NCBI GenBank assembly: GCA_938027595.1
Contig: CALJAK010000002.1
Span: 62,001-126,000 of the forward strand
DNA length: 64,000 nt
Direction: 5' to 3'
Source: an uncultured Thermoproteales archaeon
GTDB lineage: Archaea; Thermoproteota; Thermoprotei; Thermoproteales; Thermoproteaceae
Shown: in pieces, positions 1-64,000 of the stretch
Layout: each line of letters begins with the position of its first letter
Numbering within the stretch: position 1 is the first letter of the stretch
Program-made: the position numbers and the translations under genes
The notes under the pieces: generated by a model
What the model saw: only the letters and a program-made list of their open reading frames with translations
Databases searched by the model: none
Told to the model about the DNA's origin: nothing

Positions 1-242
1 CTGTTCAACACTACACCTAAATCGGGTCCGCGTATAACTACGACGGGCGGCTCTATCTCTCTAATGAAAAAAGCATTTCTAAAGGCCTCTGGAGATAGAT
101 TGAAGTAAAAGGGGTCTGAGATTAAGTTATAAACCTCTCTGATGCTCGTCGCCACTTGTAGAAATATCAAAGAAAGCGGTAGTATCAAGAAAACGCTCAG
201 AAATGCGTAGCCAGCTATAGTGGACGCCTTGATGAAATTCAT
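1..242 (-). CDS. ABC transporter permease, N-terminal part (cut by window edge)
   Basis: About 80 codons are present and the reading frame runs off the left edge. The ATG at 242 overlaps the TGA of the upstream ATPase gene (ATGA), so the two are translationally coupled. The N-terminus has one strong membrane segment (residues 8-31, rich in Ala, Leu, Val and Ile), followed by a polar extracytoplasmic stretch, as in binding-protein-dependent permeases. With the preceding ATPase it would form the membrane channel of an importer. The transported substrate cannot be read from this fragment. Confidence 0.7.
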   Translation of the reverse strand, partial: MNFIKASTIAGYAFLSVFLILPLSLIFLQVATSIREVYNLISDPFYFNLSPEAFRNAFFIREIEPPVVVIRGPDLGVVLN

Positions 243-1267
243 TTATATGCTATGGCTCTCGTTATCTCAACATACGTCTCCTCGCCCCCAGCTGCATGCG
301 GCTTTAACCCCTCGGCTTTTAGTTTGTTGCCTCCGCATTTCAACGTAGTTTGGTATGTGCGTCCCAGAAACGTGACGTCCTCCACTACGCACTTCAGCCT
401 ACCACCTCCCACATATATGTCCTCTAGTTTGACGACCACGTTTACGTAATCGCCCGGCTTAACCCCATCGCTAGCCTCCGCCTCAATTAAAAACCCCACG
501 TCTACCACAGCCACTTCGCCCCTCTTCTCCACTACTTTCCCCCGTAGTAAGTTCGTTCTTCCTATGAAAGTGGCCACGAAGAGATTCGCTGGTTTGTAGT
601 ACACCTCCTCCGGCGTGCCCACTTGCATAATCTTGCCTAAATTCATCACAGCAATTCTGTCAGCCACCGCCATGGCCTCCTCTTGGTCGTGTGTGACGTA
701 TATTGTGGTGATCGAGAGTTTTTTGGCAATTTTCTTAATCTCTTCTCTCAACTCCACGCGCAGTTTTGCATCTAGGTTAGCCAGCGGTTCGTCCAGCAGA
801 AGCACTTCTGGCTGCACTACCAGCGCTCTAGCTAAAGCCACTCGTTGTTGTTGACCGCCGGACAATTGGTAAGGCCGCCTCTTCTCAAAACCCTCAAGCC
901 CCACTAGCTCTAGGATTTCCTTAACTCGCCTCCGTTCTTCTTCTCTAGATATTTTCCTCAACCTCAGCCCGTAAGCTACGTTGTCGTAAACAGACATATG
1001 TGGCCAAAGTGCCCACGTCTGGGGAACCACCGCTGTATTTCTCTGTTGCGTAGGCAATTTAGTGACGTCCCGGTCGTCGAAATATATTCTACCAGCTGTG
1101 GCATCTTCTAAACCGGCAATGAGTCTAAGCAACGTAGTCTTGCCGCACCCAGACGGCCCAAGCCCGGCGAGGATCTCTCCATCGTTGATTGTAAGATCCA
1201 CGTCGTCTAACGCCACCACTCCCCCATCGTAGACTTTACGTAATTTCTCAACTTTTACAATTGTCAC
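239..1267 (-). CDS. ABC transporter ATP-binding protein, MalK/UgpC/PotA type
   Basis: The 342-residue protein has a complete nucleotide-binding domain: Walker A GPSGCGKTT (residues 37-45), signature LSGGQQQRVALARAL, Walker B VLLLDEP and the H-loop VTHDQEEA. A roughly 100-residue C-terminal extension is the size and place of the TOBE regulatory domain of CUT1/FbpC/PotA-type importers. It would drive uptake through the overlapping downstream permease. The start is GTG at 1267, with a TATA box (1285-1299) about 25 bp upstream, so the mRNA is probably leaderless. Substrate is unknown: sugar, polyamine, sulfate or iron transporters share this architecture. Confidence 0.9.
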   Translation of the reverse strand: MTIVKVEKLRKVYDGGVVALDDVDLTINDGEILAGLGPSGCGKTTLLRLIAGLEDATAGRIYFDDRDVTKLPTQQRNTAVVPQTWALWPHMSVYDNVAYGLRLRKISREEERRRVKEILELVGLEGFEKRRPYQLSGGQQQRVALARALVVQPEVLLLDEPLANLDAKLRVELREEIKKIAKKLSITTIYVTHDQEEAMAVADRIAVMNLGKIMQVGTPEEVYYKPANLFVATFIGRTNLLRGKVVEKRGEVAVVDVGFLIEAEASDGVKPGDYVNVVVKLEDIYVGGGRLKCVVEDVTFLGRTYQTTLKCGGNKLKAEGLKPHAAGGEETYVEITRAIAYK

Positions 1268-1284
1268 ATATTCCCACTTGGCGT

Positions 1285-1299
1285 GGATATATATCTTTA
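1285..1299 (-). promoter_or_regulatory. TATA box for the ABC transporter operon
   Basis: The sequence on the minus strand reads taaagatatatatcc, centred about 25 bp before the GTG start at 1267. This is the distance expected for a leaderless archaeal transcript. Confidence 0.6.
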
Positions 1300-1352
1300 G
1301 TTCATATTAACGCCATTGTCCTAGCGCACGTGAGCCCAGTGGGTCTGGTCTC

Positions 1353-1364
1353 AAGTTTATTAAG
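1353..1364 (+). promoter_or_regulatory. TATA box for aIF2-gamma
   Basis: The sequence aagtttattaag is centred 25 bp upstream of the ATG at 1383. No Shine-Dalgarno sequence lies between them. Confidence 0.6.
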
Positions 1365-1382
1365 TTTTGATTATGTTGACTC

Positions 1383-2618
1383 ATGTCGTTTGTCTATCCT
1401 GACGCGATCGTGTCGACCGCTGGACACGTGGACCACGGCAAGACGCAGATAACGTACGCTCTGTCTGGGACTTGGGTCATGAGGCACAGTGAGGAAATCA
1501 AGAAAGCCATGACGATAAAACTGGGCTATACGCAGATAGGTATATACGACTGCGGTGAGGAGTATTTCTACACCGACGGGATACTTCGGGATGGGAAATG
1601 TCCAGACGGCGGGGAGCCCAAGCTCTTGAGGAGAATTTCTCTCCTAGACGTCCCGGGTCACGAGGTCTTGGTGGCCACCATGGTGTCGGGAGCTGCAGTG
1701 GTGGACGGCGCGATTTTGGTAATAGACTCCTCGCAGCCCGTGCCGCAGCCGCAGACGCTGGAGCACTTCGCGGTGTTGGACATAATTGGCGTCCGGCGTT
1801 TGGTAGTGGCTCAGAACAAGATAGATCTCGTCACTAAAGAGAAGGCAATTGAGAACTATGAGCAGATAAAGTCGTTTCTAGCCGGTAGTTGGGCAGAGGG
1901 CTCGAAAGTAGTCCCCATATCGGCGTTACACAAGATCAACATCGACGCCCTCGCCACTCATATAGCCAAGACAATCCCAAGGAGAGAGGTGGAGCTCGGC
2001 AAGCCGGCGAGGTTTTTAGTATTGCGCAGCTTCAACACAAATCCGCCAGGCACGCCCCCCGAGAAGTTGAGAGGCGGCGTCCTCGGCGGCACGCTTACGG
2101 AGGGAGTTTTGAAGATCGGCGACGAGGTTGAGATAAGACCCGGCCTCAAGATAGACAAACCGAAGCCGGGGTACCAACCCATCTACACAAGAGTGCTGGG
2201 GATTGAGTACAGCGGTTTTAAAGTAGACGAAGCGAGACCGGGCGGCCTCGTGGGCATAATGACGGGGCTAGATCCAGCTCTGACGAAAGCCGACTCTCTG
2301 TCGGGAGCGGTGGTCGGCACGCCTGGCACTCTCCCACCTGTTTGGACATCTATAGAGGTAGAGACGAAGCCAATGCCCAAAGCCATAGAGGGCAGATTAG
2401 AGCCCTTCAAACAGAACGAGACAGTCTTGACGGCGGCGGGTTCGGCGACTGTATTCGGCGTGGTGCAGACAGTGAAAAAAGACATGGTGACAATCGCGCT
2501 GAAGAAAGCCATATGCGTAGAGCAGAAGTCCAAAGTTGTGATTATTAGACAGATAAAGAACAGGTGGATTGTGACTAACTATGGCGTTATAAGGGGGGGA
2601 ACAACCGTTTTGGAGTAG
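1383..2618 (+). CDS. eif2g: Translation initiation factor aIF2 gamma subunit (GTPase)
   Basis: The 411-residue length is typical for archaeal aIF2-gamma. The G1 motif AGHVDHGKT lies near residues 13-21, followed by a switch region with the SEEIKKAMTIKLGY signature specific to e/aIF2-gamma, G3 DVPGHE and G4 NKID. The Zn-knuckle region is reduced to a few cysteines (YDCGEE and GKCPDG). The protein carries initiator Met-tRNA to the small ribosomal subunit together with the alpha and beta subunits, which are not in this window. The ATG start is supported by a correctly spaced TATA box. It is monocistronic here. Confidence 0.96.
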   Translation: MSFVYPDAIVSTAGHVDHGKTQITYALSGTWVMRHSEEIKKAMTIKLGYTQIGIYDCGEEYFYTDGILRDGKCPDGGEPKLLRRISLLDVPGHEVLVATMVSGAAVVDGAILVIDSSQPVPQPQTLEHFAVLDIIGVRRLVVAQNKIDLVTKEKAIENYEQIKSFLAGSWAEGSKVVPISALHKINIDALATHIAKTIPRREVELGKPARFLVLRSFNTNPPGTPPEKLRGGVLGGTLTEGVLKIGDEVEIRPGLKIDKPKPGYQPIYTRVLGIEYSGFKVDEARPGGLVGIMTGLDPALTKADSLSGAVVGTPGTLPPVWTSIEVETKPMPKAIEGRLEPFKQNETVLTAAGSATVFGVVQTVKKDMVTIALKKAICVEQKSKVVIIRQIKNRWIVTNYGVIRGGTTVLE

Positions 2619-2707
2619 GCTCAGCCCGCGGAATAGGCTTCACGAGTCAATTGGGGGCAAGTCGTCTTCACTGCCAATGAATTTTCTTTATATTCTAAAA
2701 AATTTTC

Positions 2708-3184
2708 ATGTGTCTTGCGCCAACTTGGCCCCGGGGCGGCAGCGGGTGGGCCGCCGTGGGGGTGTTGACAGACGGCGCTAGAGTTCTCTTGATCAAACGC
2801 GCGGAGAGGCAGGGCGACCCTTGGTCTGGCCAAATTGCCTTCCCCGGCGGCATGTGGAGAGTGGGGGAGACTCTATTAGAAACGGCGCAGAGAGAAGTGA
2901 GGGAGGAGGTGGGCGTGAGTCCCGTCTCTCTCCTGGGTGTGTTGGAGGCTGTAAGTCCCTCCAACGCGCCCCACGTCAAAGTGGTGCCGTTTGTATTCGC
3001 TGGGTGGGAGGGAGAGGTCAACCCAAACCCTCTAGAGGTGCAGGAGGTGAGGTGGATTTCGCCCAGCGACGTCGTTGTGACTGAGTGGAGTGGTAGACCT
3101 GCCTATAGAGCGGGAGATTGGGTCATTTGGGGTCTCACGTATAGGATTTTGAAGACGTTTTGGGAGTGTAAAGCCTATATATAA
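2708..3184 (+). CDS. Nudix hydrolase, CoA-pyrophosphatase-like
   Basis: The 158-residue protein carries a full Nudix box: GG followed by GETLLETAQREVREEVGV, in the order G-x5-E-x7-REVxEExGV. The preceding GDPWSGQIAFPGG segment resembles the NUDT7/YeaB class that cleaves CoA or related nucleoside diphosphate derivatives, so this substrate class is an inference. A TATA box (2686-2693) is only about 20 bp before the ATG at 2708. Initiation at a downstream GTG, such as the one at 2756, is therefore possible. TYW1 follows 17 bp downstream with its own TATA box. Confidence 0.85.
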   Translation: MCLAPTWPRGGSGWAAVGVLTDGARVLLIKRAERQGDPWSGQIAFPGGMWRVGETLLETAQREVREEVGVSPVSLLGVLEAVSPSNAPHVKVVPFVFAGWEGEVNPNPLEVQEVRWISPSDVVVTEWSGRPAYRAGDWVIWGLTYRILKTFWECKAYI

Positions 3185-3200
3185 ACATCGATGTTTCTCT

Positions 3201-4232
3201 GTGTCTTGCGAGTTGGAGACTTTGGGGAGGTACCACGTGTTGGAAGGGCCTAGACTCAAAATTAGAGCGCCCGCTGCACGCGCCTTAGTCAAGAGACATT
3301 ACGGCTTGGCGGGACACGCCACAGTGGAGCTTTGTAAATGGACAAAGGAAGCTATGGAGGGGGGTAAGTCATGTTACAAAGTTAAGTTCTACAACGCCCC
3401 CGCCGGCGGTTCTCACCGCTGTGTGGAGATGAGTCCCGTCGGGCTTATCTGTAGCAACCGTTGTGTTTACTGTTGGAGACCTACGGAAGAATTCGACGTG
3501 ATTGAGTTAGACGAGAGGCACTATATGGATCCCCATGAGGTTGTGGCGCAAGTCTTGGAGGAGAGGAAGAGACTGCTGTCGGGGTACTGGGGCAGCAGAC
3601 GGAGTAAGGTGATTGAGGCGTTGGCGCCGACTCATTGGGCCATTTCTCTGTCTGGAGAACCAACCATGTACCCCAAGCTGCCTCAATTGATTAAGTTGAT
3701 AAAGTCACTGCCCCACACCAAGTCTGTATTCCTAGTCACAAATGGCCAACATCCAGAGATGTTGATGAAGCTGGCGAAAGAAGACGCGTTGCCTACTCAG
3801 CTATATCTCTCCACAAACGCCCCAAACGAAGAGCTTTACTACAGGATAAACGCTCCGGTGGCTCACAGAGACGCTTGGCGGCGGTGGCTCCGCTCTCTGG
3901 ACATAGTTGCCACACTACCCACGAGGACTGTGTTGAGGATTACTCTCATCCGTAGCTTAAACTACAGCGATGAGTACGTACCGCAATTCGGCGAAATTGT
4001 CAAGAGGGGGAATCCTCACTTTGTTGAAGTGAAGAGCTACATGCATTTAGGATACTCCACCCGCCGACTGGACAGAGGAGACATGCTCAACCACGAAGAA
4101 GTTAGAGAATGGTCCGGCAAGTTGTTGAAAACGCTGGACTCCTTCACTTACATGGACGAAGACGAGCCCAGCCGCATTGTGGTTTTGCAAAACGTGGAGA
4201 GATACGTCGATAGGTGGATTGTCCCCCCCTGA
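3201..4232 (+). CDS. taw1: tRNA 4-demethylwyosine synthase (radical SAM)
   Basis: The 343-residue protein has the radical SAM triad C84-x3-C88-x2-C91 within the SNRCVYCWRP motif typical of TYW1/Taw1. Upstream cysteines at about 45, 58 and 74 are candidates for the second Fe-S cluster of this family. The enzyme condenses N1-methylguanosine-37 of tRNA-Phe with two carbons of pyruvate to make the tricyclic imidazopurine core of wyosine bases. It lacks the flavodoxin domain of the eukaryotic form, as expected for archaea. GTG 3201 was chosen because the TATA box ctatatat starts 26 bp upstream. Confidence 0.93.
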   Translation: MSCELETLGRYHVLEGPRLKIRAPAARALVKRHYGLAGHATVELCKWTKEAMEGGKSCYKVKFYNAPAGGSHRCVEMSPVGLICSNRCVYCWRPTEEFDVIELDERHYMDPHEVVAQVLEERKRLLSGYWGSRRSKVIEALAPTHWAISLSGEPTMYPKLPQLIKLIKSLPHTKSVFLVTNGQHPEMLMKLAKEDALPTQLYLSTNAPNEELYYRINAPVAHRDAWRRWLRSLDIVATLPTRTVLRITLIRSLNYSDEYVPQFGEIVKRGNPHFVEVKSYMHLGYSTRRLDRGDMLNHEEVREWSGKLLKTLDSFTYMDEDEPSRIVVLQNVERYVDRWIVPP

Positions 4233-4633
4233 TGTACGAAACTTCAGCTGGAGTCGTGGTGTTTTACGTGGGGGGAGACGTAGAATACCTCCTACTTCAC
4301 TACCCCTCTGGTCACTGGGATTTTCCCAAGGGGCTGGTGGAGCCTGGAGAGACGCTGGAGGAAGCAGCCTTGAGAGAAGTGAGAGAGGAGACGGGCCTAG
4401 AGGTGGAGCTGCTGCCGGGCTTCAGAGAGGAAGTGGAGTACGTCTACTTTAGGGGTGTGAAAATTAGGAAAAGAGTGGTGTTCTTCTTGGGGAGGGCTAG
4501 GAGTAGGGAGGTGACGCTCAGTTGGGAACACGTGGGGTATCTATGGCTGACTTTCGACAGAGCTCTAGCCCGCCTCACTTACGAAACCTCGCGGAGAGTT
4601 TTGGCGAAGGCTCACAGACACCTCAGCCGGTGA
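4232..4633 (+). CDS. Nudix hydrolase, Ap4A-hydrolase/MutT-like
   Basis: The ATG at 4232 overlaps the TGA of taw1 (TGATG), so translation is probably coupled; an upstream in-frame ATG at 4214 is less likely. The protein has about 133 residues. The Nudix box runs from [17 protein letters not shown] to REETGL. The N-terminal SAGVVVFY strand and the WDFPKG motif match the NUDT2/diadenosine tetraphosphatase-like group, which removes toxic dinucleotides or oxidised nucleotides. The 3' end overlaps the convergent TrpB2 gene by 11 bp. Confidence 0.85.
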
Positions 4634-5978
4634 GTTTCCTCACCTCCGCTAGGCATCTCGCTAACTCCTCTGACGTGGGCACTGCCTCTTGCATGGCGCC
4701 AGTTAGAAAGTCGTCGTAGGCCGACAAGTCGAGAAGTCCGTGGCCAGACAAGTTAAAGAGGATCACTGTCTCGCGTCCACTTCTCTTGGCCTCTAGAGCC
4801 AGCTCCACCACCGCCTTGACTGCATGCGCCGACTCCGGCGCTGGGACAAAACCCTCAGTGTTGGCGAATAATTTAGCGGCTTCGAATACTTCTCTCTGGC
4901 CATACGCCACGGCGTTGACTTCGCCGTGTTTCACCAAGAGCGAGAGAGTGGGGGCGCAGCCGTGGTATCTCAAACCGCCGGCGTGTATGGGGGGTGGTTT
5001 GTAGAGGTGTCCAATGGTGTACATTTTTATCAACGGCGTGAGTCCAGCCGTGTCTCCAAAGTCGTACAGATATTCTCCTCTCGTAAGCGTGGGAACTGCA
5101 GCGGGCTCCACGGCGAGGAATTTCACATCTTTTTCAGACTTCCCCACTTTCTTCTCGTAGTAAAAAGGCCAGAAGAGTCCGGAGAAAGAGCTGCCGCCGC
5201 CGCATGCGCCCACTACGTAATCTGGGTAATCGCCAAACTGACGTATTTGTTCCAACGCCTCCAGTCCGATCACAGTCTGATGTATCAAGACGTGGTTTAG
5301 AACTGAACCCAGTACGTACTTAGACCCCGTCTTCACGGCGTCTTCCACGGCTTCAGATATCGCGATGCCCAAGGAGCCCGGGTGGTTTGGATCCTCTGCG
5401 AGGAACTTCCTGCCGGACTCAGTGCGTTCGCTGGGGCTGGGGATCACTTCTGCGCCCCATAGCTCCATTAAAACACGGCGGTACGGCTTCTGTAAGTAGG
5501 AAGCTCTCACCATATATATAGTAGCTTTCACTTGGAAAAAAGCTGCGGCGAAAGCCACTGAGGAACCCCACTGTCCGGCGCCAGTTTCAGTAGTCACTCT
5601 GCCTACGCCTTCTTTAGCTATGTAATATAATTGAGCTACTGCAGTGTTTGGCTTGTGGCTACCCGGCGGCGATATGCCTTCGAATTTGTAGTAAATTCTC
5701 GCCGGAGTTTTCAACACTTCTTCAAGCCTCTTTGCTCTTATGAGTGGAGTCGGCCGCCATGTGAGGTATATATCTCTAACTTCGCTCGGGATTGGAATCC
5801 ACCTATCTTGCGAAAACTCTTGTCTTACGAGTTCTTTAGCAAAAAGCACTTCGAAATCCTGCGGCGTGACTACTTCGCCGTTTGGTTTCAAATACGGCGG
5901 TAACGACTCTGGTAAATCCGGCAGTATGTTATACCACCTCGTCGGCACAAACCACTCGGCGTTTATAGCTTTACGCAT
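4623..5978 (-). CDS. trpB2: Tryptophan synthase beta chain, TrpB2 type (orphan copy)
   Basis: This 451-residue PLP enzyme belongs to the TrpB2 branch. It has the long N-terminal extension, the PLP-lysine motif [10 protein letters not shown] and the ETGAGQWG motif, where TrpB1 has HG after Q. The GGGS phosphate-binding glycine loop is also present. TrpB2 makes tryptophan from indole and serine, or salvages indole or phosphoserine. It stands alone, outside the trp operon at 31.8-36.7 kb, which has its own TrpB2-type gene. The lysine is followed by Pro (HKPNTA), while the operon copy has HKLNTA. The start lies next to a divergent promoter shared with the methylase gene. Confidence 0.93.
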
Positions 5979-5980
5979 AA

Positions 5981-6008
5981 TGAAATAAATTTACTATATA
6001 TTTATTCT
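5981..6008. promoter_or_regulatory. Divergent promoter region, trpB2 / METTL5-like gene
   Basis: The A/T-only stretch of about 25 bp contains TATA-like elements for both directions. taaatttac lies about 25 bp before the GTG at 6014, and on the minus strand aataaatatata lies about 25 bp before the ATG at 5978. The two genes are only 35 bp apart. Confidence 0.5.
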
Positions 6009-6013
6009 GAAGT

Positions 6014-6628
6014 GTGTTTAAAACGAGAAAAGAACTAGAGATATTCACAGAATCTATCCCAACGTTTCAAAAACCGAAATTGAAATTAGAACAATACCCC
6101 ACAAACGCTTCTATAGTCGCTACTGCAGTGTGGGACGCCTATATGAGGGGATTATTAGACATTGTGTTAGATTTAGGTTGCGGCACGGGACGTTTTGCAA
6201 TCGCAGCGGCTGCTATGGGAGCGCGAAACGTGTTGTGCGTAGATATAGACCCAGAGGCTTTAGACGTAGCTAAGAGATATGCGAAAAAACTCGGATTCGA
6301 AACAATAGATTTTCTAGTTGTCGACACGACGCGTTTAACACTAACGAGGAAGTTTACAGTAGGTTTTCAAAATCCGCCATTTGGAATTTGGAGCACAAGA
6401 GGTCTAGATATAGTATTTTTAAAAACAGCTCTTAGATACGTAGATGTAGTTTACACAATTCACAAACTAACTACGTTAGACTACGTGAGGAGAGTTGTAG
6501 AGAAGTGGGGTTATAAGTTTGAAGTATTGGAGAAGTCGTATCTAACTCTGAGACCTGTCTTTAGACACCACAAGAAGAGAATACATAAAGTGGAAATTTT
6601 TCTAGCAAGAATTTCAAGACTTAAATAG
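6014..6628 (+). CDS. RNA N6-adenine methyltransferase, METTL5-like
   Basis: The 204-residue class I SAM methyltransferase has motif I DLGCGTGRFAIAA near residues 55-67, an acidic loop VDIDPEAL, and the catalytic motif NPPFG characteristic of N6-adenine methylases acting on RNA. It has the size and layout of METTL5, which modifies a decoding-site adenosine of small-subunit rRNA. An rRNA target here is inferred from the family. The C-terminal KKRIHKVEIFLARI strand matches family members. GTG 6014 is 26 bp from a TATA element. Confidence 0.85.
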   Translation: MFKTRKELEIFTESIPTFQKPKLKLEQYPTNASIVATAVWDAYMRGLLDIVLDLGCGTGRFAIAAAAMGARNVLCVDIDPEALDVAKRYAKKLGFETIDFLVVDTTRLTLTRKFTVGFQNPPFGIWSTRGLDIVFLKTALRYVDVVYTIHKLTTLDYVRRVVEKWGYKFEVLEKSYLTLRPVFRHHKKRIHKVEIFLARISRLK

Positions 6629-6646
6629 AAAAGTAATGGTTTCCCC

Positions 6647-7648
6647 ATGGTGTATGTGCCTGTGGAAGTCAGGGGGAGAATCCCCAAGAGAACAGCCGCG
6701 TTTTTCACTATAGCTATAGCGGTGTTTACACTGGCGTCGATTGTGCTCGCATTGACAATATTTTCCCTCCCCGCGGGTACTGTAGCTGTTGTTGTAGACC
6801 CAGTTTCCGGCACTGTGAGCAAGCCGGTGATAGGTCCAGCTTTGGGGTTTAAAGCTCCGTGGGCTTATTTAATCAGCGATACATACGCCATAGAAGTAGT
6901 GGAGTTTGTACAAATGGAGAAAGGGGCTGGCCGGTGGGAATTCTCAGCGCCGGTGGTGTTGACTAGAGACGGAGTTACAGTCACCGTAGAGATGGTGGTG
7001 CGGTATAGAATCAAACCTGAGCGTTTCGACGATCTTGTAAAGAGATTTCCACAAGTTGACTACGACGATAAAGTCCTCGTGCCGAAAGCCCGCCAACTCG
7101 TTAGAGACATAATATCTAAAGTGTCGCTCGAATACTTAATTGAGAATAGGGATGTAATTGCTAAACAGATAGAACAACAATACCGAGAAGCAATTGAACA
7201 AGACCCAGCTCTAGCCGGTCTCATAGATATATTAGACGTCAACGTATTGAATTTCATTCTCCCTCAACAAGTGACTGAGGCTATAAATAGGAAAGTGGCA
7301 GCGCAACAAGACGCCATTAGGGCGCAATTCGAGAGACAGAGAGTAGAAGAGTTAGCGAGAGCAAACTTTACAAGAGTTATCTTAGCGGCACAAGCCGAAG
7401 CAAACGCCACTGTGACTAGAGCTACGGCACAAGCTCTACAGATATCTCTATTGGCTAACGCTACTAAAAACGCCGTAGAGATGTTGATAGCGGCTGCTCG
7501 CGCAAATGCCACAGATGCAGCAAGACTCGCGGAGTTGTATATATACCTAAGCGGTTTGAGAGAAGTAGCTCAATTCGGCAATGTCCAAATTATAGCCATC
7601 AGCGGCGGCGGTGGGCAGATAGTGCCGGTAATACCCATTGCTAGATGA
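6647..7648 (+). CDS. SPFH/prohibitin-like membrane protein
   Basis: The 333-residue protein starts with a transmembrane segment (about residues 18-42), followed by an SPFH/band-7 domain and a long Ala-, Glu- and Gln-rich coiled coil from about 185 to 290. Such proteins form oligomeric membrane scaffolds, outside or inside the membrane. The C-terminus is Gly- and Ile-rich. The TATA box cttaaata starts 27 bp upstream of the ATG. The downstream gene overlaps by 4 bp, which indicates co-translation. SPFH genes usually pair with NfeD, but here the partner is a different protein. Confidence 0.85.
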   Translation: MVYVPVEVRGRIPKRTAAFFTIAIAVFTLASIVLALTIFSLPAGTVAVVVDPVSGTVSKPVIGPALGFKAPWAYLISDTYAIEVVEFVQMEKGAGRWEFSAPVVLTRDGVTVTVEMVVRYRIKPERFDDLVKRFPQVDYDDKVLVPKARQLVRDIISKVSLEYLIENRDVIAKQIEQQYREAIEQDPALAGLIDILDVNVLNFILPQQVTEAINRKVAAQQDAIRAQFERQRVEELARANFTRVILAAQAEANATVTRATAQALQISLLANATKNAVEMLIAAARANATDAARLAELYIYLSGLREVAQFGNVQIIAISGGGGQIVPVIPIAR

Positions 7649-7977
7649 ATTACGTACAAACAGTTATAGTAGTAGTTGCACTTACGTTAATAATTTCTAT
7701 TGCGTTCCCCCGGCTTACACCAATAGTTCTCCGCGTTGGATTAATTGCGTTAGTCATAATAGCGGCGTTTTGGTTATACAATACGCTTCGAGGCAGACCG
7801 CCACCTCTGGCTTCCAGAATACTCAAAATTATAAAAGAAGAGGGACCTGTCTCCAGGAGAGAACTCGTCCAACGGCTAGAAGCAGATCCGGACAGAGTAG
7901 AAGAGGCGTTGAAGTATTTAGTAGAGAGAGGGTTGGTGAGGAGTTACAAAAAAGATGGAGAAATTTTCTACGACTAA
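7645..7977 (+). CDS. Membrane protein with C-terminal winged-helix domain
   Basis: This 110-residue protein overlaps the SPFH gene (ATGA). Residues 4-23 and 27-45 are two membrane spans. Residues 55-110 look like a winged helix-turn-helix: RILKIIKEEGPVSRRELV, then a recognition-helix-like segment and KKDGEIFYD as wing. The coupling to an SPFH scaffold suggests a membrane-tethered regulator or a scaffold partner in place of NfeD. This is inference; no function is established by the sequence. Confidence 0.75.
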   Translation: MNYVQTVIVVVALTLIISIAFPRLTPIVLRVGLIALVIIAAFWLYNTLRGRPPPLASRILKIIKEEGPVSRRELVQRLEADPDRVEEALKYLVERGLVRSYKKDGEIFYD

Positions 7978-8477
7978 CTAATTGTATATGTAGCCGTCCC
8001 TCCGTATTTCTCAAATCCCGGCTTTCCGAGAGTTCTAATTTCCACTACGTAATTTCCATCGTAATACCGTATTTTCACTAATTCTCTACCGCTGTATATC
8101 TCCAGCTTGGCGAAATCTCTCCCCACTTTACCCTCTATAGACTTCACTGTGTACCGAACGCCGTTGATCACTACGTCTCCACTTCCATACACAACTTTGC
8201 CGTAGGGCAGAGTGGCGTTTAACGTCAATACATCTACTGTGAGATCTACAGCAATTCTATCGCCGGCGATAGTCAAACGGGCTGTCCTTGCATAGAGCGT
8301 GGCGTTGGGGTTAGCCCACGCCGGTTTTCTAGCTTTTGACGCTATTTGATCCACCCACAAGGGAGGACCTCCGGCTTTCGGCGACTCTATCCAAGCGGGT
8401 TTGGCGTACGCTTGTACAACCAGCAGAATCACTGTCACTATCGCTGCGGCGGTCACTATTTTCGCCAATGTAACCAT
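7974..8477 (-). CDS. Exported or membrane-anchored protein of unknown function
   Basis: About 167 residues. The ATG at 8477 lies about 25 bp from a TATA box and gives a clean signal-anchor (VTLAKIVTAAAIVTVILLVV, residues 2-21). The rest is beta-rich with repeated alternation of charged and hydrophobic residues (for example RLTIAGDRIAVDLTVDVL), suggesting an extracytoplasmic beta-sandwich domain. It is convergent with the preceding gene by 4 bp and divergent from signal peptidase, with which it shares a promoter. I do not recognise the family. Confidence 0.7.
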   Translation of the reverse strand: MVTLAKIVTAAAIVTVILLVVQAYAKPAWIESPKAGGPPLWVDQIASKARKPAWANPNATLYARTARLTIAGDRIAVDLTVDVLTLNATLPYGKVVYGSGDVVINGVRYTVKSIEGKVGRDFAKLEIYSGRELVKIRYYDGNYVVEIRTLGKPGFEKYGGTATYTIS

Positions 8478-8489
8478 AGTTATCAAGTA

Positions 8490-8506
8490 GTTTTATATAA
8501 ATACGT
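8490..8506. promoter_or_regulatory. Bidirectional TATA region, secreted protein / signal peptidase
   Basis: gttttatataaatacg contains tttatata, 27 bp before the ATG at 8519. On the complementary strand, gtatttatataa lies about 25 bp before the ATG at 8477. One A/T-rich element appears to serve both genes. Confidence 0.5.
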
Positions 8507-8518
8507 CTAATGTTCCCC

Positions 8519-9085
8519 ATGTCTAGTTGGGTGAAGGATTTGGTGTTGCTCGTGGCTATATTGGCTGCGTTGGTGGCGTATTCTCTAGCCACTGGCGTTA
8601 GTTGGCCCATTGCGGTAGTTTCCTCGTATTCTATGGAGCCCACTCTGAGAGTGGGCGATTTCGTGTTTCTCACAGCCGCGTCCTGCAGCTCTGTGCAGCC
8701 GGGCGATGTCGTCGTGTATGTGGCCAGACACCTAATGTGGCACGGCAGTTGGATAATACATAGAGTGTACAAAACTGAGGGGTGTTCAATCTTCACTTGG
8801 GGAGACAATAACCCAAGTCCAGATCAAGCCGTGGGGGAGCCGCCTGTGGTGAATAACCTCGTGGGTGAGGTGGCTTTGATCATGCCTTACGTCGGCGTTT
8901 TTCCATTGTTAGTCAGACCGCAGAGTGTGGGGACGTACGCCGTGGGTCTTTGGTTTTTGAGAATCGCCATATTTGCGGCGGTGGTGTATGGTTTTTACTA
9001 CTACTTCAAGCTAGACAGCGGAGGGGGTAATTTCGGCAGTAGAAAACGCCGTAGAGTTGTCGCACGCCGTAGAACAGTTATATAA
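8519..9085 (+). CDS. Signal peptidase I, archaeal/ER (SEC11) type
   Basis: About 188 residues with an N-terminal membrane span. The catalytic serine lies in SSYSMEPTL, a conserved histidine in WIIHRVY, and an acidic residue in the WGDNN motif; Ser-His-Asp is the archaeal/eukaryotic arrangement, not Ser-Lys. A second hydrophobic segment near the C-terminus is followed by a basic tail (RKRRRVVARRR) that would stay in the cytoplasm. It cleaves signal peptides of Sec substrates. ATG 8519 fits the TATA spacing better than the ATG at 8510. Confidence 0.88.
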   Translation: MSSWVKDLVLLVAILAALVAYSLATGVSWPIAVVSSYSMEPTLRVGDFVFLTAASCSSVQPGDVVVYVARHLMWHGSWIIHRVYKTEGCSIFTWGDNNPSPDQAVGEPPVVNNLVGEVALIMPYVGVFPLLVRPQSVGTYAVGLWFLRIAIFAAVVYGFYYYFKLDSGGGNFGSRKRRRVVARRRTVI

Positions 9086-9105
9086 AGTGGTGTTACTTGG
9101 TGGGC

Positions 9106-9525
9106 ATGAAGTACAGACTAATGGACGTGTTGGCTTGCCCCTACGACAAGACTTTCCCCCTGCGTCTTGTGGTTCTGAAGAGGGGAGAACATCCAGAGCG
9201 TCAATACACTTGGCCCCGCAAGCCTTTTTGCGAAGAGTACTGTGCATATCGCGAGTTGGCGATTAGAGAACATCCAAAGCCAGACAGTCTCCCTTGTGAG
9301 GAGTGTCACAAGTGGGAAATCGAGACTGGAGTCATTTACTGCTCCTCATGCGGCAGGTGGTATCCCATTATTGAAGAAATTCCGCGGATGCTGCCGGACG
9401 AGTTGAGAAACGAAAGAGAGGAAGTGTCCTTCTTGGAGTCTATAGCTGAAGACTTGAGACGCATCGCTCCAGACGTTGTAGAAAAAGTGCTAAGAGGTGG
9501 AAAGCCCTTTAGTTTGAAACAGTAG
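9106..9525 (+). CDS. Trm112-like zinc protein
   Basis: About 139 residues. The N-terminal MKYRLMDVLACPYDKTFPL resembles the start of Trm112/UPF0434 proteins. Later CEEC and CSSCGRWYPIIEEIPRMLPDE provide the remaining zinc ligands and the conserved YPI-x2-IP-x-ML signature. Archaeal Trm112 activates tRNA, rRNA and release-factor methyltransferases by heterodimer formation. The insertion with extra Cys and His residues (KPFCEEYCAYRE) is longer than the usual compact Trm112. A TATA box at 9077-9086 supports ATG 9106 over the upstream TTG/GTG. It overlaps the convergent gene by 36 bp. Confidence 0.75.
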   Translation: MKYRLMDVLACPYDKTFPLRLVVLKRGEHPERQYTWPRKPFCEEYCAYRELAIREHPKPDSLPCEECHKWEIETGVIYCSSCGRWYPIIEEIPRMLPDELRNEREEVSFLESIAEDLRRIAPDVVEKVLRGGKPFSLKQ

Positions 9526-10404
9526 GAGTTTTCTAAACGTTGGCGATCTGGGCTCCTCTTCTGACTTTAGAACTACCCACGCGTTGACCAACGCTCTATA
9601 TTCAAAACTCTTGGCAATTCTATCGTAGAAGCCGTCTAACTGTGGGAAGCCGGTTTTTGCCAAATATTGACATAGCTGGCTGAGTTCTCCGTCTTTGGGT
9701 TTTGCCTTGCCGAACTTCACGTCGCGTCCAGTCACGTGTCTCTCGCCGCCGCCGGGCAGTATTACCTTGCCGTACGCCGCTTTGAGTCGCCATGTGGCTG
9801 TGTCTGTGCTATCTACGCCTATGGCTCTGAGGATTGGCGTAATTGACGGGCTGCCCAAACCAAAGACGTGTAGATGTCCTCTGTAACTCCGCCGCGCTTC
9901 TGCTATCAAAGAGAGAGCCATCTGGCGGGAGCCTCTGGGGACGCCTCTCGTGGTTAAGACGTAGGGAACGGCGCCGCCGATTGCCAACGCGGGGGCGTCG
10001 AGGTATTTCTCTAGATATTTCATAAACATCCCCATTTCTCTGTATATGTGGAGTACTGGCACCACTTCGAGTTTCTTACTCATCTTTAGCCAGTTTCTGT
10101 ATGTCTTTTCGAATTTCTTTTTCGCAACTGCTGGCGAGTCTTGGGGACTCGGCGGCACGTCTAACGCGAAGTAGAGTTGTGCATCTATCTCTCTATATAT
10201 ATTTTGAATGTCTCTCACATCTATGTTGAGGTTTTTTCTCAAGATTTGGTAACCTCCAGAATCTATCCACAACTCGCCTTCGTAACTCAACGCAGCTCTG
10301 GGGTTTTTTCTCACTTCCAACGCATTTATGAGTAAAGCCGGCACGTGGAAATAAATCCACGGTTTGGGTACTGCGTTTATGGGTGTTCCCAACACGATCT
10401 TCAC
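9490..10404 (-). CDS. tRNA-guanine transglycosylase superfamily protein (catalytic domain only)
   Basis: The 304-residue protein has TGT-like hallmarks: DSGGYQ near residue 68 (the nucleobase-binding DSGG(F/Y)Q motif), FALDVPP, HVFGLGSPS and a second acidic motif GVDSTDTATW where the nucleophile aspartate is expected. It lacks the PUA and C-terminal tRNA-recognition domains of archaeosine TGT. It could be the crenarchaeal separate catalytic subunit, or a paralog related to DpdA-type enzymes that act on DNA. The family-level call is firm; the substrate is not. A QueF-like gene lies 3 kb away. Confidence 0.7.
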   Translation of the reverse strand: MKIVLGTPINAVPKPWIYFHVPALLINALEVRKNPRAALSYEGELWIDSGGYQILRKNLNIDVRDIQNIYREIDAQLYFALDVPPSPQDSPAVAKKKFEKTYRNWLKMSKKLEVVPVLHIYREMGMFMKYLEKYLDAPALAIGGAVPYVLTTRGVPRGSRQMALSLIAEARRSYRGHLHVFGLGSPSITPILRAIGVDSTDTATWRLKAAYGKVILPGGGERHVTGRDVKFGKAKPKDGELSQLCQYLAKTGFPQLDGFYDRIAKSFEYRALVNAWVVLKSEEEPRSPTFRKLLLFQTKGLSTS

Positions 10405-10558
10405 TTTATTTTGAATATTGGAGTTAAAAACAGGTCCGTTGGGTTGGGTGTAAGTTTTAGTCTACTCGCCTGATGTATTACCTCAGCTAGGGCTAAGAAT
10501 CTTCACACGTCTGCTCCTGCCGAACTCGTCATATAAAAATTGAGACATAACTACCTAT

Positions 10559-11020
10559 ATGTATTTACTCATTATAAAGTCAGAGAAGGAAATTTACAAA
10601 AAGCTCGTGAGGAAGATAGAGGTGTTAGAACTCTTGCCGGGGGTGTATCTAACGTGGTCTACTCGAGAAAAAATAACAAAAACAATCGAAGTCATAAAAA
10701 AGGAGTTAGTTAGAGAGTGGGAGGAAAGAGGCGTAGGCCCATCGCTAGAGGTGGCTGTGATAGAGTTAACGGAAGCTCAGTACAAGTCGATAAGACCCCT
10801 CGCGCGGCGTGTGATAGAAACTACCGCAGAATCGTTATTGAGCGAAATGAATAGACTCCACGAGAAGTCGAAGAGAGAAAACGTCTCTGGTTGGTTTAGA
10901 GACTTGGCGAATCGATATGTGAAGTTGACAAACGCCGCTTTTGTTCTAGATATACACCCAGCGGTGTTGGATAAACTTAAGGAAAAGTGGAAAGAACTCA
11001 CTCTAGAAGTAGGTAAGTGA
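10559..11020 (+). CDS. Conserved hypothetical protein
   Basis: This 153-residue, highly charged, mostly helical protein has the segment STREKITKTIEVIKKELVREW and no membrane spans or cysteines. I do not recognise the family. The TATA box atataaaaat is 25 bp upstream of the ATG. The next gene starts with GTG overlapping its TGA, so the product is made together with the amidohydrolase. Confidence 0.65.
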   Translation: MYLLIIKSEKEIYKKLVRKIEVLELLPGVYLTWSTREKITKTIEVIKKELVREWEERGVGPSLEVAVIELTEAQYKSIRPLARRVIETTAESLLSEMNRLHEKSKRENVSGWFRDLANRYVKLTNAAFVLDIHPAVLDKLKEKWKELTLEVGK

Positions 11021-12066
11021 TTTCGCTAAAAGCGAGATACATCCTAGCGAGAGAATTAGAGCTGCTAGAAAATGGGGTTGTTGAAGTTGACGACGCGGGC
11101 ACAGTGGTGGGTTTGGGTAAATACACCGGCGGCTCTGTGGTAGATTTGGGAAACGTCGTGTTAATGCCGCAGTTGGTAAATGGACATATACACGTGCTAG
11201 ACGCAGTTATGTTAGACAGAGACGACATGTACATAGACGACTTGGTGGGGTGGCCCCACGGGCTGAAGTACCGCATGACGAAAAGACTAGTGGAAACCGG
11301 CCGACACATCGCTATTTTGAAGAAAGTAGCTGAGAGAGTTAGACAGTACGGCACTGGTTGTGTAGTGGCTTACGCCGAATACGCAGCGCGGGACGTGGAG
11401 AGAGTCTTTAGACAACATGGAGTGGAGGTGTTGGCTTTCCAAGAGACACACGGCGGCTTTCCACCACATCCCCACGTACAAGTGGCATCGCCGCTGGACC
11501 ACAGCCCGGAGTACCTCAGAGAACTCAGAAGGCGGTATAAACTAATCTCCACACATGTGTCCGAGACGGAGGATTGCCACGAGGGGGGTGACTTCGAGCT
11601 GGCGACCAAAGTCTTGGATGCAGACGTCTTGATACACCTAGTCCACGTGACTCCAGATGAAATTTCAGAAATACCCCCAGACAAAGCGTTGGTGGTGAAC
11701 CCCCGCTCCAACGCTTATCTCGTCGGCAAAGTGGCGCCGGTGCCGCAGTTGCTGAGCCACAAGCCGCTGTTGGGCACGGACAACGTTTTCGTGAACGAGC
11801 CGGACTTGTGGGCGGAGATGAAGTTTTTACACGCCTACTCAGCCGCAGTTGGCTGGAGCATCGGCGAGAGGGAGATCTTGGCCATGGCCACCGTGTGGAA
11901 TTGGGAGAAGGTGAAGTGCCTCCCACCCATCGAAGTGGGTCTCCCCATGCGAGCTATGGCTGTGGCTGCGCCGTACGCCGGAGATAAAGTGGTCAAGTTC
12001 TTAGTAAAACGCGCCACGTCTAGAGACATATACGCCTTTGTGGAGGGGGGAAAAGTAATTATATAA
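11017..12066 (+). CDS. Metal-dependent amidohydrolase (cytosine/guanine deaminase-like)
   Basis: The 349-residue TIM-barrel hydrolase has the metal motif NGHIHVLDA near residue 58, a second histidine motif THVSETEDCHE, HLVHVTPDE, and the metal aspartate in LLGTDNVFVNEPDLW. This order fits the subtype III amidohydrolases (TrzA/AtzB, S-adenosylhomocysteine deaminase, guanine deaminase). The substrate is likely a purine, pyrimidine or related heterocycle. It is smaller than typical members of 400-450 residues. The GTG start overlaps the stop of the upstream gene. Confidence 0.8.
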   Translation: MISLKARYILARELELLENGVVEVDDAGTVVGLGKYTGGSVVDLGNVVLMPQLVNGHIHVLDAVMLDRDDMYIDDLVGWPHGLKYRMTKRLVETGRHIAILKKVAERVRQYGTGCVVAYAEYAARDVERVFRQHGVEVLAFQETHGGFPPHPHVQVASPLDHSPEYLRELRRRYKLISTHVSETEDCHEGGDFELATKVLDADVLIHLVHVTPDEISEIPPDKALVVNPRSNAYLVGKVAPVPQLLSHKPLLGTDNVFVNEPDLWAEMKFLHAYSAAVGWSIGEREILAMATVWNWEKVKCLPPIEVGLPMRAMAVAAPYAGDKVVKFLVKRATSRDIYAFVEGGKVII

Positions 12067-12083
12067 CACACGGCTACATTGAC

Positions 12084-12956
12084 GTGATTGTCTGTAGAGA
12101 ATTGGGCAGACGCTATGGAGACTTCTGGGCTTTACGCCACGTGACGTTTGAAGTGGGCAGGGGACAGACTCTAGGTGTCTTGGGGCCAAACGGCGCTGGG
12201 AAAACTACGTTAGTGCGCGTGTTGACTACTGAACTGGCGCCGTCTGAAGGCAACGCGTGGATTGCTGGCTATGACGTAGTTTCGCAGTCGGAGAAGTTGA
12301 GGAAGCTCATCGCTGCGGTGCCTCAAGAAAGCAAGCCGATAGACTTCCTCACTCCGTACGAGTTCGTGTTGAGTTACCTCCTCCTCCGTGGATATTCGCT
12401 GAGAGAAGCGAAGAGACGTACGGCGGATTCGTTGAGAGAGTTTGGGTTGTGGGACGTGCGCAATAGAGAAGTGGATAGTCTCTCCGGAGGTATGAAGAGG
12501 AGAGTATTGGTAGCCGCCATATTCGCCGCGGAGGCAGAAGTGGTGTTTCTCGACGAGCCCACTACCGGTCTAGACGTCTACTCCCGCAGGTTAGTGTGGA
12601 ACGCCATTTCTGAACTCAAGAGGAGGGGGACTACTGTGGTTCTCACTACGCATTACGTAGAGGAGGCAGCGGCGCTCAGCGACGTAATTCTCGTTATGGA
12701 CAGAGGCAGAGTGCTAGACATGGCTCCCCCAGAGCAACTCGTGGAGAAAGTGCCCGGGAGACACGTAGTGGAAATTTATGGACGAGACGGCGTTGCGTTT
12801 GTGAGTAGAGCGGTAGTTGAGATTGGCGAGAGGAAACTGTATTATGTAGATACATTGCCAAGCGAGTTGCCGCGGGGGAGCAGAGTGGTTGTGAGACCCA
12901 AATCTCTAGAAGATTACGTATTGACCATCGGCGGTTGGCGACATGAAGACAATTAG
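12084..12956 (+). CDS. ABC-2 type exporter, ATP-binding protein
   Basis: The 290-residue protein has a DrrA/CcmA-like nucleotide-binding domain: Walker A GPNGAGKTT (about residues 34-42), signature LSGGMKRR, Walker B VVFLDEPTTGLD and H-loop TTHYVEEA. The roughly 70-residue C-terminal tail is typical of drug or polysaccharide exporter ATPases. The permease gene overlaps by 14 bp. The TATA box ttatataa starts 27 bp upstream of GTG 12084, making this a leaderless two-gene operon. Confidence 0.9.
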   Translation: MIVCRELGRRYGDFWALRHVTFEVGRGQTLGVLGPNGAGKTTLVRVLTTELAPSEGNAWIAGYDVVSQSEKLRKLIAAVPQESKPIDFLTPYEFVLSYLLLRGYSLREAKRRTADSLREFGLWDVRNREVDSLSGGMKRRVLVAAIFAAEAEVVFLDEPTTGLDVYSRRLVWNAISELKRRGTTVVLTTHYVEEAAALSDVILVMDRGRVLDMAPPEQLVEKVPGRHVVEIYGRDGVAFVSRAVVEIGERKLYYVDTLPSELPRGSRVVVRPKSLEDYVLTIGGWRHEDN

Positions 12957-13668
12957 AGATGCGTTAGTGATAGCTTGGGTAAACGGTTGGATCGCCGCTG
13001 TGAGGGGGTGGGTGTGGGTGGTGTCCTCGGCGGTGGGCCCCATTTCTTTTCTGGTAATTCTCACGGTATATGGGGGGTTGTCTGGACTCAAGTGGGGTCT
13101 AGTCGGGGGGTTAGTTTGGACAATTGCTTCTAACGGCATTTTTCTAATTGGCGATGCGACTTACTACAGAGTAGTCATAAAGTACCAAAGTATGTTAACC
13201 GCGGCGCCGGTGTCTCCAGTTGGATATGCTCTAGGTCTGGCGTTGAGTGCATTTATCTTCGCGGCGCCTACACTCGCTGTGTATCTAACCGCAATGGCGT
13301 GGCTCGGCATGCAGTTTCTCACGGCGTCGACTCTCTATGCGTTAACGACGCTGTGGCTGGCTTCTGCCGGGGTTGGGTTCACGCTTTCCGGTTTCGTTAG
13401 ACACATGAGATACGCGTGGTCTCTACCTCAGATACTCACGGTAGTATTTACAGTGGGAGCGCCAGTGTATTACTCTGCATACCTCTTGCCAATTCCCCAC
13501 CTAGGCGTTTTGTTACCCACCGGCGCCGCTGGCATTTTGATACAGAACTCCACTGGAATCGCGGCATACGACGCCGGTTTGCTGACCGCAGCTGCGGCAG
13601 CGTTAGCCATGCAGAGCACATTGGGGGTAGTCTTCTTACTGAAGTTAGCTCAGTGGAGACAGCGTTAG
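12943..13668 (+). CDS. ABC-2 type exporter, permease
   Basis: The 241-residue protein has about six hydrophobic segments and no soluble domain, as in ABC-2 (DrrB/YadH-like) permeases. It overlaps the ATPase gene at its start and the convergent QueF-like gene by 4 bp at its end. Together with the ATPase it would export a lipid, drug or glycan; the substrate cannot be deduced. Confidence 0.82.
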   Translation: MKTIRDALVIAWVNGWIAAVRGWVWVVSSAVGPISFLVILTVYGGLSGLKWGLVGGLVWTIASNGIFLIGDATYYRVVIKYQSMLTAAPVSPVGYALGLALSAFIFAAPTLAVYLTAMAWLGMQFLTASTLYALTTLWLASAGVGFTLSGFVRHMRYAWSLPQILTVVFTVGAPVYYSAYLLPIPHLGVLLPTGAAGILIQNSTGIAAYDAGLLTAAAAALAMQSTLGVVFLLKLAQWRQR

Positions 13669-13994
13669 ATGTAGAGAGGTTGCTCTCCCCCACTCTCTGC
13701 CACTACTTCAATATCTACACCGATGTAACTAGACTTAATCACCACTTTCACATACGGAGAATTTGTGATATTCTTTATCTTCTCTAACAAATCCACAGCC
13801 ACCTCCTCGTGGAGTATCTCTCTACCTCTGTAGCTTTCCACGACTTTCTTAAACTCTTCTATAGACAAAACTGCACCTCTGGGCATATACTCCACGGTCA
13901 CTTCAAAAACATCTACAACTTTACTCACTGGACATATGGACTCTCCAACTGTCTTCAGCCGGACGAGCTTAGGTACTTTTGTCAATTTGTACAT
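13665..13994 (-). CDS. QueF-like archaeosine synthase (preQ0-tRNA amidinotransferase)
   Basis: The 109-residue length matches the unimodular QueF-like proteins of Pyrobaculum. The sequence has ESICPVSK, where the cysteine is the nucleophile that forms a thioimide with preQ0. It also has VEYMPRG, an EFKKVVESYRGR segment and ILHEEVAVDLLEKI, with the His-Glu pair typical of the fold. Known biochemistry of the family is conversion of preQ0 at position 15 of tRNA to archaeosine with ammonia, replacing ArcS. A TATA-rich 50-bp region separates it from the divergent ATPase gene. Confidence 0.82.
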   Translation of the reverse strand: MYKLTKVPKLVRLKTVGESICPVSKVVDVFEVTVEYMPRGAVLSIEEFKKVVESYRGREILHEEVAVDLLEKIKNITNSPYVKVVIKSSYIGVDIEVVAESGGEQPLYI

Positions 13995-13998
13995 ATTC

Positions 13999-14028
13999 TA
14001 TTTATTATACTAAAAACTATTTATAGGT
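13999..14028. promoter_or_regulatory. Divergent promoters, QueF-like gene / RecA-like gene
   Basis: atttatag (14019-14026) starts 27 bp before the ATG at 14046. On the minus strand, tagtataataaata precedes the ATG at 13994. The whole intergenic region is 51 bp and nearly all A/T. Confidence 0.5.
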
Positions 14029-14045
14029 TGGCTCATAAATGTGCC

Positions 14046-15173
14046 ATGGATTTAGATCTTCGAGGAGTTACTCTCATCTTCGGAAGACCTGGCGTGGGGA
14101 AGACTACACTCGCAATGAGAATCGCGCAGGAGAGAATTAAAAAAGGTGAAAAAGTTTTCTGGGTATCTCTACATGAAGATAGAAAAACACTTTTAAAAAA
14201 CGCTTCTATGTTGGGGTACGACCTCTCGACGATTGATTTTTTAGATTTGATTTTTGTAAAACCGGAAGCCATGGCGAATCAAGTTGTATCTGCAGTGAGC
14301 CACGGTGAGTATAACTTAATTGTGGTGGACTCCGTTTCTTCTCTCTTAGAAAACATATCTCGTGATTATTTAATAAACACAGTATATAGAATGTTTAAAT
14401 CTGCCGGCGTGGATTTCGTAGCAATTGCAGAAGAAGAAGCGACGACGCCGCTTGATTACATTGCCGATACTGTACTTCATTTAACTATGTCTATCGATGA
14501 GTTAATTACAGAGAGACGTATGTATATATTGAAATCTCGCGGACGCCGCGCTGGGTACTACGTCGAGTTCGACATATTAGAAGGCCAAGGGTTGGTGTTT
14601 GTAGACGAGATACCTAAACCCCCCCAGAAAAACAAGTGGAGTGCGTGGATTGATACAATTTCAGGAGCAATTGGCGAAGTGAAAAGTGGAGGTGTGTATC
14701 TCTTCCAAGGTGTACGTGCTACACACATACTTACAAAAATCGCGGCGGACCTCTCTAAACAGGGTTATAGAGTGTTGTACAGAGTCTTTTCACGTGACGA
14801 TCTTGATATATATACTCAGATTGAGAAACATGGCGGCAATGTCATTGTGCAGAGAGTAGAGCCACATAAACGTAGTTACTTCATGCACATGCAGTCTCTC
14901 TATGAGTCATTGCGAGACCTCGACGTGGACGTGTTGATATCTGACGGAATCGATGTGGAGTTTTTGCTATATGGCGAAAAGGCGTTATACATAAACTTGA
15001 GAGAAACTGAAGACATTAGAAATGCCGGCGTGACACTCTTCTTCTCTGCGACTAGAACTTGGGGCTTGGGCGCTGTAGCTGACGTAGTTGCCTATTTTAA
15101 AGGTAACCACGCAATTATCCACGGTCCCTACGGTCGTAAGGTTTGTAAAATAGAGGATAAAGTAGTTTGTTAA
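14046..15173 (+). CDS. KaiC/RecA-superfamily ATPase with a degenerate second lobe
   Basis: 375 residues. The first lobe has Walker A GRPGVGKTT at residues 13-21, a Walker B-like LIVVDSVSSLL and a segment FVAIAEEEATTPLDYIADTV resembling KaiC-type proteins. Residues from about 215 onward repeat the same fold pattern, but the P-loop position reads FQGVRATHI and lacks the GKT, so the second lobe probably cannot bind ATP normally. The start at 14046 fits the TATA spacing; an open frame extends upstream but runs through the promoter. Dihydroorotase follows after 3 bp. Role unknown; signal-transduction ATPases of this type are common in archaea. Confidence 0.8.
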   Translation: MDLDLRGVTLIFGRPGVGKTTLAMRIAQERIKKGEKVFWVSLHEDRKTLLKNASMLGYDLSTIDFLDLIFVKPEAMANQVVSAVSHGEYNLIVVDSVSSLLENISRDYLINTVYRMFKSAGVDFVAIAEEEATTPLDYIADTVLHLTMSIDELITERRMYILKSRGRRAGYYVEFDILEGQGLVFVDEIPKPPQKNKWSAWIDTISGAIGEVKSGGVYLFQGVRATHILTKIAADLSKQGYRVLYRVFSRDDLDIYTQIEKHGGNVIVQRVEPHKRSYFMHMQSLYESLRDLDVDVLISDGIDVEFLLYGEKALYINLRETEDIRNAGVTLFFSATRTWGLGAVADVVAYFKGNHAIIHGPYGRKVCKIEDKVVC

Positions 15174-15176
15174 TTT

Positions 15177-16322
15177 GTGGATTGTGTGAAAATTGAGGGG
15201 AGGGCGTATGTAGCTGGGTCGCTCAAGAGAGTCAAAATTGGCGGGAGTTGTAAAACTATACAGTTTTCAGACAAATATCTAATTCTCCCCGGCATGGTGG
15301 ACATACACGTCCACTTTAGAGATTGGGGTCTTGCCTATAAGGAGACGCTGGCCGGCGGCTCTATGTCTGCGCTGGCGGGTGGAGTAGTGGCAGTCGGCGA
15401 CATGCCCAACACGAAACCCCACATAAAAACCGCCGAGCTGTACGCGAAAAGACTGCGCGAAGGAGCCGAACTGCCGATAGTGTACAGACTACACATGGGT
15501 CTGCCGGAGGATTTGACTCAATTAGAGATAGCGAAACCACACACTTTGAAAATATATCCAGAAGACATAGCCGCCTACGGCTGGGGACACGTGAAGAGAG
15601 CTCTAGAGAAATGCGCAGAGTTGGGGTGCACCGCCATATTTCACTGCGAAGACCCGGCGTTTTTCAAAAACGGCGTGAGACCACCAGAGGCTGAGTTGGC
15701 TTGCGTAGAGAAACTCCGTCGCCTCAAGAGCGAGACTGGGAGTTCTATACACATCACTCACGTGACTCTACCCCAGACGGCGGAGGTTTCGAGGGGGTGG
15801 GCTACCGTGGACGTGACTCCACACCACCTCTATCTAGATGGCGAAAACTGTAGAGAGGGGGGTTTGTGCCGTGTGAATCCACCTCTGAGAACTCCAGAAG
15901 TTAGAAAGAAACTCCTCGCGGCGTTAGTCTCTGGACTTGTGGACATCTACGCCACAGACCACGCTCCCCACACTATTGAGGAGAAAACTTCGGAAAACCC
16001 CCCACCCGGCATTTGCAGTCTCGAGATAGCTCTGAGTCTCCTCCTCACTCTGTGGAGGAGGGGAGTCTTGTCACTGGGGGACGTGGTTAGGCTCTACTCC
16101 AAGAGACCCGCCAGATTTCTAGGTCTAGACATGGGTTTGGACATGTTCACAATTGTGAAGTTAGAAGAGTGGGAAGTGAGGGGGGTGGACTTCTTGGGTA
16201 AATGTAAATTTACCCCCCTTGAGAGGCGTAGAGTTTTTGGGAGAGTGGTAGCTACGGCGGTGGGTGGGAAGATATACTTTAGAGATGGCGCGAATTTCGA
16301 CGTGAGAAATCTACAGCCATAA
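15177..16322 (+). CDS. pyrC: Dihydroorotase
   Basis: The 381-residue amidohydrolase has the type I dihydroorotase signatures: DIHVHFRD near residue 41, GDMPNTKP, and YATDHAPH with the C-terminal metal aspartate. It also has ICSLEIALSLLLTL, as in allantoinase/dihydroorotase relatives. It closes carbamoyl aspartate to dihydroorotate in pyrimidine synthesis. GTG start, 3 bp after the RecA-like gene, so the two are co-transcribed. The internal lysine usually carboxylated in type I enzymes appears replaced (LKIYPED region), which is seen in some family members. Confidence 0.88.
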   Translation: MDCVKIEGRAYVAGSLKRVKIGGSCKTIQFSDKYLILPGMVDIHVHFRDWGLAYKETLAGGSMSALAGGVVAVGDMPNTKPHIKTAELYAKRLREGAELPIVYRLHMGLPEDLTQLEIAKPHTLKIYPEDIAAYGWGHVKRALEKCAELGCTAIFHCEDPAFFKNGVRPPEAELACVEKLRRLKSETGSSIHITHVTLPQTAEVSRGWATVDVTPHHLYLDGENCREGGLCRVNPPLRTPEVRKKLLAALVSGLVDIYATDHAPHTIEEKTSENPPPGICSLEIALSLLLTLWRRGVLSLGDVVRLYSKRPARFLGLDMGLDMFTIVKLEEWEVRGVDFLGKCKFTPLERRRVFGRVVATAVGGKIYFRDGANFDVRNLQP

Positions 16323-16402
16323 GCCGCCGGATGTGTATGTTTTTGAAGATGTTAGTGAACTCTCTTTATTGTGTATAGTTATGAGGTAAACTATCTAATT
16401 TT

Positions 16403-16427
16403 GTACATAACATTTAAATTTATGTAC
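16403..16427. promoter_or_regulatory. Inverted repeat around the TATA box of the RHH regulator (putative operator)
   Basis: Perfect 8-bp arms GTACATAA (16403-16410) and TTATGTAC (16420-16427) flank the 9-nt catttaaat core, which is the TATA region. The TATA element lies 26-27 bp before the ATG at 16440. Binding of a dimeric regulator here would block TBP, so autoregulation by the downstream RHH protein is the simplest reading. Confidence 0.55.
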
Positions 16428-16439
16428 TGATTTGTATTT

Positions 16440-17042
16440 ATGAGTCAGAGGAGAGACCGCATTAACATCGCAGTTTCTAAAGAAATCGCCGAGAGTTTAT
16501 CTCGCGTGTCTGAAGAGTTGGGAATGACGCAGTATGCGTTAGCTAATCAAATACTTTCCGTAGGTCTCAGCTTAATTCGGCAGGGATACAGCATCTCCCA
16601 GATTTTCGACATTGCTCTCTTCTATAAGGTGATGGTAGAGTTGGAGACTGTACCTCTGCCTGGCAGACTTCTAGACAGAATGGTGGTAGAGATGTATAGA
16701 GAAAACTCTGAACTAGTCTTGAAAGTGTGGTGCGAGGGGGGTAAGATGTTGGCTAACTACATAAAAGCCGTGTTTGGCAATTTGGAAGACGTTGCCTCTC
16801 TAGCTCAATACCTAGCGAAAGTCGTGCCCGCGAAACGTTTTGAAATAGATGTAAAGAACGACACTTTTGTGTTAGACACGATAGGCGTTGGGTATAGTAT
16901 GGAAAGTGTAGAAGCCACAGCTAAGGCGGTGATGTGTATGATTGAAGAGTTGGGTTACGAAACTAAAGAGTTAATCACAGCGCCGGGTATTTTGAAAATA
17001 AAAGCTGTCAAAAAGACTAATACGACTCAACAAAGTCCGTAG
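16440..17042 (+). CDS. Ribbon-helix-helix (CopG-like) transcriptional regulator with sensor-like domain
   Basis: 200 residues. Residues 5-45 fit a ribbon-helix-helix fold: beta strand RINIAVSKEIAESLSRV, then helix LGMTQYALANQILSVGL. Residues 60-190 form an unrecognised domain with one or two beta strands (RFEIDVKNDTFVLDTIG) that could bind a ligand or partner. The TATA-overlapping palindrome upstream suggests autoregulation. The gene is convergent with EF-2 and overlaps it by 26 bp. No metal-binding cluster is evident. Confidence 0.7.
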   Translation: MSQRRDRINIAVSKEIAESLSRVSEELGMTQYALANQILSVGLSLIRQGYSISQIFDIALFYKVMVELETVPLPGRLLDRMVVEMYRENSELVLKVWCEGGKMLANYIKAVFGNLEDVASLAQYLAKVVPAKRFEIDVKNDTFVLDTIGVGYSMESVEATAKAVMCMIEELGYETKELITAPGILKIKAVKKTNTTQQSP

Positions 17043-19239
17043 GTTTAGGTATCTCCTCCTTCAGCCCCTTCTTCTTTCTTATCTGTTTGACGAAGTCTTG
17101 TAGCACCGACTCTGGCATGGGGGCCCACCTGGAGAATTGCATAGACCAGAATATCTTACCCGCAGCCGCCGCCCGCAGCTCGTCGCTTATGTTGAAAGAC
17201 TCCAACACCGGCAGCTCGGCTCTCAAATATGCCATGTACTCCTGCTGCGTCATGTCTAGTATCTTGCCTCTGTGTTTGTTCAACACAGAGGTGACTGAGC
17301 CAATGTAGTCCGGCGCTACTTTTATGTCTAACTTCATCAAGGGCTCTAGGAGCGTGGGGCGGGCAGATAAGAAAGCGGCAAATATGGCGTTTTTAGCTGC
17401 AGGCATTATCTGCGCCGGCCCTCTGTGCGCTGGGTCTTCGTGCACCACGGCGTCTACCAACACTACTTTCACTCCTCTGAGTGGCTCTTGCGCTAGAGGT
17501 CCAGCTTCGGTGGACCACCTAAAGCCTTGGATTATGTAATCTCTGATCTCTCTCAAGTACTGAATGCCGGAGGTTCTGTCCACAATGATGTTGAAAAATC
17601 TGTCGTCGATGGCCCAGACACCCCTAGCCTCGTCCGCGTCCCAGCCGGCTTTCTCTCTCAAAATCTTCGCTCTCTCTCTCGGCTCTTGGTCCTCGGTTAT
17701 CTCTTTGAGGGCTATGAGTTCTATAGTAACTTCGTCAAGGGGCTCTACGTATATGTAGAGGCGGTTGTGTTTATTCGGCGACTTGCCCTCCCACGTTTGA
17801 GACCTCTCTCTCACAGTCTCTCTGAACCTTATCAAAGGCGGCGAGACTGTAAACTCAGTCTTAGTCCGCTCCTTCAACAGCCACGTGGCTATTTCCAAAT
17901 GTAGCGTCCCCACGCCGGAGAGAAGAATTTGCCCAGTCTCTTGGTCAATCTTGAGGTCTAGCGTGGGGTCCTCGATCACTAAGTCCTTCAAGGCGTCTAC
18001 TATGCGAGCTAACTCCGCCGGGTTCTTCGGCTCGATGGCGACTGTGACCACCGGCTCGGATATGTACTTCATCTTCTCGAAGGGGGGAATATCAGCTATA
18101 GTCGGCGTGACTAAAGTGTCGCCAGCTCTAGCTTCGTCTACACCCATCAACGCCACTATGTTGCCGGCTGGTAGATAAGGCACGATGATTCTAGTGGGAC
18201 CCATGTATATGTAAGTCTGTAGAATCTTCTTCTTGAATTTCCTACCTATGATGTAAATCTCGTCTCCCTCTCTCACAGTGCCCGCGAACACTCTGCCGGT
18301 GGCGATCAACCCTGCGTGTGGGTCTTTAACTACTTTACTAACGGCGATTACCGTGGGCGCGTTGGGGTCCGCATCTAGAAGCGCTTTGCCAATTTCACTG
18401 TTTAAATCGCCGCGCCACAATCTGGGGATTCTATACCTCTGAGCCACGTTGGGGGGAGGCACGTGCTCTATGATCATGGAGAGTATTGTTTTGTACAGGG
18501 GAAACTCCTGCGCCAACTGGTCCACTTGCCCCCTCTCGTAGGCGTCTACAATATTGCTAAACTTAATGCCAGCCTTTTGAGCCTGCGGAATTGTGATACC
18601 CCACTTGTGCAGCGCCGAGCCCATAGCCATCTGGCCCTTAGCTGGGTCTATCTTCCACTTGTCTCTAAACTCGGGCGGGGCGAACATGTCTATCAAATTG
18701 TTGAAGTCTTTCACAATGTTTAAAATCCTCTGTTGAATCTCCTGCGGAGACAGCCTGAGCTCTTTGATCAACCTATCTATCTTGTTTATGAAGAGAACAG
18801 GCCTTACGTATTCCTCTAAGGCTTGTCTAACCACTGTCTCTGTCTGCGTCATGACGCCCTCCACCGAGTCTACTACCACCAAACCGCCGTCCATAACCCT
18901 CAGCGACCTAGTGACGTGACCAGTGAAATCGACGTGACCCGGCGTGTCTACGAAATTTATCAAGTAGGGCTTCCCGCCGTATTCGAAATAGAGCGATATG
19001 TTTGCAGCTTTGACAGTCATCTGCCGCAGTTGTTCGATCGGCACGTAATCCATAGCCAACGCCTTGCCGGCCACTTTCGGCGACAACAACCCAGCTCCCA
19101 TCAACAACGAGTCGCTCGTGGTGGTTTTGCCGTGGTCTACGTGTGCGAGAGTGCCGGCGTTTCTGATCTGCGCTGGGTTTTTCGCGATGGCTAAAATCTC
19201 GTCCAACTGCCTCTCTACGATCTTAACCGCTGAAGACAT
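17017..19239 (-). CDS. fusA: Elongation factor 2
   Basis: The 740-residue length and features are those of archaeal EF-2: G1 AHVDHGKTT near residue 31, G3 DTPGHVDF, G4 NKIDRL and the domain IV loop VHEDPAHRGPAQ. The histidine in AHRG is the residue converted to diphthamide. It moves tRNA and mRNA through the ribosome. A diphthine-ammonia ligase-like gene (49183-49914) in this window fits that modification. The TATA box tatataaatt lies about 23 bp upstream of the ATG. The 3' end overlaps the RHH gene. Confidence 0.97.
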   Translation of the reverse strand: MSSAVKIVERQLDEILAIAKNPAQIRNAGTLAHVDHGKTTTSDSLLMGAGLLSPKVAGKALAMDYVPIEQLRQMTVKAANISLYFEYGGKPYLINFVDTPGHVDFTGHVTRSLRVMDGGLVVVDSVEGVMTQTETVVRQALEEYVRPVLFINKIDRLIKELRLSPQEIQQRILNIVKDFNNLIDMFAPPEFRDKWKIDPAKGQMAMGSALHKWGITIPQAQKAGIKFSNIVDAYERGQVDQLAQEFPLYKTILSMIIEHVPPPNVAQRYRIPRLWRGDLNSEIGKALLDADPNAPTVIAVSKVVKDPHAGLIATGRVFAGTVREGDEIYIIGRKFKKKILQTYIYMGPTRIIVPYLPAGNIVALMGVDEARAGDTLVTPTIADIPPFEKMKYISEPVVTVAIEPKNPAELARIVDALKDLVIEDPTLDLKIDQETGQILLSGVGTLHLEIATWLLKERTKTEFTVSPPLIRFRETVRERSQTWEGKSPNKHNRLYIYVEPLDEVTIELIALKEITEDQEPRERAKILREKAGWDADEARGVWAIDDRFFNIIVDRTSGIQYLREIRDYIIQGFRWSTEAGPLAQEPLRGVKVVLVDAVVHEDPAHRGPAQIMPAAKNAIFAAFLSARPTLLEPLMKLDIKVAPDYIGSVTSVLNKHRGKILDMTQQEYMAYLRAELPVLESFNISDELRAAAAGKIFWSMQFSRWAPMPESVLQDFVKQIRKKKGLKEEIPKPTDFVESY

Positions 19240-19267
19240 AGCCCCGTTGAATCTTTAATTTATATAC

Positions 19268-19852
19268 TTAAAGCCCCCGTAGGAAGTAAACGTGTAGACT
19301 AGTTGTGGACAACTCCGGGTGGAAGACTGTGGCTAAGTGCGGCTTTTGTAAAACCACAGCCGCAGTGGCGCCGAAGCCGGGCGTCTCTACATAAGCCAGG
19401 GGCTCCGCCCTGCCCCAAGTCTTCACAATCGCCGGAGCTCTGATGAAGACAGCTCTCACTCTACCCACTTCTCTCACCTCTAGCTCGGTTTCGAAAGAAT
19501 TTCTCTGACGCCCATAGGCGTTACGCACCACTTCTATATCTAACACACCCAACGTTTTCTGTCTAGTGGAGCCGACAACTCTATCTCTAACTTCCCTAGC
19601 CAGAAACACAACCCCGGCGCATGTGGCGAAGACCGGCAGTCCCCCCTCGATCGCTTTCTTCAACTGCCCCACGTCAGCCAAAGCGGAAAACGTAGTAGAC
19701 TCCCCCCCGGGCAGAACCAAGGCCGAGACGTCTCCCAAATTCTTCTTCACTCTAACTACTTCAATTGTCTTGCCCAACTCGGCGGCGGCTTTTCTCAAGG
19801 CATATTCATGCTCCTCGACATCGCCTTGCAGAGACAAAATACCGATTTTCAT
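19268..19852 (-). CDS. pdxT: Pyridoxal 5'-phosphate synthase, glutaminase subunit
   Basis: The 194-residue class I glutaminase starts [18 protein letters not shown], typical of PdxT. It has GGEST, the nucleophile in [11 protein letters not shown] and the catalytic His-Glu in FHPELS. It supplies ammonia to PdxS for direct formation of PLP from ribose 5-phosphate, glyceraldehyde 3-phosphate and glutamine. The ATG overlaps the stop of pdxS, so the stoichiometric partners are translated together. Confidence 0.94.
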
Positions 19853-20829
19853 AAACCTCTAGTCTGTAACAACTCCTCCGGTTTAAGCGTTCTTATATCT
19901 ATTCCCAACATGGCGCTCTTCTCGCTAACCATACGCTGAGCTTCCACCACAGCTTCCGGATCGTCCCAGTGTGCCGTGGCGTACACTATTGCTCTTGCTC
20001 TCTCTAGGGGGTCTTGACTCTTGAATATTCCAGAGCCCACGAAAACGCCATCGGCGCCTAACCACATCATCAACGCAGCGTCGGCAGGCGTGGCAATGCC
20101 GCCAGCGGCGAATGTGACCACCGGCAGCCTCCCCAGTCTGGCGGTCAAAGCCACTAACTCTATGGGCACTTGACACTGCCGCGAGAAATCTCTCACTCTC
20201 TCCTCGTCTCTAGAGAGAGAACGTATAGACCCCATGATGGCTTTGAAGTGTTTAACTGCCTCAGACACGTTCCCAGTCCCAGCCTCTCCCTTAGATCTAA
20301 TCATAGCTGCGCCCTCCGAAATCCTCCTGAGAGCTTCGCACAAATCCCGAGCGCCGTTTACGAAGGGCACGTCAAAAATCCACTTGTTGATGTGGTGTTG
20401 TTCATCCACAGGCGTCAACACTTCGGATTCGTCTATCAAATCTACTCCAATAGTCTCCAGCAGAAAAGCCTCGTAGTAGTGTCCAATTCTCACCTTAGCC
20501 GAAATTGGGATAGTGACGTGAGCCATTATGTCTTCTATAACTTTAATATCTGCAGTTCTAGCCACACCGCCAGCTTTTCTCACGTCATATGGCAATTTGT
20601 CAAGCACCATAACGCCCACTGCCCCAGCTTCTTCAGCTATCTGCGCTTGTTCAACATTTGTCACATCCATAATCACGCCGTGTTTCAACATGGCGGGAAA
20701 ACCGTATTTTACAGACAGAGGCGCAGACCCCCCACTCCACTTGATTCCACTCTCCCTGAGACGATCTCTAATTTCTAACATGTCGTAAAAGATAGACTCC
20801 AACCTCTCTAACACCTCCAGCGAATTCAC
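19849..20829 (-). CDS. pdxS: Pyridoxal 5'-phosphate synthase, PdxS subunit
   Basis: The chosen start, GTG 20829, gives 326 residues. The (beta/alpha)8 barrel has [18 protein letters not shown], the catalytic lysine regions [12 protein letters not shown] and [11 protein letters not shown], and [18 protein letters not shown]. An open frame continues 84 codons further upstream with no family similarity, and I reject it. TTTTTAAT about 30 bp before the GTG is the likely TATA box. PdxS assembles PLP in a dodecamer with PdxT; many PLP enzymes in this window (TrpB, LysJ, cystathionine enzyme) depend on its product. Confidence 0.93.
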
Positions 20830-21479
20830 TATAGACACAAGACGTACAACAAGCACATTAAAAACATTAACGACGGAGGAGACAACGCAGTGCACCACAC
20901 ACTTCGCAGTCGACTCCACCGCGCAGCTCCCGGCGGAAAACCGAAGCTCTTGTGAGCAGAATAGGCGGGAGAGCTCGAGGGCCGAAAACATCGCCGCCCA
21001 TAAGATTATTATCGAGATAATTGCCGTTAGATTAAGCCACACACGAAAAACGCTAGTGTGCGACTTTTCGCAGATTGACATCTCGCCGTAGCCCCTAGGT
21101 CTACTAAAAGCCGCCAGTTTGCCATTGCATTAGAGAAAGCCGTCGATAGTTGACAGAATTGCGTTAGAAACTTAATGCGGCTGTGAAAACTCCGGCGGTG
21201 CCTTCCTGGGGTTTTCTAACACTTCAAGCTCTTAAGAGCGTCTGCCACCTCGGCGAGGCCGTCTAAGTGATTTAAACCTTAGTACACTGTGTGCAACGTA
21301 CGGAGACACGATGTATCTACAGCGGCTGGAGCTATTACACACGGAAGCGTCCATGAAAAATCTCTTCTTCTGTTTTTTCAATTTCTCAACTCCCTATGTC
21401 GCAATGCGGAAACTTAACGCCGTTGGTGCTAAATCTCCACATCCACGTAGTTCACGAAACTCTAGAAGACAACAGGTGG
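20830..21479. other. 650-bp gap without a convincing protein gene
   Basis: The gap lies between thiC (ending at 21480) and pdxS (starting at 20829), both minus strand. Short open frames exist but lack promoter spacing and family-like composition. Several stems can be drawn: GCGTTA/TAATGC at 21161-21178 with a 6-nt loop, an outer AGCCG/CGGCT pair around it, and an imperfect AGCTC-CCCG / CGGGAGCT pairing at about 20924-20976. I found no RNase P, SRP RNA, tRNA or TPP-riboswitch signature. An unidentified structured RNA or a long pdxS leader is possible. Confidence 0.35.
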
Positions 21480-22769
21480 CTATATCGTTTTTGCTTGTTG
21501 CATAACCATAAGCATGGGGCAGTAACCTCCACACATGGTGCACCCCCTCACTTTCGGTTTTCCGTATTGTGTATACACTCGGTACGCTCGCTCTGGGTCT
21601 ATCAATCGTTTTATCATCTCGTCCCACATCAAGCGGCTTCTATAGTGGCTTACTTCGTTGTCCCAACTCTTCGCTTTATTCCCAAGTTTCACAATATCGC
21701 CTATGTGTGCAGCAATGCGGTATGAAATAGCGCCTTGTTCCACTTGCTCCGGCGTGGGGAGAGAGAGGTGTTCAGCTGGCGTGAGGTAACACAATAAATC
21801 TGCCCCTGCTGCAGCCGCCATGGCTGCACCAACGGCGGAAGCTATGTGGTCGTAAGGCGCAGTTACGTCGGTGGGGAGAGGCCCTAAAACATAATACGGC
21901 ACGCCCCCCGTCAGCCGTTTTTCTAGTTTGATACTCCATATTATATCATTGAGGGGGACGTGCCCCGGGCCCTCTATCATTACTTGAACTCCCTTCTCAA
22001 TAGCTCTCTTTGCCAATCTCGCTGCTTCTATCAATTCTGCGATGTGAAACTCGTCGTGAGCGTCGGCAATTGCGCCTGGACGTAGAGCATCGCCTATGGA
22101 AATCGTGGCGTCATATTCTGCGAAGAGCTCTAGTAGATAATCCCAATGCGTGCGGTAGGGGTTTTCCGCTTTGTTGTGAAGCATCCAACCAATTAACATG
22201 TCTCCGCCTCGAGAAACTACTGGAATGATTCTGTTGCTTTTTAGAACTTTAGTAGCTAAGTCTAGAGTTACGGCGGCGTGGATTGTCATAAAAGCCACGC
22301 CGTCTTTCAATTGTTTCTCTATAGTTTTGAACAAGTCTTCTTCTGTGAAGTAAGCCCCCCCGCTTTTTTTAGAGAAAGACTCTATGAAGACTTGGTATAT
22401 GGGCACAGTGCCCACCGGCAGTTTTGACTTAGCTATAACCATTCGCCGTATTGTATCTAAATCGCCGCCTACGCTGAGGTCCATAATTGTATCTCCCCAC
22501 TTGTTTGCAATTTCTACTTTCTCCATTTCTGCCTCTATATTTACAACTTCTGTGGATGTGCCTATGTTTATGTTTATTTTTGTACTAAGCCCCCTCCCAA
22601 TGGCCACAAGCCTCTCTGGAGGCTTTTTGACATTCCTCAACACAATTACTTGACCGGCAGCTATGCGTGACCTCAATTTTTCTTCCGATATTTTCTCTAG
22701 TTTAGCTATAGTTCTTACCTCGTCTGAAACCCGCCCCTCTGCGCTTATGGATATTAACGTTTTATCCAT
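21480..22769 (-). CDS. thiC: Phosphomethylpyrimidine synthase (HMP-P synthase)
   Basis: The 429-residue length fits archaeal ThiC. The C-terminal [10 protein letters not shown] motif provides the C-x2-C-x3-C cluster ligands of this non-classical radical SAM enzyme. Internal signatures include [32 protein letters not shown] and [13 protein letters not shown], which bind aminoimidazole ribotide and metal. It makes the thiamine pyrimidine from AIR. purE and purK nearby also consume AIR, which may explain the clustering. The ATG lies near a TATA region shared with the divergent gene. Confidence 0.95.
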
Positions 22770-22783
22770 AGCCCAAAAGTGAT

Positions 22784-22815
22784 TGATATATATAAGGATT
22801 TAGGTTTATATATAC
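22784..22815. promoter_or_regulatory. Divergent promoter region, thiC / purE operon
   Basis: tatatataag (22786-22795) read on the minus strand is about 21 bp from the thiC ATG. tttatatata (22804-22813) is 22-26 bp upstream of the ATG at 22830 on the plus strand. Confidence 0.5.
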
Positions 22816-22829
22816 AAGGAATACATGAC

Positions 22830-23333
22830 ATGGAGGGAGCCGAGTTGTTGTACAGAGCGTTTCTAGGCCGCATCTACGGACGACATCTTCTCGAAAAAGT
22901 AGAAGACGTAACTATTGTATACGACGATACGCCTAGTTGTGTAGCAATTGCAGCGTCTGTAACTGCTGTGTTAGAAAACGTAGTAAACGTCGTCAAGCCG
23001 GAGGAGTTAACTCATGAAGTAGACAACGCTCTGTTAGTAATGAGTCCACACCTACAGAATTTGGGAGAGAGAGCTGCTTCAGTCTTGAGAAAAGTGAGAA
23101 AATTCGTGGCTTTACATACGCCAGTCTTCTACGCCTTAGATGACGTTAAAGAAGCTGTGGAATTATTGAGAGGTAAGGAAGTTAGATTCGCAGTGAGAGA
23201 AACGCCACGGGAAATAATTTTCTATAGAGTGTCTCTCTCAAACGGCGAAGTAAAACTAGAGCCGTATTTCACAAAAACTCTATCTCCGAGAGAGATGGAA
23301 ATCGTTAGGAAATTCGAAGTTTTGAAAACATGA
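22830..23333 (+). CDS. Conserved hypothetical protein in the purE operon
   Basis: 167 residues from ATG 22830; a GTG at 22779 would add 17 residues but lies before the TATA box. The sequence is a mixed alpha/beta protein with [17 protein letters not shown] near the N-terminus and a basic [18 protein letters not shown] region. I do not recognise it. purE starts within its stop codon (ATGA), which implies coupled expression with purine synthesis. Confidence 0.65.
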
Positions 23334-23812
23334 GAGTAGCGGTAATTATGGGGTCTATAAACGACTTGGAAATTATGAAAGAAGCGTTACAAGTGTTGGA
23401 ATCTCTCGGCATTCCGTACGAAGCTAGAGTAGTAAGCGCGCATAGAACGCCGGATTTTATGTATCAATTCGCTAGAGAGGCGGAGGATAAATTCGACGTG
23501 ATTATCGCCGGCGCCGGCGGCGCGGCTCACTTGCCTGGAATGACTGCTTCATTAACGCCTCTACCCGTAGTGGGCGTTCCAATACCAACTAAACACCTGG
23601 GCGGCCTCGACTCTTTGCTTTCTATTGTGCAAATGCCTAGGGGCACTCCTGTGGCTACAGTAGCTATCGGTAACGCCGCAAACGCCGCATATTTAGCTGC
23701 GAGAATACTTGGAGTTAAATATCCAAATATACGGGAGAAAATTCGGGAACATATGGCTAGAGTGAGAGATGAGGTTTTATCAACGTCGTTTATTAAATCG
23801 TTTGATATATAA
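23330..23812 (+). CDS. purE: N5-carboxyaminoimidazole ribonucleotide mutase
   Basis: 160 residues with the class I PurE signatures: [12 protein letters not shown] at residues 5-16, the SAHRTPDFM loop with the catalytic histidine, [12 protein letters not shown] and [22 protein letters not shown]-type binding segments, and the [11 protein letters not shown]-terminal helix. It converts N5-CAIR to CAIR. Its substrate is made by PurK, encoded 1.6 kb downstream, so the two-step bacterial-type route is used. Confidence 0.95.
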
Positions 23813-23833
23813 GACTAGCGCCATGAGATTACT

Positions 23834-24148
23834 GTGAAAGTAAAATGCCCCATCTGCGGCGTTGATTTAGACGTGGAACTCAATCAACTCCCCAAACCCG
23901 TGGGGGGGCTATGGGAAGCGGTTGTGATACATAGCGGACATTGTTTTAAAATGTACTTAGACGAAACGAATTTCGTGAGGCGGACTTCTCCCGCTTTGTG
24001 TATACACGCCGACGAGTTAACTACTTATGTAAATGGAGATAGAGCGGTAATTGTAGACAGAAGTGGAAGCGTTGAAATACCTGGGGGTTACATAAAAAAC
24101 GTCATTTTGGTAGAATTAGAGATAAAGAAATGGGGTACCAAGACTTAG
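23834..24148 (+). CDS. Small zinc-ribbon-like protein
   Basis: 104 residues beginning KVKCPICGVDLDVEL, a CPxC knuckle, followed by a HSGHC motif near residue 35 and a single CIH at about 57. Together these could bind one zinc. It starts with GTG 21 bp after purE and overlaps the next gene by 19 bp. The protein may act with the downstream roadblock proteins. I do not recognise a named family. Confidence 0.6.
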   Translation: MKVKCPICGVDLDVELNQLPKPVGGLWEAVVIHSGHCFKMYLDETNFVRRTSPALCIHADELTTYVNGDRAVIVDRSGSVEIPGGYIKNVILVELEIKKWGTKT

Positions 24149-24462
24149 TTACACAAATCATTAAAGATTTTACCGATGTGCAAGGCGTAGCTTTGTTACA
24201 CAAAAATGGGTTTGTAATTGCGTATTTTGGACTAGATAAAGAAATATGGATCCACTTAGCAGATGTGTTGAAAAATGTCACAAAAGTATCTGAACTATTG
24301 AACTCTGATATACACGGCATAGATGTAGTATTCGAGAGGAATAGAGTTGTAATTAGGAGAAAAGAAAACTTAGTAGCAATTGTCATCACTACAATAGACA
24401 TAGATTCTAACATTTCTGACTACATCGCGTTTAAGTTAATTGAAGAAGCGACGGCATTATAA
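24130..24462 (+). CDS. Roadblock/LC7-like small protein
   Basis: 110 residues predicted as alternating helix and strand. The first half (DVQGVALLHKNGFVIAYFG) matches the helix-strand opening of roadblock/LC7 domains, and the second half (NRVVIRRKENLVAIVITT) matches the closing strands. Archaeal roadblock proteins dimerise and often act with small Ras-like GTPases; one such GTPase is encoded at 62690-63160. Similarity is by pattern only. Confidence 0.5.
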   Translation: MGYQDLVTQIIKDFTDVQGVALLHKNGFVIAYFGLDKEIWIHLADVLKNVTKVSELLNSDIHGIDVVFERNRVVIRRKENLVAIVITTIDIDSNISDYIAFKLIEEATAL

Positions 24463-24499
24463 ACGTCGAATTAATATACTATAAGAATATTTGAATTAC

Positions 24500-24856
24500 G
24501 TGGAGGAAAAGTATAGAAGCGAATTAAGTTCTTTTGTTACACGAAGTGGGGGAGACGTCCACGCAGCGTTGTTAGTACGCAAAGACGGCCTCCCCGTCTC
24601 CGCAATTGCGCCGGGGGCGGATGTTAAGTTAATTTCGGCAATTTCCGCGCTTGCCATGGGCGCACTTCGCCGCGTTGGAGAGGAGTTAAAAAGCGGTAGT
24701 TTTAAAATGTCTATAATTAGCTATGAATCCCGCAGTTTGTTAATATACCCAGTCCGCGATGTATACATCGTGGCTTTGATATCGCCAGAAGCAAATTTAG
24801 GGCTAGTGTTGTTAGAAGTAGAAAAACTCGCCCGCCGGCTTCAAGAATTGTTATGA
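24500..24856 (+). CDS. Roadblock/LC7 domain protein
   Basis: 118 residues from GTG 24500. This start sits 24 bp after a TATA box (ttaatatac), whereas the TTG at 24491 is too close. The domain is clearer than in the preceding gene: VHAALLVRKDGLPVSAIAPG, the central helix LISAISALAMGALRRVGEEL, then SYESRSLLIYPV and VALISPEANLGLVLLEVEKL. It probably forms a homo- or heterodimer with the neighbouring protein. The next gene overlaps by 4 bp. Confidence 0.75.
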   Translation: MEEKYRSELSSFVTRSGGDVHAALLVRKDGLPVSAIAPGADVKLISAISALAMGALRRVGEELKSGSFKMSIISYESRSLLIYPVRDVYIVALISPEANLGLVLLEVEKLARRLQELL

Positions 24857-25311
24857 TGCAATTGTTTTCTCTCCTAAAACAAGTACTCAAGGGAGACGTC
24901 CACATAGATGTAAACGAGGGAATTATGACACATAGAGGAGTTCGTGTAGTGGCGGTACCCGTGCCCGCCGTAGTTCTTACGTTACTTGAAATCGCTAATT
25001 TGTTCGGCGAAGCTTCTGTAATTTTTTTCGAACGTGTGGGGGAGGGAGTTGGGTCATCTCTAAAAGAGACAATGGGGTGGAGAGACGGGGGCGAGGCTTT
25101 GAGAGAAATTCCAAACATTATGAAAGTGGGCGGATTCGGTAAGATGTCTATAAGAGAAGATTGGGTACACATGGAAAACCTCCCCACCTCACTCGAGGAC
25201 AGCGCTTTGTTGGCATACTTGAGGGGATTTTTCCGCGGTATGTGTATAGAATTAGAAGACGCTCAAGCCTCTGGCAATAGTTTGAGAGCTAGGTTTAAAC
25301 AAATTTGTTAA
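24853..25311 (+). CDS. V4R-like domain protein coupled to roadblock gene
   Basis: 152 residues starting in ATGA overlap with the roadblock gene. The middle and C-terminal parts (RVGEGVGSSLKETMGW, VGGFGKMSIREDWVHMEN, ALLAYLRGFFRGMCIEL) follow the pattern of V4R small-molecule-binding domains: Gly-rich turn, strand, Asn, then the tail helix before a final strand. The conserved cysteines of many V4R proteins are largely missing. A sensor role is an inference from the fold pattern. Confidence 0.45.
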   Translation: MMQLFSLLKQVLKGDVHIDVNEGIMTHRGVRVVAVPVPAVVLTLLEIANLFGEASVIFFERVGEGVGSSLKETMGWRDGGEALREIPNIMKVGGFGKMSIREDWVHMENLPTSLEDSALLAYLRGFFRGMCIELEDAQASGNSLRARFKQIC

Positions 25312-25365
25312 TGATAACGCATACTTAAGCGGTATAGAGATAAATTATTTAAACAATTGTTACAC

Positions 25366-26526
25366 ATGGAGCTGCTTATACTCGGCGGGGGGCAATTGGC
25401 GTTGATGTTGTGCTGGGCTGTGCAGAGATTGCCCACAGTCATTAAATACGTAGATGCCGAGTCAGCTCCAGCGAGTCGATGTGCCGAATTAGCCGTAGAC
25501 CCATACGCAGAAATTGAAAACAGCGACGTAGTTACGTTTGAGTTTGAAAACGTAGACTTCGACTTAGCTACATATGCAGAGAAGTTGGGAAAACTCAAAC
25601 CCAAGTTGGACTACCTAAGGATAAAGAGGAGTAGGATATGGGAGAGGGAGTTTTTCAAATCGTTGGGGGTACCCACTGTGCGGTGGAGAGTGGCTAATGG
25701 AGGTTTTGAAGCTCTAGAGATAGCTAGAGAGTGGGGTAAAGCAGTGGTGAAAATACCCACAGGCGGTTACGACGGGAGGGGTCAATATATATACCCTAGA
25801 GAGTCTGAGTTAATAGAAAGACTAACTGGCTCTTTGTTAGTAGAGGAGTATGTAAACATCGAGAGGGAGTTCTCTATTGTAGCCGTCCGTGGAGAAGACG
25901 GCGATGTGTACTTCTACCCACCCGCCCAGAATTATTACGTAGACGGGATTTTAGTTTGGAACATCGCTCCCGTTGACGCACCGCCCGAGGCGTATGATTA
26001 CGTCTACAAAATATTAGAGTGGGGGAAATACGTGGGGATAATCGCCGTGGAGTTTTTCCAAACTAAAAACGGCGTGTTGATCAACGAAATTGCGCCGAGA
26101 GTCCACAACACTGGCCACTGGACTCTTGAGACAGACGCCAGTCAGTTTGAAAACCACGTGAGGGCGGTGTTGGGGCTGCCCATAAAGGAGCCCAAAGTTT
26201 TGAAACCCACTGCAATGGTTAACATCCTTGGGAGGCGATTTGACGAACTTCCCGTGGGGGAGTTGGAGAAAGTGGGTAAAATATATTGGTATAACAAAAC
26301 GGAAGTTAAACCCAGGAGGAAGATGGGGCATGTGAACATTGTTGGAAATACGTCGAGAGAAGTATTTGAAGAAGTTAGAAAAACATTGACATTGATATAT
26401 GGACGGGAATTCGCACGTTTAGTTTTGAAACACACAACTACACGACAGTCAGAAAATTCCCGTAACTTCCCACAGAGTGCCCACTCCAGCGTTAGTAACG
26501 CGGGCGGTAACAGACAGATTGCCTAA
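25366..26526 (+). CDS. purK: N5-carboxyaminoimidazole ribonucleotide synthase
   Basis: About 386 residues. The ATP-grasp domain has LGGGQLALMLC at the start, KIPTGGYDGRGQY in the central loop, VEEYVNIEREFSIV and INEIAPRVHNTGHWTLE in the C-lobe. It adds bicarbonate to AIR using ATP; PurE then rearranges the product. The ATG at 25366 follows a TATA box by about 21-25 bp. The last roughly 30 residues, after the expected family end, are Ser/Thr/Asn-rich and without family similarity. Confidence 0.92.
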   Translation: MELLILGGGQLALMLCWAVQRLPTVIKYVDAESAPASRCAELAVDPYAEIENSDVVTFEFENVDFDLATYAEKLGKLKPKLDYLRIKRSRIWEREFFKSLGVPTVRWRVANGGFEALEIAREWGKAVVKIPTGGYDGRGQYIYPRESELIERLTGSLLVEEYVNIEREFSIVAVRGEDGDVYFYPPAQNYYVDGILVWNIAPVDAPPEAYDYVYKILEWGKYVGIIAVEFFQTKNGVLINEIAPRVHNTGHWTLETDASQFENHVRAVLGLPIKEPKVLKPTAMVNILGRRFDELPVGELEKVGKIYWYNKTEVKPRRKMGHVNIVGNTSREVFEEVRKTLTLIYGREFARLVLKHTTTRQSENSRNFPQSAHSSVSNAGGNRQIA

Positions 26527-26647
26527 ACTTGTACGCCGGGTCGAGAATAAAGCCTATGTGGCGGCGCCCCCGGCGGAGGTTTTGGGAAACCCAGCGCTTG
26601 AATTTGTAAAAACTCGAGATGGCGAGACGCTGGAGGCCTTCCTTTTG

Positions 26648-26902
26648 TTAGTTAGAACGGTTGCTTCTCCTATTTAACAACGTTTCGCCTGTCTCTAGTT
26701 TTATCTCCACTATCCTGTGGTATGGTATGTATTTCTCGCCTTCGCTTGTGGCGATCACTACGCCGCTCGCGCCTATTTCTATTATTGCATCTACAGACGC
26801 TGCGCTTTCCCCAGTGGGAGTCCCCCTGTCTATGTACCAGAAATGTCCTTTACAGTTAGTCCACTTGAGTTTGTTAAATATCTGCCGCATGGGGTTTGTC
26901 AT
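26648..26902 (-). CDS. DUF504 / MJ1316-type small protein
   Basis: About 84 residues. The N-terminal PMRQIFNKLKW and the later IPYHRIVEIKLETGETLL are characteristic of the UPF0248/DUF504 family, which has been proposed to recognise RNA or RNA ends. The ATG at 26902 is 24 bp from the TATA box (26921-26930); an in-frame ATG at 26914 is too close. It is monocistronic and convergent with purK. Confidence 0.8.
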   Translation of the reverse strand: MTNPMRQIFNKLKWTNCKGHFWYIDRGTPTGESAASVDAIIEIGASGVVIATSEGEKYIPYHRIVEIKLETGETLLNRRSNRSN

Positions 26903-27033
26903 ATAGAATTTCATGTGTTTACTATATATACGCGCTGTGTAGTATGTGTATGGATCCCAGGGGCAACGTTTGGATCAAGATCTTGAGGAAAAAAGATAAG
27001 AGATAAAATTTAAATTAGGCAAACACTTGAGGC

Positions 27034-28182
27034 GTGGCTAGAATTGCGCGTTATTATAGAGAGTACGGGATTAAGTTAGTCAGAGGGTTTATGCAATACG
27101 TCTGGGACGACAACGGTAGGCGGTATCTAGATTGCAACACTAACCATGGAGTGGTGTTTTTGGGACACTCCAATCCGAAAATTGTGGAGGCAGTGAAGAG
27201 ACAGTTGGAGGAGATTTGGGCAGTTCCGTTGAACTTCTCCACTCCAGCCAGGGAGTTTTTTGTAAAAGAATTTTCCAAACTCCTCCCACCGCGGTTTGGC
27301 ACAATTTTCCTCCAGAACACCGGCACTGAGGCTGTGGAAGTGGCTATAAAAATAGCTAAGAAAATAACTAGGAGGCCAGTGGTAGTGGGGTTCACTAACA
27401 GTTTCCATGGGAGAACTATGGGCTCTCTCTCAATTACGTGGAATGAGAAGTATAGAAAAGCGTTTGAACCGCTTTATCCACACGTCCGCTTTGGAAAATT
27501 TAATGTAGTTTCAGAAGTGGAGAAGACAATAGGCGAGGACGTGTGTTGTGTAGTGGTAGAGCCAATCCAGGGCGAAGGCGGCGTTAACCCAGCTACGCAC
27601 GATTTTCTGAAAGCTCTGAGAGAAGAGACCATGCGCAAAGGCGCCATTTTGATAATTGACGAAATACAGACGGGCTTTGGGAGAACTGGCGCCACGTGGG
27701 CGTTTCAGAAATACAACATAGAACCCGACATATTCACCGCCGGCAAAGCCGTAGCTGGAGGATTGCCCATAGGCCTCGCAGTGGCTAAAGAGGAATACGG
27801 CGATGTGTTCGACCCGGGCGAGCACGGTTCTACTTTTGCTGGCAACGCCATAGTGATGGCAGCGGCAGCGGCTGCTTCTAGGTTGTTCAGAGAAGAAGAC
27901 ATCCCGACGAGAGCTGAGAGCATGGGAGCTAAATTCGCAAAAGCTCTCTCAGAAGTGGAGTCGAAATTAGCTGTTAGAGTAAAGGGAGCCGGCCTTATGT
28001 TAGGTTTAGAACTACGCGTCAAAGCGGACCAATTTATAAATTCAATGTTAGAGAGAGGCGTGCTCGCTCTCACTGCCGGCGTGAATACTCTGAGATTTCT
28101 CCCACCTTACGTAATTACTAACGAAGACATAGATACAGTGGCGTCCGTCTTATCTGAAGTTTTGAAAACGAATTCTTCTTAA
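27034..28182 (+). CDS. Class III aminotransferase, LysJ/ArgD-like
   Basis: The 382-residue PLP enzyme has NTGTEAVEVAIKIAKK, FTNSFHGRTMGSLS, the PLP-binding IIDEIQTGFGRTG, and the Schiff-base lysine in TAGKAVAGGLPIG. The size and motifs match LysW-gamma-aminoadipate-semialdehyde/acetylornithine aminotransferases, which serve lysine and arginine synthesis in crenarchaea. Other subgroups (for example 4-aminobutyrate transaminase) cannot be excluded. The TATA box aaaatttaaatta supports GTG 27034. The 3' end overlaps VKOR by 33 bp. Confidence 0.85.
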   Translation: MARIARYYREYGIKLVRGFMQYVWDDNGRRYLDCNTNHGVVFLGHSNPKIVEAVKRQLEEIWAVPLNFSTPAREFFVKEFSKLLPPRFGTIFLQNTGTEAVEVAIKIAKKITRRPVVVGFTNSFHGRTMGSLSITWNEKYRKAFEPLYPHVRFGKFNVVSEVEKTIGEDVCCVVVEPIQGEGGVNPATHDFLKALREETMRKGAILIIDEIQTGFGRTGATWAFQKYNIEPDIFTAGKAVAGGLPIGLAVAKEEYGDVFDPGEHGSTFAGNAIVMAAAAAASRLFREEDIPTRAESMGAKFAKALSEVESKLAVRVKGAGLMLGLELRVKADQFINSMLERGVLALTAGVNTLRFLPPYVITNEDIDTVASVLSEVLKTNSS

Positions 28183-28599
28183 GAAGAGAGATATTACTAC
28201 AAAATCTGCAATTATAAATATATGCATAATAGTACAATAAATACACACAGCTTTTAATACTACGAATTCCAAATATAACAAATACGGCAATATAACAACG
28301 CCAAGTAGACGCCACCAGAATAAAAATTTGACAATATGCAAGTTTAGAGTTCTATAAAACCACAAAACTACAGCAATGTTTACTAAGAACCAACCGGCTG
28401 CCAAAACGTCCAGTGGGAGGGGGCCTAGATATGCGTAACTACTTGTGAGGACTTTTACACAATCCGCCGTAACTCCCGGCAGAATTTCACCGGCGTAACA
28501 ACCTGGAGGTAGTTGGGCGAGGATGTAGAATAAATAAACTACTAGTAGAGAAGATATCAACCCACCAATGGAGAAGAGCACCAACAGTGGGAGCCACAC
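28150..28599 (-). CDS. VKOR-family disulfide oxidoreductase
   Basis: 149 residues with four transmembrane segments. The loop cysteines lie in PPGCYAGEI and TADCVKVLTSSYAYLG, including the Ser of the VKOR quinone site, and the active-site CIYC motif lies near residue 119 in the last hairpin. Family knowledge: these proteins pass electrons from dithiol proteins to quinone and so form disulfides. Hyperthermophilic crenarchaea carry many protein disulfides. It shares a divergent promoter with the radical SAM gene. Confidence 0.88.
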   Translation of the reverse strand: MWLPLLVLFSIGGLISSLLVVYLFYILAQLPPGCYAGEILPGVTADCVKVLTSSYAYLGPLPLDVLAAGWFLVNIAVVLWFYRTLNLHIVKFLFWWRLLGVVILPYLLYLEFVVLKAVCIYCTIMHIFIIADFVVISLFLRRIRFQNFR

Positions 28600-28611
28600 A
28601 TTTCCAAATGT

Positions 28612-28627
28612 TCTATAAATATATCTC
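28612..28627. promoter_or_regulatory. Bidirectional TATA region, VKOR / radical SAM gene
   Basis: ctataaatatatctcc lies about 21-25 bp from the GTG start at 28599 and about 23 bp from the GTG start at 28639. It is the only A/T-rich element between the two genes. Confidence 0.55.
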
Positions 28628-28638
28628 CCCTCATATTT

Positions 28639-29448
28639 GTGAAAACTTACGAAATACGGGTAAAGAGGGCGCTTTCGTTTTCAAAACTACCGGAGTATCA
28701 ATACGCGCTTAATCCATACGTCGGCTGTCTCCACGGCTGTCTCTACTGCTACGCTATTGAATTCACGCGCGGTCCTCCCGCAGCTGCGTGGGGAGATTTG
28801 GTATATGTCAAAGTTAATTTGATAGAAGTCCTAGAGAGAGAAGTGAAAAAAGTCAAACCGGGAGTTGTGGGTTTATCCACAATTACAGATCCCTACATTC
28901 CGCCGGAGGTTAAATATCGCATTGTGAGGAGAGCTCTACCCATTTTAACTGAGGCGGGGTTTAGAGTATCTGTCCAGACTAAGTCAGGGCTTGTGGTTAG
29001 AGATGTAGATTTGTTTGTCAAATATAGAGACAAAATTGATGTGGGGATTACAATCACTACGTTGAGCGATAAAGCGAGGATTTTGGAACCAATGGCGTCT
29101 CATCCGTTGGCTAGAGCCGCCGCAGTGAGGAAGCTGACCGCGGCGGGCGTGAGGACTTGGATATTTCTAGGGCCTGTGATACCCAGTTTCAACGACAGTG
29201 TAGACGACATAGTGGGAGTGGTGAAGCTAGCCGCCGAAGTCGGAGCGGAGTTGTTTTACGACAGGTACAGACCGAGGCCTCGAGCTAACGAGAGGCTCAA
29301 GAGGCAGTTTAGAGACGTGAGTTATGATAGTCTATGGTGGACTGCCGTGAAGAAGCGTATCGAGAGGGTGTGTGTAGATCACGGCGTTAGGTGTATAGAC
29401 GTGGAAGAAGAACGGCAGATTTTACCTGATGTATATAAATACGTCTAG
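28639..29448 (+). CDS. Radical SAM protein, SplB/Rv2578c-like family
   Basis: 269 residues. NPYVGCLHGCLYCYAIEF gives the C-x3-C-x2-C cluster and the NPY motif of the spore-photoproduct-lyase-like group. VGLSTITDPYIPPEVKYRI and WIFLGPVIPSFND are typical of this group. The molecular substrate of the archaeal members is unknown; DNA repair is a possibility but unproven. It may form an operon with the following small gene. Confidence 0.82.
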   Translation: MKTYEIRVKRALSFSKLPEYQYALNPYVGCLHGCLYCYAIEFTRGPPAAAWGDLVYVKVNLIEVLEREVKKVKPGVVGLSTITDPYIPPEVKYRIVRRALPILTEAGFRVSVQTKSGLVVRDVDLFVKYRDKIDVGITITTLSDKARILEPMASHPLARAAAVRKLTAAGVRTWIFLGPVIPSFNDSVDDIVGVVKLAAEVGAELFYDRYRPRPRANERLKRQFRDVSYDSLWWTAVKKRIERVCVDHGVRCIDVEEERQILPDVYKYV

Positions 29449-29451
29449 AGT

Positions 29452-29649
29452 GTGTCAATTATGTTCTATATCTATGTGAATAAGAAGAAGAAGAGAATTT
29501 TCGTTACTTCATCTCGTTTTGTAGACAGAGAGTGGAAACTCGTTGGGTCTTATCAAAAACTAGAGTTAGCTATGGTTAGGGGGCGGAGGTTAGCCGACGC
29601 TTCAGACTACGTGTTGGAGTGGAGATTTTCAAATATTAGACAAGTCTAA
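29452..29649 (+). CDS. Small basic protein, unknown
   Basis: 65 residues, starting 4 bp after the radical SAM gene (GTG 29452 or ATG 29461). It is rich in Lys/Arg and aromatics (YIYVNKKKKRIFVTSSRF) and predicted as small alpha/beta. The tight spacing suggests co-expression. No family recognised. Confidence 0.5.
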   Translation: MSIMFYIYVNKKKKRIFVTSSRFVDREWKLVGSYQKLELAMVRGRRLADASDYVLEWRFSNIRQV

Positions 29650-29727
29650 ATTTTCGGTTTAGATCAGTTTAAATACTCGCAAGTTTTTTAGCTTTGGAAA
29701 AATTTTATCCACCATTCGGAGTAATTT

Positions 29728-30831
29728 GTGCGTCTGCTTAGATTTCTAGGGCCGGCTACGATAGTTTCAGTGGCGTATATTGACCCAGGTAACTTCGGAG
29801 CGAATATTGAAGCGGGGCGGAGTTTTGGGTTTGCCTTACTTTGGGTAGTTCTCCTCAGCGGTTTTTTAGCAATTGCAATTCAATACGTCGCCGGCATGGT
29901 GGGCATTGCCAGGGGCGTGGGGTTGTTAAGTCTCATGGCTAGACACAAGAAGTGGTTTACTCCCGTAGTTATAACAATAGTGTTAGCCACAGACATGGCT
30001 GAATACATGGGGGTAATTTTGGGTTTACATCTCTTGTTTGGCATACCTATCGAGATGGCGGCAGTGGTGGGTGTGATAGACGTCGTCATATTGGCAATTT
30101 TAGCTGACAAGAGAGAACTATTCGTGAAAGTCATCGGGTCGATGGTAGTTGCGGTGGGGGTAAGCTTCATAGTGCAATTGTACTACATAAAGCCCGAGTT
30201 GTCCGCCTTAGCCGCCCCCTCTCTCACTGGAGAAGCGGCGTTGGTGGCGGCTGCGATTGTGGGGGCCACCATCATGCCACATGCAGTTTTGCTCCACAGC
30301 CACCTTGCGGTGGGGCAAGCTAGGAGAGAACATTTGCACCAAACGGCGTTTAATCTATTCGGCGTTACGTTCATAAACGCCGCTATATTAATCACTTCAG
30401 CCCAAGTCCTCCACGGAGTTGACGCAGATATTCAAGACGTGCCGCGGATACTCGAACCGCTCTACGGACCGCTATCGGCGATGTTGTTCTCTCTAGCTCT
30501 CTTGTTTGCCGGCATTTCCTCCTCTGCTGTTTCGGTTGAAGTCGGCGTTCTCGCAGCTCGGTATCTATTCGACAGGCGTCTAAACATGTGGAAAGCGAGA
30601 CTTGCAGCCAGGGGATTTAATCTCATGCCAGCCGTACTGGCGGTGGGAGCTCTCGGAGCATCTCCCCTGGAGATATTAGTCTACACACAAGCCGCGTTAG
30701 CGGCAACTCTACCAGTGATTTTAGTAGTGTTGTGGTATTTCGCTAGAGGCGTAGTGAATCGCTGGCTTTCAATCGCGACCGCAGCCTCCGCTGTATACGC
30801 TGGATTGTTAGTAATCATGTCACTATTTTAA
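29728..30831 (+). CDS. mntH: NRAMP-family divalent metal transporter
   Basis: 367 residues with ten or eleven membrane segments. The TM1 motif AYIDPGNFGANI contains the metal-binding Asp and Asn, and TM6 has ATIMPHAVLLHSHL with the conserved Met and His ligands. Family function is proton-coupled uptake of Mn2+ or Fe2+. The DtxR-family regulator 16 bp downstream supports manganese or iron. The start is GTG 29728; a ggag sequence 8 bp before it could be a ribosome-binding site, unusual among neighbours. Confidence 0.92.
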   Translation: MRLLRFLGPATIVSVAYIDPGNFGANIEAGRSFGFALLWVVLLSGFLAIAIQYVAGMVGIARGVGLLSLMARHKKWFTPVVITIVLATDMAEYMGVILGLHLLFGIPIEMAAVVGVIDVVILAILADKRELFVKVIGSMVVAVGVSFIVQLYYIKPELSALAAPSLTGEAALVAAAIVGATIMPHAVLLHSHLAVGQARREHLHQTAFNLFGVTFINAAILITSAQVLHGVDADIQDVPRILEPLYGPLSAMLFSLALLFAGISSSAVSVEVGVLAARYLFDRRLNMWKARLAARGFNLMPAVLAVGALGASPLEILVYTQAALAATLPVILVVLWYFARGVVNRWLSIATAASAVYAGLLVIMSLF

Positions 30832-30846
30832 ACGTCTACTATCTCC

Positions 30847-31236
30847 ATGGAAGGTCACGAAATCATCAGATACCGCGCAGAACACTATCTAGAAACTATA
30901 CACAAACTGGGGCCAAACGCCACTTTGACCAACATAGCGAAAACATTGGGCGTAAAGCCCAGCACTGCTCGTAAGATGTTGTTCTATCTACAGAAAAGGG
31001 GATTAGTTGAATATGGCGGGAGGAGCGGAGTGCGGCTCACCGAGGAGGGAATTAAAAGAGTGGAGAACTTAAACTACGTCCACAGAACTCTAGCGGAGTT
31101 TTTCAAATCCATTGGAGTAGAGGAAAAACTAGCCGAGTCAGAAGCTGAGAAGTTGGAACATGTAATAGATAAACAAATCGTAGAGAAGATAGAGGCGGTT
31201 ACGGCTTTAGTAAATGCGTTGAAGAAAATCTGCTAA
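30847..31236 (+). CDS. DtxR/MntR-family metal-dependent regulator
   Basis: 129 residues. The N-terminal winged helix ([19 protein letters not shown] to [20 protein letters not shown]) is followed by the metal-binding dimerisation domain, with [11 protein letters not shown] and [13 protein letters not shown] supplying His and Glu ligands. It lacks the SH3-like third domain, like MntR. It probably represses the upstream NRAMP gene when Mn2+ or Fe2+ is abundant. Its position as the second gene of the operon implies autoregulation. Confidence 0.88.
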
Positions 31237-31838
31237 CCTCTGCCAATCGCGTTCAATATTTTTCTCACTTTATCCATGTCTTTTACACCAGGGCTTTTCT
31301 CAACTCCACTAGATATGTCAATCATGTAGGGCGACAAGACAGCCACTAAATGCACGTTGTCTGGCGTAATGCCGCCCGCTACTGCTATTTTGCCGAGCTT
31401 CACCACATCTCGCAATTGAGATAACGGAATCTTCAACCCACCCTCGTAGTGGGCGTAGTTTTTCTTATCTGCGTCTACCAAGACGTATTCGTGTGGGGTG
31501 TTCAACCATTTCTGCACTTCGCTCACCAGCGTAGAGGAGCGATATGTCACCACTGGCGCCAGTCTCACTGTGTTGGACGACAATGGCTGTGTGATGCTGT
31601 GGTGTTGGACAACGGGTATTTCCAACTCTTCTGCAATCCGCAGCGCGGTCTCTATCGGCATAGACGCCGTTACTAAAACCGGCGTGCTCGTCTTCACGCG
31701 TCTCCTCAACTCTCTCAACTTCCACGTGTCCACATGGCGGGGGCTATGGACGTCGTGTACAAAACCGACGTAATCCACAACGCCGTCTAGCGCTGCCGCG
31801 TCCTCAGTTCTCGTCACGCCGCAGATTTTGATTTTCAC
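31233..31838 (-). CDS. trpF: Phosphoribosylanthranilate isomerase
   Basis: The 201-residue beta/alpha-barrel has [14 protein letters not shown] with the catalytic cysteine at residue 5, [12 protein letters not shown] with the acid aspartate, AGGITPDNV and [14 protein letters not shown]. It performs the Amadori rearrangement of PRA to CdRP. It is divergent from the trpB-D-E-G-A operon, and the intergenic region holds both promoters. GTG start at 31838. The 3' end overlaps the DtxR-like gene by 4 bp. Confidence 0.94.
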
Positions 31839-31840
31839 AC

Positions 31841-31884
31841 TATTTATATAGTGGAGATTTTTAACTATGGCTTCGGGGTGGTGA
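31841..31884 (+). promoter_or_regulatory. trpB promoter and MASGW leader minigene
   Basis: The TATA box tttatata is at 31843-31850. 24 bp after it begins, ATG 31867 opens a five-codon frame Met-Ala-Ser-Gly-Trp-stop. The stop TGA (31882-31884) overlaps the second of two possible trpB starts (GTG 31878, GTG 31881). The 17 bases 31865-31881 recur exactly at 33138-33154 before trpD. The expected leaderless transcript would begin at or very near this ATG. Confidence 0.5.
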
Positions 31885-33119
31885 ATAAGTGGTATAACAT
31901 TGCGGCAGACTTACCAGCGGTATTGCCTCCGCTCAGAGATCCAGACACTGGAGATAGTAGGATTGCACTACTAACTAAAATACTCCCCAGCGCGTTGATA
32001 GATCAAGAACTCTCGGCAGAGCGGTGGATTTCCATACCTGAAGAAGTGAGAGCCATCTACGCCAGGCTGGGGAGACCCACGCCCCTCGTGAGAGCTGAAG
32101 GCCTAGAGCGAGCGCTAGGCACCGGCGTTAGGATTTACTACAAATACGAAGGTGTGCTGCCGGTGGGTTCTCACAAACTAAACACCGCAGTGGCCCAAGC
32201 CTACTACGCCAAAGCCGACGGCGCTAGAGAAGTGGCTACGGAAACCGGCGCTGGTCAGTGGGGGATGGCTACCTCTCTCGCAGCGTCTCTCTTTGGTCTC
32301 AGAGCTGTAGTTTTTATGACTCGCTCCTCCTACGCCTCCAAGAGACAGAGAGTGATTTTCATGAAGACTTACGGCGCTGTGGTGTACCCAAGCCCAAGCG
32401 ACGTCACCGAGAGTGGTCGTAAACACTACGAGCCTAATCACCCAGGTTCTCTGGGTATCGCCATTTCTGAAGCTGTGGAGTACGTCCTCTCTGGCGAGAG
32501 GAGGCGATATCTGCCGGGTAGCGTCATGGAGTTTGTACTCATCCACCAAACTGTAATAGGGCTCGAGACAATTTCGCAAATGCCAGAAGAACCCGACGTG
32601 GCGGTGGCGTGTGTCGGCGGTGGTTCTAACTTCGGCGGGTTCACTTACCCAATGTTGGGAGCGAAGTTGAGGGGGGAGGGCTTCGAGAAGACGCGGTTTG
32701 TGGCTGTGGAGTCTTCAGCAGCTCCAAAACTAACGGCGGGTCAGTATAAATACGATTTCCCAGACGCCGTTGGCGTTTTGCCGATGGTGAAGATGTACAC
32801 TCTGGGACACGATTATGTACCTCCCCCAGTGCACGCAGCTGGATTGAGATACCACGGAGCGGCCTCTAGCCTCTCTGTGTTGAGAAAACTTGGCCATATA
32901 GAAGCGATGGCTTTTCCACAAGACGAAGTAATGCGCGCCGCTGTCTTCTTCGCTAGAGCTGAGGGCGTTATACCAGCGCCGGAGTCTGCACATGCAGTGA
33001 GAGCTGCAGTGGAGTTAGCTAAGAAACTACCGCGGGGTTCTGTGATTGTGGTTAACGTGTCTGGACATGGACTTCTCGACGTAGATGCATATGAAAAAGT
33101 GTTGGCAGAAAATTTATAA
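31878..33119 (+). CDS. trpB: Tryptophan synthase beta chain, TrpB2 type (operon copy)
   Basis: About 413 residues from GTG 31878; an in-frame GTG at 31851 overlaps the TATA box and would not be in the mRNA. TrpB2 features: [11 protein letters not shown] near the start, the PLP lysine in [18 protein letters not shown] and [10 protein letters not shown]. It condenses indole with serine. Location in an operon with trpA suggests it is the biosynthetic partner of TrpA, as proposed for operon-encoded crenarchaeal TrpB2. It overlaps a short Trp-containing leader frame. Confidence 0.93.
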
Positions 33120-33166
33120 GTAATTCAATGAGAAATGCTATGGCTTCGGGGTGGGTAAAGCGATAG
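33113..33166 (+). promoter_or_regulatory. trpD internal promoter and second MASGW leader
   Basis: The TATA box tttataag (33113-33120) overlaps the stop codon of trpB and starts exactly 27 bp before ATG 33140. That ATG opens Met-Ala-Ser-Gly-Trp-Val-Lys-Arg-stop (stop TAG 33164-33166), which overlaps the trpD start GTG 33151 in another frame. The segment 33138-33154 is identical to the trpB leader. Confidence 0.5.
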
Positions 33167-34152
33167 AAATTTTGAAAAAAGTTGGTGAAGGTGGCAAGCT
33201 AAGCGCAGAAGAGGCTTATCTCCTAGGTAGATTTATCCTCAATGGTGAAATTGGCGAAGTGGAGATAGCCGCAGTGCTCTCAGCCATGAGAGCCAGAGGC
33301 GAAACCGCCGAAGAAATTATTGGGTTTGTGAAAATGGCGAGAGAACTAGCGGTAAAAATACCAATGAGAGTGGACGCTATAGACACTGCGGGCACTGGTG
33401 GTGATGGAGCTAAGACAATCAACCTATCCACCGCGGCTGCAATTGTGGCATCAGCCGCAGGCGCTCGCGTTTTGAAACATGGAAATCGCTCTGCATCTGG
33501 TTTCTTTGGTAGTGCAGACTTCATGGAGGCGGTTGGATATAACTTAAACATCGGACCAGAGAAAGCAGCTGAGTTAGTAGAGTCTGTGGGGTTTGCTTTT
33601 GTCTTTGCGCCTAAGTACCACCCAGCGTTTGCTAGAGTGGCGCCGGTGAGAAAGAAACTTCCCTTTAGAACTATCTTCAACTTAGTGGGGCCCTTGGCTA
33701 ATCCCGGCTGCGTCAAGCGTCAGTTAATTGGCGTGTCGGAAAGTAAATTGTTAGAGACAATGGCGGAGGCTGCAGCTGGGTTGGGACTTCAGAAGGCGGT
33801 CATTGTCTTTGGAAACGGCGTGGATGAAGTGTCTACAGAAGGCCCCACTGAAGTGGTTGAGGTGCGAAATCTGAAAGTGGAACGATATACAATAACACCC
33901 AGCGATTTGGGGGCACCTCTCGTGAAATTACCCAAAGTCGAGAGTAGAGAGGAGGCTGTGGAGAAAGCCTTGAGGGGTCTGAGGGGCGTGGATAGAGAGG
34001 CCAAGATCGCCATTGGGATAAACGCAGCGCTTGCGTTGTACGTGGCGGATGTAGTTAAAGACTTCCGTGACGGTTATCAACTGGCGCTTGAAACTATCGA
34101 AAGTGGATTAGCTCACTCTAAACTTGTGCAGATTGTGGAGGCGTCGCGATGA
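33151..34152 (+). CDS. trpD: Anthranilate phosphoribosyltransferase
   Basis: The 333-residue protein has the PRPP/Mg2+ site DTAGTGGDGAKTINLSTA and the anthranilate-binding KHGNRSASGFFGSADFMEA. It also has RTIFNLVGPLANP and the acidic VFGNGVDEVSTEGPTEV motif. It transfers phosphoribose to anthranilate. GTG 33151 gives the expected N-terminal helix; no ATG exists in frame nearby. The following trpE overlaps by 4 bp. Confidence 0.95.
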   Translation: MGKAIEILKKVGEGGKLSAEEAYLLGRFILNGEIGEVEIAAVLSAMRARGETAEEIIGFVKMARELAVKIPMRVDAIDTAGTGGDGAKTINLSTAAAIVASAAGARVLKHGNRSASGFFGSADFMEAVGYNLNIGPEKAAELVESVGFAFVFAPKYHPAFARVAPVRKKLPFRTIFNLVGPLANPGCVKRQLIGVSESKLLETMAEAAAGLGLQKAVIVFGNGVDEVSTEGPTEVVEVRNLKVERYTITPSDLGAPLVKLPKVESREEAVEKALRGLRGVDREAKIAIGINAALALYVADVVKDFRDGYQLALETIESGLAHSKLVQIVEASR

Positions 34153-35408
34153 AGATCCCACTTTCTCAACTCCCCCATCCTCAAGAGTTGGCGCACATGT
34201 TACACGCCGCTGGGGAGGATTTCGTGGCGCTTCTGGAATCTGGCCAGGGTTATGTAGATAGGTCTCGATACACATTGGTGGCGTGGGGGATTGAGGAGGA
34301 GTATCTCACATATGGTGTAGAGCTTTATGACACGCTAGACGGCGCTTATAGAAGCATCAAGCAATATCCCTCGCCTCTGGGCGGCGATGTGGTTATCGGG
34401 GCAGTTATGTACGACGCAGTTGCTTACATAGAGCCGTTGTTGTTGAAATACAACCGCGTAGAGCGGGAGTTGCCAGTGGCGTTTTTCATAAAACCAGCTG
34501 GTTACATTCTCTACGACAAACTGCTCGGCAGAGCGTGTCTACACGGCGACATGCCCAAGACAAGGGGGAGCAAACTTGGCGATATGTCCATAGAGGGGCC
34601 TCTAGACCAAGTGGACAGAGCTAAGTTCGTCAAGTGGGTGGTTGAAGCTAAGGAGAGGATTAGAGCGGGCGAAATTTTCCAAGTGGTGTTATCGCGTTTT
34701 GAGGAATTTAGAGCGAGGGGTGATTTGTTTAGACTTTACGTAAACTTAGTTAACTTAAACCCCTCGCCGTATATGTATTTCTTGAAGTGGCGCGACGTAT
34801 ACATAATTGGCGCTTCTCCAGAGCTTCTCTTCAAAACTTCTGGCGACCGCGTAGAGACACACCCCATAGCTGGCACAAGACCTCGCGGCTCTACAGAGGA
34901 GGAGGACATCAGACTGGAGGAGGAGATGCTCCGCGATGAGAAAGAGCTCGCCGAACACGTTATGTTAGTAGATTTAGCTCGCAATGACTTGGGGCGGGTT
35001 TGTAGACCTGGCACGGTCAAGGTGGACGAGCTCTACGCCGTGGAGAAATACAGCAGAGTCCAACATATAGTCTCTAGAGTGTCTTGTATAATGGCACATA
35101 GATATACCCCTGTGGATGTGTTGTGGGCCACACACCCAGCTGGCACTGTGTCCGGAGCTCCCAAAGTTAGAGCTATGGAAATAATTGCGGAATTTGAGGA
35201 AAAGCCACGGGGTTTCTACGCGGGCGCGTTGGGTTTCTTCTCTCCCAATCTGTCTGAGTTTGCTATTGCTATTAGAACTGCAATTGTGAAGAACCAGACG
35301 TTGAGAATTCAAGCGGGAGCCGGCGTGGTTTATGACTCTAACCCGGAAAATGAATATAGAGAAACCGAGGCGAAACTCAGAGCGTTGAAGGAGGCGCTAT
35401 GGACTTGA
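34149..35408 (+). CDS. trpE: Anthranilate synthase component I
   Basis: 419 residues. The N-terminal DFVALLESGQG carries the LLES motif that binds tryptophan in feedback-inhibited enzymes. The chorismate-binding core has GASPELLFKTSGDRVETHPIAGTRPRG, LVDLARNDLGRVC, THPAGTVSGAPKVRAMEII and FYAGALGFF. It makes anthranilate with ammonia delivered by TrpG. Start ATG overlaps trpD's stop; trpG starts 10 bp before its end. Confidence 0.95.
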   Translation: MKIPLSQLPHPQELAHMLHAAGEDFVALLESGQGYVDRSRYTLVAWGIEEEYLTYGVELYDTLDGAYRSIKQYPSPLGGDVVIGAVMYDAVAYIEPLLLKYNRVERELPVAFFIKPAGYILYDKLLGRACLHGDMPKTRGSKLGDMSIEGPLDQVDRAKFVKWVVEAKERIRAGEIFQVVLSRFEEFRARGDLFRLYVNLVNLNPSPYMYFLKWRDVYIIGASPELLFKTSGDRVETHPIAGTRPRGSTEEEDIRLEEEMLRDEKELAEHVMLVDLARNDLGRVCRPGTVKVDELYAVEKYSRVQHIVSRVSCIMAHRYTPVDVLWATHPAGTVSGAPKVRAMEIIAEFEEKPRGFYAGALGFFSPNLSEFAIAIRTAIVKNQTLRIQAGAGVVYDSNPENEYRETEAKLRALKEALWT

Positions 35409-35974
35409 CGTTGATAATAGACAATTACGACAGTTTCGTCTTCAATTTGGCACATTACGTCGCTGAATTCGGCAGCAGACCAGTCGTCTTGAGAAATGAC
35501 GAAGTGACAGTCAAGATCGTCGAGAGGATGCGCCCGGATAGGTTGATAATTTCGCCAGGTCCCGGCAGTCCCGTCAATCCTCGCGACGTTGGCAACTCGG
35601 CGGATATTGTTAGAGAATTCTCTGGCAGGATACCCATATTGGGAGTTTGTTTAGGTCACCAAATTATTGGGTATGTCTTTGGCGCCTCCATAAGGGGAGC
35701 TAGGACTATAAAACACGGCAAGACTAGCCAGATAAGACACAACGGAGGCCCGCTTTATCACTCAATTCCTGAGGTATTTACGGCAATGAGATACCACAGT
35801 CTCGTCTTAGACAACATTCCGGAGAGTTTAGTTATAGATGCAGTTTCTCTAGACGATGGGGAGGTGATGGGAGTGAGACATGTGGAACATCCCACTTTCG
35901 GTGTGCAGTTCCACCCAGAGTCTGTGGGCACTCCCCACGGCAAGAGAATTATTAAGAATTTTCTAGACGTATGA
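35399..35974 (+). CDS. trpG: Anthranilate synthase component II (glutaminase)
   Basis: The 191-residue class I glutaminase has IDNYDSFVFNLAHY at the start, ISPGPGSP for the oxyanion region, the nucleophile in GVCLGHQIIGY and the catalytic dyad in VQFHPESVGTPHG. It hydrolyses glutamine and channels ammonia to TrpE. It overlaps trpE by 10 bp and trpA by 4 bp. Confidence 0.95.
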   Translation: MDLTLIIDNYDSFVFNLAHYVAEFGSRPVVLRNDEVTVKIVERMRPDRLIISPGPGSPVNPRDVGNSADIVREFSGRIPILGVCLGHQIIGYVFGASIRGARTIKHGKTSQIRHNGGPLYHSIPEVFTAMRYHSLVLDNIPESLVIDAVSLDDGEVMGVRHVEHPTFGVQFHPESVGTPHGKRIIKNFLDV

Positions 35975-36666
35975 CTCTGCCGCGGCCGGCGTTGGGTGTG
36001 TATTTAATAGCTGGATGGCCCGACGTCTCTACATATAGAGACGTGGTGCGACGTCTCGAGGGCGTTATAGACTTCTTCGAGATGGGTATACCCACTAAAA
36101 ATCCCAAATATGACGGACCGTTTATCAGGAGAGCACATGGCGAGATTACTACGGCAGATTTCTCTAGACCTAGAGTGCCCACGTATTTAATGGCGTATTG
36201 GGAAGACTACCAGACACACCTCTTCAAAATTGCCTCTGAGATTGGGGCTAGGGGAGTGTTATTTCCAGACTTGTTAATAGATTTTCCAAACGCCTTGGAG
36301 GAGTACGTGGAGATGAGCAAGAGACATGGACTCTCTACAGTGTTTTTTATACCTGGCAAATTTCCCTACAGACTAGCGAGGGCGCTAGTGGATTTAGAGC
36401 CGGATTTTATATATCTAGGTCTATACGCCGCCACAGGCATAGAACTCCCGGTGTACGTAGAGAGAAATATCAAAATTCTAAAGTCTATAGCGCCCGACGT
36501 GTACGTAGTGGCTGGATTCGCCGTGGACACTCCCAAAAAAGTAGAGATGTTGATTAGAGCTGGAGCTGACGCAGTGGTTGTGGGCACTGCGTTTATGAAA
36601 AAATTGGCGGCGGGGTTTGGGGACGCTCTGGATTTTCTACAGTCTCTAAAGAAAGCACTCACTTAA
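35971..36666 (+). CDS. trpA: Tryptophan synthase alpha chain
   Basis: The 231-residue TIM barrel is shorter than the usual 250-270. The catalytic acid/base glutamate is in FFEMGIPTKNP and the aspartate in YDGPFIRRAH. VAGFAVDTPKKVEML and AVVVGTAFMKKL form the phosphate-binding region. It cleaves indole-3-glycerol phosphate to indole and G3P. It is the last gene of the operon. trpC, which makes its substrate, is not in the window. Confidence 0.93.
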   Translation: MTLPRPALGVYLIAGWPDVSTYRDVVRRLEGVIDFFEMGIPTKNPKYDGPFIRRAHGEITTADFSRPRVPTYLMAYWEDYQTHLFKIASEIGARGVLFPDLLIDFPNALEEYVEMSKRHGLSTVFFIPGKFPYRLARALVDLEPDFIYLGLYAATGIELPVYVERNIKILKSIAPDVYVVAGFAVDTPKKVEMLIRAGADAVVVGTAFMKKLAAGFGDALDFLQSLKKALT

Positions 36667-36770
36667 TTTTATTAATCTAGCGTCATTTGCTATACATATA
36701 AGTCTATTTATTGTTGGAATCTATTCATGTTCAATATATATTATTTTGCTTTGTTAATATAGAGTTATAA

Positions 36771-36783
36771 AGATTTATATAGG
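36771..36783 (+). promoter_or_regulatory. TATA box for cystathionine-type enzyme gene
   Basis: gatttatataggt has its TATA core starting 28 bp before the ATG at 36801. The preceding 100 bp are more than 75% A/T and hold no further gene. Confidence 0.55.
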
Positions 36784-36800
36784 TAACTGAAGATATCACA

Positions 36801-37955
36801 ATGCGACGGGCGTCTGTGCCCGTACGTGGATACAGAAACTTAGATCTTTACGGATCTCTACAGCCCCCCATCTACCAGACTGCAGTTTTCAGAATGGTGG
36901 GGGAGGCTACCAAATCCGACAGGGGGTTCGACCTCAAGTACAGCCGGGAGGAAAACCCCACGTTGAGACCTCTCGAGGAAGTATTGGCTAAGCTGGAGAA
37001 CGGAGAAGACGCCTTCGCATTCAACAGCGGCATGGCTGCGCTGTCTACAGTGTTTCTTTCTCTTTTAGATGCAAATAGTGTGTTGTTAGTTCCAATGGAG
37101 TCTTATGGAGCTACTCTGAGATTACTTTCTTCGTTGGAGAAATTTGGCATTAGATTTAACAAAGCGTATCCAGATACAGAAGTTTTCATAGAAGAGATGA
37201 AATCTACGAAACCCTCTATAGTGTTTATAGAGACAATTACAAACCCCACGCTTAAAGTTTTCGACGTGCCGGAAGTGATTAAGACAGCTAAAGACCTCGG
37301 CGCAGTTACGGTGGTGGACAACACTTTCGCTACGCCTATGTTAATCACGCCGATTACACACGGCGCTGAGGTGGTGGTACACTCTACTTCTAAGTATCTA
37401 GCTGGACACAACGACGTGATTGGGGGTGCGGCTGTGGTGTCTACAAAAGAATTAAGTGACGTAATGTGGGTTTGGAGAGCCATGTTGGGTACGATAATGC
37501 AACCCATGGAGGCTTATCTAACGCTTAGGGGAGTGAAGACGTTAGACGTGAGGTTTGAACGCCAATGTAAAAACGCCAGGGCAATAGCGGAATTCCTCAC
37601 AGAGCATAGCAAAGTATCAGACGTGATTTACCCAGGTCTCCCCACACATCCACACTATGGCATAGCTAAAAAGCTCTTCGGCGATAAATTCGGCGCCGTG
37701 GTTTCCTTCAGAATAAGGGGTGGGCGGAGTGCAGCTGTGAAATTCTTCGAGAGCCTCAAGTTAATCACGCCGAGTCCCAGCCTCGGCGGTGTGGAGAGCA
37801 TAGCTACATACCCAATCACAAGCGCGGCGGCTCCGATAGCCGAGGAGGATAGGAAGATCTTAGGCATTGACGAGGATTTGATAAGGCTATCAGTAGGCAT
37901 AGAAGACGTCCAGGACTTGATGGAGGACTTGGACCAGGCGTTAGCTAATGTATAA
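36801..37955 (+). CDS. Cystathionine gamma-synthase/lyase family PLP enzyme
   Basis: 384 residues with the Cys/Met metabolism PLP fold: LDLYGSLQPPIYQTAVF, the active-site tyrosine region KYSREENPTLRPLEE, VDNTFATPML, and the Schiff-base lysine in HSTSKYLAGHNDVIGG. It could be cystathionine gamma-synthase, gamma-lyase or O-acetylhomoserine sulfhydrylase; these are not separable by inspection. A good TATA box precedes it. The 3' end overlaps the convergent pilus cluster by 15 bp. Confidence 0.88.
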   Translation: MRRASVPVRGYRNLDLYGSLQPPIYQTAVFRMVGEATKSDRGFDLKYSREENPTLRPLEEVLAKLENGEDAFAFNSGMAALSTVFLSLLDANSVLLVPMESYGATLRLLSSLEKFGIRFNKAYPDTEVFIEEMKSTKPSIVFIETITNPTLKVFDVPEVIKTAKDLGAVTVVDNTFATPMLITPITHGAEVVVHSTSKYLAGHNDVIGGAAVVSTKELSDVMWVWRAMLGTIMQPMEAYLTLRGVKTLDVRFERQCKNARAIAEFLTEHSKVSDVIYPGLPTHPHYGIAKKLFGDKFGAVVSFRIRGGRSAAVKFFESLKLITPSPSLGGVESIATYPITSAAAPIAEEDRKILGIDEDLIRLSVGIEDVQDLMEDLDQALANV

Positions 37956-38237
37956 CAACCCACTGCTCGTAGTGCCTATCTTTAACACGCCTCTAGTCTT
38001 CTCTATGTGTAACACTCTATCTCTCTCAATCTTCAGACCGCAAGTTAGATACAGATAGCCACCTTCTTCGAAAACGCGGAATTTTCCATATGCAATAATT
38101 TCGGAGCCGGGATTTTGGAGAACTAACTTGGCAGCTACGCACGGCGCTGGGGTTGAGTAATAATCAAACAAAGCCATGTACATCGCCAGTGTAGCGGTGG
38201 TCAAAAAGAGGAGACTCACTAGGTAGTAATCCGTCAC
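37941..38237 (-). CDS. Small membrane-anchored protein of pilus cluster
   Basis: 98 residues from GTG 38237, which overlaps the upstream stop (GTGA). One N-terminal hydrophobic segment (residues 5-22), then an extracytoplasmic beta-rich domain with two cysteines (APCVAAKL, YLTCGL) that could form a disulfide. The layout resembles minor pilin-like subunits. Last gene of the minus-strand cluster. Family not recognised. Confidence 0.6.
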   Translation of the reverse strand: MTDYYLVSLLFLTTATLAMYMALFDYYSTPAPCVAAKLVLQNPGSEIIAYGKFRVFEEGGYLYLTCGLKIERDRVLHIEKTRGVLKIGTTSSGLLYIS

Positions 38238-38479
38238 GGCTTAAACCTACAGCTCAAATTCAAGACTCTATAGGCAATCCCGGGGGGAGCGTTTATCTCC
38301 TCTCCACACGCCACGTGGTTGTATGTGAAGTTTCCCACCTCAACTAACCTATAGAACTCCGGCCAGTACATGAAGAGAGAGGACAAGTCTAATTTGTTTA
38401 TTTCCATGGGTTTGATGGTTAGCATGGCCGCCACTACGAGGCCGAAAATTATTGGTATGTAAATTACGTCAATCTGCAT
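38234..38479 (-). CDS. Small membrane-anchored protein of pilus cluster
   Basis: About 81 residues from ATG 38479; a longer open frame upstream would overlap the preceding gene by 85 bp and has no hydrophobic start. Residues 4-22 (DVIYIPIIFGLVVAAMLTI) are a membrane anchor. The external part has two cysteines (HVACGEE and NLSCRFKP). It is probably co-translated with the next gene. Function unknown. Confidence 0.55.
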   Translation of the reverse strand: MQIDVIYIPIIFGLVVAAMLTIKPMEINKLDLSSLFMYWPEFYRLVEVGNFTYNHVACGEEINAPPGIAYRVLNLSCRFKP

Positions 38480-38508
38480 GGCGATAGATGCGTCTGGGGG
38501 GAAAAACT

Positions 38509-38949
38509 TTAACACTTTACAATTACGAGCCTCACTACAAATTGATACTCTAGCTCTACGGCTTCTGGAAAGAAATCCGTAGACTGCGCACACGTGGCGT
38601 AGTAGTGAATTATCTTCTCTCCAATAGCTGGAAAGAGAAAGGAGCAGTTAGGCAAATGTATACTATTGTTACTCAAGGTATACACACCCATGTAGACGTC
38701 TGGAGGTGGACACCTACCCACCGCCAGGAGGTACAGTTGTAAAGATTCGCCGCCGACGTTGTACCAAATGACGTACGTCTTGACTTCTACTGGAGTGTTT
38801 ACTTTCGCCGGTTTTTCGGCTTTTATAGATTCGGCAATGTATCTAACGGACCAATCCGCTTTATACATAGACGACAGAACAGCAGCAGCTACCACTGCGG
38901 CTACCGCCATGGCGCCCGTCGTGATCAACAGAACTTTAATGGAGAGCAT
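38509..38949 (-). CDS. Pilin-like or pseudopilin-like protein
   Basis: 146 residues. The N-terminal SIKVLLITTGAMAVAAVVAA is a hydrophobic helix like those of type IV pilin-like subunits, although no clear K/R-G cleavage site is seen. The extracytoplasmic domain is beta-rich with four or five cysteines (GRCPPP, LPNCSFL, TCAQS, VIVKC), suggesting disulfides. It overlaps the large exported protein gene by 14 bp. Confidence 0.55.
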   Translation of the reverse strand: MLSIKVLLITTGAMAVAAVVAAAVLSSMYKADWSVRYIAESIKAEKPAKVNTPVEVKTYVIWYNVGGESLQLYLLAVGRCPPPDVYMGVYTLSNNSIHLPNCSFLFPAIGEKIIHYYATCAQSTDFFPEAVELEYQFVVRLVIVKC

Positions 38950-41785
38950 ACCGCGACTTATCTCCCAGGGGGTACCCCACTTGGTCTGCCCAAGTTTTGT
39001 ACAAAAGCCTAGCTTTAGGTCTCCATATGTCCACAGCCAACCCCGGCTTTGCTAACGTCTCTTGTCTCACTATCGGCAAAACCAAGAGGGGGTCCCATGG
39101 GAAGATTCTACTGGCATTGACGTAAACCACTGAGGCCGCCGCTTCGGCTACTTTAACCCAACTACCGTTTCTGTTTAAGTAGAAAGCGTAGCCAACCACG
39201 GGCCCCTCTGCGGTTATTTTCACTATCCCTCCACTCAACAACTCATAACGAGGCTCTGAAACTCTATCAACAAACTCCACTCTCCCCACCATTTCGAACC
39301 ACTGCGTAAACTCGCCCCTAGCCACAGTCTGAAGTCCGCCGTTGTGTATACAGCGGAAGGGATATTGTCTACCGCCCCCACTGAAGACGTTAATTCCGTG
39401 GAAGTAGGGAACTCCCTCCAAGTAGAGGTAGATAGACATGTCCAACTGGGGGTTTTTGAAAACTTGCGGCACTACAGTTGTGGTTTTGAGTAAGTAAGAC
39501 ACTTGGTTAGTGACAAAAAAGATATAGAAATACTTAGAGCCAGTCTCCACCTCTTCTAACACAATTTGGAGGGGGCCAGTGTAATTCACTGGAGTTACAT
39601 ATATGGGTCTCTTCCCAATTGCAATCGGTTGGCACGGCTCTACTGGCTTGTAGTCTAAATGCCAACCCGGACCTACGTACAGAGTGTCCATCGGTCTCCA
39701 CCGCCTAGTCAATTGTACAAGAGATATGTTACGCCCCCATTTGAAAGTCGAGTCCACCACGTAGCCAGCCTCCACCCACATTCTCAGAGTGACATTTTTC
39801 TCGCTGCCTAAATACGTCAATGAGAAACTATACCCAACCCCCGGCAGAGCTAACGCAACTCCAGGTGGCCACAGCGCAGCGTCCACTTCTAGACACATGA
39901 TGTTTGTGCAAGCGGTGGTGGGAATTATCGACACGAGCCACCGCGGCGAGGAGTTTGTGGGTAGTGTGGCTAGCCCCAGGGGTAGCGCATCGCTCCAGCC
40001 AGCCGGCAGCTCAACGCCGCCGTCTACTTTCTCCCATTGGTAATTGTAGAAATTGCCATATGTGGGGTCTGCAGTCTGATGTAGAAGCGGCTCCACTCCC
40101 AACGTGGTGTTTCTATACTCCGCCGCTCTGTACACTTCACTCAATAGAGAGACTTGGTGCGGTGGACGCGAAACGCACTCGCTGAGTATGTCAAAATCTC
40201 CACTCTGGGGGTTAAAGGCGTAAGTCTTAACTCTATAGACGTGGTGATAGTACAAATGGGGGTCTCCCCACACTAGAGACATGAGGTCTCTAAATCCCCC
40301 CTCTCTACAGACTTGCCCCCCCACTAGCCAATTCACTAACGTGAGTTTAGACAACGGCCACTGTGTGCCCCCCGGGGGTCCCACTTTTGCGTATCCCACC
40401 CAACCGCCGGCATATTTTGTGTACACATGTTGAGAATAGAGACAGTCAAACGTCTGACGCGGCCACTGGCGGCACGGATTCGGCGGTGAATACCACGCGG
40501 TGGATATTTGGCTGAACTCTCCGTCTAGAGCCACGTAGAGAGACGCCTCGCGTGCCTGCGGTTTGTAGTATAACTTTCCACTTCTGGCTACGGCCTCGTA
40601 ATTCACAAAAATGCCAAAGTTGTCCACTACTCTCAAATACGTGGCGTGTGAATCCACCCACAGATCTCTCAATTTCCAAAATATCGACACCCCAAGCTTG
40701 GCTATGGAGCCTAGAGGCATTTTCACCTCTACCGTGTCGTTGTACAACAGAGACTTGCCGCCTAGAGTCACAGCCACGTGAGGGGTGAGATACTCCCCGG
40801 TCTTTATTGCTATAGATCTCAACGTTCCCCTCCACCTCCAGCTTGTGCCAACCCACGTGGAGTTACCCACCGCATCGATTACGAAACACTGAGGGGGAGC
40901 GCAAGAGGTGTTTAGAGTCACGGTGGATATGTAAAGCGGCAGAGGCCGCGGGGGGCTTAACTTCACGGAGCCCCATTTGGAAGGCACCGCAGTCACCGTG
41001 AGAGTAATTCTTCTCAAAAATGGCGTTTGCCACACGTCACTTATGTACTGCCCACGGCTTAAGTCAGTGGAGAGAATTGCACTGTAGATACCCAAGTCGT
41101 TGTATGCACCGTGGTCTGTGTAATACAGCGGATTTGGAATCGTCACACGCACGAACCCGGCGTCTACAGACTCGCCGGGCCGGCGGCCGTTTATCTCTAG
41201 AGCTGTCCATACCGTCTGCCCCCGCCCCCACTTTACTACATTTTCGTCGACGAATTTCTTTCTACAACTCGGCCAACTGTCGTCGTCTGGAAGCTCTACA
41301 CAGACGCTGTGTAAATACCTCTGTATAGGTATGGAGACTTTGAGAAATTGCCTAGCGCTATATCTCGCCGAAGTGCTCGACACTGTGAACTCTATAAATT
41401 TCGACATTTTTTCAGGTTTGTGCGTCAACTTGTAGTAAGTATACACCACGCCGCCGTGTTTACACACATACTCCTCCACACGCCACGACTCACTTGAGTC
41501 GAAATATTCAATTTCTATCGCGTACTTCAACTCTCTATCCCACTTCACAAAAACTGGCGTAGAGTACGCCAAGGCTTTTTGAGTTATGTAAAAATCCACA
41601 CCCCACACGACGTTTTTCTGTCCACTGGCGAGAGTTTGTGGATTGCCGAACACAAGTCCCCAAGTCTCAAAACTGAACTCAATCCACACCTCGGCGGCGG
41701 TGGATATTTGCAACACGTCGACTTTTTCACAAGTTACCGCCGCTGTGAGTTGTGTTAACAACAATATAATCAACACTACCCACAT
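38936..41785 (-). CDS. Large exported protein (949 residues) of pilus cluster
   Basis: ATG 41785 was chosen because it gives a standard signal peptide (MWVVLIILLLTQLTAAVTC), while the ATG at 41824 adds a hydrophilic lead. ggggga lies about 5 bp upstream as a possible ribosome-binding site. The mature protein is beta-rich with many Trp, Tyr and Pro residues and about 15 cysteines. It has no clear C-terminal membrane anchor. It could be an adhesin, tip protein or secreted component of the apparatus. No homologous family recognised. Confidence 0.7.
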   Translation of the reverse strand: MWVVLIILLLTQLTAAVTCEKVDVLQISTAAEVWIEFSFETWGLVFGNPQTLASGQKNVVWGVDFYITQKALAYSTPVFVKWDRELKYAIEIEYFDSSESWRVEEYVCKHGGVVYTYYKLTHKPEKMSKFIEFTVSSTSARYSARQFLKVSIPIQRYLHSVCVELPDDDSWPSCRKKFVDENVVKWGRGQTVWTALEINGRRPGESVDAGFVRVTIPNPLYYTDHGAYNDLGIYSAILSTDLSRGQYISDVWQTPFLRRITLTVTAVPSKWGSVKLSPPRPLPLYISTVTLNTSCAPPQCFVIDAVGNSTWVGTSWRWRGTLRSIAIKTGEYLTPHVAVTLGGKSLLYNDTVEVKMPLGSIAKLGVSIFWKLRDLWVDSHATYLRVVDNFGIFVNYEAVARSGKLYYKPQAREASLYVALDGEFSQISTAWYSPPNPCRQWPRQTFDCLYSQHVYTKYAGGWVGYAKVGPPGGTQWPLSKLTLVNWLVGGQVCREGGFRDLMSLVWGDPHLYYHHVYRVKTYAFNPQSGDFDILSECVSRPPHQVSLLSEVYRAAEYRNTTLGVEPLLHQTADPTYGNFYNYQWEKVDGGVELPAGWSDALPLGLATLPTNSSPRWLVSIIPTTACTNIMCLEVDAALWPPGVALALPGVGYSFSLTYLGSEKNVTLRMWVEAGYVVDSTFKWGRNISLVQLTRRWRPMDTLYVGPGWHLDYKPVEPCQPIAIGKRPIYVTPVNYTGPLQIVLEEVETGSKYFYIFFVTNQVSYLLKTTTVVPQVFKNPQLDMSIYLYLEGVPYFHGINVFSGGGRQYPFRCIHNGGLQTVARGEFTQWFEMVGRVEFVDRVSEPRYELLSGGIVKITAEGPVVGYAFYLNRNGSWVKVAEAAASVVYVNASRIFPWDPLLVLPIVRQETLAKPGLAVDIWRPKARLLYKTWADQVGYPLGDKSRYALH

Positions 41786-41814
41786 GTTCCCCCAGTTGTG
41801 GGGTGGGAAAAAAG

Positions 41815-42312
41815 TTAGGGACAAGCCAGCGGCACTTTTAACGGATAATCCACTATGTATATAACTGTACCCAACGGGGCGAGGACGTACAGAGAAGTGG
41901 TTTTTGCATCGTCGTCATACACCATGACGTATTCCACTCTCTTTAACACCCCGTCAGTGGTTACATATGCGTAAGTCTCTACCCAAGGCATAATGTGGAG
42001 AGAGTGGCGTAGAGTTATTTCGTATAGAACCGACGGCTCGCCGCTGGGAGCCACGGCGTAGGTACATCGATTGACGTAAATATGTAAATCGTAAGTCAAG
42101 AACCTCCCCTCTCTATGCAGTACGTAACCCACGGGGGCGCCGTTTTTGTTTGTTAAAGCAAACTTGTCTAGAGTGTTGTTTAACGTCGATTTGATAATAT
42201 ACAACTCGCTAGCCAAATTTACAGAAGTGAAATGCGGCGTGTGTAGAGCCGCGTAGAGAGTTACAAACGCGAGGAGAGCGAGAGCTATAACTCCATACGC
42301 CATGGACCACAT
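41815..42312 (-). CDS. Membrane-anchored pilin-like protein
   Basis: 165 residues. Residues 3-23 form one hydrophobic segment (SMAYGVIALALLAFVTLYAA), followed by an external domain of alternating beta strands with two cysteines (NRCTYAV and PLACP). The gene follows the preceding one after 2 bp. Its place and architecture match minor pilins of the cluster; no family recognised. Confidence 0.55.
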   Translation of the reverse strand: MWSMAYGVIALALLAFVTLYAALHTPHFTSVNLASELYIIKSTLNNTLDKFALTNKNGAPVGYVLHREGRFLTYDLHIYVNRCTYAVAPSGEPSVLYEITLRHSLHIMPWVETYAYVTTDGVLKRVEYVMVYDDDAKTTSLYVLAPLGTVIYIVDYPLKVPLACP

Positions 42313-42314
42313 GG

Positions 42315-42641
42315 CTACGGTCTATCGCCGCCGCACGTGACGTACGCCATTCCGCCGATAACGTAGACATACATAACGTCACACACTACTTCGTCTCCCA
42401 CACTCAGCGGCTCTCCGTGGAGAAACGCCCAGCCGTATTTAGCCACCTCCCGCAAGCCGTGGTAAAGAACTGCGCCATCTTCTCTCTGCACTAACCTACC
42501 CCAATTGACTTTGAAGAGGCAGTCGGAACACTGCGGCGGGGCGAAGCCCTCGTGCGCTGGAAATAACGAAGTTATAAACACCGCCGTGAACGTCAATATT
42601 CCAACAGCGATTAGAACCTCCTCGAAGCTCTTCATGGACAT
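42315..42641 (-). CDS. Small membrane-anchored protein of pilus cluster
   Basis: 108 residues with an N-terminal anchor preceded by SMKSFEEV, so a Glu lies just before the hydrophobic helix as in pilin precursors (EEVLIAVGILTFTAVFITS). The outer domain has paired cysteines (PQCSDCLF, VVCDV, VTCGG). It overlaps the upstream gene by 10 bp. Confidence 0.55.
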   Translation of the reverse strand: MSMKSFEEVLIAVGILTFTAVFITSLFPAHEGFAPPQCSDCLFKVNWGRLVQREDGAVLYHGLREVAKYGWAFLHGEPLSVGDEVVCDVMYVYVIGGMAYVTCGGDRP

Positions 42642-43060
42642 CTATACTGCATCAATAACCACATTCCTCTAGAGACGAGACCCAGGGGGACGCAAGTGGG
42701 TTTCACTTCTGCGAACTTCGGCGGCGGACACCACAAGCCAGTGTAGGGATTACTCCCAATCTTCGCCCTACCCACACACCGATATCCCCCAGGATACAAC
42801 TCAAACACAGCTACCAACTCGCCGAAGAGCCCCAGTTGTCTAAAGAGAGCATCTGCGTGACTCATGTGCTCCACTACGTAAAGCCTGCCGCTGTTGTTGT
42901 AGACGTACAACACTCTAACTGCTAGATCGTCACTGGGAGCCACAGGTGTCTCTATAGTTTTCCAGTAGATAAAGGGTTGCATCACAACACTTGACGCAAT
43001 TAGAAGCATCGCAATACCCACGGTGAATACGACTACAGACACTAAATGCTCCATACCCAC
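42632..43060 (-). CDS. Small membrane-anchored protein of pilus cluster
   Basis: 142 residues. The start MGMEHLVSVVVFTVGIAML places an acidic residue (Glu4) before a hydrophobic helix, similar to processed pilins. The external part contains cysteines in YRCVGR, GLWCPPP, KPTCVPL and YRCP. It overlaps the next gene by 10 bp. 44 bp separate it from the main pilin gene. Confidence 0.55.
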   Translation of the reverse strand: MGMEHLVSVVVFTVGIAMLLIASSVVMQPFIYWKTIETPVAPSDDLAVRVLYVYNNSGRLYVVEHMSHADALFRQLGLFGELVAVFELYPGGYRCVGRAKIGSNPYTGLWCPPPKFAEVKPTCVPLGLVSRGMWLLMQYRCP

Positions 43061-43104
43061 ATTGCGTTGTTAATGTACATAGGGAGAGTTTTTGGGGAAA
43101 AAAT

Positions 43105-43548
43105 TTAGGAAATTCCAACGGTGACTACGCCCTTTGCTATCTGCACCGCTTTGCCACTACTGGCGTCACGCGCGTAAATCACGTACGTGTACTGACGGCC
43201 TTGCTCTAGTCTGTAGTTGAATCTACATGTGGCAGATTGCCCGGCAATCAGCGACAATCGGTCGCTGGAGACGCTCTGTGCGCCGGCAGTTATGCAGACG
43301 CCAGACATCGGAGTGCTCATGTTCTCTCCACTCGCGGCATACGCCAACAACACGCCGGACAATCTGCCATTTAGCACTTCCACCGTGACGTCGAAACCTG
43401 CTCTATCGACTGTGACAATCGCGTTCGCTCTCAATGCTTCAGCCGCCGATTTGCCCATGCCTTGGAAAGTTATCACCGCCATGACGCCCACTATCACAAA
43501 CGCCGCCGCTATCAACAACGCCTCCACGCTGATCATACCCCGAGTCAT
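43105..43548 (-). CDS. Type IV pilin / archaellin-like major subunit
   Basis: 147 residues with a class III signal peptide: MTRG then MISVEALLIAAAFVIVGV. Cleavage after Gly4 by a prepilin peptidase would leave Glu at position 5 of the mature helix, the hallmark of type IV pilins. The globular domain is Ser/Thr-rich and beta-stranded with two cysteines. The gene sits directly after the TadC/ArlJ-like platform gene. It is the best candidate for the filament subunit. Confidence 0.8.
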   Translation of the reverse strand: MTRGMISVEALLIAAAFVIVGVMAVITFQGMGKSAAEALRANAIVTVDRAGFDVTVEVLNGRLSGVLLAYAASGENMSTPMSGVCITAGAQSVSSDRLSLIAGQSATCRFNYRLEQGRQYTYVIYARDASSGKAVQIAKGVVTVGIS

Positions 43549-43554
43549 GTGACT

Positions 43555-44751
43555 CTATGTCTGTGGGGGGATAAAGTTTAGAACTAACAGTGCAACAACA
43601 CCCCCCAAGGTGAGAGATTTGTGCAACCCCAAGGGAGCCATGAACGTCGAGATGTATAACCCAGTCACTAGAGCCATCGTTGTGGACACAACCCACTTCA
43701 CCTCGCTCTCTGGCGGCGGTGTGAAAAACGGCATGTAGCCACTCACCTCTGCTGCGTGCAACACCTCCACTGCCGTGGCGATGGAATACGCAACTACCAA
43801 CACAGCTATGGTGAAGAGAGATATGTAGACCGCCGCTAGTTTAGACATTTTTTTCAATACTTGAGTCTCCAGATCTGTCAACGTCTGGACGTACTCCACT
43901 GCTTTCAAGGCGGTGGCGCCGCCCGCTTCAGTTATGGCTCGGTACATGCTTCTAGCTAGCGTGAAGTATCTAGACGGCATGAAGTAACCGTATGCGATTT
44001 TCCCCGCCACTTTGAACTTGGCTGAGAGTTGCCCAATCAAGACGTCTGGCGGCGCCCCCTCTCTCAACATAGCCGCGGCGGCTCTCAACAGAGGCGGCAC
44101 TTCTTCTCTAATCTTGAACCACCACAAGCGTCCTTTGGCGAATAGCCAGAGGTAAAGCACGCCACCCAGCGCAAGAAAGAACAGAGGTGGCGAAATGAGT
44201 GAAAACAAGACAGCCACGGGGAGACCCAACAAGAGCCCACGTCCATATGCCCGCAGTGGGTTTATGTCCCACGGCGTGATCCACATGCCGTACAACCCAA
44301 TCGCCGTCACTGGCGTCAAGACAGCGGCTAACAGCCAGAGGTAGTCCACTGTTAAAATGCCTATGGCCCACAAGAAGAGAAAAAATAAGGGCAGCACGAA
44401 GAGAGCACCCATCGACGAGATTATAGATTCATACGTCTTGATTCGCGCTTCAGTCTTGGCGATGGCTATGGCTCTGGCAGAGTCTAGAAATGAACTCACC
44501 AACACGTACTTATCCACCCCGGCTTCTTCTTGAGCCAGAGCCAGTCCAAATAGTCTAGCCGCTTCGCTCTTCTCCTCTAGAAAATACTTCGAGGGGTTTG
44601 GCGTGAGCGAAGCCATGAACAACCTCCGCGCTTCTCGCTCATTTAACTCAGCGGCGTTTAGAGAACAATACTTCAACGCCTCGCTCCCAGACATCGCACC
44701 GAGATAAGTGGCGAAGATAGGTGCCGTGGCTATGTAGAAGTCCTCACTCAT
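43555..44751 (-). CDS. Type II/IV secretion platform protein (TadC/ArlJ-like)
   Basis: 398 residues with membrane segments around 110-155, 185-215 and 295-390. They frame a cytoplasmic domain with REGAPPDVLIGQLSAKFKVAGKI and an ARSMYRAITEAGGATALKAVEYV helix typical of T2SF/GspF-domain proteins. It forms the inner-membrane base on which the ATPase acts. Start ATG overlaps the stop of the upstream gene by 4 bp. Confidence 0.8.
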   Translation of the reverse strand: MSEDFYIATAPIFATYLGAMSGSEALKYCSLNAAELNEREARRLFMASLTPNPSKYFLEEKSEAARLFGLALAQEEAGVDKYVLVSSFLDSARAIAIAKTEARIKTYESIISSMGALFVLPLFFLFLWAIGILTVDYLWLLAAVLTPVTAIGLYGMWITPWDINPLRAYGRGLLLGLPVAVLFSLISPPLFFLALGGVLYLWLFAKGRLWWFKIREEVPPLLRAAAAMLREGAPPDVLIGQLSAKFKVAGKIAYGYFMPSRYFTLARSMYRAITEAGGATALKAVEYVQTLTDLETQVLKKMSKLAAVYISLFTIAVLVVAYSIATAVEVLHAAEVSGYMPFFTPPPESEVKWVVSTTMALVTGLYISTFMAPLGLHKSLTLGGVVALLVLNFIPPQT

Positions 44752-45089
44752 ACCAAGTTAGACAACACCTCCCTGAGGTGTGTTAACTTTCCAGCTCTCT
44801 CCACGGCTTTAGGCAATTCTCTCACGGCGTCTACGGCGTGTACGCCAGAAGACACACGCGCCGCTATGTAGTCCACCACCATGCCCATGTATTTCTCTAG
44901 ATCTATAACTCTGGCGGCGGTTAGCCAATCCTCCTCCTCAAGCCAGATGCCCCTCTCGGCTAGTTTACACACTGCTTTGAAAAATTTCTTTTCCCCTACT
45001 CTGAGTTCTCTAGCCAACTCGCAAATCCATCTAGCTGTGGAGATTGTGAAGCCTCTCTTCACCGCAAGCTTCTCTATACTACACATCAC
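44748..45089 (-). CDS. Small helical protein of pilus cluster
   Basis: 113 residues, mostly helical and charged, with ARWICELARELRVGEKKFFKA and no membrane span. It lies between the secretion ATPase and the platform protein, with 4-bp overlaps on both sides. It may be a cytoplasmic assembly factor. No family recognised. Confidence 0.5.
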   Translation of the reverse strand: MMCSIEKLAVKRGFTISTARWICELARELRVGEKKFFKAVCKLAERGIWLEEEDWLTAARVIDLEKYMGMVVDYIAARVSSGVHAVDAVRELPKAVERAGKLTHLREVLSNLV

Positions 45090-45304
45090 CTCCAGTTGAG
45101 TAGTAAAATCGCCAACTTGATGTAGGGGTCTCTTCTGTTCTCAAGCAAACTCAGCAGCGTCTCTCTCGGGATTGTCTTGAGAATTTCTTGAGCTAACTCT
45201 GTGGGCATTTCCACAAGCGCTTTGACTAGACACTCCTGCCACGACTCGCCTGCCGGCTGCCCATCGTTCGAAGTCAACACCTCCTCCAACCTCCCTCTAA
45301 ACAT
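45086..45304 (-). CDS. Small helical protein of pilus cluster
   Basis: 72 residues, helical, with SWQECLVKALVEMPTELAQ and the C-terminal SLLENRRDPYIKLAILLLNW, which resembles one HEAT-type repeat. It is co-translated with the next gene (ATGA-type overlap) and starts 29 bp after the ATPase gene. Unknown role. Confidence 0.5.
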   Translation of the reverse strand: MFRGRLEEVLTSNDGQPAGESWQECLVKALVEMPTELAQEILKTIPRETLLSLLENRRDPYIKLAILLLNWR

Positions 45305-45333
45305 ACACAGTCGTGAGTTTCTGCGAAAAAACT

Positions 45334-46860
45334 TTAGAAATATCCAAACTTAGCCGCCTCTTGACGCACAGCGTTTTTGAAATCTAACCTACCCCACACT
45401 TTCTCCACGATTAACCTCCTAGCCGCCGTGGGTTCCTCCAACTCGCTTGCGTCTATCAACGCTTCAACTCTCAACTTCAACTCGCTTTTGAGATCTACTC
45501 CATACATTTCCTCTACATATCTAGCCACTCTTGGCGTGGCTTCAGCCACATCCACAACCTCCACTCTCTGCTCTCTCACTGACAACATCTTGGCTTCTCT
45601 GACGAACCTAACGCCACCCAGTGCGGACAGCTGTATCACAAACACGCCGTCTAACCCCTCCAGCGGTGCGTTTGCTTCTACTATCCTCACCACGGCGTCT
45701 CTCACCGAATCTGCGTGTAGAGTGGCGAGAGCTCCATGGCCAGTCAGTCTGTAATTTATCAAAGTCTTGAGCTCGGCGGGTGTCCTCGCTTCTGCCAGCG
45801 TAACGATAGTGTGAATTGTGCCGTAGCGAAGCGCTTGGTCTAGCGCATGCCACAGTTTATCCTCGCTGGGTACAGATATGTGGAGAAGTTGTCCCTCCAG
45901 GGGGGCCCACACTTCCCTAGCCCCCCGCTCTATTATCACAATTTGCACCCACGGCGGAGTTAAGTACAATAGTTGATTCAGTTGGGTAGTCTTGCCAGAG
46001 CCCATTCCACCGGAGAACAACACTCCACCCCTCATCTCTAACGTGAGAGAAGCTAAAGCCAAGATTTCCAAACCCCCCACTGCATATTTCGCTGCCTCCG
46101 TTGACGTGAACTCAAGCGGCTTCGTCACGTACGGCGTCAGCAACGACTTGGAGGGCTTGGGCACGCTGGAGAGTTTTCTAATGTTCACGTTGTACTCCAA
46201 CAGATCGGCTGCAATTCTCGCCTTGTGAAGTTGGTCTTCTCTAGTCTGCATTGGTCTATCCATAGTGAGAGAGGGGAGTAACTTCTTCACAATCACATAC
46301 ATCAACGGCTCCGGTATCACGATGTTGGTAGGCAGCCTCAATTCATTGCGCACGGCAACTACTCTCCTATATCTACCTAACTCCACCACTTGAAACCTCA
46401 AGTAGTCTAATTGCTCTCTCAACGTCTTAGGCACGTACGTGTATTTAGAGACGGAGGCAATGGGTTGTGGTATCACAATCTCAGTGAGAAATGGATCTCT
46501 CATAAGCGCCTCCAAAGCTCCATAACCTGCGTAATCCCGAGCCCCACTCCACCTATCTAATAAATAGTGCACAATTTCTCTGTGCTCTCTGTACAGGCTC
46601 CATATATACTTGTCTCTAAGCCCCTCCGCGACGTTCTTCACAATTTTTGGATATTCCCCCTCGTCGGGAGGCACTACCCCCCTGAACATCACTAACAACA
46701 ACGCCGTCTGCAAATCCTCAGGGAGTGGGGGGTCAATCACTACGTACATCAAGTCTTCGGTAATGCAGACGTCTGTCCTCAACCCCCTGTCTACTATGAC
46801 TCCCTCTCTCTTGAGCACACAGCGGGATTTCAACAAATTGTCTGCCTGTGCGTAAATCAC
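45334..46860 (-). CDS. Type IV pilus / archaellum-type secretion ATPase (TadA/ArlI/VirB11 family)
   Basis: 508 residues. The N-terminal half contains YGALEALMRDPFLTEIVIP, the typical lead-in of archaeal secretion ATPases. The catalytic half has Walker A FSGGMGSGKTTQLN, the Asp/Glu box VIIERGAREVW, a Walker B-like region near LAEARTPAELKTLINYRLTGHG, and ATLHADSVRDAVVRIVEA (His box). A hexameric motor of this kind drives filament assembly with the platform protein. GTG start overlaps the ParA-like gene. Confidence 0.9.
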   Translation of the reverse strand: MIYAQADNLLKSRCVLKREGVIVDRGLRTDVCITEDLMYVVIDPPLPEDLQTALLLVMFRGVVPPDEGEYPKIVKNVAEGLRDKYIWSLYREHREIVHYLLDRWSGARDYAGYGALEALMRDPFLTEIVIPQPIASVSKYTYVPKTLREQLDYLRFQVVELGRYRRVVAVRNELRLPTNIVIPEPLMYVIVKKLLPSLTMDRPMQTREDQLHKARIAADLLEYNVNIRKLSSVPKPSKSLLTPYVTKPLEFTSTEAAKYAVGGLEILALASLTLEMRGGVLFSGGMGSGKTTQLNQLLYLTPPWVQIVIIERGAREVWAPLEGQLLHISVPSEDKLWHALDQALRYGTIHTIVTLAEARTPAELKTLINYRLTGHGALATLHADSVRDAVVRIVEANAPLEGLDGVFVIQLSALGGVRFVREAKMLSVREQRVEVVDVAEATPRVARYVEEMYGVDLKSELKLRVEALIDASELEEPTAARRLIVEKVWGRLDFKNAVRQEAAKFGYF

Positions 46861-47558
46861 GTCTTTATACGCAGGAGCAATTGCTCTATAGATCTCTTGT
46901 TGTCTCTATCGCGCAAGACAGAACTCGCCACAGACTCTCCATAGTATTCATAAATCTTAACCCGCTTCAACACCACTGGGGCTATCTTCTTCGCCATACC
47001 CAAATCGCTCTTGTCAACCATGTTGATCACCACCATCGACGAATACGCCATATAACGCCTATACTGCTCGGACTTTATGTCAGAAATGCGAGATATCAAC
47101 CGCCCGTCTGACAAAAAGATGTTAAACACCCCCATGCTCTGTAGTTTAGACAGAATCTCAAGCCTCAAGGCGGCTGTGGTGTCAATCAAAACCGTATCCA
47201 CCGGCAGTCTAGAGAGTTGCACAAATTTAGGTATGAAGCTAACCCACTCCACTAGAGCCTGGTGGAAATCTCTCGACGCATCGCTCCCCATCTTTTGGTA
47301 AAGCTCATACGCCTCGTATCCAGGTATTAAGTAAAGCGATGGATTTATCCTATGTACATAAGGCTTTTCTCTATTCAAAAAAGGCGCCAACCACCCCATC
47401 CTCCTGGGGGCTCTGAACAACTGCGACAAATCAGCCTTCTCCCAATCCATATCAATCATTAGCGTATAACCCTTAGCCACGGCGATTACGCTAACCAGCG
47501 TAGTCTTCCCCACGCCGCCATCTAGAGAAGACACCAACACCACTCTGACAGGCCTCAT
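46857..47558 (-). CDS. ParA/MinD-family ATPase
   Basis: 233 residues. The deviant Walker A motif SLDGGVGKTT (residues 11-20) and MIDMDWEKADLSQLF identify the ParA/MinD superfamily, which dimerises on ATP and positions cargo. VLIDTTAALRLEIL is the Walker B region. Association with pilus genes recalls FlhG/TadZ-like localisation factors in bacterial pilus and flagellar systems; a similar spatial role here is an inference. Overlaps the ATPase gene start by 4 bp. Confidence 0.82.
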   Translation of the reverse strand: MRPVRVVLVSSLDGGVGKTTLVSVIAVAKGYTLMIDMDWEKADLSQLFRAPRRMGWLAPFLNREKPYVHRINPSLYLIPGYEAYELYQKMGSDASRDFHQALVEWVSFIPKFVQLSRLPVDTVLIDTTAALRLEILSKLQSMGVFNIFLSDGRLISRISDIKSEQYRRYMAYSSMVVINMVDKSDLGMAKKIAPVVLKRVKIYEYYGESVASSVLRDRDNKRSIEQLLLRIKT

Positions 47559-47854
47559 GCCAACGTCGCTAGTTTTCTATAGATGTACGCAACTGCCGCA
47601 TGTTTCAAACTAACCGCGTCCGCCACTGGTCCCACTTCTCTCTTTATTTTATTCAACAAGTGAGACGCAGCTTTCGAATCCGAGAGGTCCTCCAGCCTCA
47701 ATAGAGAAGGCCTCAACCTCACGGCGTTACCTCTGACGTTAGACGTGGCTAACCTAGCGGCTAGACACAAATCTCTGTACTCTCGATAAAAATTCATATA
47801 GCTACATTTCTTTATCAAAATGTGTAAAAGCGTTAATGTGACTTTATCGAACAT
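47555..47854 (-). CDS. Small protein of pilus cluster
   Basis: About 99 residues from ATG 47854; the TTG at 47887 would extend it by 11 residues. Helical and basic, with SYMNFYREYRDLCLAARLA and no membrane span. It overlaps the ParA-like gene by 4 bp and the preceding gene by 11 bp. No family recognised. Confidence 0.5.
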   Translation of the reverse strand: MFDKVTLTLLHILIKKCSYMNFYREYRDLCLAARLATSNVRGNAVRLRPSLLRLEDLSDSKAASHLLNKIKREVGPVADAVSLKHAAVAYIYRKLATLA

Positions 47855-48419
47855 AACACTCCACCAATTTCTCTGGATTCTCCACAACTTGCTTAAGCAA
47901 GTTCAACATGCGGGAGTCACTAGCCACCAGAGCTCTAATGAGATCTTCCAACTCTTTCGAAGTCTCTCTAGCTCTATGCTTGTTTTTGTCTACTTTCTCC
48001 TCCAGCGCTTTAACTACCTCCGTGGGTTCTTCGCATAAATATGGATAGTCCCGGCAGAGGTCTGCAAAGCGTAGCACCTCCGGATTTATCTGGAAGGGGG
48101 GTAACTTTTCCACTTTTAACACAAACTCAATCAACCTTCCTACTGCATCTCTCGCATCTCTTCTCTTATATTTCTTCACAAAAGTGACGACAGGGCAGTT
48201 AATCACCCCAGGCTTCACCCGCCCATGTATGACGTACGTGTCTCCCACCATGGCAGTTATGTACACCACAACGGCGCCTTCTCTACACATTTGAGACACC
48301 TCCTGAGGGTCTGACATATAAACGTCTTTCAATACAAAAACGCCACTCGGCGGATGCCCCCAGTACATGTGCCACCCGTCTCCCAAATGTTGAGATATCT
48401 GCGCCAAGAGTGACTCCAT
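47844..48419 (-). CDS. Hypothetical protein of pilus cluster
   Basis: About 191 residues from ATG 48419 (5 bp after the preceding gene); an ATG at 48452 would create a 29-bp overlap. N-terminal alpha/beta part (GVFVLKDVYMSDPQEVSQM, VVVYITAMVGDTYVIHGRV), then a charged helical C-terminus (VVKALEEKVDKNKHRARETS) likely forming a coiled coil. No membrane span. Unknown function. Confidence 0.5.
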   Translation of the reverse strand: MESLLAQISQHLGDGWHMYWGHPPSGVFVLKDVYMSDPQEVSQMCREGAVVVYITAMVGDTYVIHGRVKPGVINCPVVTFVKKYKRRDARDAVGRLIEFVLKVEKLPPFQINPEVLRFADLCRDYPYLCEEPTEVVKALEEKVDKNKHRARETSKELEDLIRALVASDSRMLNLLKQVVENPEKLVECYVR

Positions 48420-48423
48420 GGCG

Positions 48424-49092
48424 CTATGGCGTGTTGTACAAAACTTCGCCACTCTCTATTTTTGTACAATACGCATTTCTGCACATGTCGCTCCATCTCC
48501 CCACAGTCATGTCCACATGCGGCATTCTCCCAGTGTCTAGCCAGTACAACCACTCAGCTAAGTGCTTGTTCCGTCTATCGCGCCACTTAGACCAAGCCAC
48601 CCATGAGTACCCCCTCTTGTTGGCTAACTCCCGCAGCCACTGTGGAAAGACTTGCCTAAAGACTTCTAACGGCCTCGTCTGCGGCACTTTGTGAATCCAC
48701 TTAAAGAGAGAGGACGCTCTATTTCGCCAGACGTAAGACCTGCCGTCTCTAAGCGAAGTGAGGAGATAACACGGCGATGTTTGGATACGCAAATCTAAAA
48801 CTCCCCACTCTGCAACTGGGGGCCATCTAGTTCTATAAGACGGAGAGACGTAGCCACTCTCGGCAAACAATATCCACTCGTGTCTATACACACCGCCGAT
48901 TTTCATCCCGCGCAGCGCTAGATATGAAACACTCGGGTTCTCAGTCACGAACTTCACCACGTCGTCTAAGTCTCTCGCCACATGTCTAAACCTCTTCACT
49001 AATTCATTCACGAAATCTACGCCAAGTAGTTGCGTCCAATCGTCGGGGACGCTGTGTAGGAATATACAAGGGTCTATCTTGGGTTTCAACAT
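48424..49092 (-). CDS. Hypothetical protein, first gene of pilus cluster
   Basis: 222 residues, cytoplasmic, Trp- and Arg-rich, with RGYSWVAWSKWRDRRNKHL and several scattered cysteines. The TATA-like tttaaaag lies about 22 bp upstream of the ATG, so the 11-kb minus-strand cluster could start here. No family recognised. It is separated from tRNA-Cys by 33 bp. Confidence 0.55.
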   Translation of the reverse strand: MLKPKIDPCIFLHSVPDDWTQLLGVDFVNELVKRFRHVARDLDDVVKFVTENPSVSYLALRGMKIGGVYRHEWILFAESGYVSPSYRTRWPPVAEWGVLDLRIQTSPCYLLTSLRDGRSYVWRNRASSLFKWIHKVPQTRPLEVFRQVFPQWLRELANKRGYSWVAWSKWRDRRNKHLAEWLYWLDTGRMPHVDMTVGRWSDMCRNAYCTKIESGEVLYNTP

Positions 49093-49125
49093 TGTCTACA
49101 ACTAGCCTTTTAAACAAATTAGTGG

Positions 49126-49229
49126 AGCCCCGGCCGGGATTTGAATTCCCGAGGTTCAAACCCACCCGGGACCTACGGGTTTCTACAACTTCTGCAGCCC
49201 GCCGCTCTGCCGGACTGAGCTACCGGGGC
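49126..49229 (-). tRNA. tRNA-Cys (GCA) with two introns
   Basis: The 104-nt gene folds after removal of two insertions. Acceptor stem GCCCCGG/CCGGGGC with discriminator U73, the cysteine identity base; anticodon loop CTGCAGA. Intron 1 (AAGTTGTAGAA, 49181-49191) is at the usual 37/38 site. Intron 2 (TGGGTTTGAACCTCGGGAA, 49146-49164) interrupts the T arm between positions 53 and 54. Without it the arm reads CCGGG-TTCAAAT-CCCGG. Both introns fit bulge-helix-bulge geometry with cuts after the second bulge base. CCA is encoded (49123-49125). The DPH6-like gene runs into it on the same strand. Confidence 0.9.
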
Positions 49230-49914
49230 TTGGATATCTCTCCGCACGTCTTTTTAATATTTTCGCATCGCGAATTTCGTAATAACCCCATCCCGCCGTG
49301 TGCCAACGACTTTCTCCACTAATTTCAATAGCGAAAAGGGGACTCTCCACTACGTAAGTCTCAAACTCGCCACCTTCTCCCACTGGCGAAAAGCCATATT
49401 TACGACTTAACGATATTAACTCTTCCGCCACCTCTGGCGTAACGACGATACCCAAATGCCTAGCGCCCAACCCCATGGCCATGGCTGCGGTAATGACGAA
49501 CTTCATCTGTCTAACCTCCTCTCTCAACAGTTTTTCTTGGTTGTAACTCCACAACGGCGCTATATGAGTCACTCCCAACTCTCCGGCAATTTGGTCAATT
49601 CTCTTTTTTTGATACATAGATGCCACTGTGCCTGAAACAATTGCGTCGAACTCGCAGTCGCCGCGTTTAAGTGCAGTAATCACTTCAGCCACTTCAAGCT
49701 CTTTTTCGCCACTTACTTCGATCGTCATTTGGTGAATACCCAGCGCCTCTCCATGTAGCAAACTCCAACGTATGTTAGACGTGTGGAACATGTAGGACTC
49801 CACATTTCTCGAGACTACAGTAATTAGACAAACGACTTGGTGTCCACTCTCCAAAGTTTTAATTAATGCATAGTGACTATCTTTACCGCCGGAGTACAAA
49901 ACTACAACTCTCAC
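49183..49914 (-). CDS. Diphthine-ammonia ligase-like protein (DPH6 / MJ0570 family)
   Basis: 243 residues. The ATP-pyrophosphatase motif YSGGKDSHYAL (residues 7-17), with EALGIHQMTIEVSGEKE and VSGTVASMYQKKRIDQIAGELGV, is typical of the DPH6 family, which amidates diphthine on EF-2. EF-2 with the target histidine is encoded in this window. The last 16 residues are encoded by the tRNA-Cys gene, and the TAG stop (49183-49185) lies inside the tRNA's anticodon intron. GTG start overlaps the upstream gene's stop. Confidence 0.88.
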   Translation of the reverse strand: MRVVVLYSGGKDSHYALIKTLESGHQVVCLITVVSRNVESYMFHTSNIRWSLLHGEALGIHQMTIEVSGEKELEVAEVITALKRGDCEFDAIVSGTVASMYQKKRIDQIAGELGVTHIAPLWSYNQEKLLREEVRQMKFVITAAMAMGLGARHLGIVVTPEVAEELISLSRKYGFSPVGEGGEFETYVVESPLFAIEISGESRWHTAGWGYYEIRDAKILKRRAERYPSPGSSVRQSGGLQKL

Positions 49915-50234
49915 CGCTTTAGCTCTTGTACAATCTTCTCAACTTGCGCAATGGCGGCCAAGCGATTTTTTACCTCTACCTCAGCTTCTTTCTGGACTTT
50001 TCCACTTTTCAATACATAAACTAACTTCTTGGTGCGGGGAAACCACAAGAAGTACACTTCATAATCGCCCAACCTCCCCACTACCCACTCCATGTAGCCG
50101 TTAGCTTCGCCCAGAGACTCTACTTTATCCAATAACTTACTCACCTCAATATGGAAAGCATTTACAAAATGTAGTAAATCCATGGAAAAACTAAATTTTT
50201 GAACAACGTTCTCTACGTTCTGTCTTGACTTCAC
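49911..50234 (-). CDS. Hypothetical protein upstream of DPH6-like gene
   Basis: About 107 residues from GTG 50234, placed 26 bp after the TATA-like gtaaattt; an in-frame TTG at 50255 is too close. Mixed alpha/beta: helices DLLHFVNAFHIEVSKLLDKV, then strands YMEWVVGRLGDYEVYFLWF. No cysteines or spans. Its stop overlaps the start of the DPH6-like gene (GTGA). No family recognised. Confidence 0.55.
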   Translation of the reverse strand: MKSRQNVENVVQKFSFSMDLLHFVNAFHIEVSKLLDKVESLGEANGYMEWVVGRLGDYEVYFLWFPRTKKLVYVLKSGKVQKEAEVEVKNRLAAIAQVEKIVQELKR

Positions 50235-50324
50235 TCTTTTGAGATGGAGCTCCAAATTTACACACGTCTAGATATGGAGCCAGCAATAGACACATACTAG
50301 TTATGAAATGCTTTATTCGAGTCC

Positions 50325-50361
50325 ACATGGAAAAAATATGTATCTATCTAGATATTTCTTT
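50325..50361 (-). terminator. Probable transcription terminator after ppdK
   Basis: On the minus strand just past the ppdK stop, the sequence runs through the palindromic atctagat to acatattttttcc, a six-T tract at 50331-50336. T-runs end transcription in crenarchaea. Short and unverified. Confidence 0.35.
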
Positions 50362-53106
50362 CTATAGATGCATTTTCTGCCCCACTGCAGCTTGCGCCGC
50401 GGCTAGCCGCGCAAGAGGCACTCTAAACGGCGAGGCACTTACGTAATCCACTTTAGTCTTGTGGAAGAAGTGTATAGATTTGGGATCGCCCCCATGTTCA
50501 CCGCAGACACCCACTTCAATAGATGGGTTAACTTCTTTCGCCATAGACGACGCGTAATCCACTAGTTTGCCCACGCCTTTGGTGTCAAGAGTTTCAAAGG
50601 GGTTGGCGTCTAGTATCTTCAACTCTAGATACTGCGGTATGAATTTGTTCTCGGCATCATCACGACTGAAGCTAAACACCGCTTGCGTCAAGTCGTTAGT
50701 CCCGAAGCTTATGAAATCCACATTTTTAGCAATTTCGTCCATGGTGAGTGCGGCTCTCACAGTCTCGACCATGGTGCCGATTTTGACATCTAGCTTCACT
50801 CCAAACTCGTTTTCGACATCCCGCAACGCCGGTAGTATGGCTTTCTCCTTCACGTACACAATCTCTCTAACGTCTGAAACTTGCGGTATCATCACTTCGA
50901 CAATTGGCCGCCCCCCACTTTTCTTCAACTCAGCTGCCGCTTCAAAAATAGACCTATTTAAGTAGTAATAGAAATCTGTGTGCGTAATGCCCACTCTAAC
51001 TCCCCTGTGACCCAACATGGGGTTGAACTCTTGTAGAGCTTTCACACGGCGGTAGAGTTTTTCTAACTCAGCGACGTCGCCCCCCTGCAGTTTTCTACTA
51101 TATATCTGTTCCAACACCTCCTCGGGCTTTGGCAGAAATTCGTGAAGCGGCGGATCTATCAATCTAACGATCACCGGCAGTCCATCCATCACTCTGAATA
51201 TTTCTCTAAAGTCATCTTTCAACATTTTGTACAAAACCTCCAAATGCGGCTTTCGCTCTTCTGCATTCTCGGCTAGTATTATTTTCCTCAAGAGTTCTAG
51301 TCTCTCCGGCTTTCTAAACATTCGCTCAATGCGTAGGAGTCCAATGCCTTCGGCACCGAATTTTCTAGCAATCATGGCGTCTTCGGGCAAATCGGCGTTT
51401 GCTCTAATGCCGAGTCGTCTATACTCGTCAGCCCACTTCAACAACTCCTCTAACTCTGGAATTAACTCAGCCTCAATCGTGGGCACTACGCCGACGTACA
51501 CATTGCCGGTGTGACCGTCTATAGTCAACCAGTCGCCCTCTCTCACAACCACTTCGCCAACTCTGAGGCGCTTTTCTTCTTCATTTATTTCTATAGCTTC
51601 AGCGCCAACTACGGCGGGTTTTCCGATAGCTCTAGCCACCACGGCAGCGTGGCTAGTCATGCCACCTCTACTCGTCAAGACACCCACAGAGGCATAAAAT
51701 CCGTGGACGTCGTCTGGCTTAGTCTCCACTCTAGCCAAAATCACCCGCTTCCCCTCGGCGGCCCACCTAACTGCGTCATCTGGGTGGAACACCACTTGCC
51801 CAGACACGGCGCCTGGACTCGCCGGAAGACCTTGAGCAACTGGCTTCGCCTTTGCCTTCGGATCTATCCTGGGATACAGTAGTTGTAGTACGTGCTCTGG
51901 TTTCACATATAAGAGGGCTTCCTCTCTCGAAATCGTACCGTCTTTCGCCATGTCTACAGCTGTCTTGATGCGAGCCAGTGCAGTCATTTTGGCATTTCTA
52001 CACTGGAGGAAGTACAACACGCCCCGCTCCACTGTGAACTCTACGTCTTGCACATCTCTATTCACTTTCTCCAATAGCTTAGACCCTTTGTACAACTCGT
52101 CGTAAAGCTGGGGGAATCTCTTTCTAAACTCTTCGATATTCATGGGCGTTCTTATACCTGCTACAACATCTTCGCCTTGAGCCACTGGCAGAAATTCACC
52201 ATACAGCCTGTCCTCTCCAGTGGCTACATCTCGGCTAAATACAACTCCAGTCCCAGAGTCCCAGCCGGCGTTTCCGAAGACCATAGTGACGACGTTTACT
52301 GCTGTACAATCGGCGACGTCTGGCGTTATTTTCTCAATTATCCTATAGAATATAGCCCGCGGACTCATCCACGACCTGAAGACTGCTTTTACAGCTAGAC
52401 GTAGTTGAGTCCAGGGATCTTGTGGAAATTCGCCAGTTTCTCTCTTTATAATGTCCTTAAACGCATTAACAGCCTCTTTAAGTCCCTCCAGCGGGACGTC
52501 CGGGTCGTGTTTCACGTTATACTTTCTCTTTATCTCTTCCCAGACGGTAGAGAACAACTTTTCATCTATAGAGAGTACAATCTTGCCAAACATCTGTAGA
52601 AATCTCCTGTAGGCGTCGTACGCGAACCACTCGTTGTTTGTAAGTTCTGCGAGACCCACTACAGTCTCGTCGTTGAGACCGAGGTTTAACACCGTGTCCA
52701 TCATCCCAGGCATGGACACCGCAGCGCCACTCCTCACCGATACTAACAAGGGGTTTTTCCTATCACCGAACTTCTTCCCAGTCTCTAACTCTAGTTTGTG
52801 TACATATTCCACAATCTGCCTCCACATTTCTGGAGGTATGTCGAGATTGTTAATTATGTCGTGGAGTTCTTTAATGATTTCATCTCTAACTTCGGGCGGT
52901 GGGTTTTTCATGAGCGCCGCCTCTAGTTTAGATATGTCGCTCTGTCTTGGGCTGTAGAACTTTTTACAAGCCTCGGTGGTGATTATAAACCCGGGGGGGA
53001 CTCGAAGACCAAGTTGCGACATTTGGATGAGACTAGCTCCCTTTCCGCCGAAAAGTTTTTTGTTTTTGTAATCTGCTTCTTTAAAGCTATACACATATTT
53101 CTCCAT
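50362..53106 (-). CDS. ppdK: Pyruvate, phosphate dikinase
   Basis: 914 residues. The N-terminal ATP-binding domain starts FGGKGASLIQMSQLGLRVPP and includes VSVRSGAAVSMPGMMDTVLN. The phosphohistidine swivel domain has GGMTSHAAVVARAIGKPAVVG, and the C-terminal barrel has DFISFGTNDLTQ and the catalytic cysteine in GVCGEHGGDP. It interconverts pyruvate and PEP and serves glycolysis and gluconeogenesis in Thermoproteales. ATG 53106 is 24 bp from a TATA box at 53125-53134; the ATG at 53145 lies upstream of it and is rejected. Confidence 0.95.
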   Translation of the reverse strand: MEKYVYSFKEADYKNKKLFGGKGASLIQMSQLGLRVPPGFIITTEACKKFYSPRQSDISKLEAALMKNPPPEVRDEIIKELHDIINNLDIPPEMWRQIVEYVHKLELETGKKFGDRKNPLLVSVRSGAAVSMPGMMDTVLNLGLNDETVVGLAELTNNEWFAYDAYRRFLQMFGKIVLSIDEKLFSTVWEEIKRKYNVKHDPDVPLEGLKEAVNAFKDIIKRETGEFPQDPWTQLRLAVKAVFRSWMSPRAIFYRIIEKITPDVADCTAVNVVTMVFGNAGWDSGTGVVFSRDVATGEDRLYGEFLPVAQGEDVVAGIRTPMNIEEFRKRFPQLYDELYKGSKLLEKVNRDVQDVEFTVERGVLYFLQCRNAKMTALARIKTAVDMAKDGTISREEALLYVKPEHVLQLLYPRIDPKAKAKPVAQGLPASPGAVSGQVVFHPDDAVRWAAEGKRVILARVETKPDDVHGFYASVGVLTSRGGMTSHAAVVARAIGKPAVVGAEAIEINEEEKRLRVGEVVVREGDWLTIDGHTGNVYVGVVPTIEAELIPELEELLKWADEYRRLGIRANADLPEDAMIARKFGAEGIGLLRIERMFRKPERLELLRKIILAENAEERKPHLEVLYKMLKDDFREIFRVMDGLPVIVRLIDPPLHEFLPKPEEVLEQIYSRKLQGGDVAELEKLYRRVKALQEFNPMLGHRGVRVGITHTDFYYYLNRSIFEAAAELKKSGGRPIVEVMIPQVSDVREIVYVKEKAILPALRDVENEFGVKLDVKIGTMVETVRAALTMDEIAKNVDFISFGTNDLTQAVFSFSRDDAENKFIPQYLELKILDANPFETLDTKGVGKLVDYASSMAKEVNPSIEVGVCGEHGGDPKSIHFFHKTKVDYVSASPFRVPLARLAAAQAAVGQKMHL

Positions 53107-53155
53107 AGTGTCACGAAATTTTAAAATATAAAAAATTTCCCCCACTAAAATACAA

Positions 53156-53175
53156 GACTTAATTGTAGTTAAGTC
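53156..53175. promoter_or_regulatory. Perfect inverted repeat upstream of ppdK promoter
   Basis: GACTTAA (53156-53162), TTGTAG spacer, TTAAGTC (53169-53175). It is located about 20-50 bp upstream of the ppdK TATA box and 40 bp downstream of sfsA. It may be an activator site for ppdK or a weak hairpin ending sfsA transcription. Confidence 0.4.
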
Positions 53176-53213
53176 ATGATAATTGTATTAAAAAACAAGT
53201 AACATATTTATAA

Positions 53214-53918
53214 TTATAGATTCCTGTATCCGTTAAACTCCAGTGGTAGAGTTTTCACATATTTAAGACCCCATTTATACATCTCTAACTTCACTACCGC
53301 TATACCCACTCCGTTGTTGTACGCATCCACCAGCGCTCTGGAAAACTCCCAATCTGTCTCCCAATTCGGGGAAAAAACCTCCGCGTGTTTTCTAAAAACC
53401 AAAAAGATAATCCAAGCCTCAGAACCAGACTTAGCCAACTCTACCAATTTCTCCACATGTCGCCTCCCCCTCGCCGTCGGTGCGTCGGGAAACAATGCAT
53501 ATAACCCACGTTGTAGAGTCACTCCCTTTACTTCAACAAAAGCCAACTTGCCAGCGGGATTCTTAACTAACAAATCGAACCTACCCCCGCCAAAGGTGGG
53601 TTCAGATTTGACTATAGTGTAGCTACGCAATACGTGTCCACTTTCCACGAGCCATTTGGCTATCTTGTTGTGGAGTGCCGAATCCACTAACACAAGCTCG
53701 CCCTCTAGCTCCACTGCAGTGAGGTAGTAACTAGCTCTCCCGCCCGTCTTGTGCCGCGCCCAGACAACCACACCCGGCGTGAGTAACTCCGGCAGTCTTC
53801 CAGGGTCGTGGATGTGGAGATATTCAGTCTTTCCCTCTATCTCCACCACGCCGAGAAATCTGTTAATTCTCCTCACGAAACGTCCAGAGACGTCGGGCTC
53901 GCGAATGGGGAAAGACAT
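53214..53918 (-). CDS. sfsA: SfsA-family protein (sugar fermentation stimulation homolog)
   Basis: About 234 residues from ATG 53918, chosen over GTG 53927 by TATA spacing. N-terminal OB-like part with [15 protein letters not shown] and [15 protein letters not shown], then a nuclease-like core with [26 protein letters not shown] (PD-D-x-E-x-K layout) and [11 protein letters not shown]. Family members bind DNA and contain an endonuclease-like fold; the biological role is unclear. Confidence 0.88.
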
Positions 53919-53947
53919 ATAGCTCACTAGATAGAGCTATATATGTC
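53914..53947. promoter_or_regulatory. Symmetric divergent promoter, sfsA / metallo-beta-lactamase gene
   Basis: gacatatagctc (53914-53925) and gagctatatatgtc (53934-53947) form an inverted repeat around an 8-nt centre. Each arm contains the TATA box of the opposite-facing gene at about 24-27 bp from its start codon. Confidence 0.5.
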
Positions 53948-54869
53948 CATCAAAGTCCCCCTGCCGGGCATGGAGTTGGGACATGTAAACATCTACATCT
54001 TGAAATGTGACGATGGATATGGATTAATAGACGTGGGGCTAGCCACTTACGAGGCGGCGTTGGCTCTGCTAAGGGGGCTGAAGTCCATGGGCATAAAGCC
54101 GGGGCAAATCACGAAAGTCTACGTGACACACTTTCACGTAGATCACATAACTCTCGCCCAGCTGCTGTCCGAAGTCGCTTCGCCAGAGTTTCACATTGGA
54201 AGCGAGGAGTTGAAAACACCCTTCGACGAGTTTGTAAAACTCCTTCTGGACGAATATAAACAACTCGGCGTGCCGACTGAGATAATTGAAGGCTTCCAGA
54301 AGTTTCACCCAGTGGCGCGGTTTAGAAAAGCTTATGAAGACGTGTGGCGTATACAATGGCGAGGCGTGACTGACGGCGAGGAGTTAGATTGTGGCATAAG
54401 AGCCATGTGGACGCCGGGACATACCCCAGGTCACATGGTTTACTTGTCTCAAGCCGGCGTTTACACTGGTGACCACATATTGCCAAAAATTACTCCAAAC
54501 ATTTCGTGGATCCCCAGAGATGGTTTCAACCCCCTCGGTGAGTATCTAAAAAGCTTGAGAAAGACACACATGGAGACAGTGGCGTATCCAGCACATGGAG
54601 ATCCAATAGTGGATCTACCCAAACGCGTAGAGGAACTGCTGGAACATCACCAGAGGAGATTGGGGGAGTTGTTACATCTCTTGAGCCGCCCCATGTCTCT
54701 CTATGAAGTAGCAAAAAACTTGACTTGGAGCTTGGGAAAATTTGAACAGTTCGACATATACAACAAACTGTTTGCAATTGGCGAGGCGTATAGCCACATA
54801 CTCTACCTAGAGAGCACTGGACAGATTAGGAGAATTGAGAGCGAGCCACCCCGCTGGGTCTCTCTCTAA
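53943..54869 (+). CDS. Metallo-beta-lactamase fold hydrolase
   Basis: 308 residues. The zinc motif THFHVDH near residue 60 is followed by WTPGHTPGHMVYL, then YTGDHILPKITP and YPAHGDP for the remaining ligands. A C-terminal helical extension (RVEELLEHHQRRLGELLHLL onward) resembles LACTB2/hydroxyacylglutathione-hydrolase-like proteins with a winged-helix tail. Likely hydrolyses a thioester or RNA; the substrate is unknown. Confidence 0.85.
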   Translation: MSIKVPLPGMELGHVNIYILKCDDGYGLIDVGLATYEAALALLRGLKSMGIKPGQITKVYVTHFHVDHITLAQLLSEVASPEFHIGSEELKTPFDEFVKLLLDEYKQLGVPTEIIEGFQKFHPVARFRKAYEDVWRIQWRGVTDGEELDCGIRAMWTPGHTPGHMVYLSQAGVYTGDHILPKITPNISWIPRDGFNPLGEYLKSLRKTHMETVAYPAHGDPIVDLPKRVEELLEHHQRRLGELLHLLSRPMSLYEVAKNLTWSLGKFEQFDIYNKLFAIGEAYSHILYLESTGQIRRIESEPPRWVSL

Positions 54870-55146
54870 CCACCGAAAGGCGGAATTATCTGAATTACGT
54901 CTCCCTCTCTAACTTTTGTATCGAGACCATTGAGTTCTATGAACGTCCGTTGATCCATATGTCGTGCATGGGAATTATCTCCTCATCTTTTAGAAGTCTA
55001 TCTCTAATACCTGGGTGGAGCTTCTCTAAAAATTTCAATACATCTCTGACAGTCGTCTCGTTCTCTACTTCAAACACATGTGTAACTGTGTCGTATTGAG
55101 AAATACCGAAATATCTAGGCCCAAAAATCTTCACCACTATCTTCAC
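54866..55146 (-). pseudogene. MoaD/ThiS-like sulfur-carrier protein, frameshifted
   Basis: From GTG 55146 the frame encodes the ubiquitin-like first two-thirds (KIVVKIFGPRYFGISQYDTV, TVRDVLKFLEKLHPGIRDRL) and then hits a stop at 54937. In the next frame the sequence continues IELNGLDTKVREGDVIQI then IPPFGG and a stop (54866-54868), exactly the MoaD C-terminus with its terminal Gly-Gly. One missing base near 54943 explains the break; an intact gene would have about 93 codons. It may be a real mutation, a sequencing error or, less likely, recoding. A TATA box at about 55167-55177 remains. Confidence 0.75.
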
Positions 55147-55217
55147 GTGGATAAATTTCCACTGTGTTAAATATTTATCGACACAAAGCTTTTTAAACTT
55201 AGAGTGTGGTAACTACG

Positions 55218-55302
55218 GCGGGGGTGCCCGAGCTAGGTCAAAGGGGCAGGGTTTAGGTCCCTGTGGCGTAGGCCTGCGTGGGTTCAAATCCCACCCCCCG
55301 CA
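55218..55302 (+). tRNA. tRNA-Leu (TAG)
   Basis: 85 nt with acceptor GCGGGGG/CCCCCGC and A73. The anticodon stem-loop CAGGG-TTTAGGT-CCCTG gives anticodon UAG. A long class II variable arm (tggcgtaggcctgc region) and the T arm GTGGG-TTCAAAT-CCCAC follow. No intron and no encoded CCA. A TATA-like tttttaaac lies about 27 bp upstream. Confidence 0.92.
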
Positions 55303-55334
55303 TAAAAGATTTTAATAAGTATCTAGAGAGAAAC

Positions 55335-55508
55335 ATGGCGCGTCGGAAGAAAGTGGAGGGGCTCAACCCATTCGTAGCGGCTGGTTTGATAAAATTCAGC
55401 GAAGAAGGCGAGTTGGAGAAAATAAAACTCACGCCTAAGTTAACTGTGGCGATATCTGTAGCCATCATTGCCGCAATTCTCGCGCTCCAGATATTTCTAC
55501 CGCTCTAG
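55335..55508 (+). CDS. secG: Preprotein translocase Sec61 beta subunit (SecG)
   Basis: 57 residues. The conserved archaeal Sec-beta N-terminus ARRKKVEGLNPFVAAGLIKF is followed by EEGELEKIKLTPK and one C-terminal membrane span (VAISVAIIAAILALQIFL). ATG 55335 is about 25 bp after a TATA box just downstream of tRNA-Leu. It is a peripheral partner of SecYE in the membrane. Confidence 0.9.
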   Translation: MARRKKVEGLNPFVAAGLIKFSEEGELEKIKLTPKLTVAISVAIIAAILALQIFLPL

Positions 55509-56158
55509 GGCGTTGTCTTTCCCTGTCCAACTTTTAAATTTTCAAAAATTACAACCACCCACCGTAGCCAGTCTGCAAACGTGGAGTCTCTGCCGAATGT
55601 GTACGGTTCGTAAACTACATAGCTAGTGTCGTTTCGAAAAACCACTACGTATATGGGGGGCGTTTGGAAAACTCTACTGCCGCCGAGCGGGTGGTAAGAG
55701 CCGTATTTTTCCGCTAGAAATCTCGCTAGCTCCAGCGCTTTGTCTACGTTTGGAGAGGTAGCTGCCTCAGTCGCGACCTCGCCTCTTAGGTATTTATCTA
55801 CTGACAATTTGCCGAGGTAAAGTAACGACAGATATTGCTTGGTGGCGTTGTCTATCGCCCAGGGGGCTAGATATACCGTATATCCATCTACATGCTTCAA
55901 CAAAGTCGACAAAGTCTGCAACAACTCGCCTCTGTTGGGCGCGTCTATCTGATCTCTATAGCCAACCACCACCACGCCCAGATCCCCCCTCTTGACCTCG
56001 ACTCCCACTTGCGAGATGAGTTCCAGCGCTTTTTGTCTCGCAGCTTTGTCTTCCCAATAAGGCTTATACATCGGCTCCCGGCTCCCCGCTGCAACTGTAG
56101 CTAGCAGCGTTGCCAATGTGACTACAAAGGCAAGTGTGAAGAGTAACCAATTTTTCAT
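55505..56158 (-). CDS. Exported protein, possibly thioredoxin-fold without cysteines
   Basis: About 217 residues from ATG 56158. A signal peptide (KNWLLFTLAFVVTLATLLATV) is followed by a soluble domain without any cysteine. KPYWEDKAARQKALELISQVGVEVKRGDLGVVVV and the helix-strand order recall a thioredoxin/DsbA-like fold, but the active-site CxxC is absent. It overlaps secG convergently by 4 bp and shares a symmetric promoter with the MFS gene. Function unknown. Confidence 0.6.
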   Translation of the reverse strand: MKNWLLFTLAFVVTLATLLATVAAGSREPMYKPYWEDKAARQKALELISQVGVEVKRGDLGVVVVGYRDQIDAPNRGELLQTLSTLLKHVDGYTVYLAPWAIDNATKQYLSLLYLGKLSVDKYLRGEVATEAATSPNVDKALELARFLAEKYGSYHPLGGSRVFQTPPIYVVVFRNDTSYVVYEPYTFGRDSTFADWLRWVVVIFENLKVGQGKTTP

Positions 56159-56175
56159 ACGGGGCATTCTGACTA

Positions 56176-56187
56176 TGTATATATACT
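56176..56187. promoter_or_regulatory. Palindromic TATA element, exported protein / MFS transporter
   Basis: gtatatatac is a perfect palindrome. It lies 24 bp from the ATG at 56158 on the minus strand. On the plus strand it is 11-23 bp before the candidate MFS starts (ATG 56196, GTG 56208). Confidence 0.45.
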
Positions 56188-56195
56188 TAAGGGAT

Positions 56196-57428
56196 ATGCC
56201 CCACTCCGTGGTCTACTGGCTGAGGGGAAACGTCGGGGTAATGATTGTGTCTTGGTTTCTATTCGCGATTTCAGGCTCGCTCACTTTTCCCTATATGTCT
56301 AAATATCTCCAGCTACTCGGGGCGTCTAACATAGAAATCGGCATAGTTAGATCGCTAGGCTCTCTGGCGGTTCTGTTGTCTATACTACCCGGCGGCGTTT
56401 TGACAGACGTAATCGGCAGGAAGAGGGCGATTGTCATTGGGACTTGGGGCATTGCCGTAGTTCAATTCCTCTACGTCTTGGTGCAAGACTGGAGACAATT
56501 CGCCGTTGTATATGTAATTGACTGGGCGCTCCACTTCTACCAACCGGCACTCGTGGCGATTTTGTTAGACACTCTACCCCCAGACAAGAGAGGCGGCGGA
56601 ATGATGTTGACAACTGTCTTGCCCCAAATCCCCTGGCTTATTCTCCCCCCGGTGGGCGGCTACCTCCTAGACCAATTAGGGCTGTGGGGGATGAGATTGT
56701 CTTTCATCATCTCGGGCGTCATCTCCATCACGGTGGCGTTGTTGAGAATGCGTGCACTCCAAGAGACAATAACGCCGAGTAGAATCAAATGGAGCGAGTT
56801 GGCGAGGTCTTACGTCTTCTGGCGCGAATTTAGAAACCTCCCGCCTCTAGTTACCTACGTGACTTTCTTGGGTTTCGTCATGTCGTGGAGTTCTATAGCT
56901 CTACAGACGTTCGGCGTTTTGTACGCAACTGACGTAATCGGCGTAGACAACATGTCGTGGGGCATTATCCAGAGCGCCACAGTCGCCGTAGCTATATTTT
57001 TCGGACTTGTGTTAATGCCCGTCGTGGACAAAGTGCCGCGAGTTACTGCATTGTTAGCTAGCTTGATGTTCATCGTGTTTGGATACCTCATGTTGAGCAT
57101 TTGGAAAAACATAGTTTCGTTAGTGACGGCGGCAATCATCATAGGCATCGGCAGCGAGGTGGCCATGTCTCTACGTAGAGCCATAGTGGGGGACGTCTAC
57201 CCAGAAAACAGAGGCAAAGTGCTAGGCGCCACGCTAGCGCTTGAATACATTGGATCAATTGTGGGGGGCGTAGTTACGGCTTATGTGTACTCCATCTCTC
57301 CAGCGGCGTCTTTCATATACTCTGGGGCGTTGTTAGCGGTGGCGGCTTTACCTCTAAAAAAATTATTTAACTACCAAAACGTCAATGGGCGACTCTTGCA
57401 CCACTCTCGAAGAGACACTGCCCATTAA
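56196..57428 (+). CDS. Major facilitator superfamily transporter
   Basis: About 410 residues with 12 hydrophobic segments. The loop 2-3 motif GGVLTDVIGRKRAIVIG is the classic MFS signature; a weaker copy occurs after TM8 (PVVDKVPRVTALL). The substrate is unknown. The ATG at 56196 is only 11-18 bp from the TATA element, so initiation at GTG 56208 (4 residues shorter) is possible. The last 66 bp overlap the convergent USP gene, an unusually long overlap for this region. Confidence 0.85.
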   Translation: MPHSVVYWLRGNVGVMIVSWFLFAISGSLTFPYMSKYLQLLGASNIEIGIVRSLGSLAVLLSILPGGVLTDVIGRKRAIVIGTWGIAVVQFLYVLVQDWRQFAVVYVIDWALHFYQPALVAILLDTLPPDKRGGGMMLTTVLPQIPWLILPPVGGYLLDQLGLWGMRLSFIISGVISITVALLRMRALQETITPSRIKWSELARSYVFWREFRNLPPLVTYVTFLGFVMSWSSIALQTFGVLYATDVIGVDNMSWGIIQSATVAVAIFFGLVLMPVVDKVPRVTALLASLMFIVFGYLMLSIWKNIVSLVTAAIIIGIGSEVAMSLRRAIVGDVYPENRGKVLGATLALEYIGSIVGGVVTAYVYSISPAASFIYSGALLAVAALPLKKLFNYQNVNGRLLHHSRRDTAH

Positions 57429-57770
57429 AACCCGGCGTATTGTAGACAAACCACGAGAACCGATGACGATGAGCGACGCCCCCACTTCTCGAGCAAATCT
57501 AACAATTTCGTATGCTGGGTCTCCCTCGAGAATTCTAGCATCGGCGTTCTCCACTATGGCTAGAGCTTCTTTTATCAACTTCTCCGCATTTTGTCTCAAG
57601 TTGTGAATTACCGACGGTGATGTGAAGGCCTCGGAGAGTGAAAACACAGCAGTGTCAATGACGTGAATTACGTATATTTTAGAGCCGAATTTTTCGCCAA
57701 TAGTCTTAGCTTTAAGTAGAGCTCTCTTAGCTTGTTCAGACCCGTCAAACCCAACTACAATCTTCTCCAT
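57363..57770 (-). CDS. Universal stress protein (UspA family)
   Basis: 135 residues. The N-terminal KIVVGFDGSEQAKRALLKA and the C-terminal ATP-binding signature GSRGLSTIRRVLMGSVSSRVV (G-x2-G-x9-G-S/T) define an ATP-binding USP. It follows the CBS-domain gene by 1 bp, a common combination of two adenine-nucleotide-binding proteins in energy or stress sensing. Confidence 0.93.
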   Translation of the reverse strand: MEKIVVGFDGSEQAKRALLKAKTIGEKFGSKIYVIHVIDTAVFSLSEAFTSPSVIHNLRQNAEKLIKEALAIVENADARILEGDPAYEIVRFAREVGASLIVIGSRGLSTIRRVLMGSVSSRVVQESPIDVLVVK

Positions 57771-57771
57771 A

Positions 57772-58200
57772 TCAATCCACAGATGGTCTATGTTCTTCGG
57801 GAGTTCCGTACTCTACCAAACTCTTCAACACAGACTCTTCGGACACGAGGTCTCTAATTGAAATGACGCCATACAGCTTTCCCCCCCTCGTCACTACCAC
57901 ATGTCTAATGTTATGCTGCCGCATCACGTCTGCAACTCTCCAAATAGGCTCCTCTCCCTCTACCGTCACCACTGGCGCGCTCATAATCCCCCTCGCCGGC
58001 GTGTTTAAATCTACATTCATAGCCACCGCCTTGACGATATCTCGCTCGGAGACCACACCCAAAACCACATCTGGCTGTAAATTATCCACTATAACCACAA
58101 GCCCAACTTTCCTCTCCGACATTAACCTAGCCAAGTCTTTTATACGCGTTTCGGGAGTAGAAGTGACTGGCGGTTTTCTGGCGAGAACCTCCGCACGCAT
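57772..58200 (-). CDS. CBS-domain pair protein
   Basis: About 142 residues from ATG 58200, preferred over ATG 58206 by TATA spacing. Two CBS motifs: ETRIKDLARLMSERKVGLVVI with VLGVVSERDIVKAV, and APVVTVEGEEPIWRVADVM with LYGVISIRDLV. CBS pairs bind AMP, ATP or SAM. It forms a two-gene operon with the USP gene. Confidence 0.9.
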   Translation of the reverse strand: MRAEVLARKPPVTSTPETRIKDLARLMSERKVGLVVIVDNLQPDVVLGVVSERDIVKAVAMNVDLNTPARGIMSAPVVTVEGEEPIWRVADVMRQHNIRHVVVTRGGKLYGVISIRDLVSEESVLKSLVEYGTPEEHRPSVD

Positions 58201-58234
58201 AAACATACATAGCTTGACATTTAAAAATATTCAA

Positions 58235-58306
58235 TGGACCGGCCGGGATTCGAACCCGGGATCTCCCGCGCGCAAGGCGGGCATCCTTCCGCTAGACTAC
58301 CGGCCC
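58235..58306 (-). tRNA. tRNA-Ala (TGC)
   Basis: 72 nt, no intron. The acceptor GGGCCGG/CCGGTCC contains the G3-U70 wobble pair that specifies alanine. Anticodon stem-loop CCCGC-CTTGCGC-GCGGG gives UGC; T arm CCGGG-TTCGAAT-CCCGG; A73. CCA is not encoded. Confidence 0.94.
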
Positions 58307-58328
58307 GAGTCTCTATACTCTGCGTTTT

Positions 58329-58685
58329 TTATACTTTAACATCTATGCTAGAAAACACTGCGGTGGGAGTGCTCTTCACTACGTTCCAAACCACTTCTCT
58401 CACTCCGTCGGTTTTCGGGATACGAATGACGTTACCCACGACAGACACATCCACTACCTCTCCTCGTCTCTTTAGTTCACCAACTATACGTCTATAGACT
58501 AAATCAACTAAATATGAATTGGCGACTGTTATAGAGATCGCACCATCCATATATATCCCGGGAAAACGAACTATATAAATTTTTCCGCATACTACAACAC
58601 CCAAAACCTCCACTACCCCTCGACCCAAGACACACTCGCGCAACACCACGTCAATCAAAAAGTTTTTAACGTGGAAAATTGACAT
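58329..58685 (-). CDS. Hypothetical protein
   Basis: About 118 residues from ATG 58685; GTG 58649 or 58646 would fit a TATA-like gttaaaaact better. The open frame extends further upstream but only through tRNA genes, so I rejected that. Mostly beta strands (VVEVLGVVVCGKIYIVRFPG) and a final helical part. No family recognised. Confidence 0.5.
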   Translation of the reverse strand: MSIFHVKNFLIDVVLRECVLGRGVVEVLGVVVCGKIYIVRFPGIYMDGAISITVANSYLVDLVYRRIVGELKRRGEVVDVSVVGNVIRIPKTDGVREVVWNVVKSTPTAVFSSIDVKV

Positions 58686-58690
58686 TAACG

Positions 58691-58780
58691 AGCCCGGTCG
58701 TCTAGCGGCCAAGGGGGGAGTCCGGCTAGGGATGCGGGGCTTTGGACCCCGTGGCCCGGGTTCGAATCCCGGCCGGGCTA
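58691..58780 (+). tRNA. tRNA-Gln (TTG) with a D-loop intron
   Basis: 90 nt. Acceptor AGCCCGG/CCGGGCT, A73; anticodon loop CTTTGGA (UUG) with stem CGGGG/CCCCG; T arm CCGGG-TTCGAAT-CCCGG. A 17-nt insertion, GGGGGGAGTCCGGCTAG (58713-58729), interrupts the D arm just before its 3' strand GGAT. Central helix GGCC/GGCT with bulges AAG and AGG gives cuts after the second base on both sides. The anticodon loop has no intron. Confidence 0.88.
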
Positions 58781-58808
58781 TCTCTTGTGAAACATGACAC
58801 GTAGCACA

Positions 58809-58883
58809 CGGGCCCGGTGGGATTTGAACCCACGACCTACGGCTCCGGAGGCCGCCGCTCTGTCCTGACTGAGCTACGGGCCC
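58809..58883 (-). tRNA. tRNA-Arg (CCG)
   Basis: 75 nt, no intron. Acceptor GGGCCCG/CGGGCCC, G73; anticodon stem-loop GCGGC-CTCCGGA-GCCGT gives CCG; T arm GTGGG-TTCAAAT-CCCAC. CCA is not encoded. Confidence 0.93.
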
Positions 58884-58925
58884 GGCTAACATTTTACAGT
58901 TATTAAAATGTGTTTAATCTTAGAT

Positions 58926-59744
58926 ATGGAGGCGTGTTTCCGTAGAGTTGGGTGTGTGTCTGCTATTGGCTTGGGCACTTGGGGCATCGGTGGGGGTTTC
59001 TGGACGCCAGATGTCAGTAGAGACGCAGAGTGGATTGAGGTTTTGGAATATGCAATAGAGAGGGGATTGAGGCTTATAGACGCTGCCGAAATGTACGGCG
59101 GTGGACATACAGAGGAGTTGGTGGGGGCTGCCATTAAGAAGTTTCCACGGGATGAGCTATTCGTGGTGACGAAGGTGTGGCCCAACAACGCGCAGTTTGA
59201 CAAAGTGATAAAGGCTGGGGAGTCCAGCGCTCGGAGGCTCGGCACTTATATAGACCTCTATCTATTGCATTGGCCTTCCGACTCTGTGCCGATATGCGAC
59301 ACTATCAGAGCATTTGAGCATTTGGTAGACGCCGGCGTTGTGAGACACTTCGGCGTAAGTAACTTCACTCTTGGGCAGATACAGGAGGCCGAAACTTGTG
59401 TCAAGAAGTACGAGATAGCCGCCGTGGAGAACCATTACTCGCTGTACTACAGGCAAGACGAGACAGAGGTGATACCTTACGCACAGAGTAATGGAATTAT
59501 GTACTTGGCATACACACCCCTGGAGAAGGGAGCGATTGCCAGAGACGAGAAGCTAGCTGAAGTCGGCAAGAAATACGGCGCCACAGCTGTGCAGACGGCA
59601 TTGGCGTGGTATGTCAAGAGGGGAGTCGTACCCATACCGAAGACTGAGAACAAGAGACGTGTAGACGAGATAGCTGGCGCTCTCTACATACGGTTGAGTG
59701 AAGAGGACTTCAAAGCGATAGACAGTGCGTATAGACAGAGATAG
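58926..59744 (+). CDS. Aldo/keto reductase
   Basis: About 272 residues from ATG 58926, 25 bp after the TATA box tattaaaa; the ATG at 58908 overlaps that box. The catalytic tetrad is present: Asp and Tyr in LIDAAEMYGGGHTEELVG, Lys in VVTKVWPNN, His in YLLHWPSD. The NADP-binding end has VPIPKTENKRRV. It reduces aldehydes or ketones with NAD(P)H; substrate not determined. The next gene overlaps by 20 bp. Confidence 0.92.
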   Translation: MEACFRRVGCVSAIGLGTWGIGGGFWTPDVSRDAEWIEVLEYAIERGLRLIDAAEMYGGGHTEELVGAAIKKFPRDELFVVTKVWPNNAQFDKVIKAGESSARRLGTYIDLYLLHWPSDSVPICDTIRAFEHLVDAGVVRHFGVSNFTLGQIQEAETCVKKYEIAAVENHYSLYYRQDETEVIPYAQSNGIMYLAYTPLEKGAIARDEKLAEVGKKYGATAVQTALAWYVKRGVVPIPKTENKRRVDEIAGALYIRLSEEDFKAIDSAYRQR

Positions 59745-60243
59745 AGAAATCGCTTTGGAACTTTTGGAGAAATATTACAAAGGCCCCGTTAAGTACGCCA
59801 AGGCGGTGTTGAACAAGTGGCCATATTCAGACGCTCTGGTGGCGTACGAGGGGGGCCCCATTGGCGTTGAGATATTTTACAAAATACCAAGTGTAGACAC
59901 ATGTGTACATTACTACATAGCGGTGGCGCCGGACTATAGGAAGAGAGGCGTAGCTACGTTGTTAGTGAAAAACGTGGAGTCGACATGCGCCACATCTACA
60001 TACCTAGCTACCACTAGAGAAAGCAACATCGCCGCAATGCGTCTCTTCCGTAATTTGGGATACACGCCACATAGATGGTACGACATACGACGTGGACAGA
60101 GAGAAACTTTGTTAAAAATCACATGCGGTTACGACGACGACTTAGTCTTTATAAAGGGGCTGAGACACATAGAGAGAGACAGAGAGGTAGAGAAATTGTG
60201 GAGAGACACATGTCTAAATCCCTACCTGGGACACGAGTCGTGA
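59725..60243 (+). CDS. GNAT-family N-acetyltransferase
   Basis: 172 residues. The acetyl-CoA-binding motif A is YYIAVAPDYRKRGVATLLV (V-x-P-x4-R-G-x-A). NIAAMRLFRNLGYTPHRWY is motif B. It starts with GTG inside the end of the AKR gene, so the two are co-expressed. The acceptor molecule is unknown. Confidence 0.85.
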   Translation: MRIDRDREIALELLEKYYKGPVKYAKAVLNKWPYSDALVAYEGGPIGVEIFYKIPSVDTCVHYYIAVAPDYRKRGVATLLVKNVESTCATSTYLATTRESNIAAMRLFRNLGYTPHRWYDIRRGQRETLLKITCGYDDDLVFIKGLRHIERDREVEKLWRDTCLNPYLGHES

Positions 60244-60272
60244 TGTACTTTTAGTTTACTCCCATTTATGTA

Positions 60273-60284
60273 TGGTACATACCA
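60273..60284. promoter_or_regulatory. Short palindrome next to TATA box, putative operator
   Basis: TGGTA-CA-TACCA is followed directly by the TATA-like tttttattt (60287-60295), 27 bp before GTG 60314. The palindrome lies where a BRE-proximal regulator could act. Confidence 0.35.
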
Positions 60285-60313
60285 CATTTTTATTTCAAAT
60301 ATGCCTTAGTTTT

Positions 60314-60748
60314 GTGTCTAGAGATTTTATAAATGCCGCGGAATTCCTCAACGTTGTTAGGGCTTTGGCAAGTCGCGGCGGTTCTGTGTCTATTTCTCTC
60401 CTCTTCTCTATCTGGCGTGAAAGCACTTTTGACATCGTCAGAATTGCAGAAAATCTGGGGATTGTCGAGAGGGTGGGCGACAGACTGCGTTTAGGTCCCG
60501 AGGGAGTCAAAATGCTTGCGGCACACCGTTGTCACGCGATCAGCGCCAAGACGCACAAAAGCCGTTTGGTTTTACATACTTCTTTCGGACCCACGCTTGC
60601 GGACGCCACGCCTTCGTATTTGATGTCTGTGGCTGAGAAACTGACACTTGCGTGTGGGGGAGACGTCTTCGAGACTTACAGAAACCTCACGTCTGTCGTA
60701 GAGCGCGTCAAAGCCTCTGCCAGGGGTTTAGAAAAGTGGATACTTTAA
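60314..60748 (+). CDS. Winged-helix-like regulator or unknown protein
   Basis: About 144 residues from GTG 60314 (TATA spacing); the ATG at 60272 lies before the TATA box. Residues 5-65 look like a winged helix: helix FINAAEFLNVVRALASRGG, then STFDIVRIAENLGIVERVGDRLRLGPEG. The C-terminal half is helical (SYLMSVAEKLTLACGGDVF). It overlaps the convergent Cys-rich gene by 4 bp. Confidence 0.55.
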   Translation: MSRDFINAAEFLNVVRALASRGGSVSISLLFSIWRESTFDIVRIAENLGIVERVGDRLRLGPEGVKMLAAHRCHAISAKTHKSRLVLHTSFGPTLADATPSYLMSVAEKLTLACGGDVFETYRNLTSVVERVKASARGLEKWIL

Positions 60749-61047
60749 CCCCATTTACATTTGCCGTCTATACATTTACACCTAACGCCGTATTTCTGTG
60801 CGTCGTAACACTCTCTCCACTCACATGTGGTGAACACTGGCTCTTCATGTGTACTCCTACAGACTTGCCCACTACAGCCGTCTCTCACGCAATCGAAATC
60901 CGTAACGCACGCACCGCCGGTGGACCACCCGCAGAATCCCCCACAGGGAGTCTCCACTTCTGTCGACGTAGTGAGTTCCACTTCTGACGTGGTGAGCAAC
61001 AGCGCTGTGATCAACGACGCCAAGAATGCTAAAACCACCCCCAACAT
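60745..61047 (-). CDS. Small secreted cysteine-rich protein
   Basis: About 100 residues from ATG 61047, 27 bp after a TATA box (61071-61080). A signal peptide (LGVVLAFLASLITALLL) is followed by a Thr/Glu-rich spacer and a compact domain with eleven cysteines (PCGGFCGW, GACV, DFDCV, DGCSGQVC, TTCEWREC, RCKCIDGKC). The spacing resembles the archaeal and bacterial eight-cysteine-cluster proteins. Probably disulfide-stabilised outside the cell. Confidence 0.7.
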   Translation of the reverse strand: MLGVVLAFLASLITALLLTTSEVELTTSTEVETPCGGFCGWSTGGACVTDFDCVRDGCSGQVCRSTHEEPVFTTCEWRECYDAQKYGVRCKCIDGKCKWG

Positions 61048-61087
61048 AAACCTCACACATACGCCATGGTGGGTATTTATATGTAAA

Positions 61088-61181
61088 TGGGGCCGGAGGG
61101 ATTTGAACCCCCGCCGTCCGCTTGGCGAAGCCAACCTACGGGTCTGGAGCCCGCCGCTCTGCCTGGCTGAGCTACGGCCCC
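61088..61181 (-). tRNA. tRNA-Trp (CCA) with a variable-region insertion
   Basis: 94 nt. Acceptor GGGGCCG/CGGCCCC, A73; anticodon stem-loop GCGGG-CTCCAGA-CCCGT gives CCA without an anticodon intron; T arm GGGGG-TTCAAAT-CCCTC. About 20 extra bases (within 61114-61135) interrupt the variable region, including the hairpin TTGGC-TTC-GCCAA. One plausible excision leaves AGGGC as variable loop with central helix CCGT/GCGG; another leaves AGGTC. The exact boundaries are uncertain. Confidence 0.88.
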
Positions 61182-61209
61182 AAGTCTATAATTTCCTCTC
61201 TTTAAATCT

Positions 61210-61887
61210 TTACGCCCGCCGCCCGCGGCGTAGGATAAACCTGGCGTCTACTACATATGCGCCTTTTTCCAATGCAACCACTGGGTTCAAGTCTGCCTCC
61301 CCAATCTCGTTCTCCACTACCAATTTTGAAAATTTGTAAATTATGTCCACTATTGCGTTTATATCTCTGGGGGGTAACCCCCTGTAACCCGCGAGTATGC
61401 GGTATGCCTTGACTTCTCTAATCATCTCCAAGATGTCTCTCCTCTCCAGTGGAGTAACTCTCATGGAGATGTCTCTGTAGAGCTCGGTAAATATCCCGCC
61501 GAGCCCGAAGAGTATTACATGTCCAAAAATCTCGTCGTAGGTGGCGCCAACGATGAGCTCGACGCCCTTGTCCACCATCTTCTGTATTAGAACCCCCTCG
61601 AATCCAGATATGCGGCTTAGTTTTCTGAAAGCTTCTCTAACGTCGTGGGGGTTGTTCAAACCCAGCACTACGCCACCCACGTCTGTCTTGTGTATAACGC
61701 TCCGCGAGACTATCTTAGCCACTACTGGATAGCCAATACGGTCGGCAGCCTCCACCGCGCTGTCTTCATCGTAGGCGAGTGAATACTGCGGCGTGGGGAT
61801 TCCGTATGCTTCCAACAACGTCAACGCCTCGTCATCTCTGAGTTTCCCCCACTCGCCGCCGTCTTTCACAACTTCACTTCTCGCCAT
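61210..61887 (-). CDS. ADP-forming acyl-CoA synthetase, beta subunit (ATP-grasp)
   Basis: 225 residues. The ATP-grasp core has LLEAYGIPTPQ near the start, GYPVVAKIVSRSVIHKTDVGGVVLGL with the conserved His-Lys, and the C-terminal FGLGGIFTELYRDISMRVTPL and GEADLNPVVALEKGAYVVDARF. In archaea this subunit pairs with a separate alpha subunit to convert acetyl-CoA or other acyl-CoA to acid with ATP formation. The alpha subunit gene is not in the window. GTG 61869 is an alternative start that fits the TATA box better. Confidence 0.9.
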   Translation of the reverse strand: MARSEVVKDGGEWGKLRDDEALTLLEAYGIPTPQYSLAYDEDSAVEAADRIGYPVVAKIVSRSVIHKTDVGGVVLGLNNPHDVREAFRKLSRISGFEGVLIQKMVDKGVELIVGATYDEIFGHVILFGLGGIFTELYRDISMRVTPLERRDILEMIREVKAYRILAGYRGLPPRDINAIVDIIYKFSKLVVENEIGEADLNPVVALEKGAYVVDARFILRRGRRA

Positions 61888-61944
61888 CTATAAATGTTAT
61901 GTTCAACGTTGAGTTGAAATCTGTGTATGATATAGACGGCGTTG

Positions 61945-62652
61945 ATGCGTGTGAACATATTGAAAGCGCTAGGCGCCGACATTGGCATCTTCGGCGAGAG
62001 TGTGTTCGCGAAAGTGTTTCCAGAAGCCGCTAGGGGGGAGAGCGTAGCCATGGTTGTTGAGGGGATTTACTCCACTAGGATGAATCCACCCGCCACTTCG
62101 CTGCCTAGAGAGTCGACAGACGGCATAGTGTCTAGACACATCTCCACAGACTGGCCCATACACAAGTCTTGGTTCGTGCCGGCGGTGGACATGGGGGAGC
62201 CTAGAGTGTTTGTGAAACCCCCCAAGAAGTTAGTGAGGTACATAGGTAGAGACGTCCAAGGCACATATTCATACTTATTGAGAATTGGCTTGGAGGAGTT
62301 GAAAAACTTAGCTCTACACGGAAGTAAACCCACGTATCTCTCCGGCTGGGAGATGTTTAGAGATGTAGAGTTAGAAATAGCGTCTAAGTTAGTCAAACAG
62401 TTAGACACCCCACAGTTCGCCGCGTTGGCGATAGAGACTTTAAGAGAGGTAGATTTCCTCATGTGTAGAGATGGCGTTATATACCACGTAGAAGTAAAAA
62501 CAACGCTATCGCCTACGGATCATAAACTCAGAAAGAAGAAAATACTACTAGAAAAACGGCAGAGAGTGTTGGAGAAATTAGGCATGAGGCCGGCACTTGC
62601 GACAGTGGTACCGAGAGAAAATTGGGAGGTAGACGTTGAGATATACACGTAA
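61945..62652 (+). CDS. PD-(D/E)XK nuclease-like protein
   Basis: About 235 residues from ATG 61945 (TTG 61942 alternative). The C-terminal segment EVDFLMCRDGVIYHVEVKTTLSP fits the catalytic pattern D-x(n)-E-x-K of the restriction-like fold; DHKLRKKKILLEKRQRVLEKL follows as a helix. The N-terminal half is unrecognised. It overlaps the next open frame only if a later start is ignored. A repair or RNA-processing role is possible but unproven. Confidence 0.6.
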   Translation: MRVNILKALGADIGIFGESVFAKVFPEAARGESVAMVVEGIYSTRMNPPATSLPRESTDGIVSRHISTDWPIHKSWFVPAVDMGEPRVFVKPPKKLVRYIGRDVQGTYSYLLRIGLEELKNLALHGSKPTYLSGWEMFRDVELEIASKLVKQLDTPQFAALAIETLREVDFLMCRDGVIYHVEVKTTLSPTDHKLRKKKILLEKRQRVLEKLGMRPALATVVPRENWEVDVEIYT

Positions 62653-62689
62653 CTACGCATTGTTTATATTTAGAAGCCGTTTCAGAATT

Positions 62690-63160
62690 GTGCGTCACAT
62701 AGTTGCTTTGTTGGGAGTGGGCGGCGTTGGGAAAACTACGCTGGCGTACAGATCCATGGGTTTGTCTCTAAGACCTAGAGTGACGCTACGACCTGGCGTT
62801 TATAAACTATACCTAGATAGAGGAGTAAACATAATTGACGTCCCGGGGCAGTACGTTTTTGAAGTTATACACAACTTTGTACGTATGGCTACGTTTTTTG
62901 TAGATAAAGTGTTATATGTGTATGACGTTACCCAGCAAGACACACTCTACGCAATTGCTGAAATGCACAGTAGGCTTCTAGACAGATTTGTGAAACCATT
63001 CAAACGAATTGCCGTCGCGGGAAACAAAATGGATTTAGCTAGAGAAATTGGTTTATTTATAGAGGCCGACGAGATAGCTGCCGCAATGGGTGTGAGTGAA
63101 TTGCACTACATTTCCGCTCTCCAAGACGAACCCAGTGAATTAGTCAAAATCCTCTTCTAG
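62690..63160 (+). CDS. Small Ras-like GTPase
   Basis: About 156 residues from GTG 62690, exactly 27 bp after the TATA box tttatatt; the ATG at 62636 lies before that box. G1 GVGGVGKTT (residues 9-17), G3 IDVPGQYVF, and G4 AGNKMDLA are clear; the G5 position reads YISALQ. The Arf/Mgl-type DxPGQ supports a small regulatory GTPase. Archaeal small GTPases often work with roadblock proteins, two of which are encoded at 24.1-24.9 kb. It overlaps the convergent gene by 4 bp. Confidence 0.82.
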   Translation: MRHIVALLGVGGVGKTTLAYRSMGLSLRPRVTLRPGVYKLYLDRGVNIIDVPGQYVFEVIHNFVRMATFFVDKVLYVYDVTQQDTLYAIAEMHSRLLDRFVKPFKRIAVAGNKMDLAREIGLFIEADEIAAAMGVSELHYISALQDEPSELVKILF

Positions 63161-63669
63161 TAGTCGTGACGACTTAACGACAGCTCGAGTTTAGCGATAC
63201 ATCTAGGCGCTTGAGACACCTCCTCCGGCGCTATGGTAGCTAACGATAAGTATGCGAGTTCTGCAGATTTACAATCGCCCAACTCTACAGTTTTCTTTAT
63301 CAAAGTCTTCAAAACGGGCACGGCTTCCTGTGGTGTTATGCCGAAGAAGTGCGCCAATGCGAGCATTTTCAACACTCGTGGAGACTCTATCTTTGCACTC
63401 ATCTCTATATAGTCGTAGTAGAGTTTATAGAAGCGGGACAACGCGTGTGGGTCTTGTGTAACTCTCTCTAGGAGTATCTCGACGAAATTTGTAGCTAGAT
63501 GCGCGGCGTGGGGAGCGTCGACTAGAGCTAATTTCGTCAACAACTCTACGGCGTCTCCAATTGGCTCGGGGACATCTGCATATATGCCAGCAGTTATTCT
63601 CCTCACAGAGCCTATGGCGTCTACCACCACCGTGGGGATTGTGTCCATGTGACATATGTATCTAGCCAC
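63157..63669 (-). CDS. Helical-repeat protein, unknown
   Basis: 170 residues from GTG 63669, or 163 from ATG 63648, which reduces the overlap with the upstream gene from 49 to 28 bp. It is almost entirely helical with repeated hydrophobic helix pairs (GDAVELLTKLALVDAPHAAH, FVEILLERVTQDPHALSRF, RVLKMLALAHFFGITPQEA), similar to HEAT/TPR-like solenoids. No family recognised. Confidence 0.55.
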   Translation of the reverse strand: MARYICHMDTIPTVVVDAIGSVRRITAGIYADVPEPIGDAVELLTKLALVDAPHAAHLATNFVEILLERVTQDPHALSRFYKLYYDYIEMSAKIESPRVLKMLALAHFFGITPQEAVPVLKTLIKKTVELGDCKSAELAYLSLATIAPEEVSQAPRCIAKLELSLSRHDY

Positions 63670-64000
63670 ATCTCCCTCGCACGATTTTCGCCATATGCAA
63701 ATTTCGCAATTGCTTTTGCAAATTCAAACACCATCTCTGGGTAGGCTATGAAGAGACCTCGGTAAATTACTCTAATTTTCTCTACTAACTCTCTGCAGGG
63801 GTATTTAAACTCTTTAAATACTTCTTTCACAATGCTCTCCTTGGGGGCGGTGGCCCAACGGAACGCCACATCTCCATTCTCTATGTGGTACATCTCTCTC
63901 AGTTGGTCTAGCGCCTCTTCACGTAGGAGTTTCGTGTATTCTGTGTCTGGAGTTTGTAGGAAAGCAATTACTCTCTCGACACGTCTAATTTTCGGCAGTA
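63621..64000 (-). CDS. Helical protein, partial at right window edge
   Basis: The reading frame enters from the right edge and is open for 125 codons to the stop at 63621. Helical, charged sequence with ERVIAFLQTPDTEYTKLLRE, ELVEKIRVIYRGLFIAYPEM and FEFAKAIAKFAYGENRARE. It resembles the downstream helical gene in style and is likely co-transcribed with it. The start lies outside the window. Confidence 0.55.
   Translation of the reverse strand, partial: LPKIRRVERVIAFLQTPDTEYTKLLREEALDQLREMYHIENGDVAFRWATAPKESIVKEVFKEFKYPCRELVEKIRVIYRGLFIAYPEMVFEFAKAIAKFAYGENRAREMWLDTYVTWTQSPRWW

Follow-up and report, generated by a model that had tools for sequence, protein, structure and literature searches.

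What kind of surface machine is encoded by the 16 minus-strand genes at positions 37941-49092 of the window (the whole 64,000-nucleotide stretch analysed here, from an uncultured Thermoproteales archaeon), and what might it do for the cell? Neighbouring ORFs in this region mostly overlap or lie a few bp apart, and the tight pilus-like cluster described in the original prediction is confirmed by the ORF list, by matches to the T2SSE and CbiA/MinD families and by the presence of orthologues in the same order in related genomes. The cluster is almost certainly an archaeal type IV pilus locus of the 4G kind. As such, it belongs to an already known system, the 'subclade 4G' type IV pilus locus of Pyrobaculum and Thermoproteus that was catalogued in 2016 by Makarova, Koonin and Albers, in whose 4G description both a MinD/FleN-like ATPase and conserved cysteines are already noted (PMC4858521). 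The genes, from the upstream end of the cluster, are the following.

48424..49092, minus strand: g1, cytosolic protein of 222 aa; 55-64% identity in eight other Pyrobaculum-type loci and 44% in Bin S10
47844..48452, minus strand: g2, cytosolic protein of 202 aa; orthologues at 37-49%
47555..47887, minus strand: g3, cytosolic protein of 110 aa; orthologues at 46-57%
46857..47558, minus strand: ParA/MinD-family ATPase with the motif SLDGGVGKTT, probably arCOG05608; CbiA/MinD match at 2.3e-4, under the Pfam curated cut-off
45334..46860, minus strand: secretion/pilus assembly ATPase, probably arCOG05609 of subclade 4G; T2SSE (PF00437) match at 1.9e-10, over the cut-off; genus orthologues at 71-74%
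45086..45304, minus strand: g6, small cytosolic protein of 72 aa; orthologues at 39-64%, paralogues in Ted loci
44748..45089, minus strand: g7, cytosolic protein of 113 aa, probably arCOG05610 or 07479; orthologues at 31-71%, paralogues in Ted loci
43555..44751, minus strand: TadC-like platform protein of 398 aa, multi-TM, beside the ATPase, probably arCOG05611; genus orthologues at 53-60%
43105..43548, minus strand: major pilin, probably arCOG05612, with the class III leader MTRG^MISVE (leader in 14/14 loci) and two invariant Cys in the alignment
42632..43060, minus strand: minor subunit g10, one TM, 4 conserved Cys, leader absent
42315..42641, minus strand: minor subunit g11, one TM, 4 conserved Cys (CxxC), degenerate leader MSMKS
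41815..42312, minus strand: minor subunit g12, one TM, 2 conserved Cys, start at the +1 position (leader absent)
38936..41785, minus strand: Sec-exported all-beta protein of 949 aa, supported by an alignment; start ATG at 41785
38509..38949, minus strand: minor subunit g14, one TM, 4 conserved Cys, leader absent
38234..38479, minus strand: minor subunit g15, one TM, 2 conserved Cys, start moved from 38593
37941..38237, minus strand: minor subunit g16, one TM, 2 conserved Cys, leader absent, start overlapping the preceding stop

Orthologues of all 16 genes, arranged in the same order, occur in P. sp. WP30, in copy 1 of P. oguniense and in six further genomes of the genus, and because both the orthologues and their order are kept across these eight other Pyrobaculum-type genomes, the ORFs can be considered real genes. 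The 4G gene content, that is, MinD, ATPase, small helical proteins, TadC and pilin, together with minor pilins and a large exported protein, is present in the window and its relatives when compared with the published 4G description; the PilA-type major pilin, the small helical cytosolic proteins and the cysteine-rich minor pilins are all shared (PMC4858521). The difference is that the 4G loci described there encode two large proteins, and that the coiled-coil one with the C-terminal anchor is missing from the window: at its place there is a 44-bp gap, and no match to it was found in the window genome. This protein with its C-terminal TM is present in nine other clusters, so that its loss in the window does not undo the orthology. 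The platform protein has no Pfam match and is tentatively assigned by its position, which is that published for arCOG05611 (PMC4858521). In the secretion ATPase, the Walker A region is invariant across 14 alignment rows; in the ATPase tree, the window-type branch is very long, and a sister relationship of the window-type and Vulcanisaeta-type ATPases is neither rejected (AU p 0.38) nor proven. The structure model of g1 is poor (pLDDT 55), too low to interpret.

The association of a ParA/MinD-family ATPase with a type IV pilus-like operon encoding cysteine-paired exported subunits is supported, although the ATPase, initially regarded as notable in an archaeal pilus operon, is not a novelty, being already part of the 4G description (PMC4858521). 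Its signature is unusual, with Asp13 replacing the signature Lys of the deviant Walker A motif (KGGxGK[ST]) and [LV]DGGVGKTT found in 15/15 orthologues, and its 233 aa comprise the ATPase domain alone, with no extra N-terminal domain. In bacterial Tad pili with TadZ/CpaE, a single operon likewise encodes a secretion ATPase, a TadC-like platform and a ParA/MinD-family protein. Unlike TadZ/CpaE, the window protein has neither the additional domain nor the signature Lys, and its closest relatives of solved structure are archaeal MinDs (1g3q, 1.8e-5), so that the positional control of assembly proposed by analogy with TadZ or FlhG is unproven.

The major pilin carries a canonical leader, MTRG^MISVEALLIAAAF, with Glu at +5 and a class III cleavage site after Gly (TRG^MISVEALL); KG or RG precedes the site in 14/14 orthologues. 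No prepilin peptidase gene is found in the cluster, as originally stated, and an A24-family candidate with a GYAD motif is encoded elsewhere in the genome (G000:C5:19410-19676, 202 aa), with a match (E 8.7e-5, 23.1 bits) that falls under the curated cut-off of 26.5. The small one-TM proteins number six rather than five, and the cytoplasmic proteins of unrecognised function (g1, g2, g3, g6 and g7) five rather than six. For g15, annotated as a 119-aa ORF (38234-38593), the true start is most likely the internal ATG at 38479, as in relatives, and with this start, the earlier count probably took a membrane protein for a cytosolic one. Judging by the sequences, the minor subunits mostly lack the class III leader that their Thermoproteus-type orthologues usually retain, a feature that is new here. 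Cysteines in the small exported subunits are conserved in even numbers (2 in the pilin and 4, 4, 2, 4, 2 and 2 in g10-g12 and g14-g16, those of the minor subunits being counted as conserved at 80% or more of the Pyrobaculum-type loci), compared with none in MinD, the platform protein, g6 and g7. The proposal of a disulfide-stabilised tip is too narrow in its restriction to the tip, because the major pilin and every minor subunit carry conserved cysteines. In the P. arsenaticum Par_PilA pilus, the two pilin cysteines form a disulfide (PDB 6W8U; PMC7347861). Both Par_PilA and the window pilin are Pyrobaculum-type pilins with two cysteines, but the latter appears to be a different pilin, given that its family profile retrieved nothing below E 0.01 among solved structures and left Par_PilA unmatched.

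The 949-aa protein is a candidate tip or adhesin subunit. Its structure model is mostly beta (pLDDT 70.6) and has no match at E<=1e-3 in a PDB structure search, and a C-terminal anchor was not seen. The presence of a long exported protein and six small subunits beside a single leadered pilin could also point to a pseudopilus of the type II secretion kind, serving to export the 949-aa protein or some other cargo and not forming a long filament; this is very improbable, considering that the protein has a Sec-type signal peptide of its own, that these archaea have no outer membrane and that the leader of the major pilin is canonical. Even less credible is an assignment to the archaellum or to Ced/Ted itself, with which the cluster shares the ATPase and platform common to all type IV filament machines. 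The archaellum is rejected, as none of the ten cluster proteins scanned gave a KaiC/ArlH-type match and the 4G ATPases and those of the archaellum fall into separate clades of the published tree (PMC4858521). Against Ted proper, neither TedC nor HerA305, nor TedB at E<=1e-30, was detected in the window genome, of which about 3% is missing.

The window cluster is not a Ted locus, and the window encodes no TedA, TedB or TedC. The assignment to Ced/Ted, named originally as a counterargument, nonetheless applies in part, through relatives whose copies of these pilus genes are joined to Ted loci. In the complete genome of P. oguniense TE7, copy 2 runs on one strand as MinD-ATPase-...-g16-wH-P167-TedB-...-Rad51-like-TedC-TedA. 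Contig C15 of Thermoproteaceae Bin S10 has the order coil-g10-...-g16-g6-P167-TedB, with the Ted gene following the pilus block on the same strand, and in two genomes of another family (f2; G021 and G024, probably Vulcanisaeta), TedA-TedC-pilins-platform-ATPase-MinD-...-TedB form a single run. The identity of TedC is backed by the L113 gene, which matches PDB 8DFT across all 112 chain residues. In a further genome, G028, a Rad51-like gene and a SWIM-like gene are interleaved with the pilus core. For Vulcanisaeta and Caldivirga, the published 4G loci are reported to include two extra membrane proteins, which would probably be TedC and TedA; in the 4G description of that survey, no mention was found of leader loss, of the replacement of Lys by Asp or of a connection to Ted (PMC4858521). 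In the text of the Ted report (Beltran et al. 2023, PMC9905601), type IV pili are mentioned only for Ups, not in Ted loci, and no prior report of a link between the 4G pilus and Ted was found in the literature.

Some Ted loci also have g1, MinD, g6 and g7 in common with the pilus operon. Paralogues of g1 lie upstream of Ted loci in G002, G004, G010 and G018, and the Ted loci of G002 and G004 contain paralogues of all four genes in pilus-operon order. The repeated Ted-bearing loci of these two genomes were considered as a new mobile element and proved, by comparison with TedC/TedA of P. calidifontis, to be Ted-type loci; clear ends or attachment sites were not found in them, so that mobility is suggested by copy number only. 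A viral origin was rejected as well, the TedB-type protein and MinD having no relatives in viral contigs.

The linkage could stem from shared regulators (MinD, g1-g3, g6 and g7) and recombination of the repeated Ted-type loci with the resident operon, in which case the cluster would encode an ordinary adhesion or biofilm type IV pilus functionally unconnected with DNA exchange. This explanation is unlikely, if far less so than the two weighed above. It is consistent with the lack of detectable TedC in at least five pilus-bearing Pyrobaculum-type genomes, the window's included, which implies that the pilus is independent of Ted, and resident pilus clusters are mostly not adjacent to Ted. Furthermore, in the ATPase tree the two copies of P. 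oguniense group as sisters (97/98), so that copy 2 could be a recent capture, and the Ted-type MinDs nest, with weak support, inside the Pyrobaculum-type ones. However, the joined arrangement recurs in distant lineages (the f2 genomes, Bin S10 and P. oguniense), and in the f2 genomes, TedC and TedA directly adjoin the pilins.

The gene linkage makes a partnership of the 4G pilus family with Ted a serious possibility, at somewhat short of even chances. The preferred overall reading, held with modest confidence, is that of a 4G type IV pilus that partners Ted in relatives, as Ups partners Ced, and stands alone in the window genome. Under this reading, the cluster would encode a complete pilus, and the ATPase (45334-46860) and the platform (43555-44751) would polymerise the major pilin once a prepilin peptidase encoded elsewhere has removed its leader. 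The six small one-TM subunits would serve as minor pilins or as initiator or anchor subunits and, having almost no leader, would need no peptidase cleavage, whereas the secreted beta protein would be the likely distal adhesin. The MinD-like protein, with its Lys changed to Asp, and the five small cytosolic proteins may regulate or position assembly. In relatives, the pilus would bring cells together for Ted-mediated DNA exchange, as Ups does for Ced in Sulfolobales, and this is the best-supported role for the family because the pilus genes are joined to Ted there. In the window genome, where Ted was not detected, the pilus must work by itself, with adhesion or aggregation as its most likely role.

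In Sulfolobales, the Ups type IV pilus, which aggregates cells, is likewise paired with Ced, a VirB4-like system for DNA transfer. The two are described as lying in separate operons, whereas the 4G pilus and Ted are contiguous in some species, and it is from this contiguity that we infer a functional tie. Still more tentatively, the two could be halves of one Thermoproteales DNA-exchange machine, the equivalent of Ups plus Ced, encoded in a single locus in some species, with the pilus half having become independent and the leaders of minor subunits having been dropped in several Pyrobaculum lineages, including that of the window. The apparent loss of the leader in several minor subunits, while the major pilin retains it, would be an unusual peptidase bypass for pilins. 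According to earlier reports, neither Ups nor Ced occurs in Thermoproteales; the place of Ced was filled by Ted in 2023, with no pilus named as its partner. The joined loci provide a candidate for this partner, make its role in cell-to-cell DNA exchange testable and suggest what a pilus family so far known from sequence alone might do.

The cluster is compact and widely conserved in its genus.

37941-49092, minus strand: cluster of 16 genes (g1-g16)

Pfam matches in the cluster include the T2SSE ATPase (1.9e-10) and, weakly, CbiA/MinD (2.3e-4). Orthologues of the ATPase, with 71-74% identity, are found in 9 of the 10 other genomes of the genus searched, in two copies in P. oguniense TE7 (G001); the tenth, 74% complete genome (G007) yields a weak match only. 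By BLAST and profile annotation, the order of all 16 genes is identical in G008 (P. sp. WP30), G010, G004, G002, G009, G006, G003 and G001 copy 1. The Thermoproteus-type genomes keep most of the cluster genes, with those for the minor subunits g14, g15 and g16 relocated. In other clusters, a gene between those for the pilin and g10 encodes a 304-385-aa protein with a signal peptide, a coiled coil and a C-terminal TM segment; in the window this site is just a 44-bp gap, and no match was found elsewhere in its genome.

The original prediction of a type IV pilus-like cluster was correct, but the system is not novel in itself: the cluster is a member of a known pilus family, described for Pyrobaculum-Thermoproteus by Makarova et al. 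2016 (PMC4858521). The system as presented there comprises a diverged ATPase (arCOG05609), TadC (arCOG05611), a PilA-type pilin (arCOG05612), FleN/MinD (arCOG05608), helical proteins (arCOG05610/07479), two large proteins, and minor pilins whose cysteines are conserved. Gene order and type suggest which of these arCOGs correspond to individual window genes. A T. tenax operon, TTX_0962-0973, had been noted in 2011 as possibly encoding a type IV pilus; the locus of G016, presumably T. tenax, has 12 matching genes. The ATPase tree neither established nor rejected monophyly of 4G, the ATPase subclade of this family. At G012:C1:865436-874533 (L025, L026), the gene for the 4G ATPase seems to have been split, as if by insertion: residues 3-139 and 141-507 are encoded ~7.6 kb from each other, on one strand. 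Elsewhere in the window's genome (G000:C7, L167:6392-7844), a short secretion ATPase adjoins a gene that opens with a TFIIB-like zinc ribbon; this arrangement resembles the pilin-less system that Makarova et al. assign to subclade 4D.

Every small exported subunit has an even number of conserved cysteines, and MinD, the platform protein and the cytosolic g6 and g7 have none. The major pilin carries [KR]G ahead of its hydrophobic helix in 14/14 loci. Pyrobaculum-type g12 and g16 start at or beside the mature N-terminus, with, in most cases, no start upstream and an in-frame stop a few codons 5'; Thermoproteus-type orthologues carry MRGQ/MKGQ (g10 and g12, 3/3 each) or MRG/MKG (g16, 2/3). Exceptions to the leader loss are g10 in both P. 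oguniense copies, which retains RG, and g11 in G004/G002, which retains MSMRG; a few start sites, e.g. g10 of L014, are ambiguous. The g11 protein, 108 aa long in the window, has an extra exported domain in several relatives, where it totals up to ~396 aa (among them L013:7360, L015:8478 and L018:10594).

In 15/15 orthologues of the MinD-like protein, Asp replaces the signature Lys; MinD of the loci from another family (G021/G024) has the canonical KGGTGKST. A profile search for MinD picked up further paralogues outside the clusters, in G002, G004 and G017. In G017, a second, Thermoproteus-type MinD with g7 lies divergently beside a Pyrobaculum-type pilus cluster (L072:2632-7506), and G003:C1:602449-602702 (L076) holds pieces of an apparently decayed second MinD-like gene. 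The paralogues of G002 and G004 sit among g1, MinD, g6 and g7, ordered as in the pilus operon and followed by a P-loop ATPase, a membrane ATPase that is HerA/VirB4-like (DUF87, 4.8e-13), another HerA-like ATPase, and SWIM-type and Rad51-like proteins. The homologous locus of G010 holds TedA and TedC of the Thermoproteales DNA exchange system Ted (TedC identical to PDB 8DFT, which identifies G010 as P. calidifontis; cleavage between AVA and QA, as published), so the HerA/VirB4-like ATPase is taken, by locus and homology, as TedB. G002 and G004 have multiple scattered Ted-type loci (L067-L071, L073-L075, L114), mosaic in content and mostly 77-95% alike in DNA, several with a 1361-1405-aa STAND-like ATPase upstream. 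These repeated loci look mobile; a search for their ends found none.

Pilus and Ted genes are also joined directly. The pilus genes lead straight into P167-e137-TedB both in Bin S10 and in copy 2 of P. oguniense, followed in the latter by TedC and TedA; in Bin S10, the pilus genes probably adjoin across two contigs that break between the pilin and the coiled-coil gene. In G021 and G024, presumably Vulcanisaeta, a single strand carries TedA-TedC-three pilin-like genes-platform-ATPase-MinD-...-TedB, whose TedC and TedA give weak yet consistent matches to the Pyrobaculum profiles by way of intermediates. In G028, MinD, the ATPase, a Rad51-like gene, the platform and a SWIM-like protein are interleaved. 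In a genome of 2.4 Mb, we put the probability that two genes lie no more than 5 kb apart by chance at ~0.4%, and coincidence is unlikely to explain the linkage because it recurs in separate lineages. The two P. oguniense copies are sisters in the ATPase tree, so the fusion in copy 2 may be recent. The Ted paper names type IV pili for Ups alone (PMC9905601), and our search of open-licence literature found no report of a pilus-Ted link.

TedC occurs in 5/11 genomes of the genus, and TedB-like proteins (E<=1e-30) were confined to the order among 81 genomes of the class. TedC was not found in the window's genome, so the pilus there would operate with no detectable Ted. A sequence in that genome (G000:C8, L168:2750-3211) partially matches, at 42% identity, a protein of 340 aa from a Ted locus in G002 and is possibly a remnant of a lost Ted-type element. 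We infer both the function of the pilus and its partnership with Ted; the parts that merit specialist attention are the Ted linkage, the leader loss and the change of the signature Lys.
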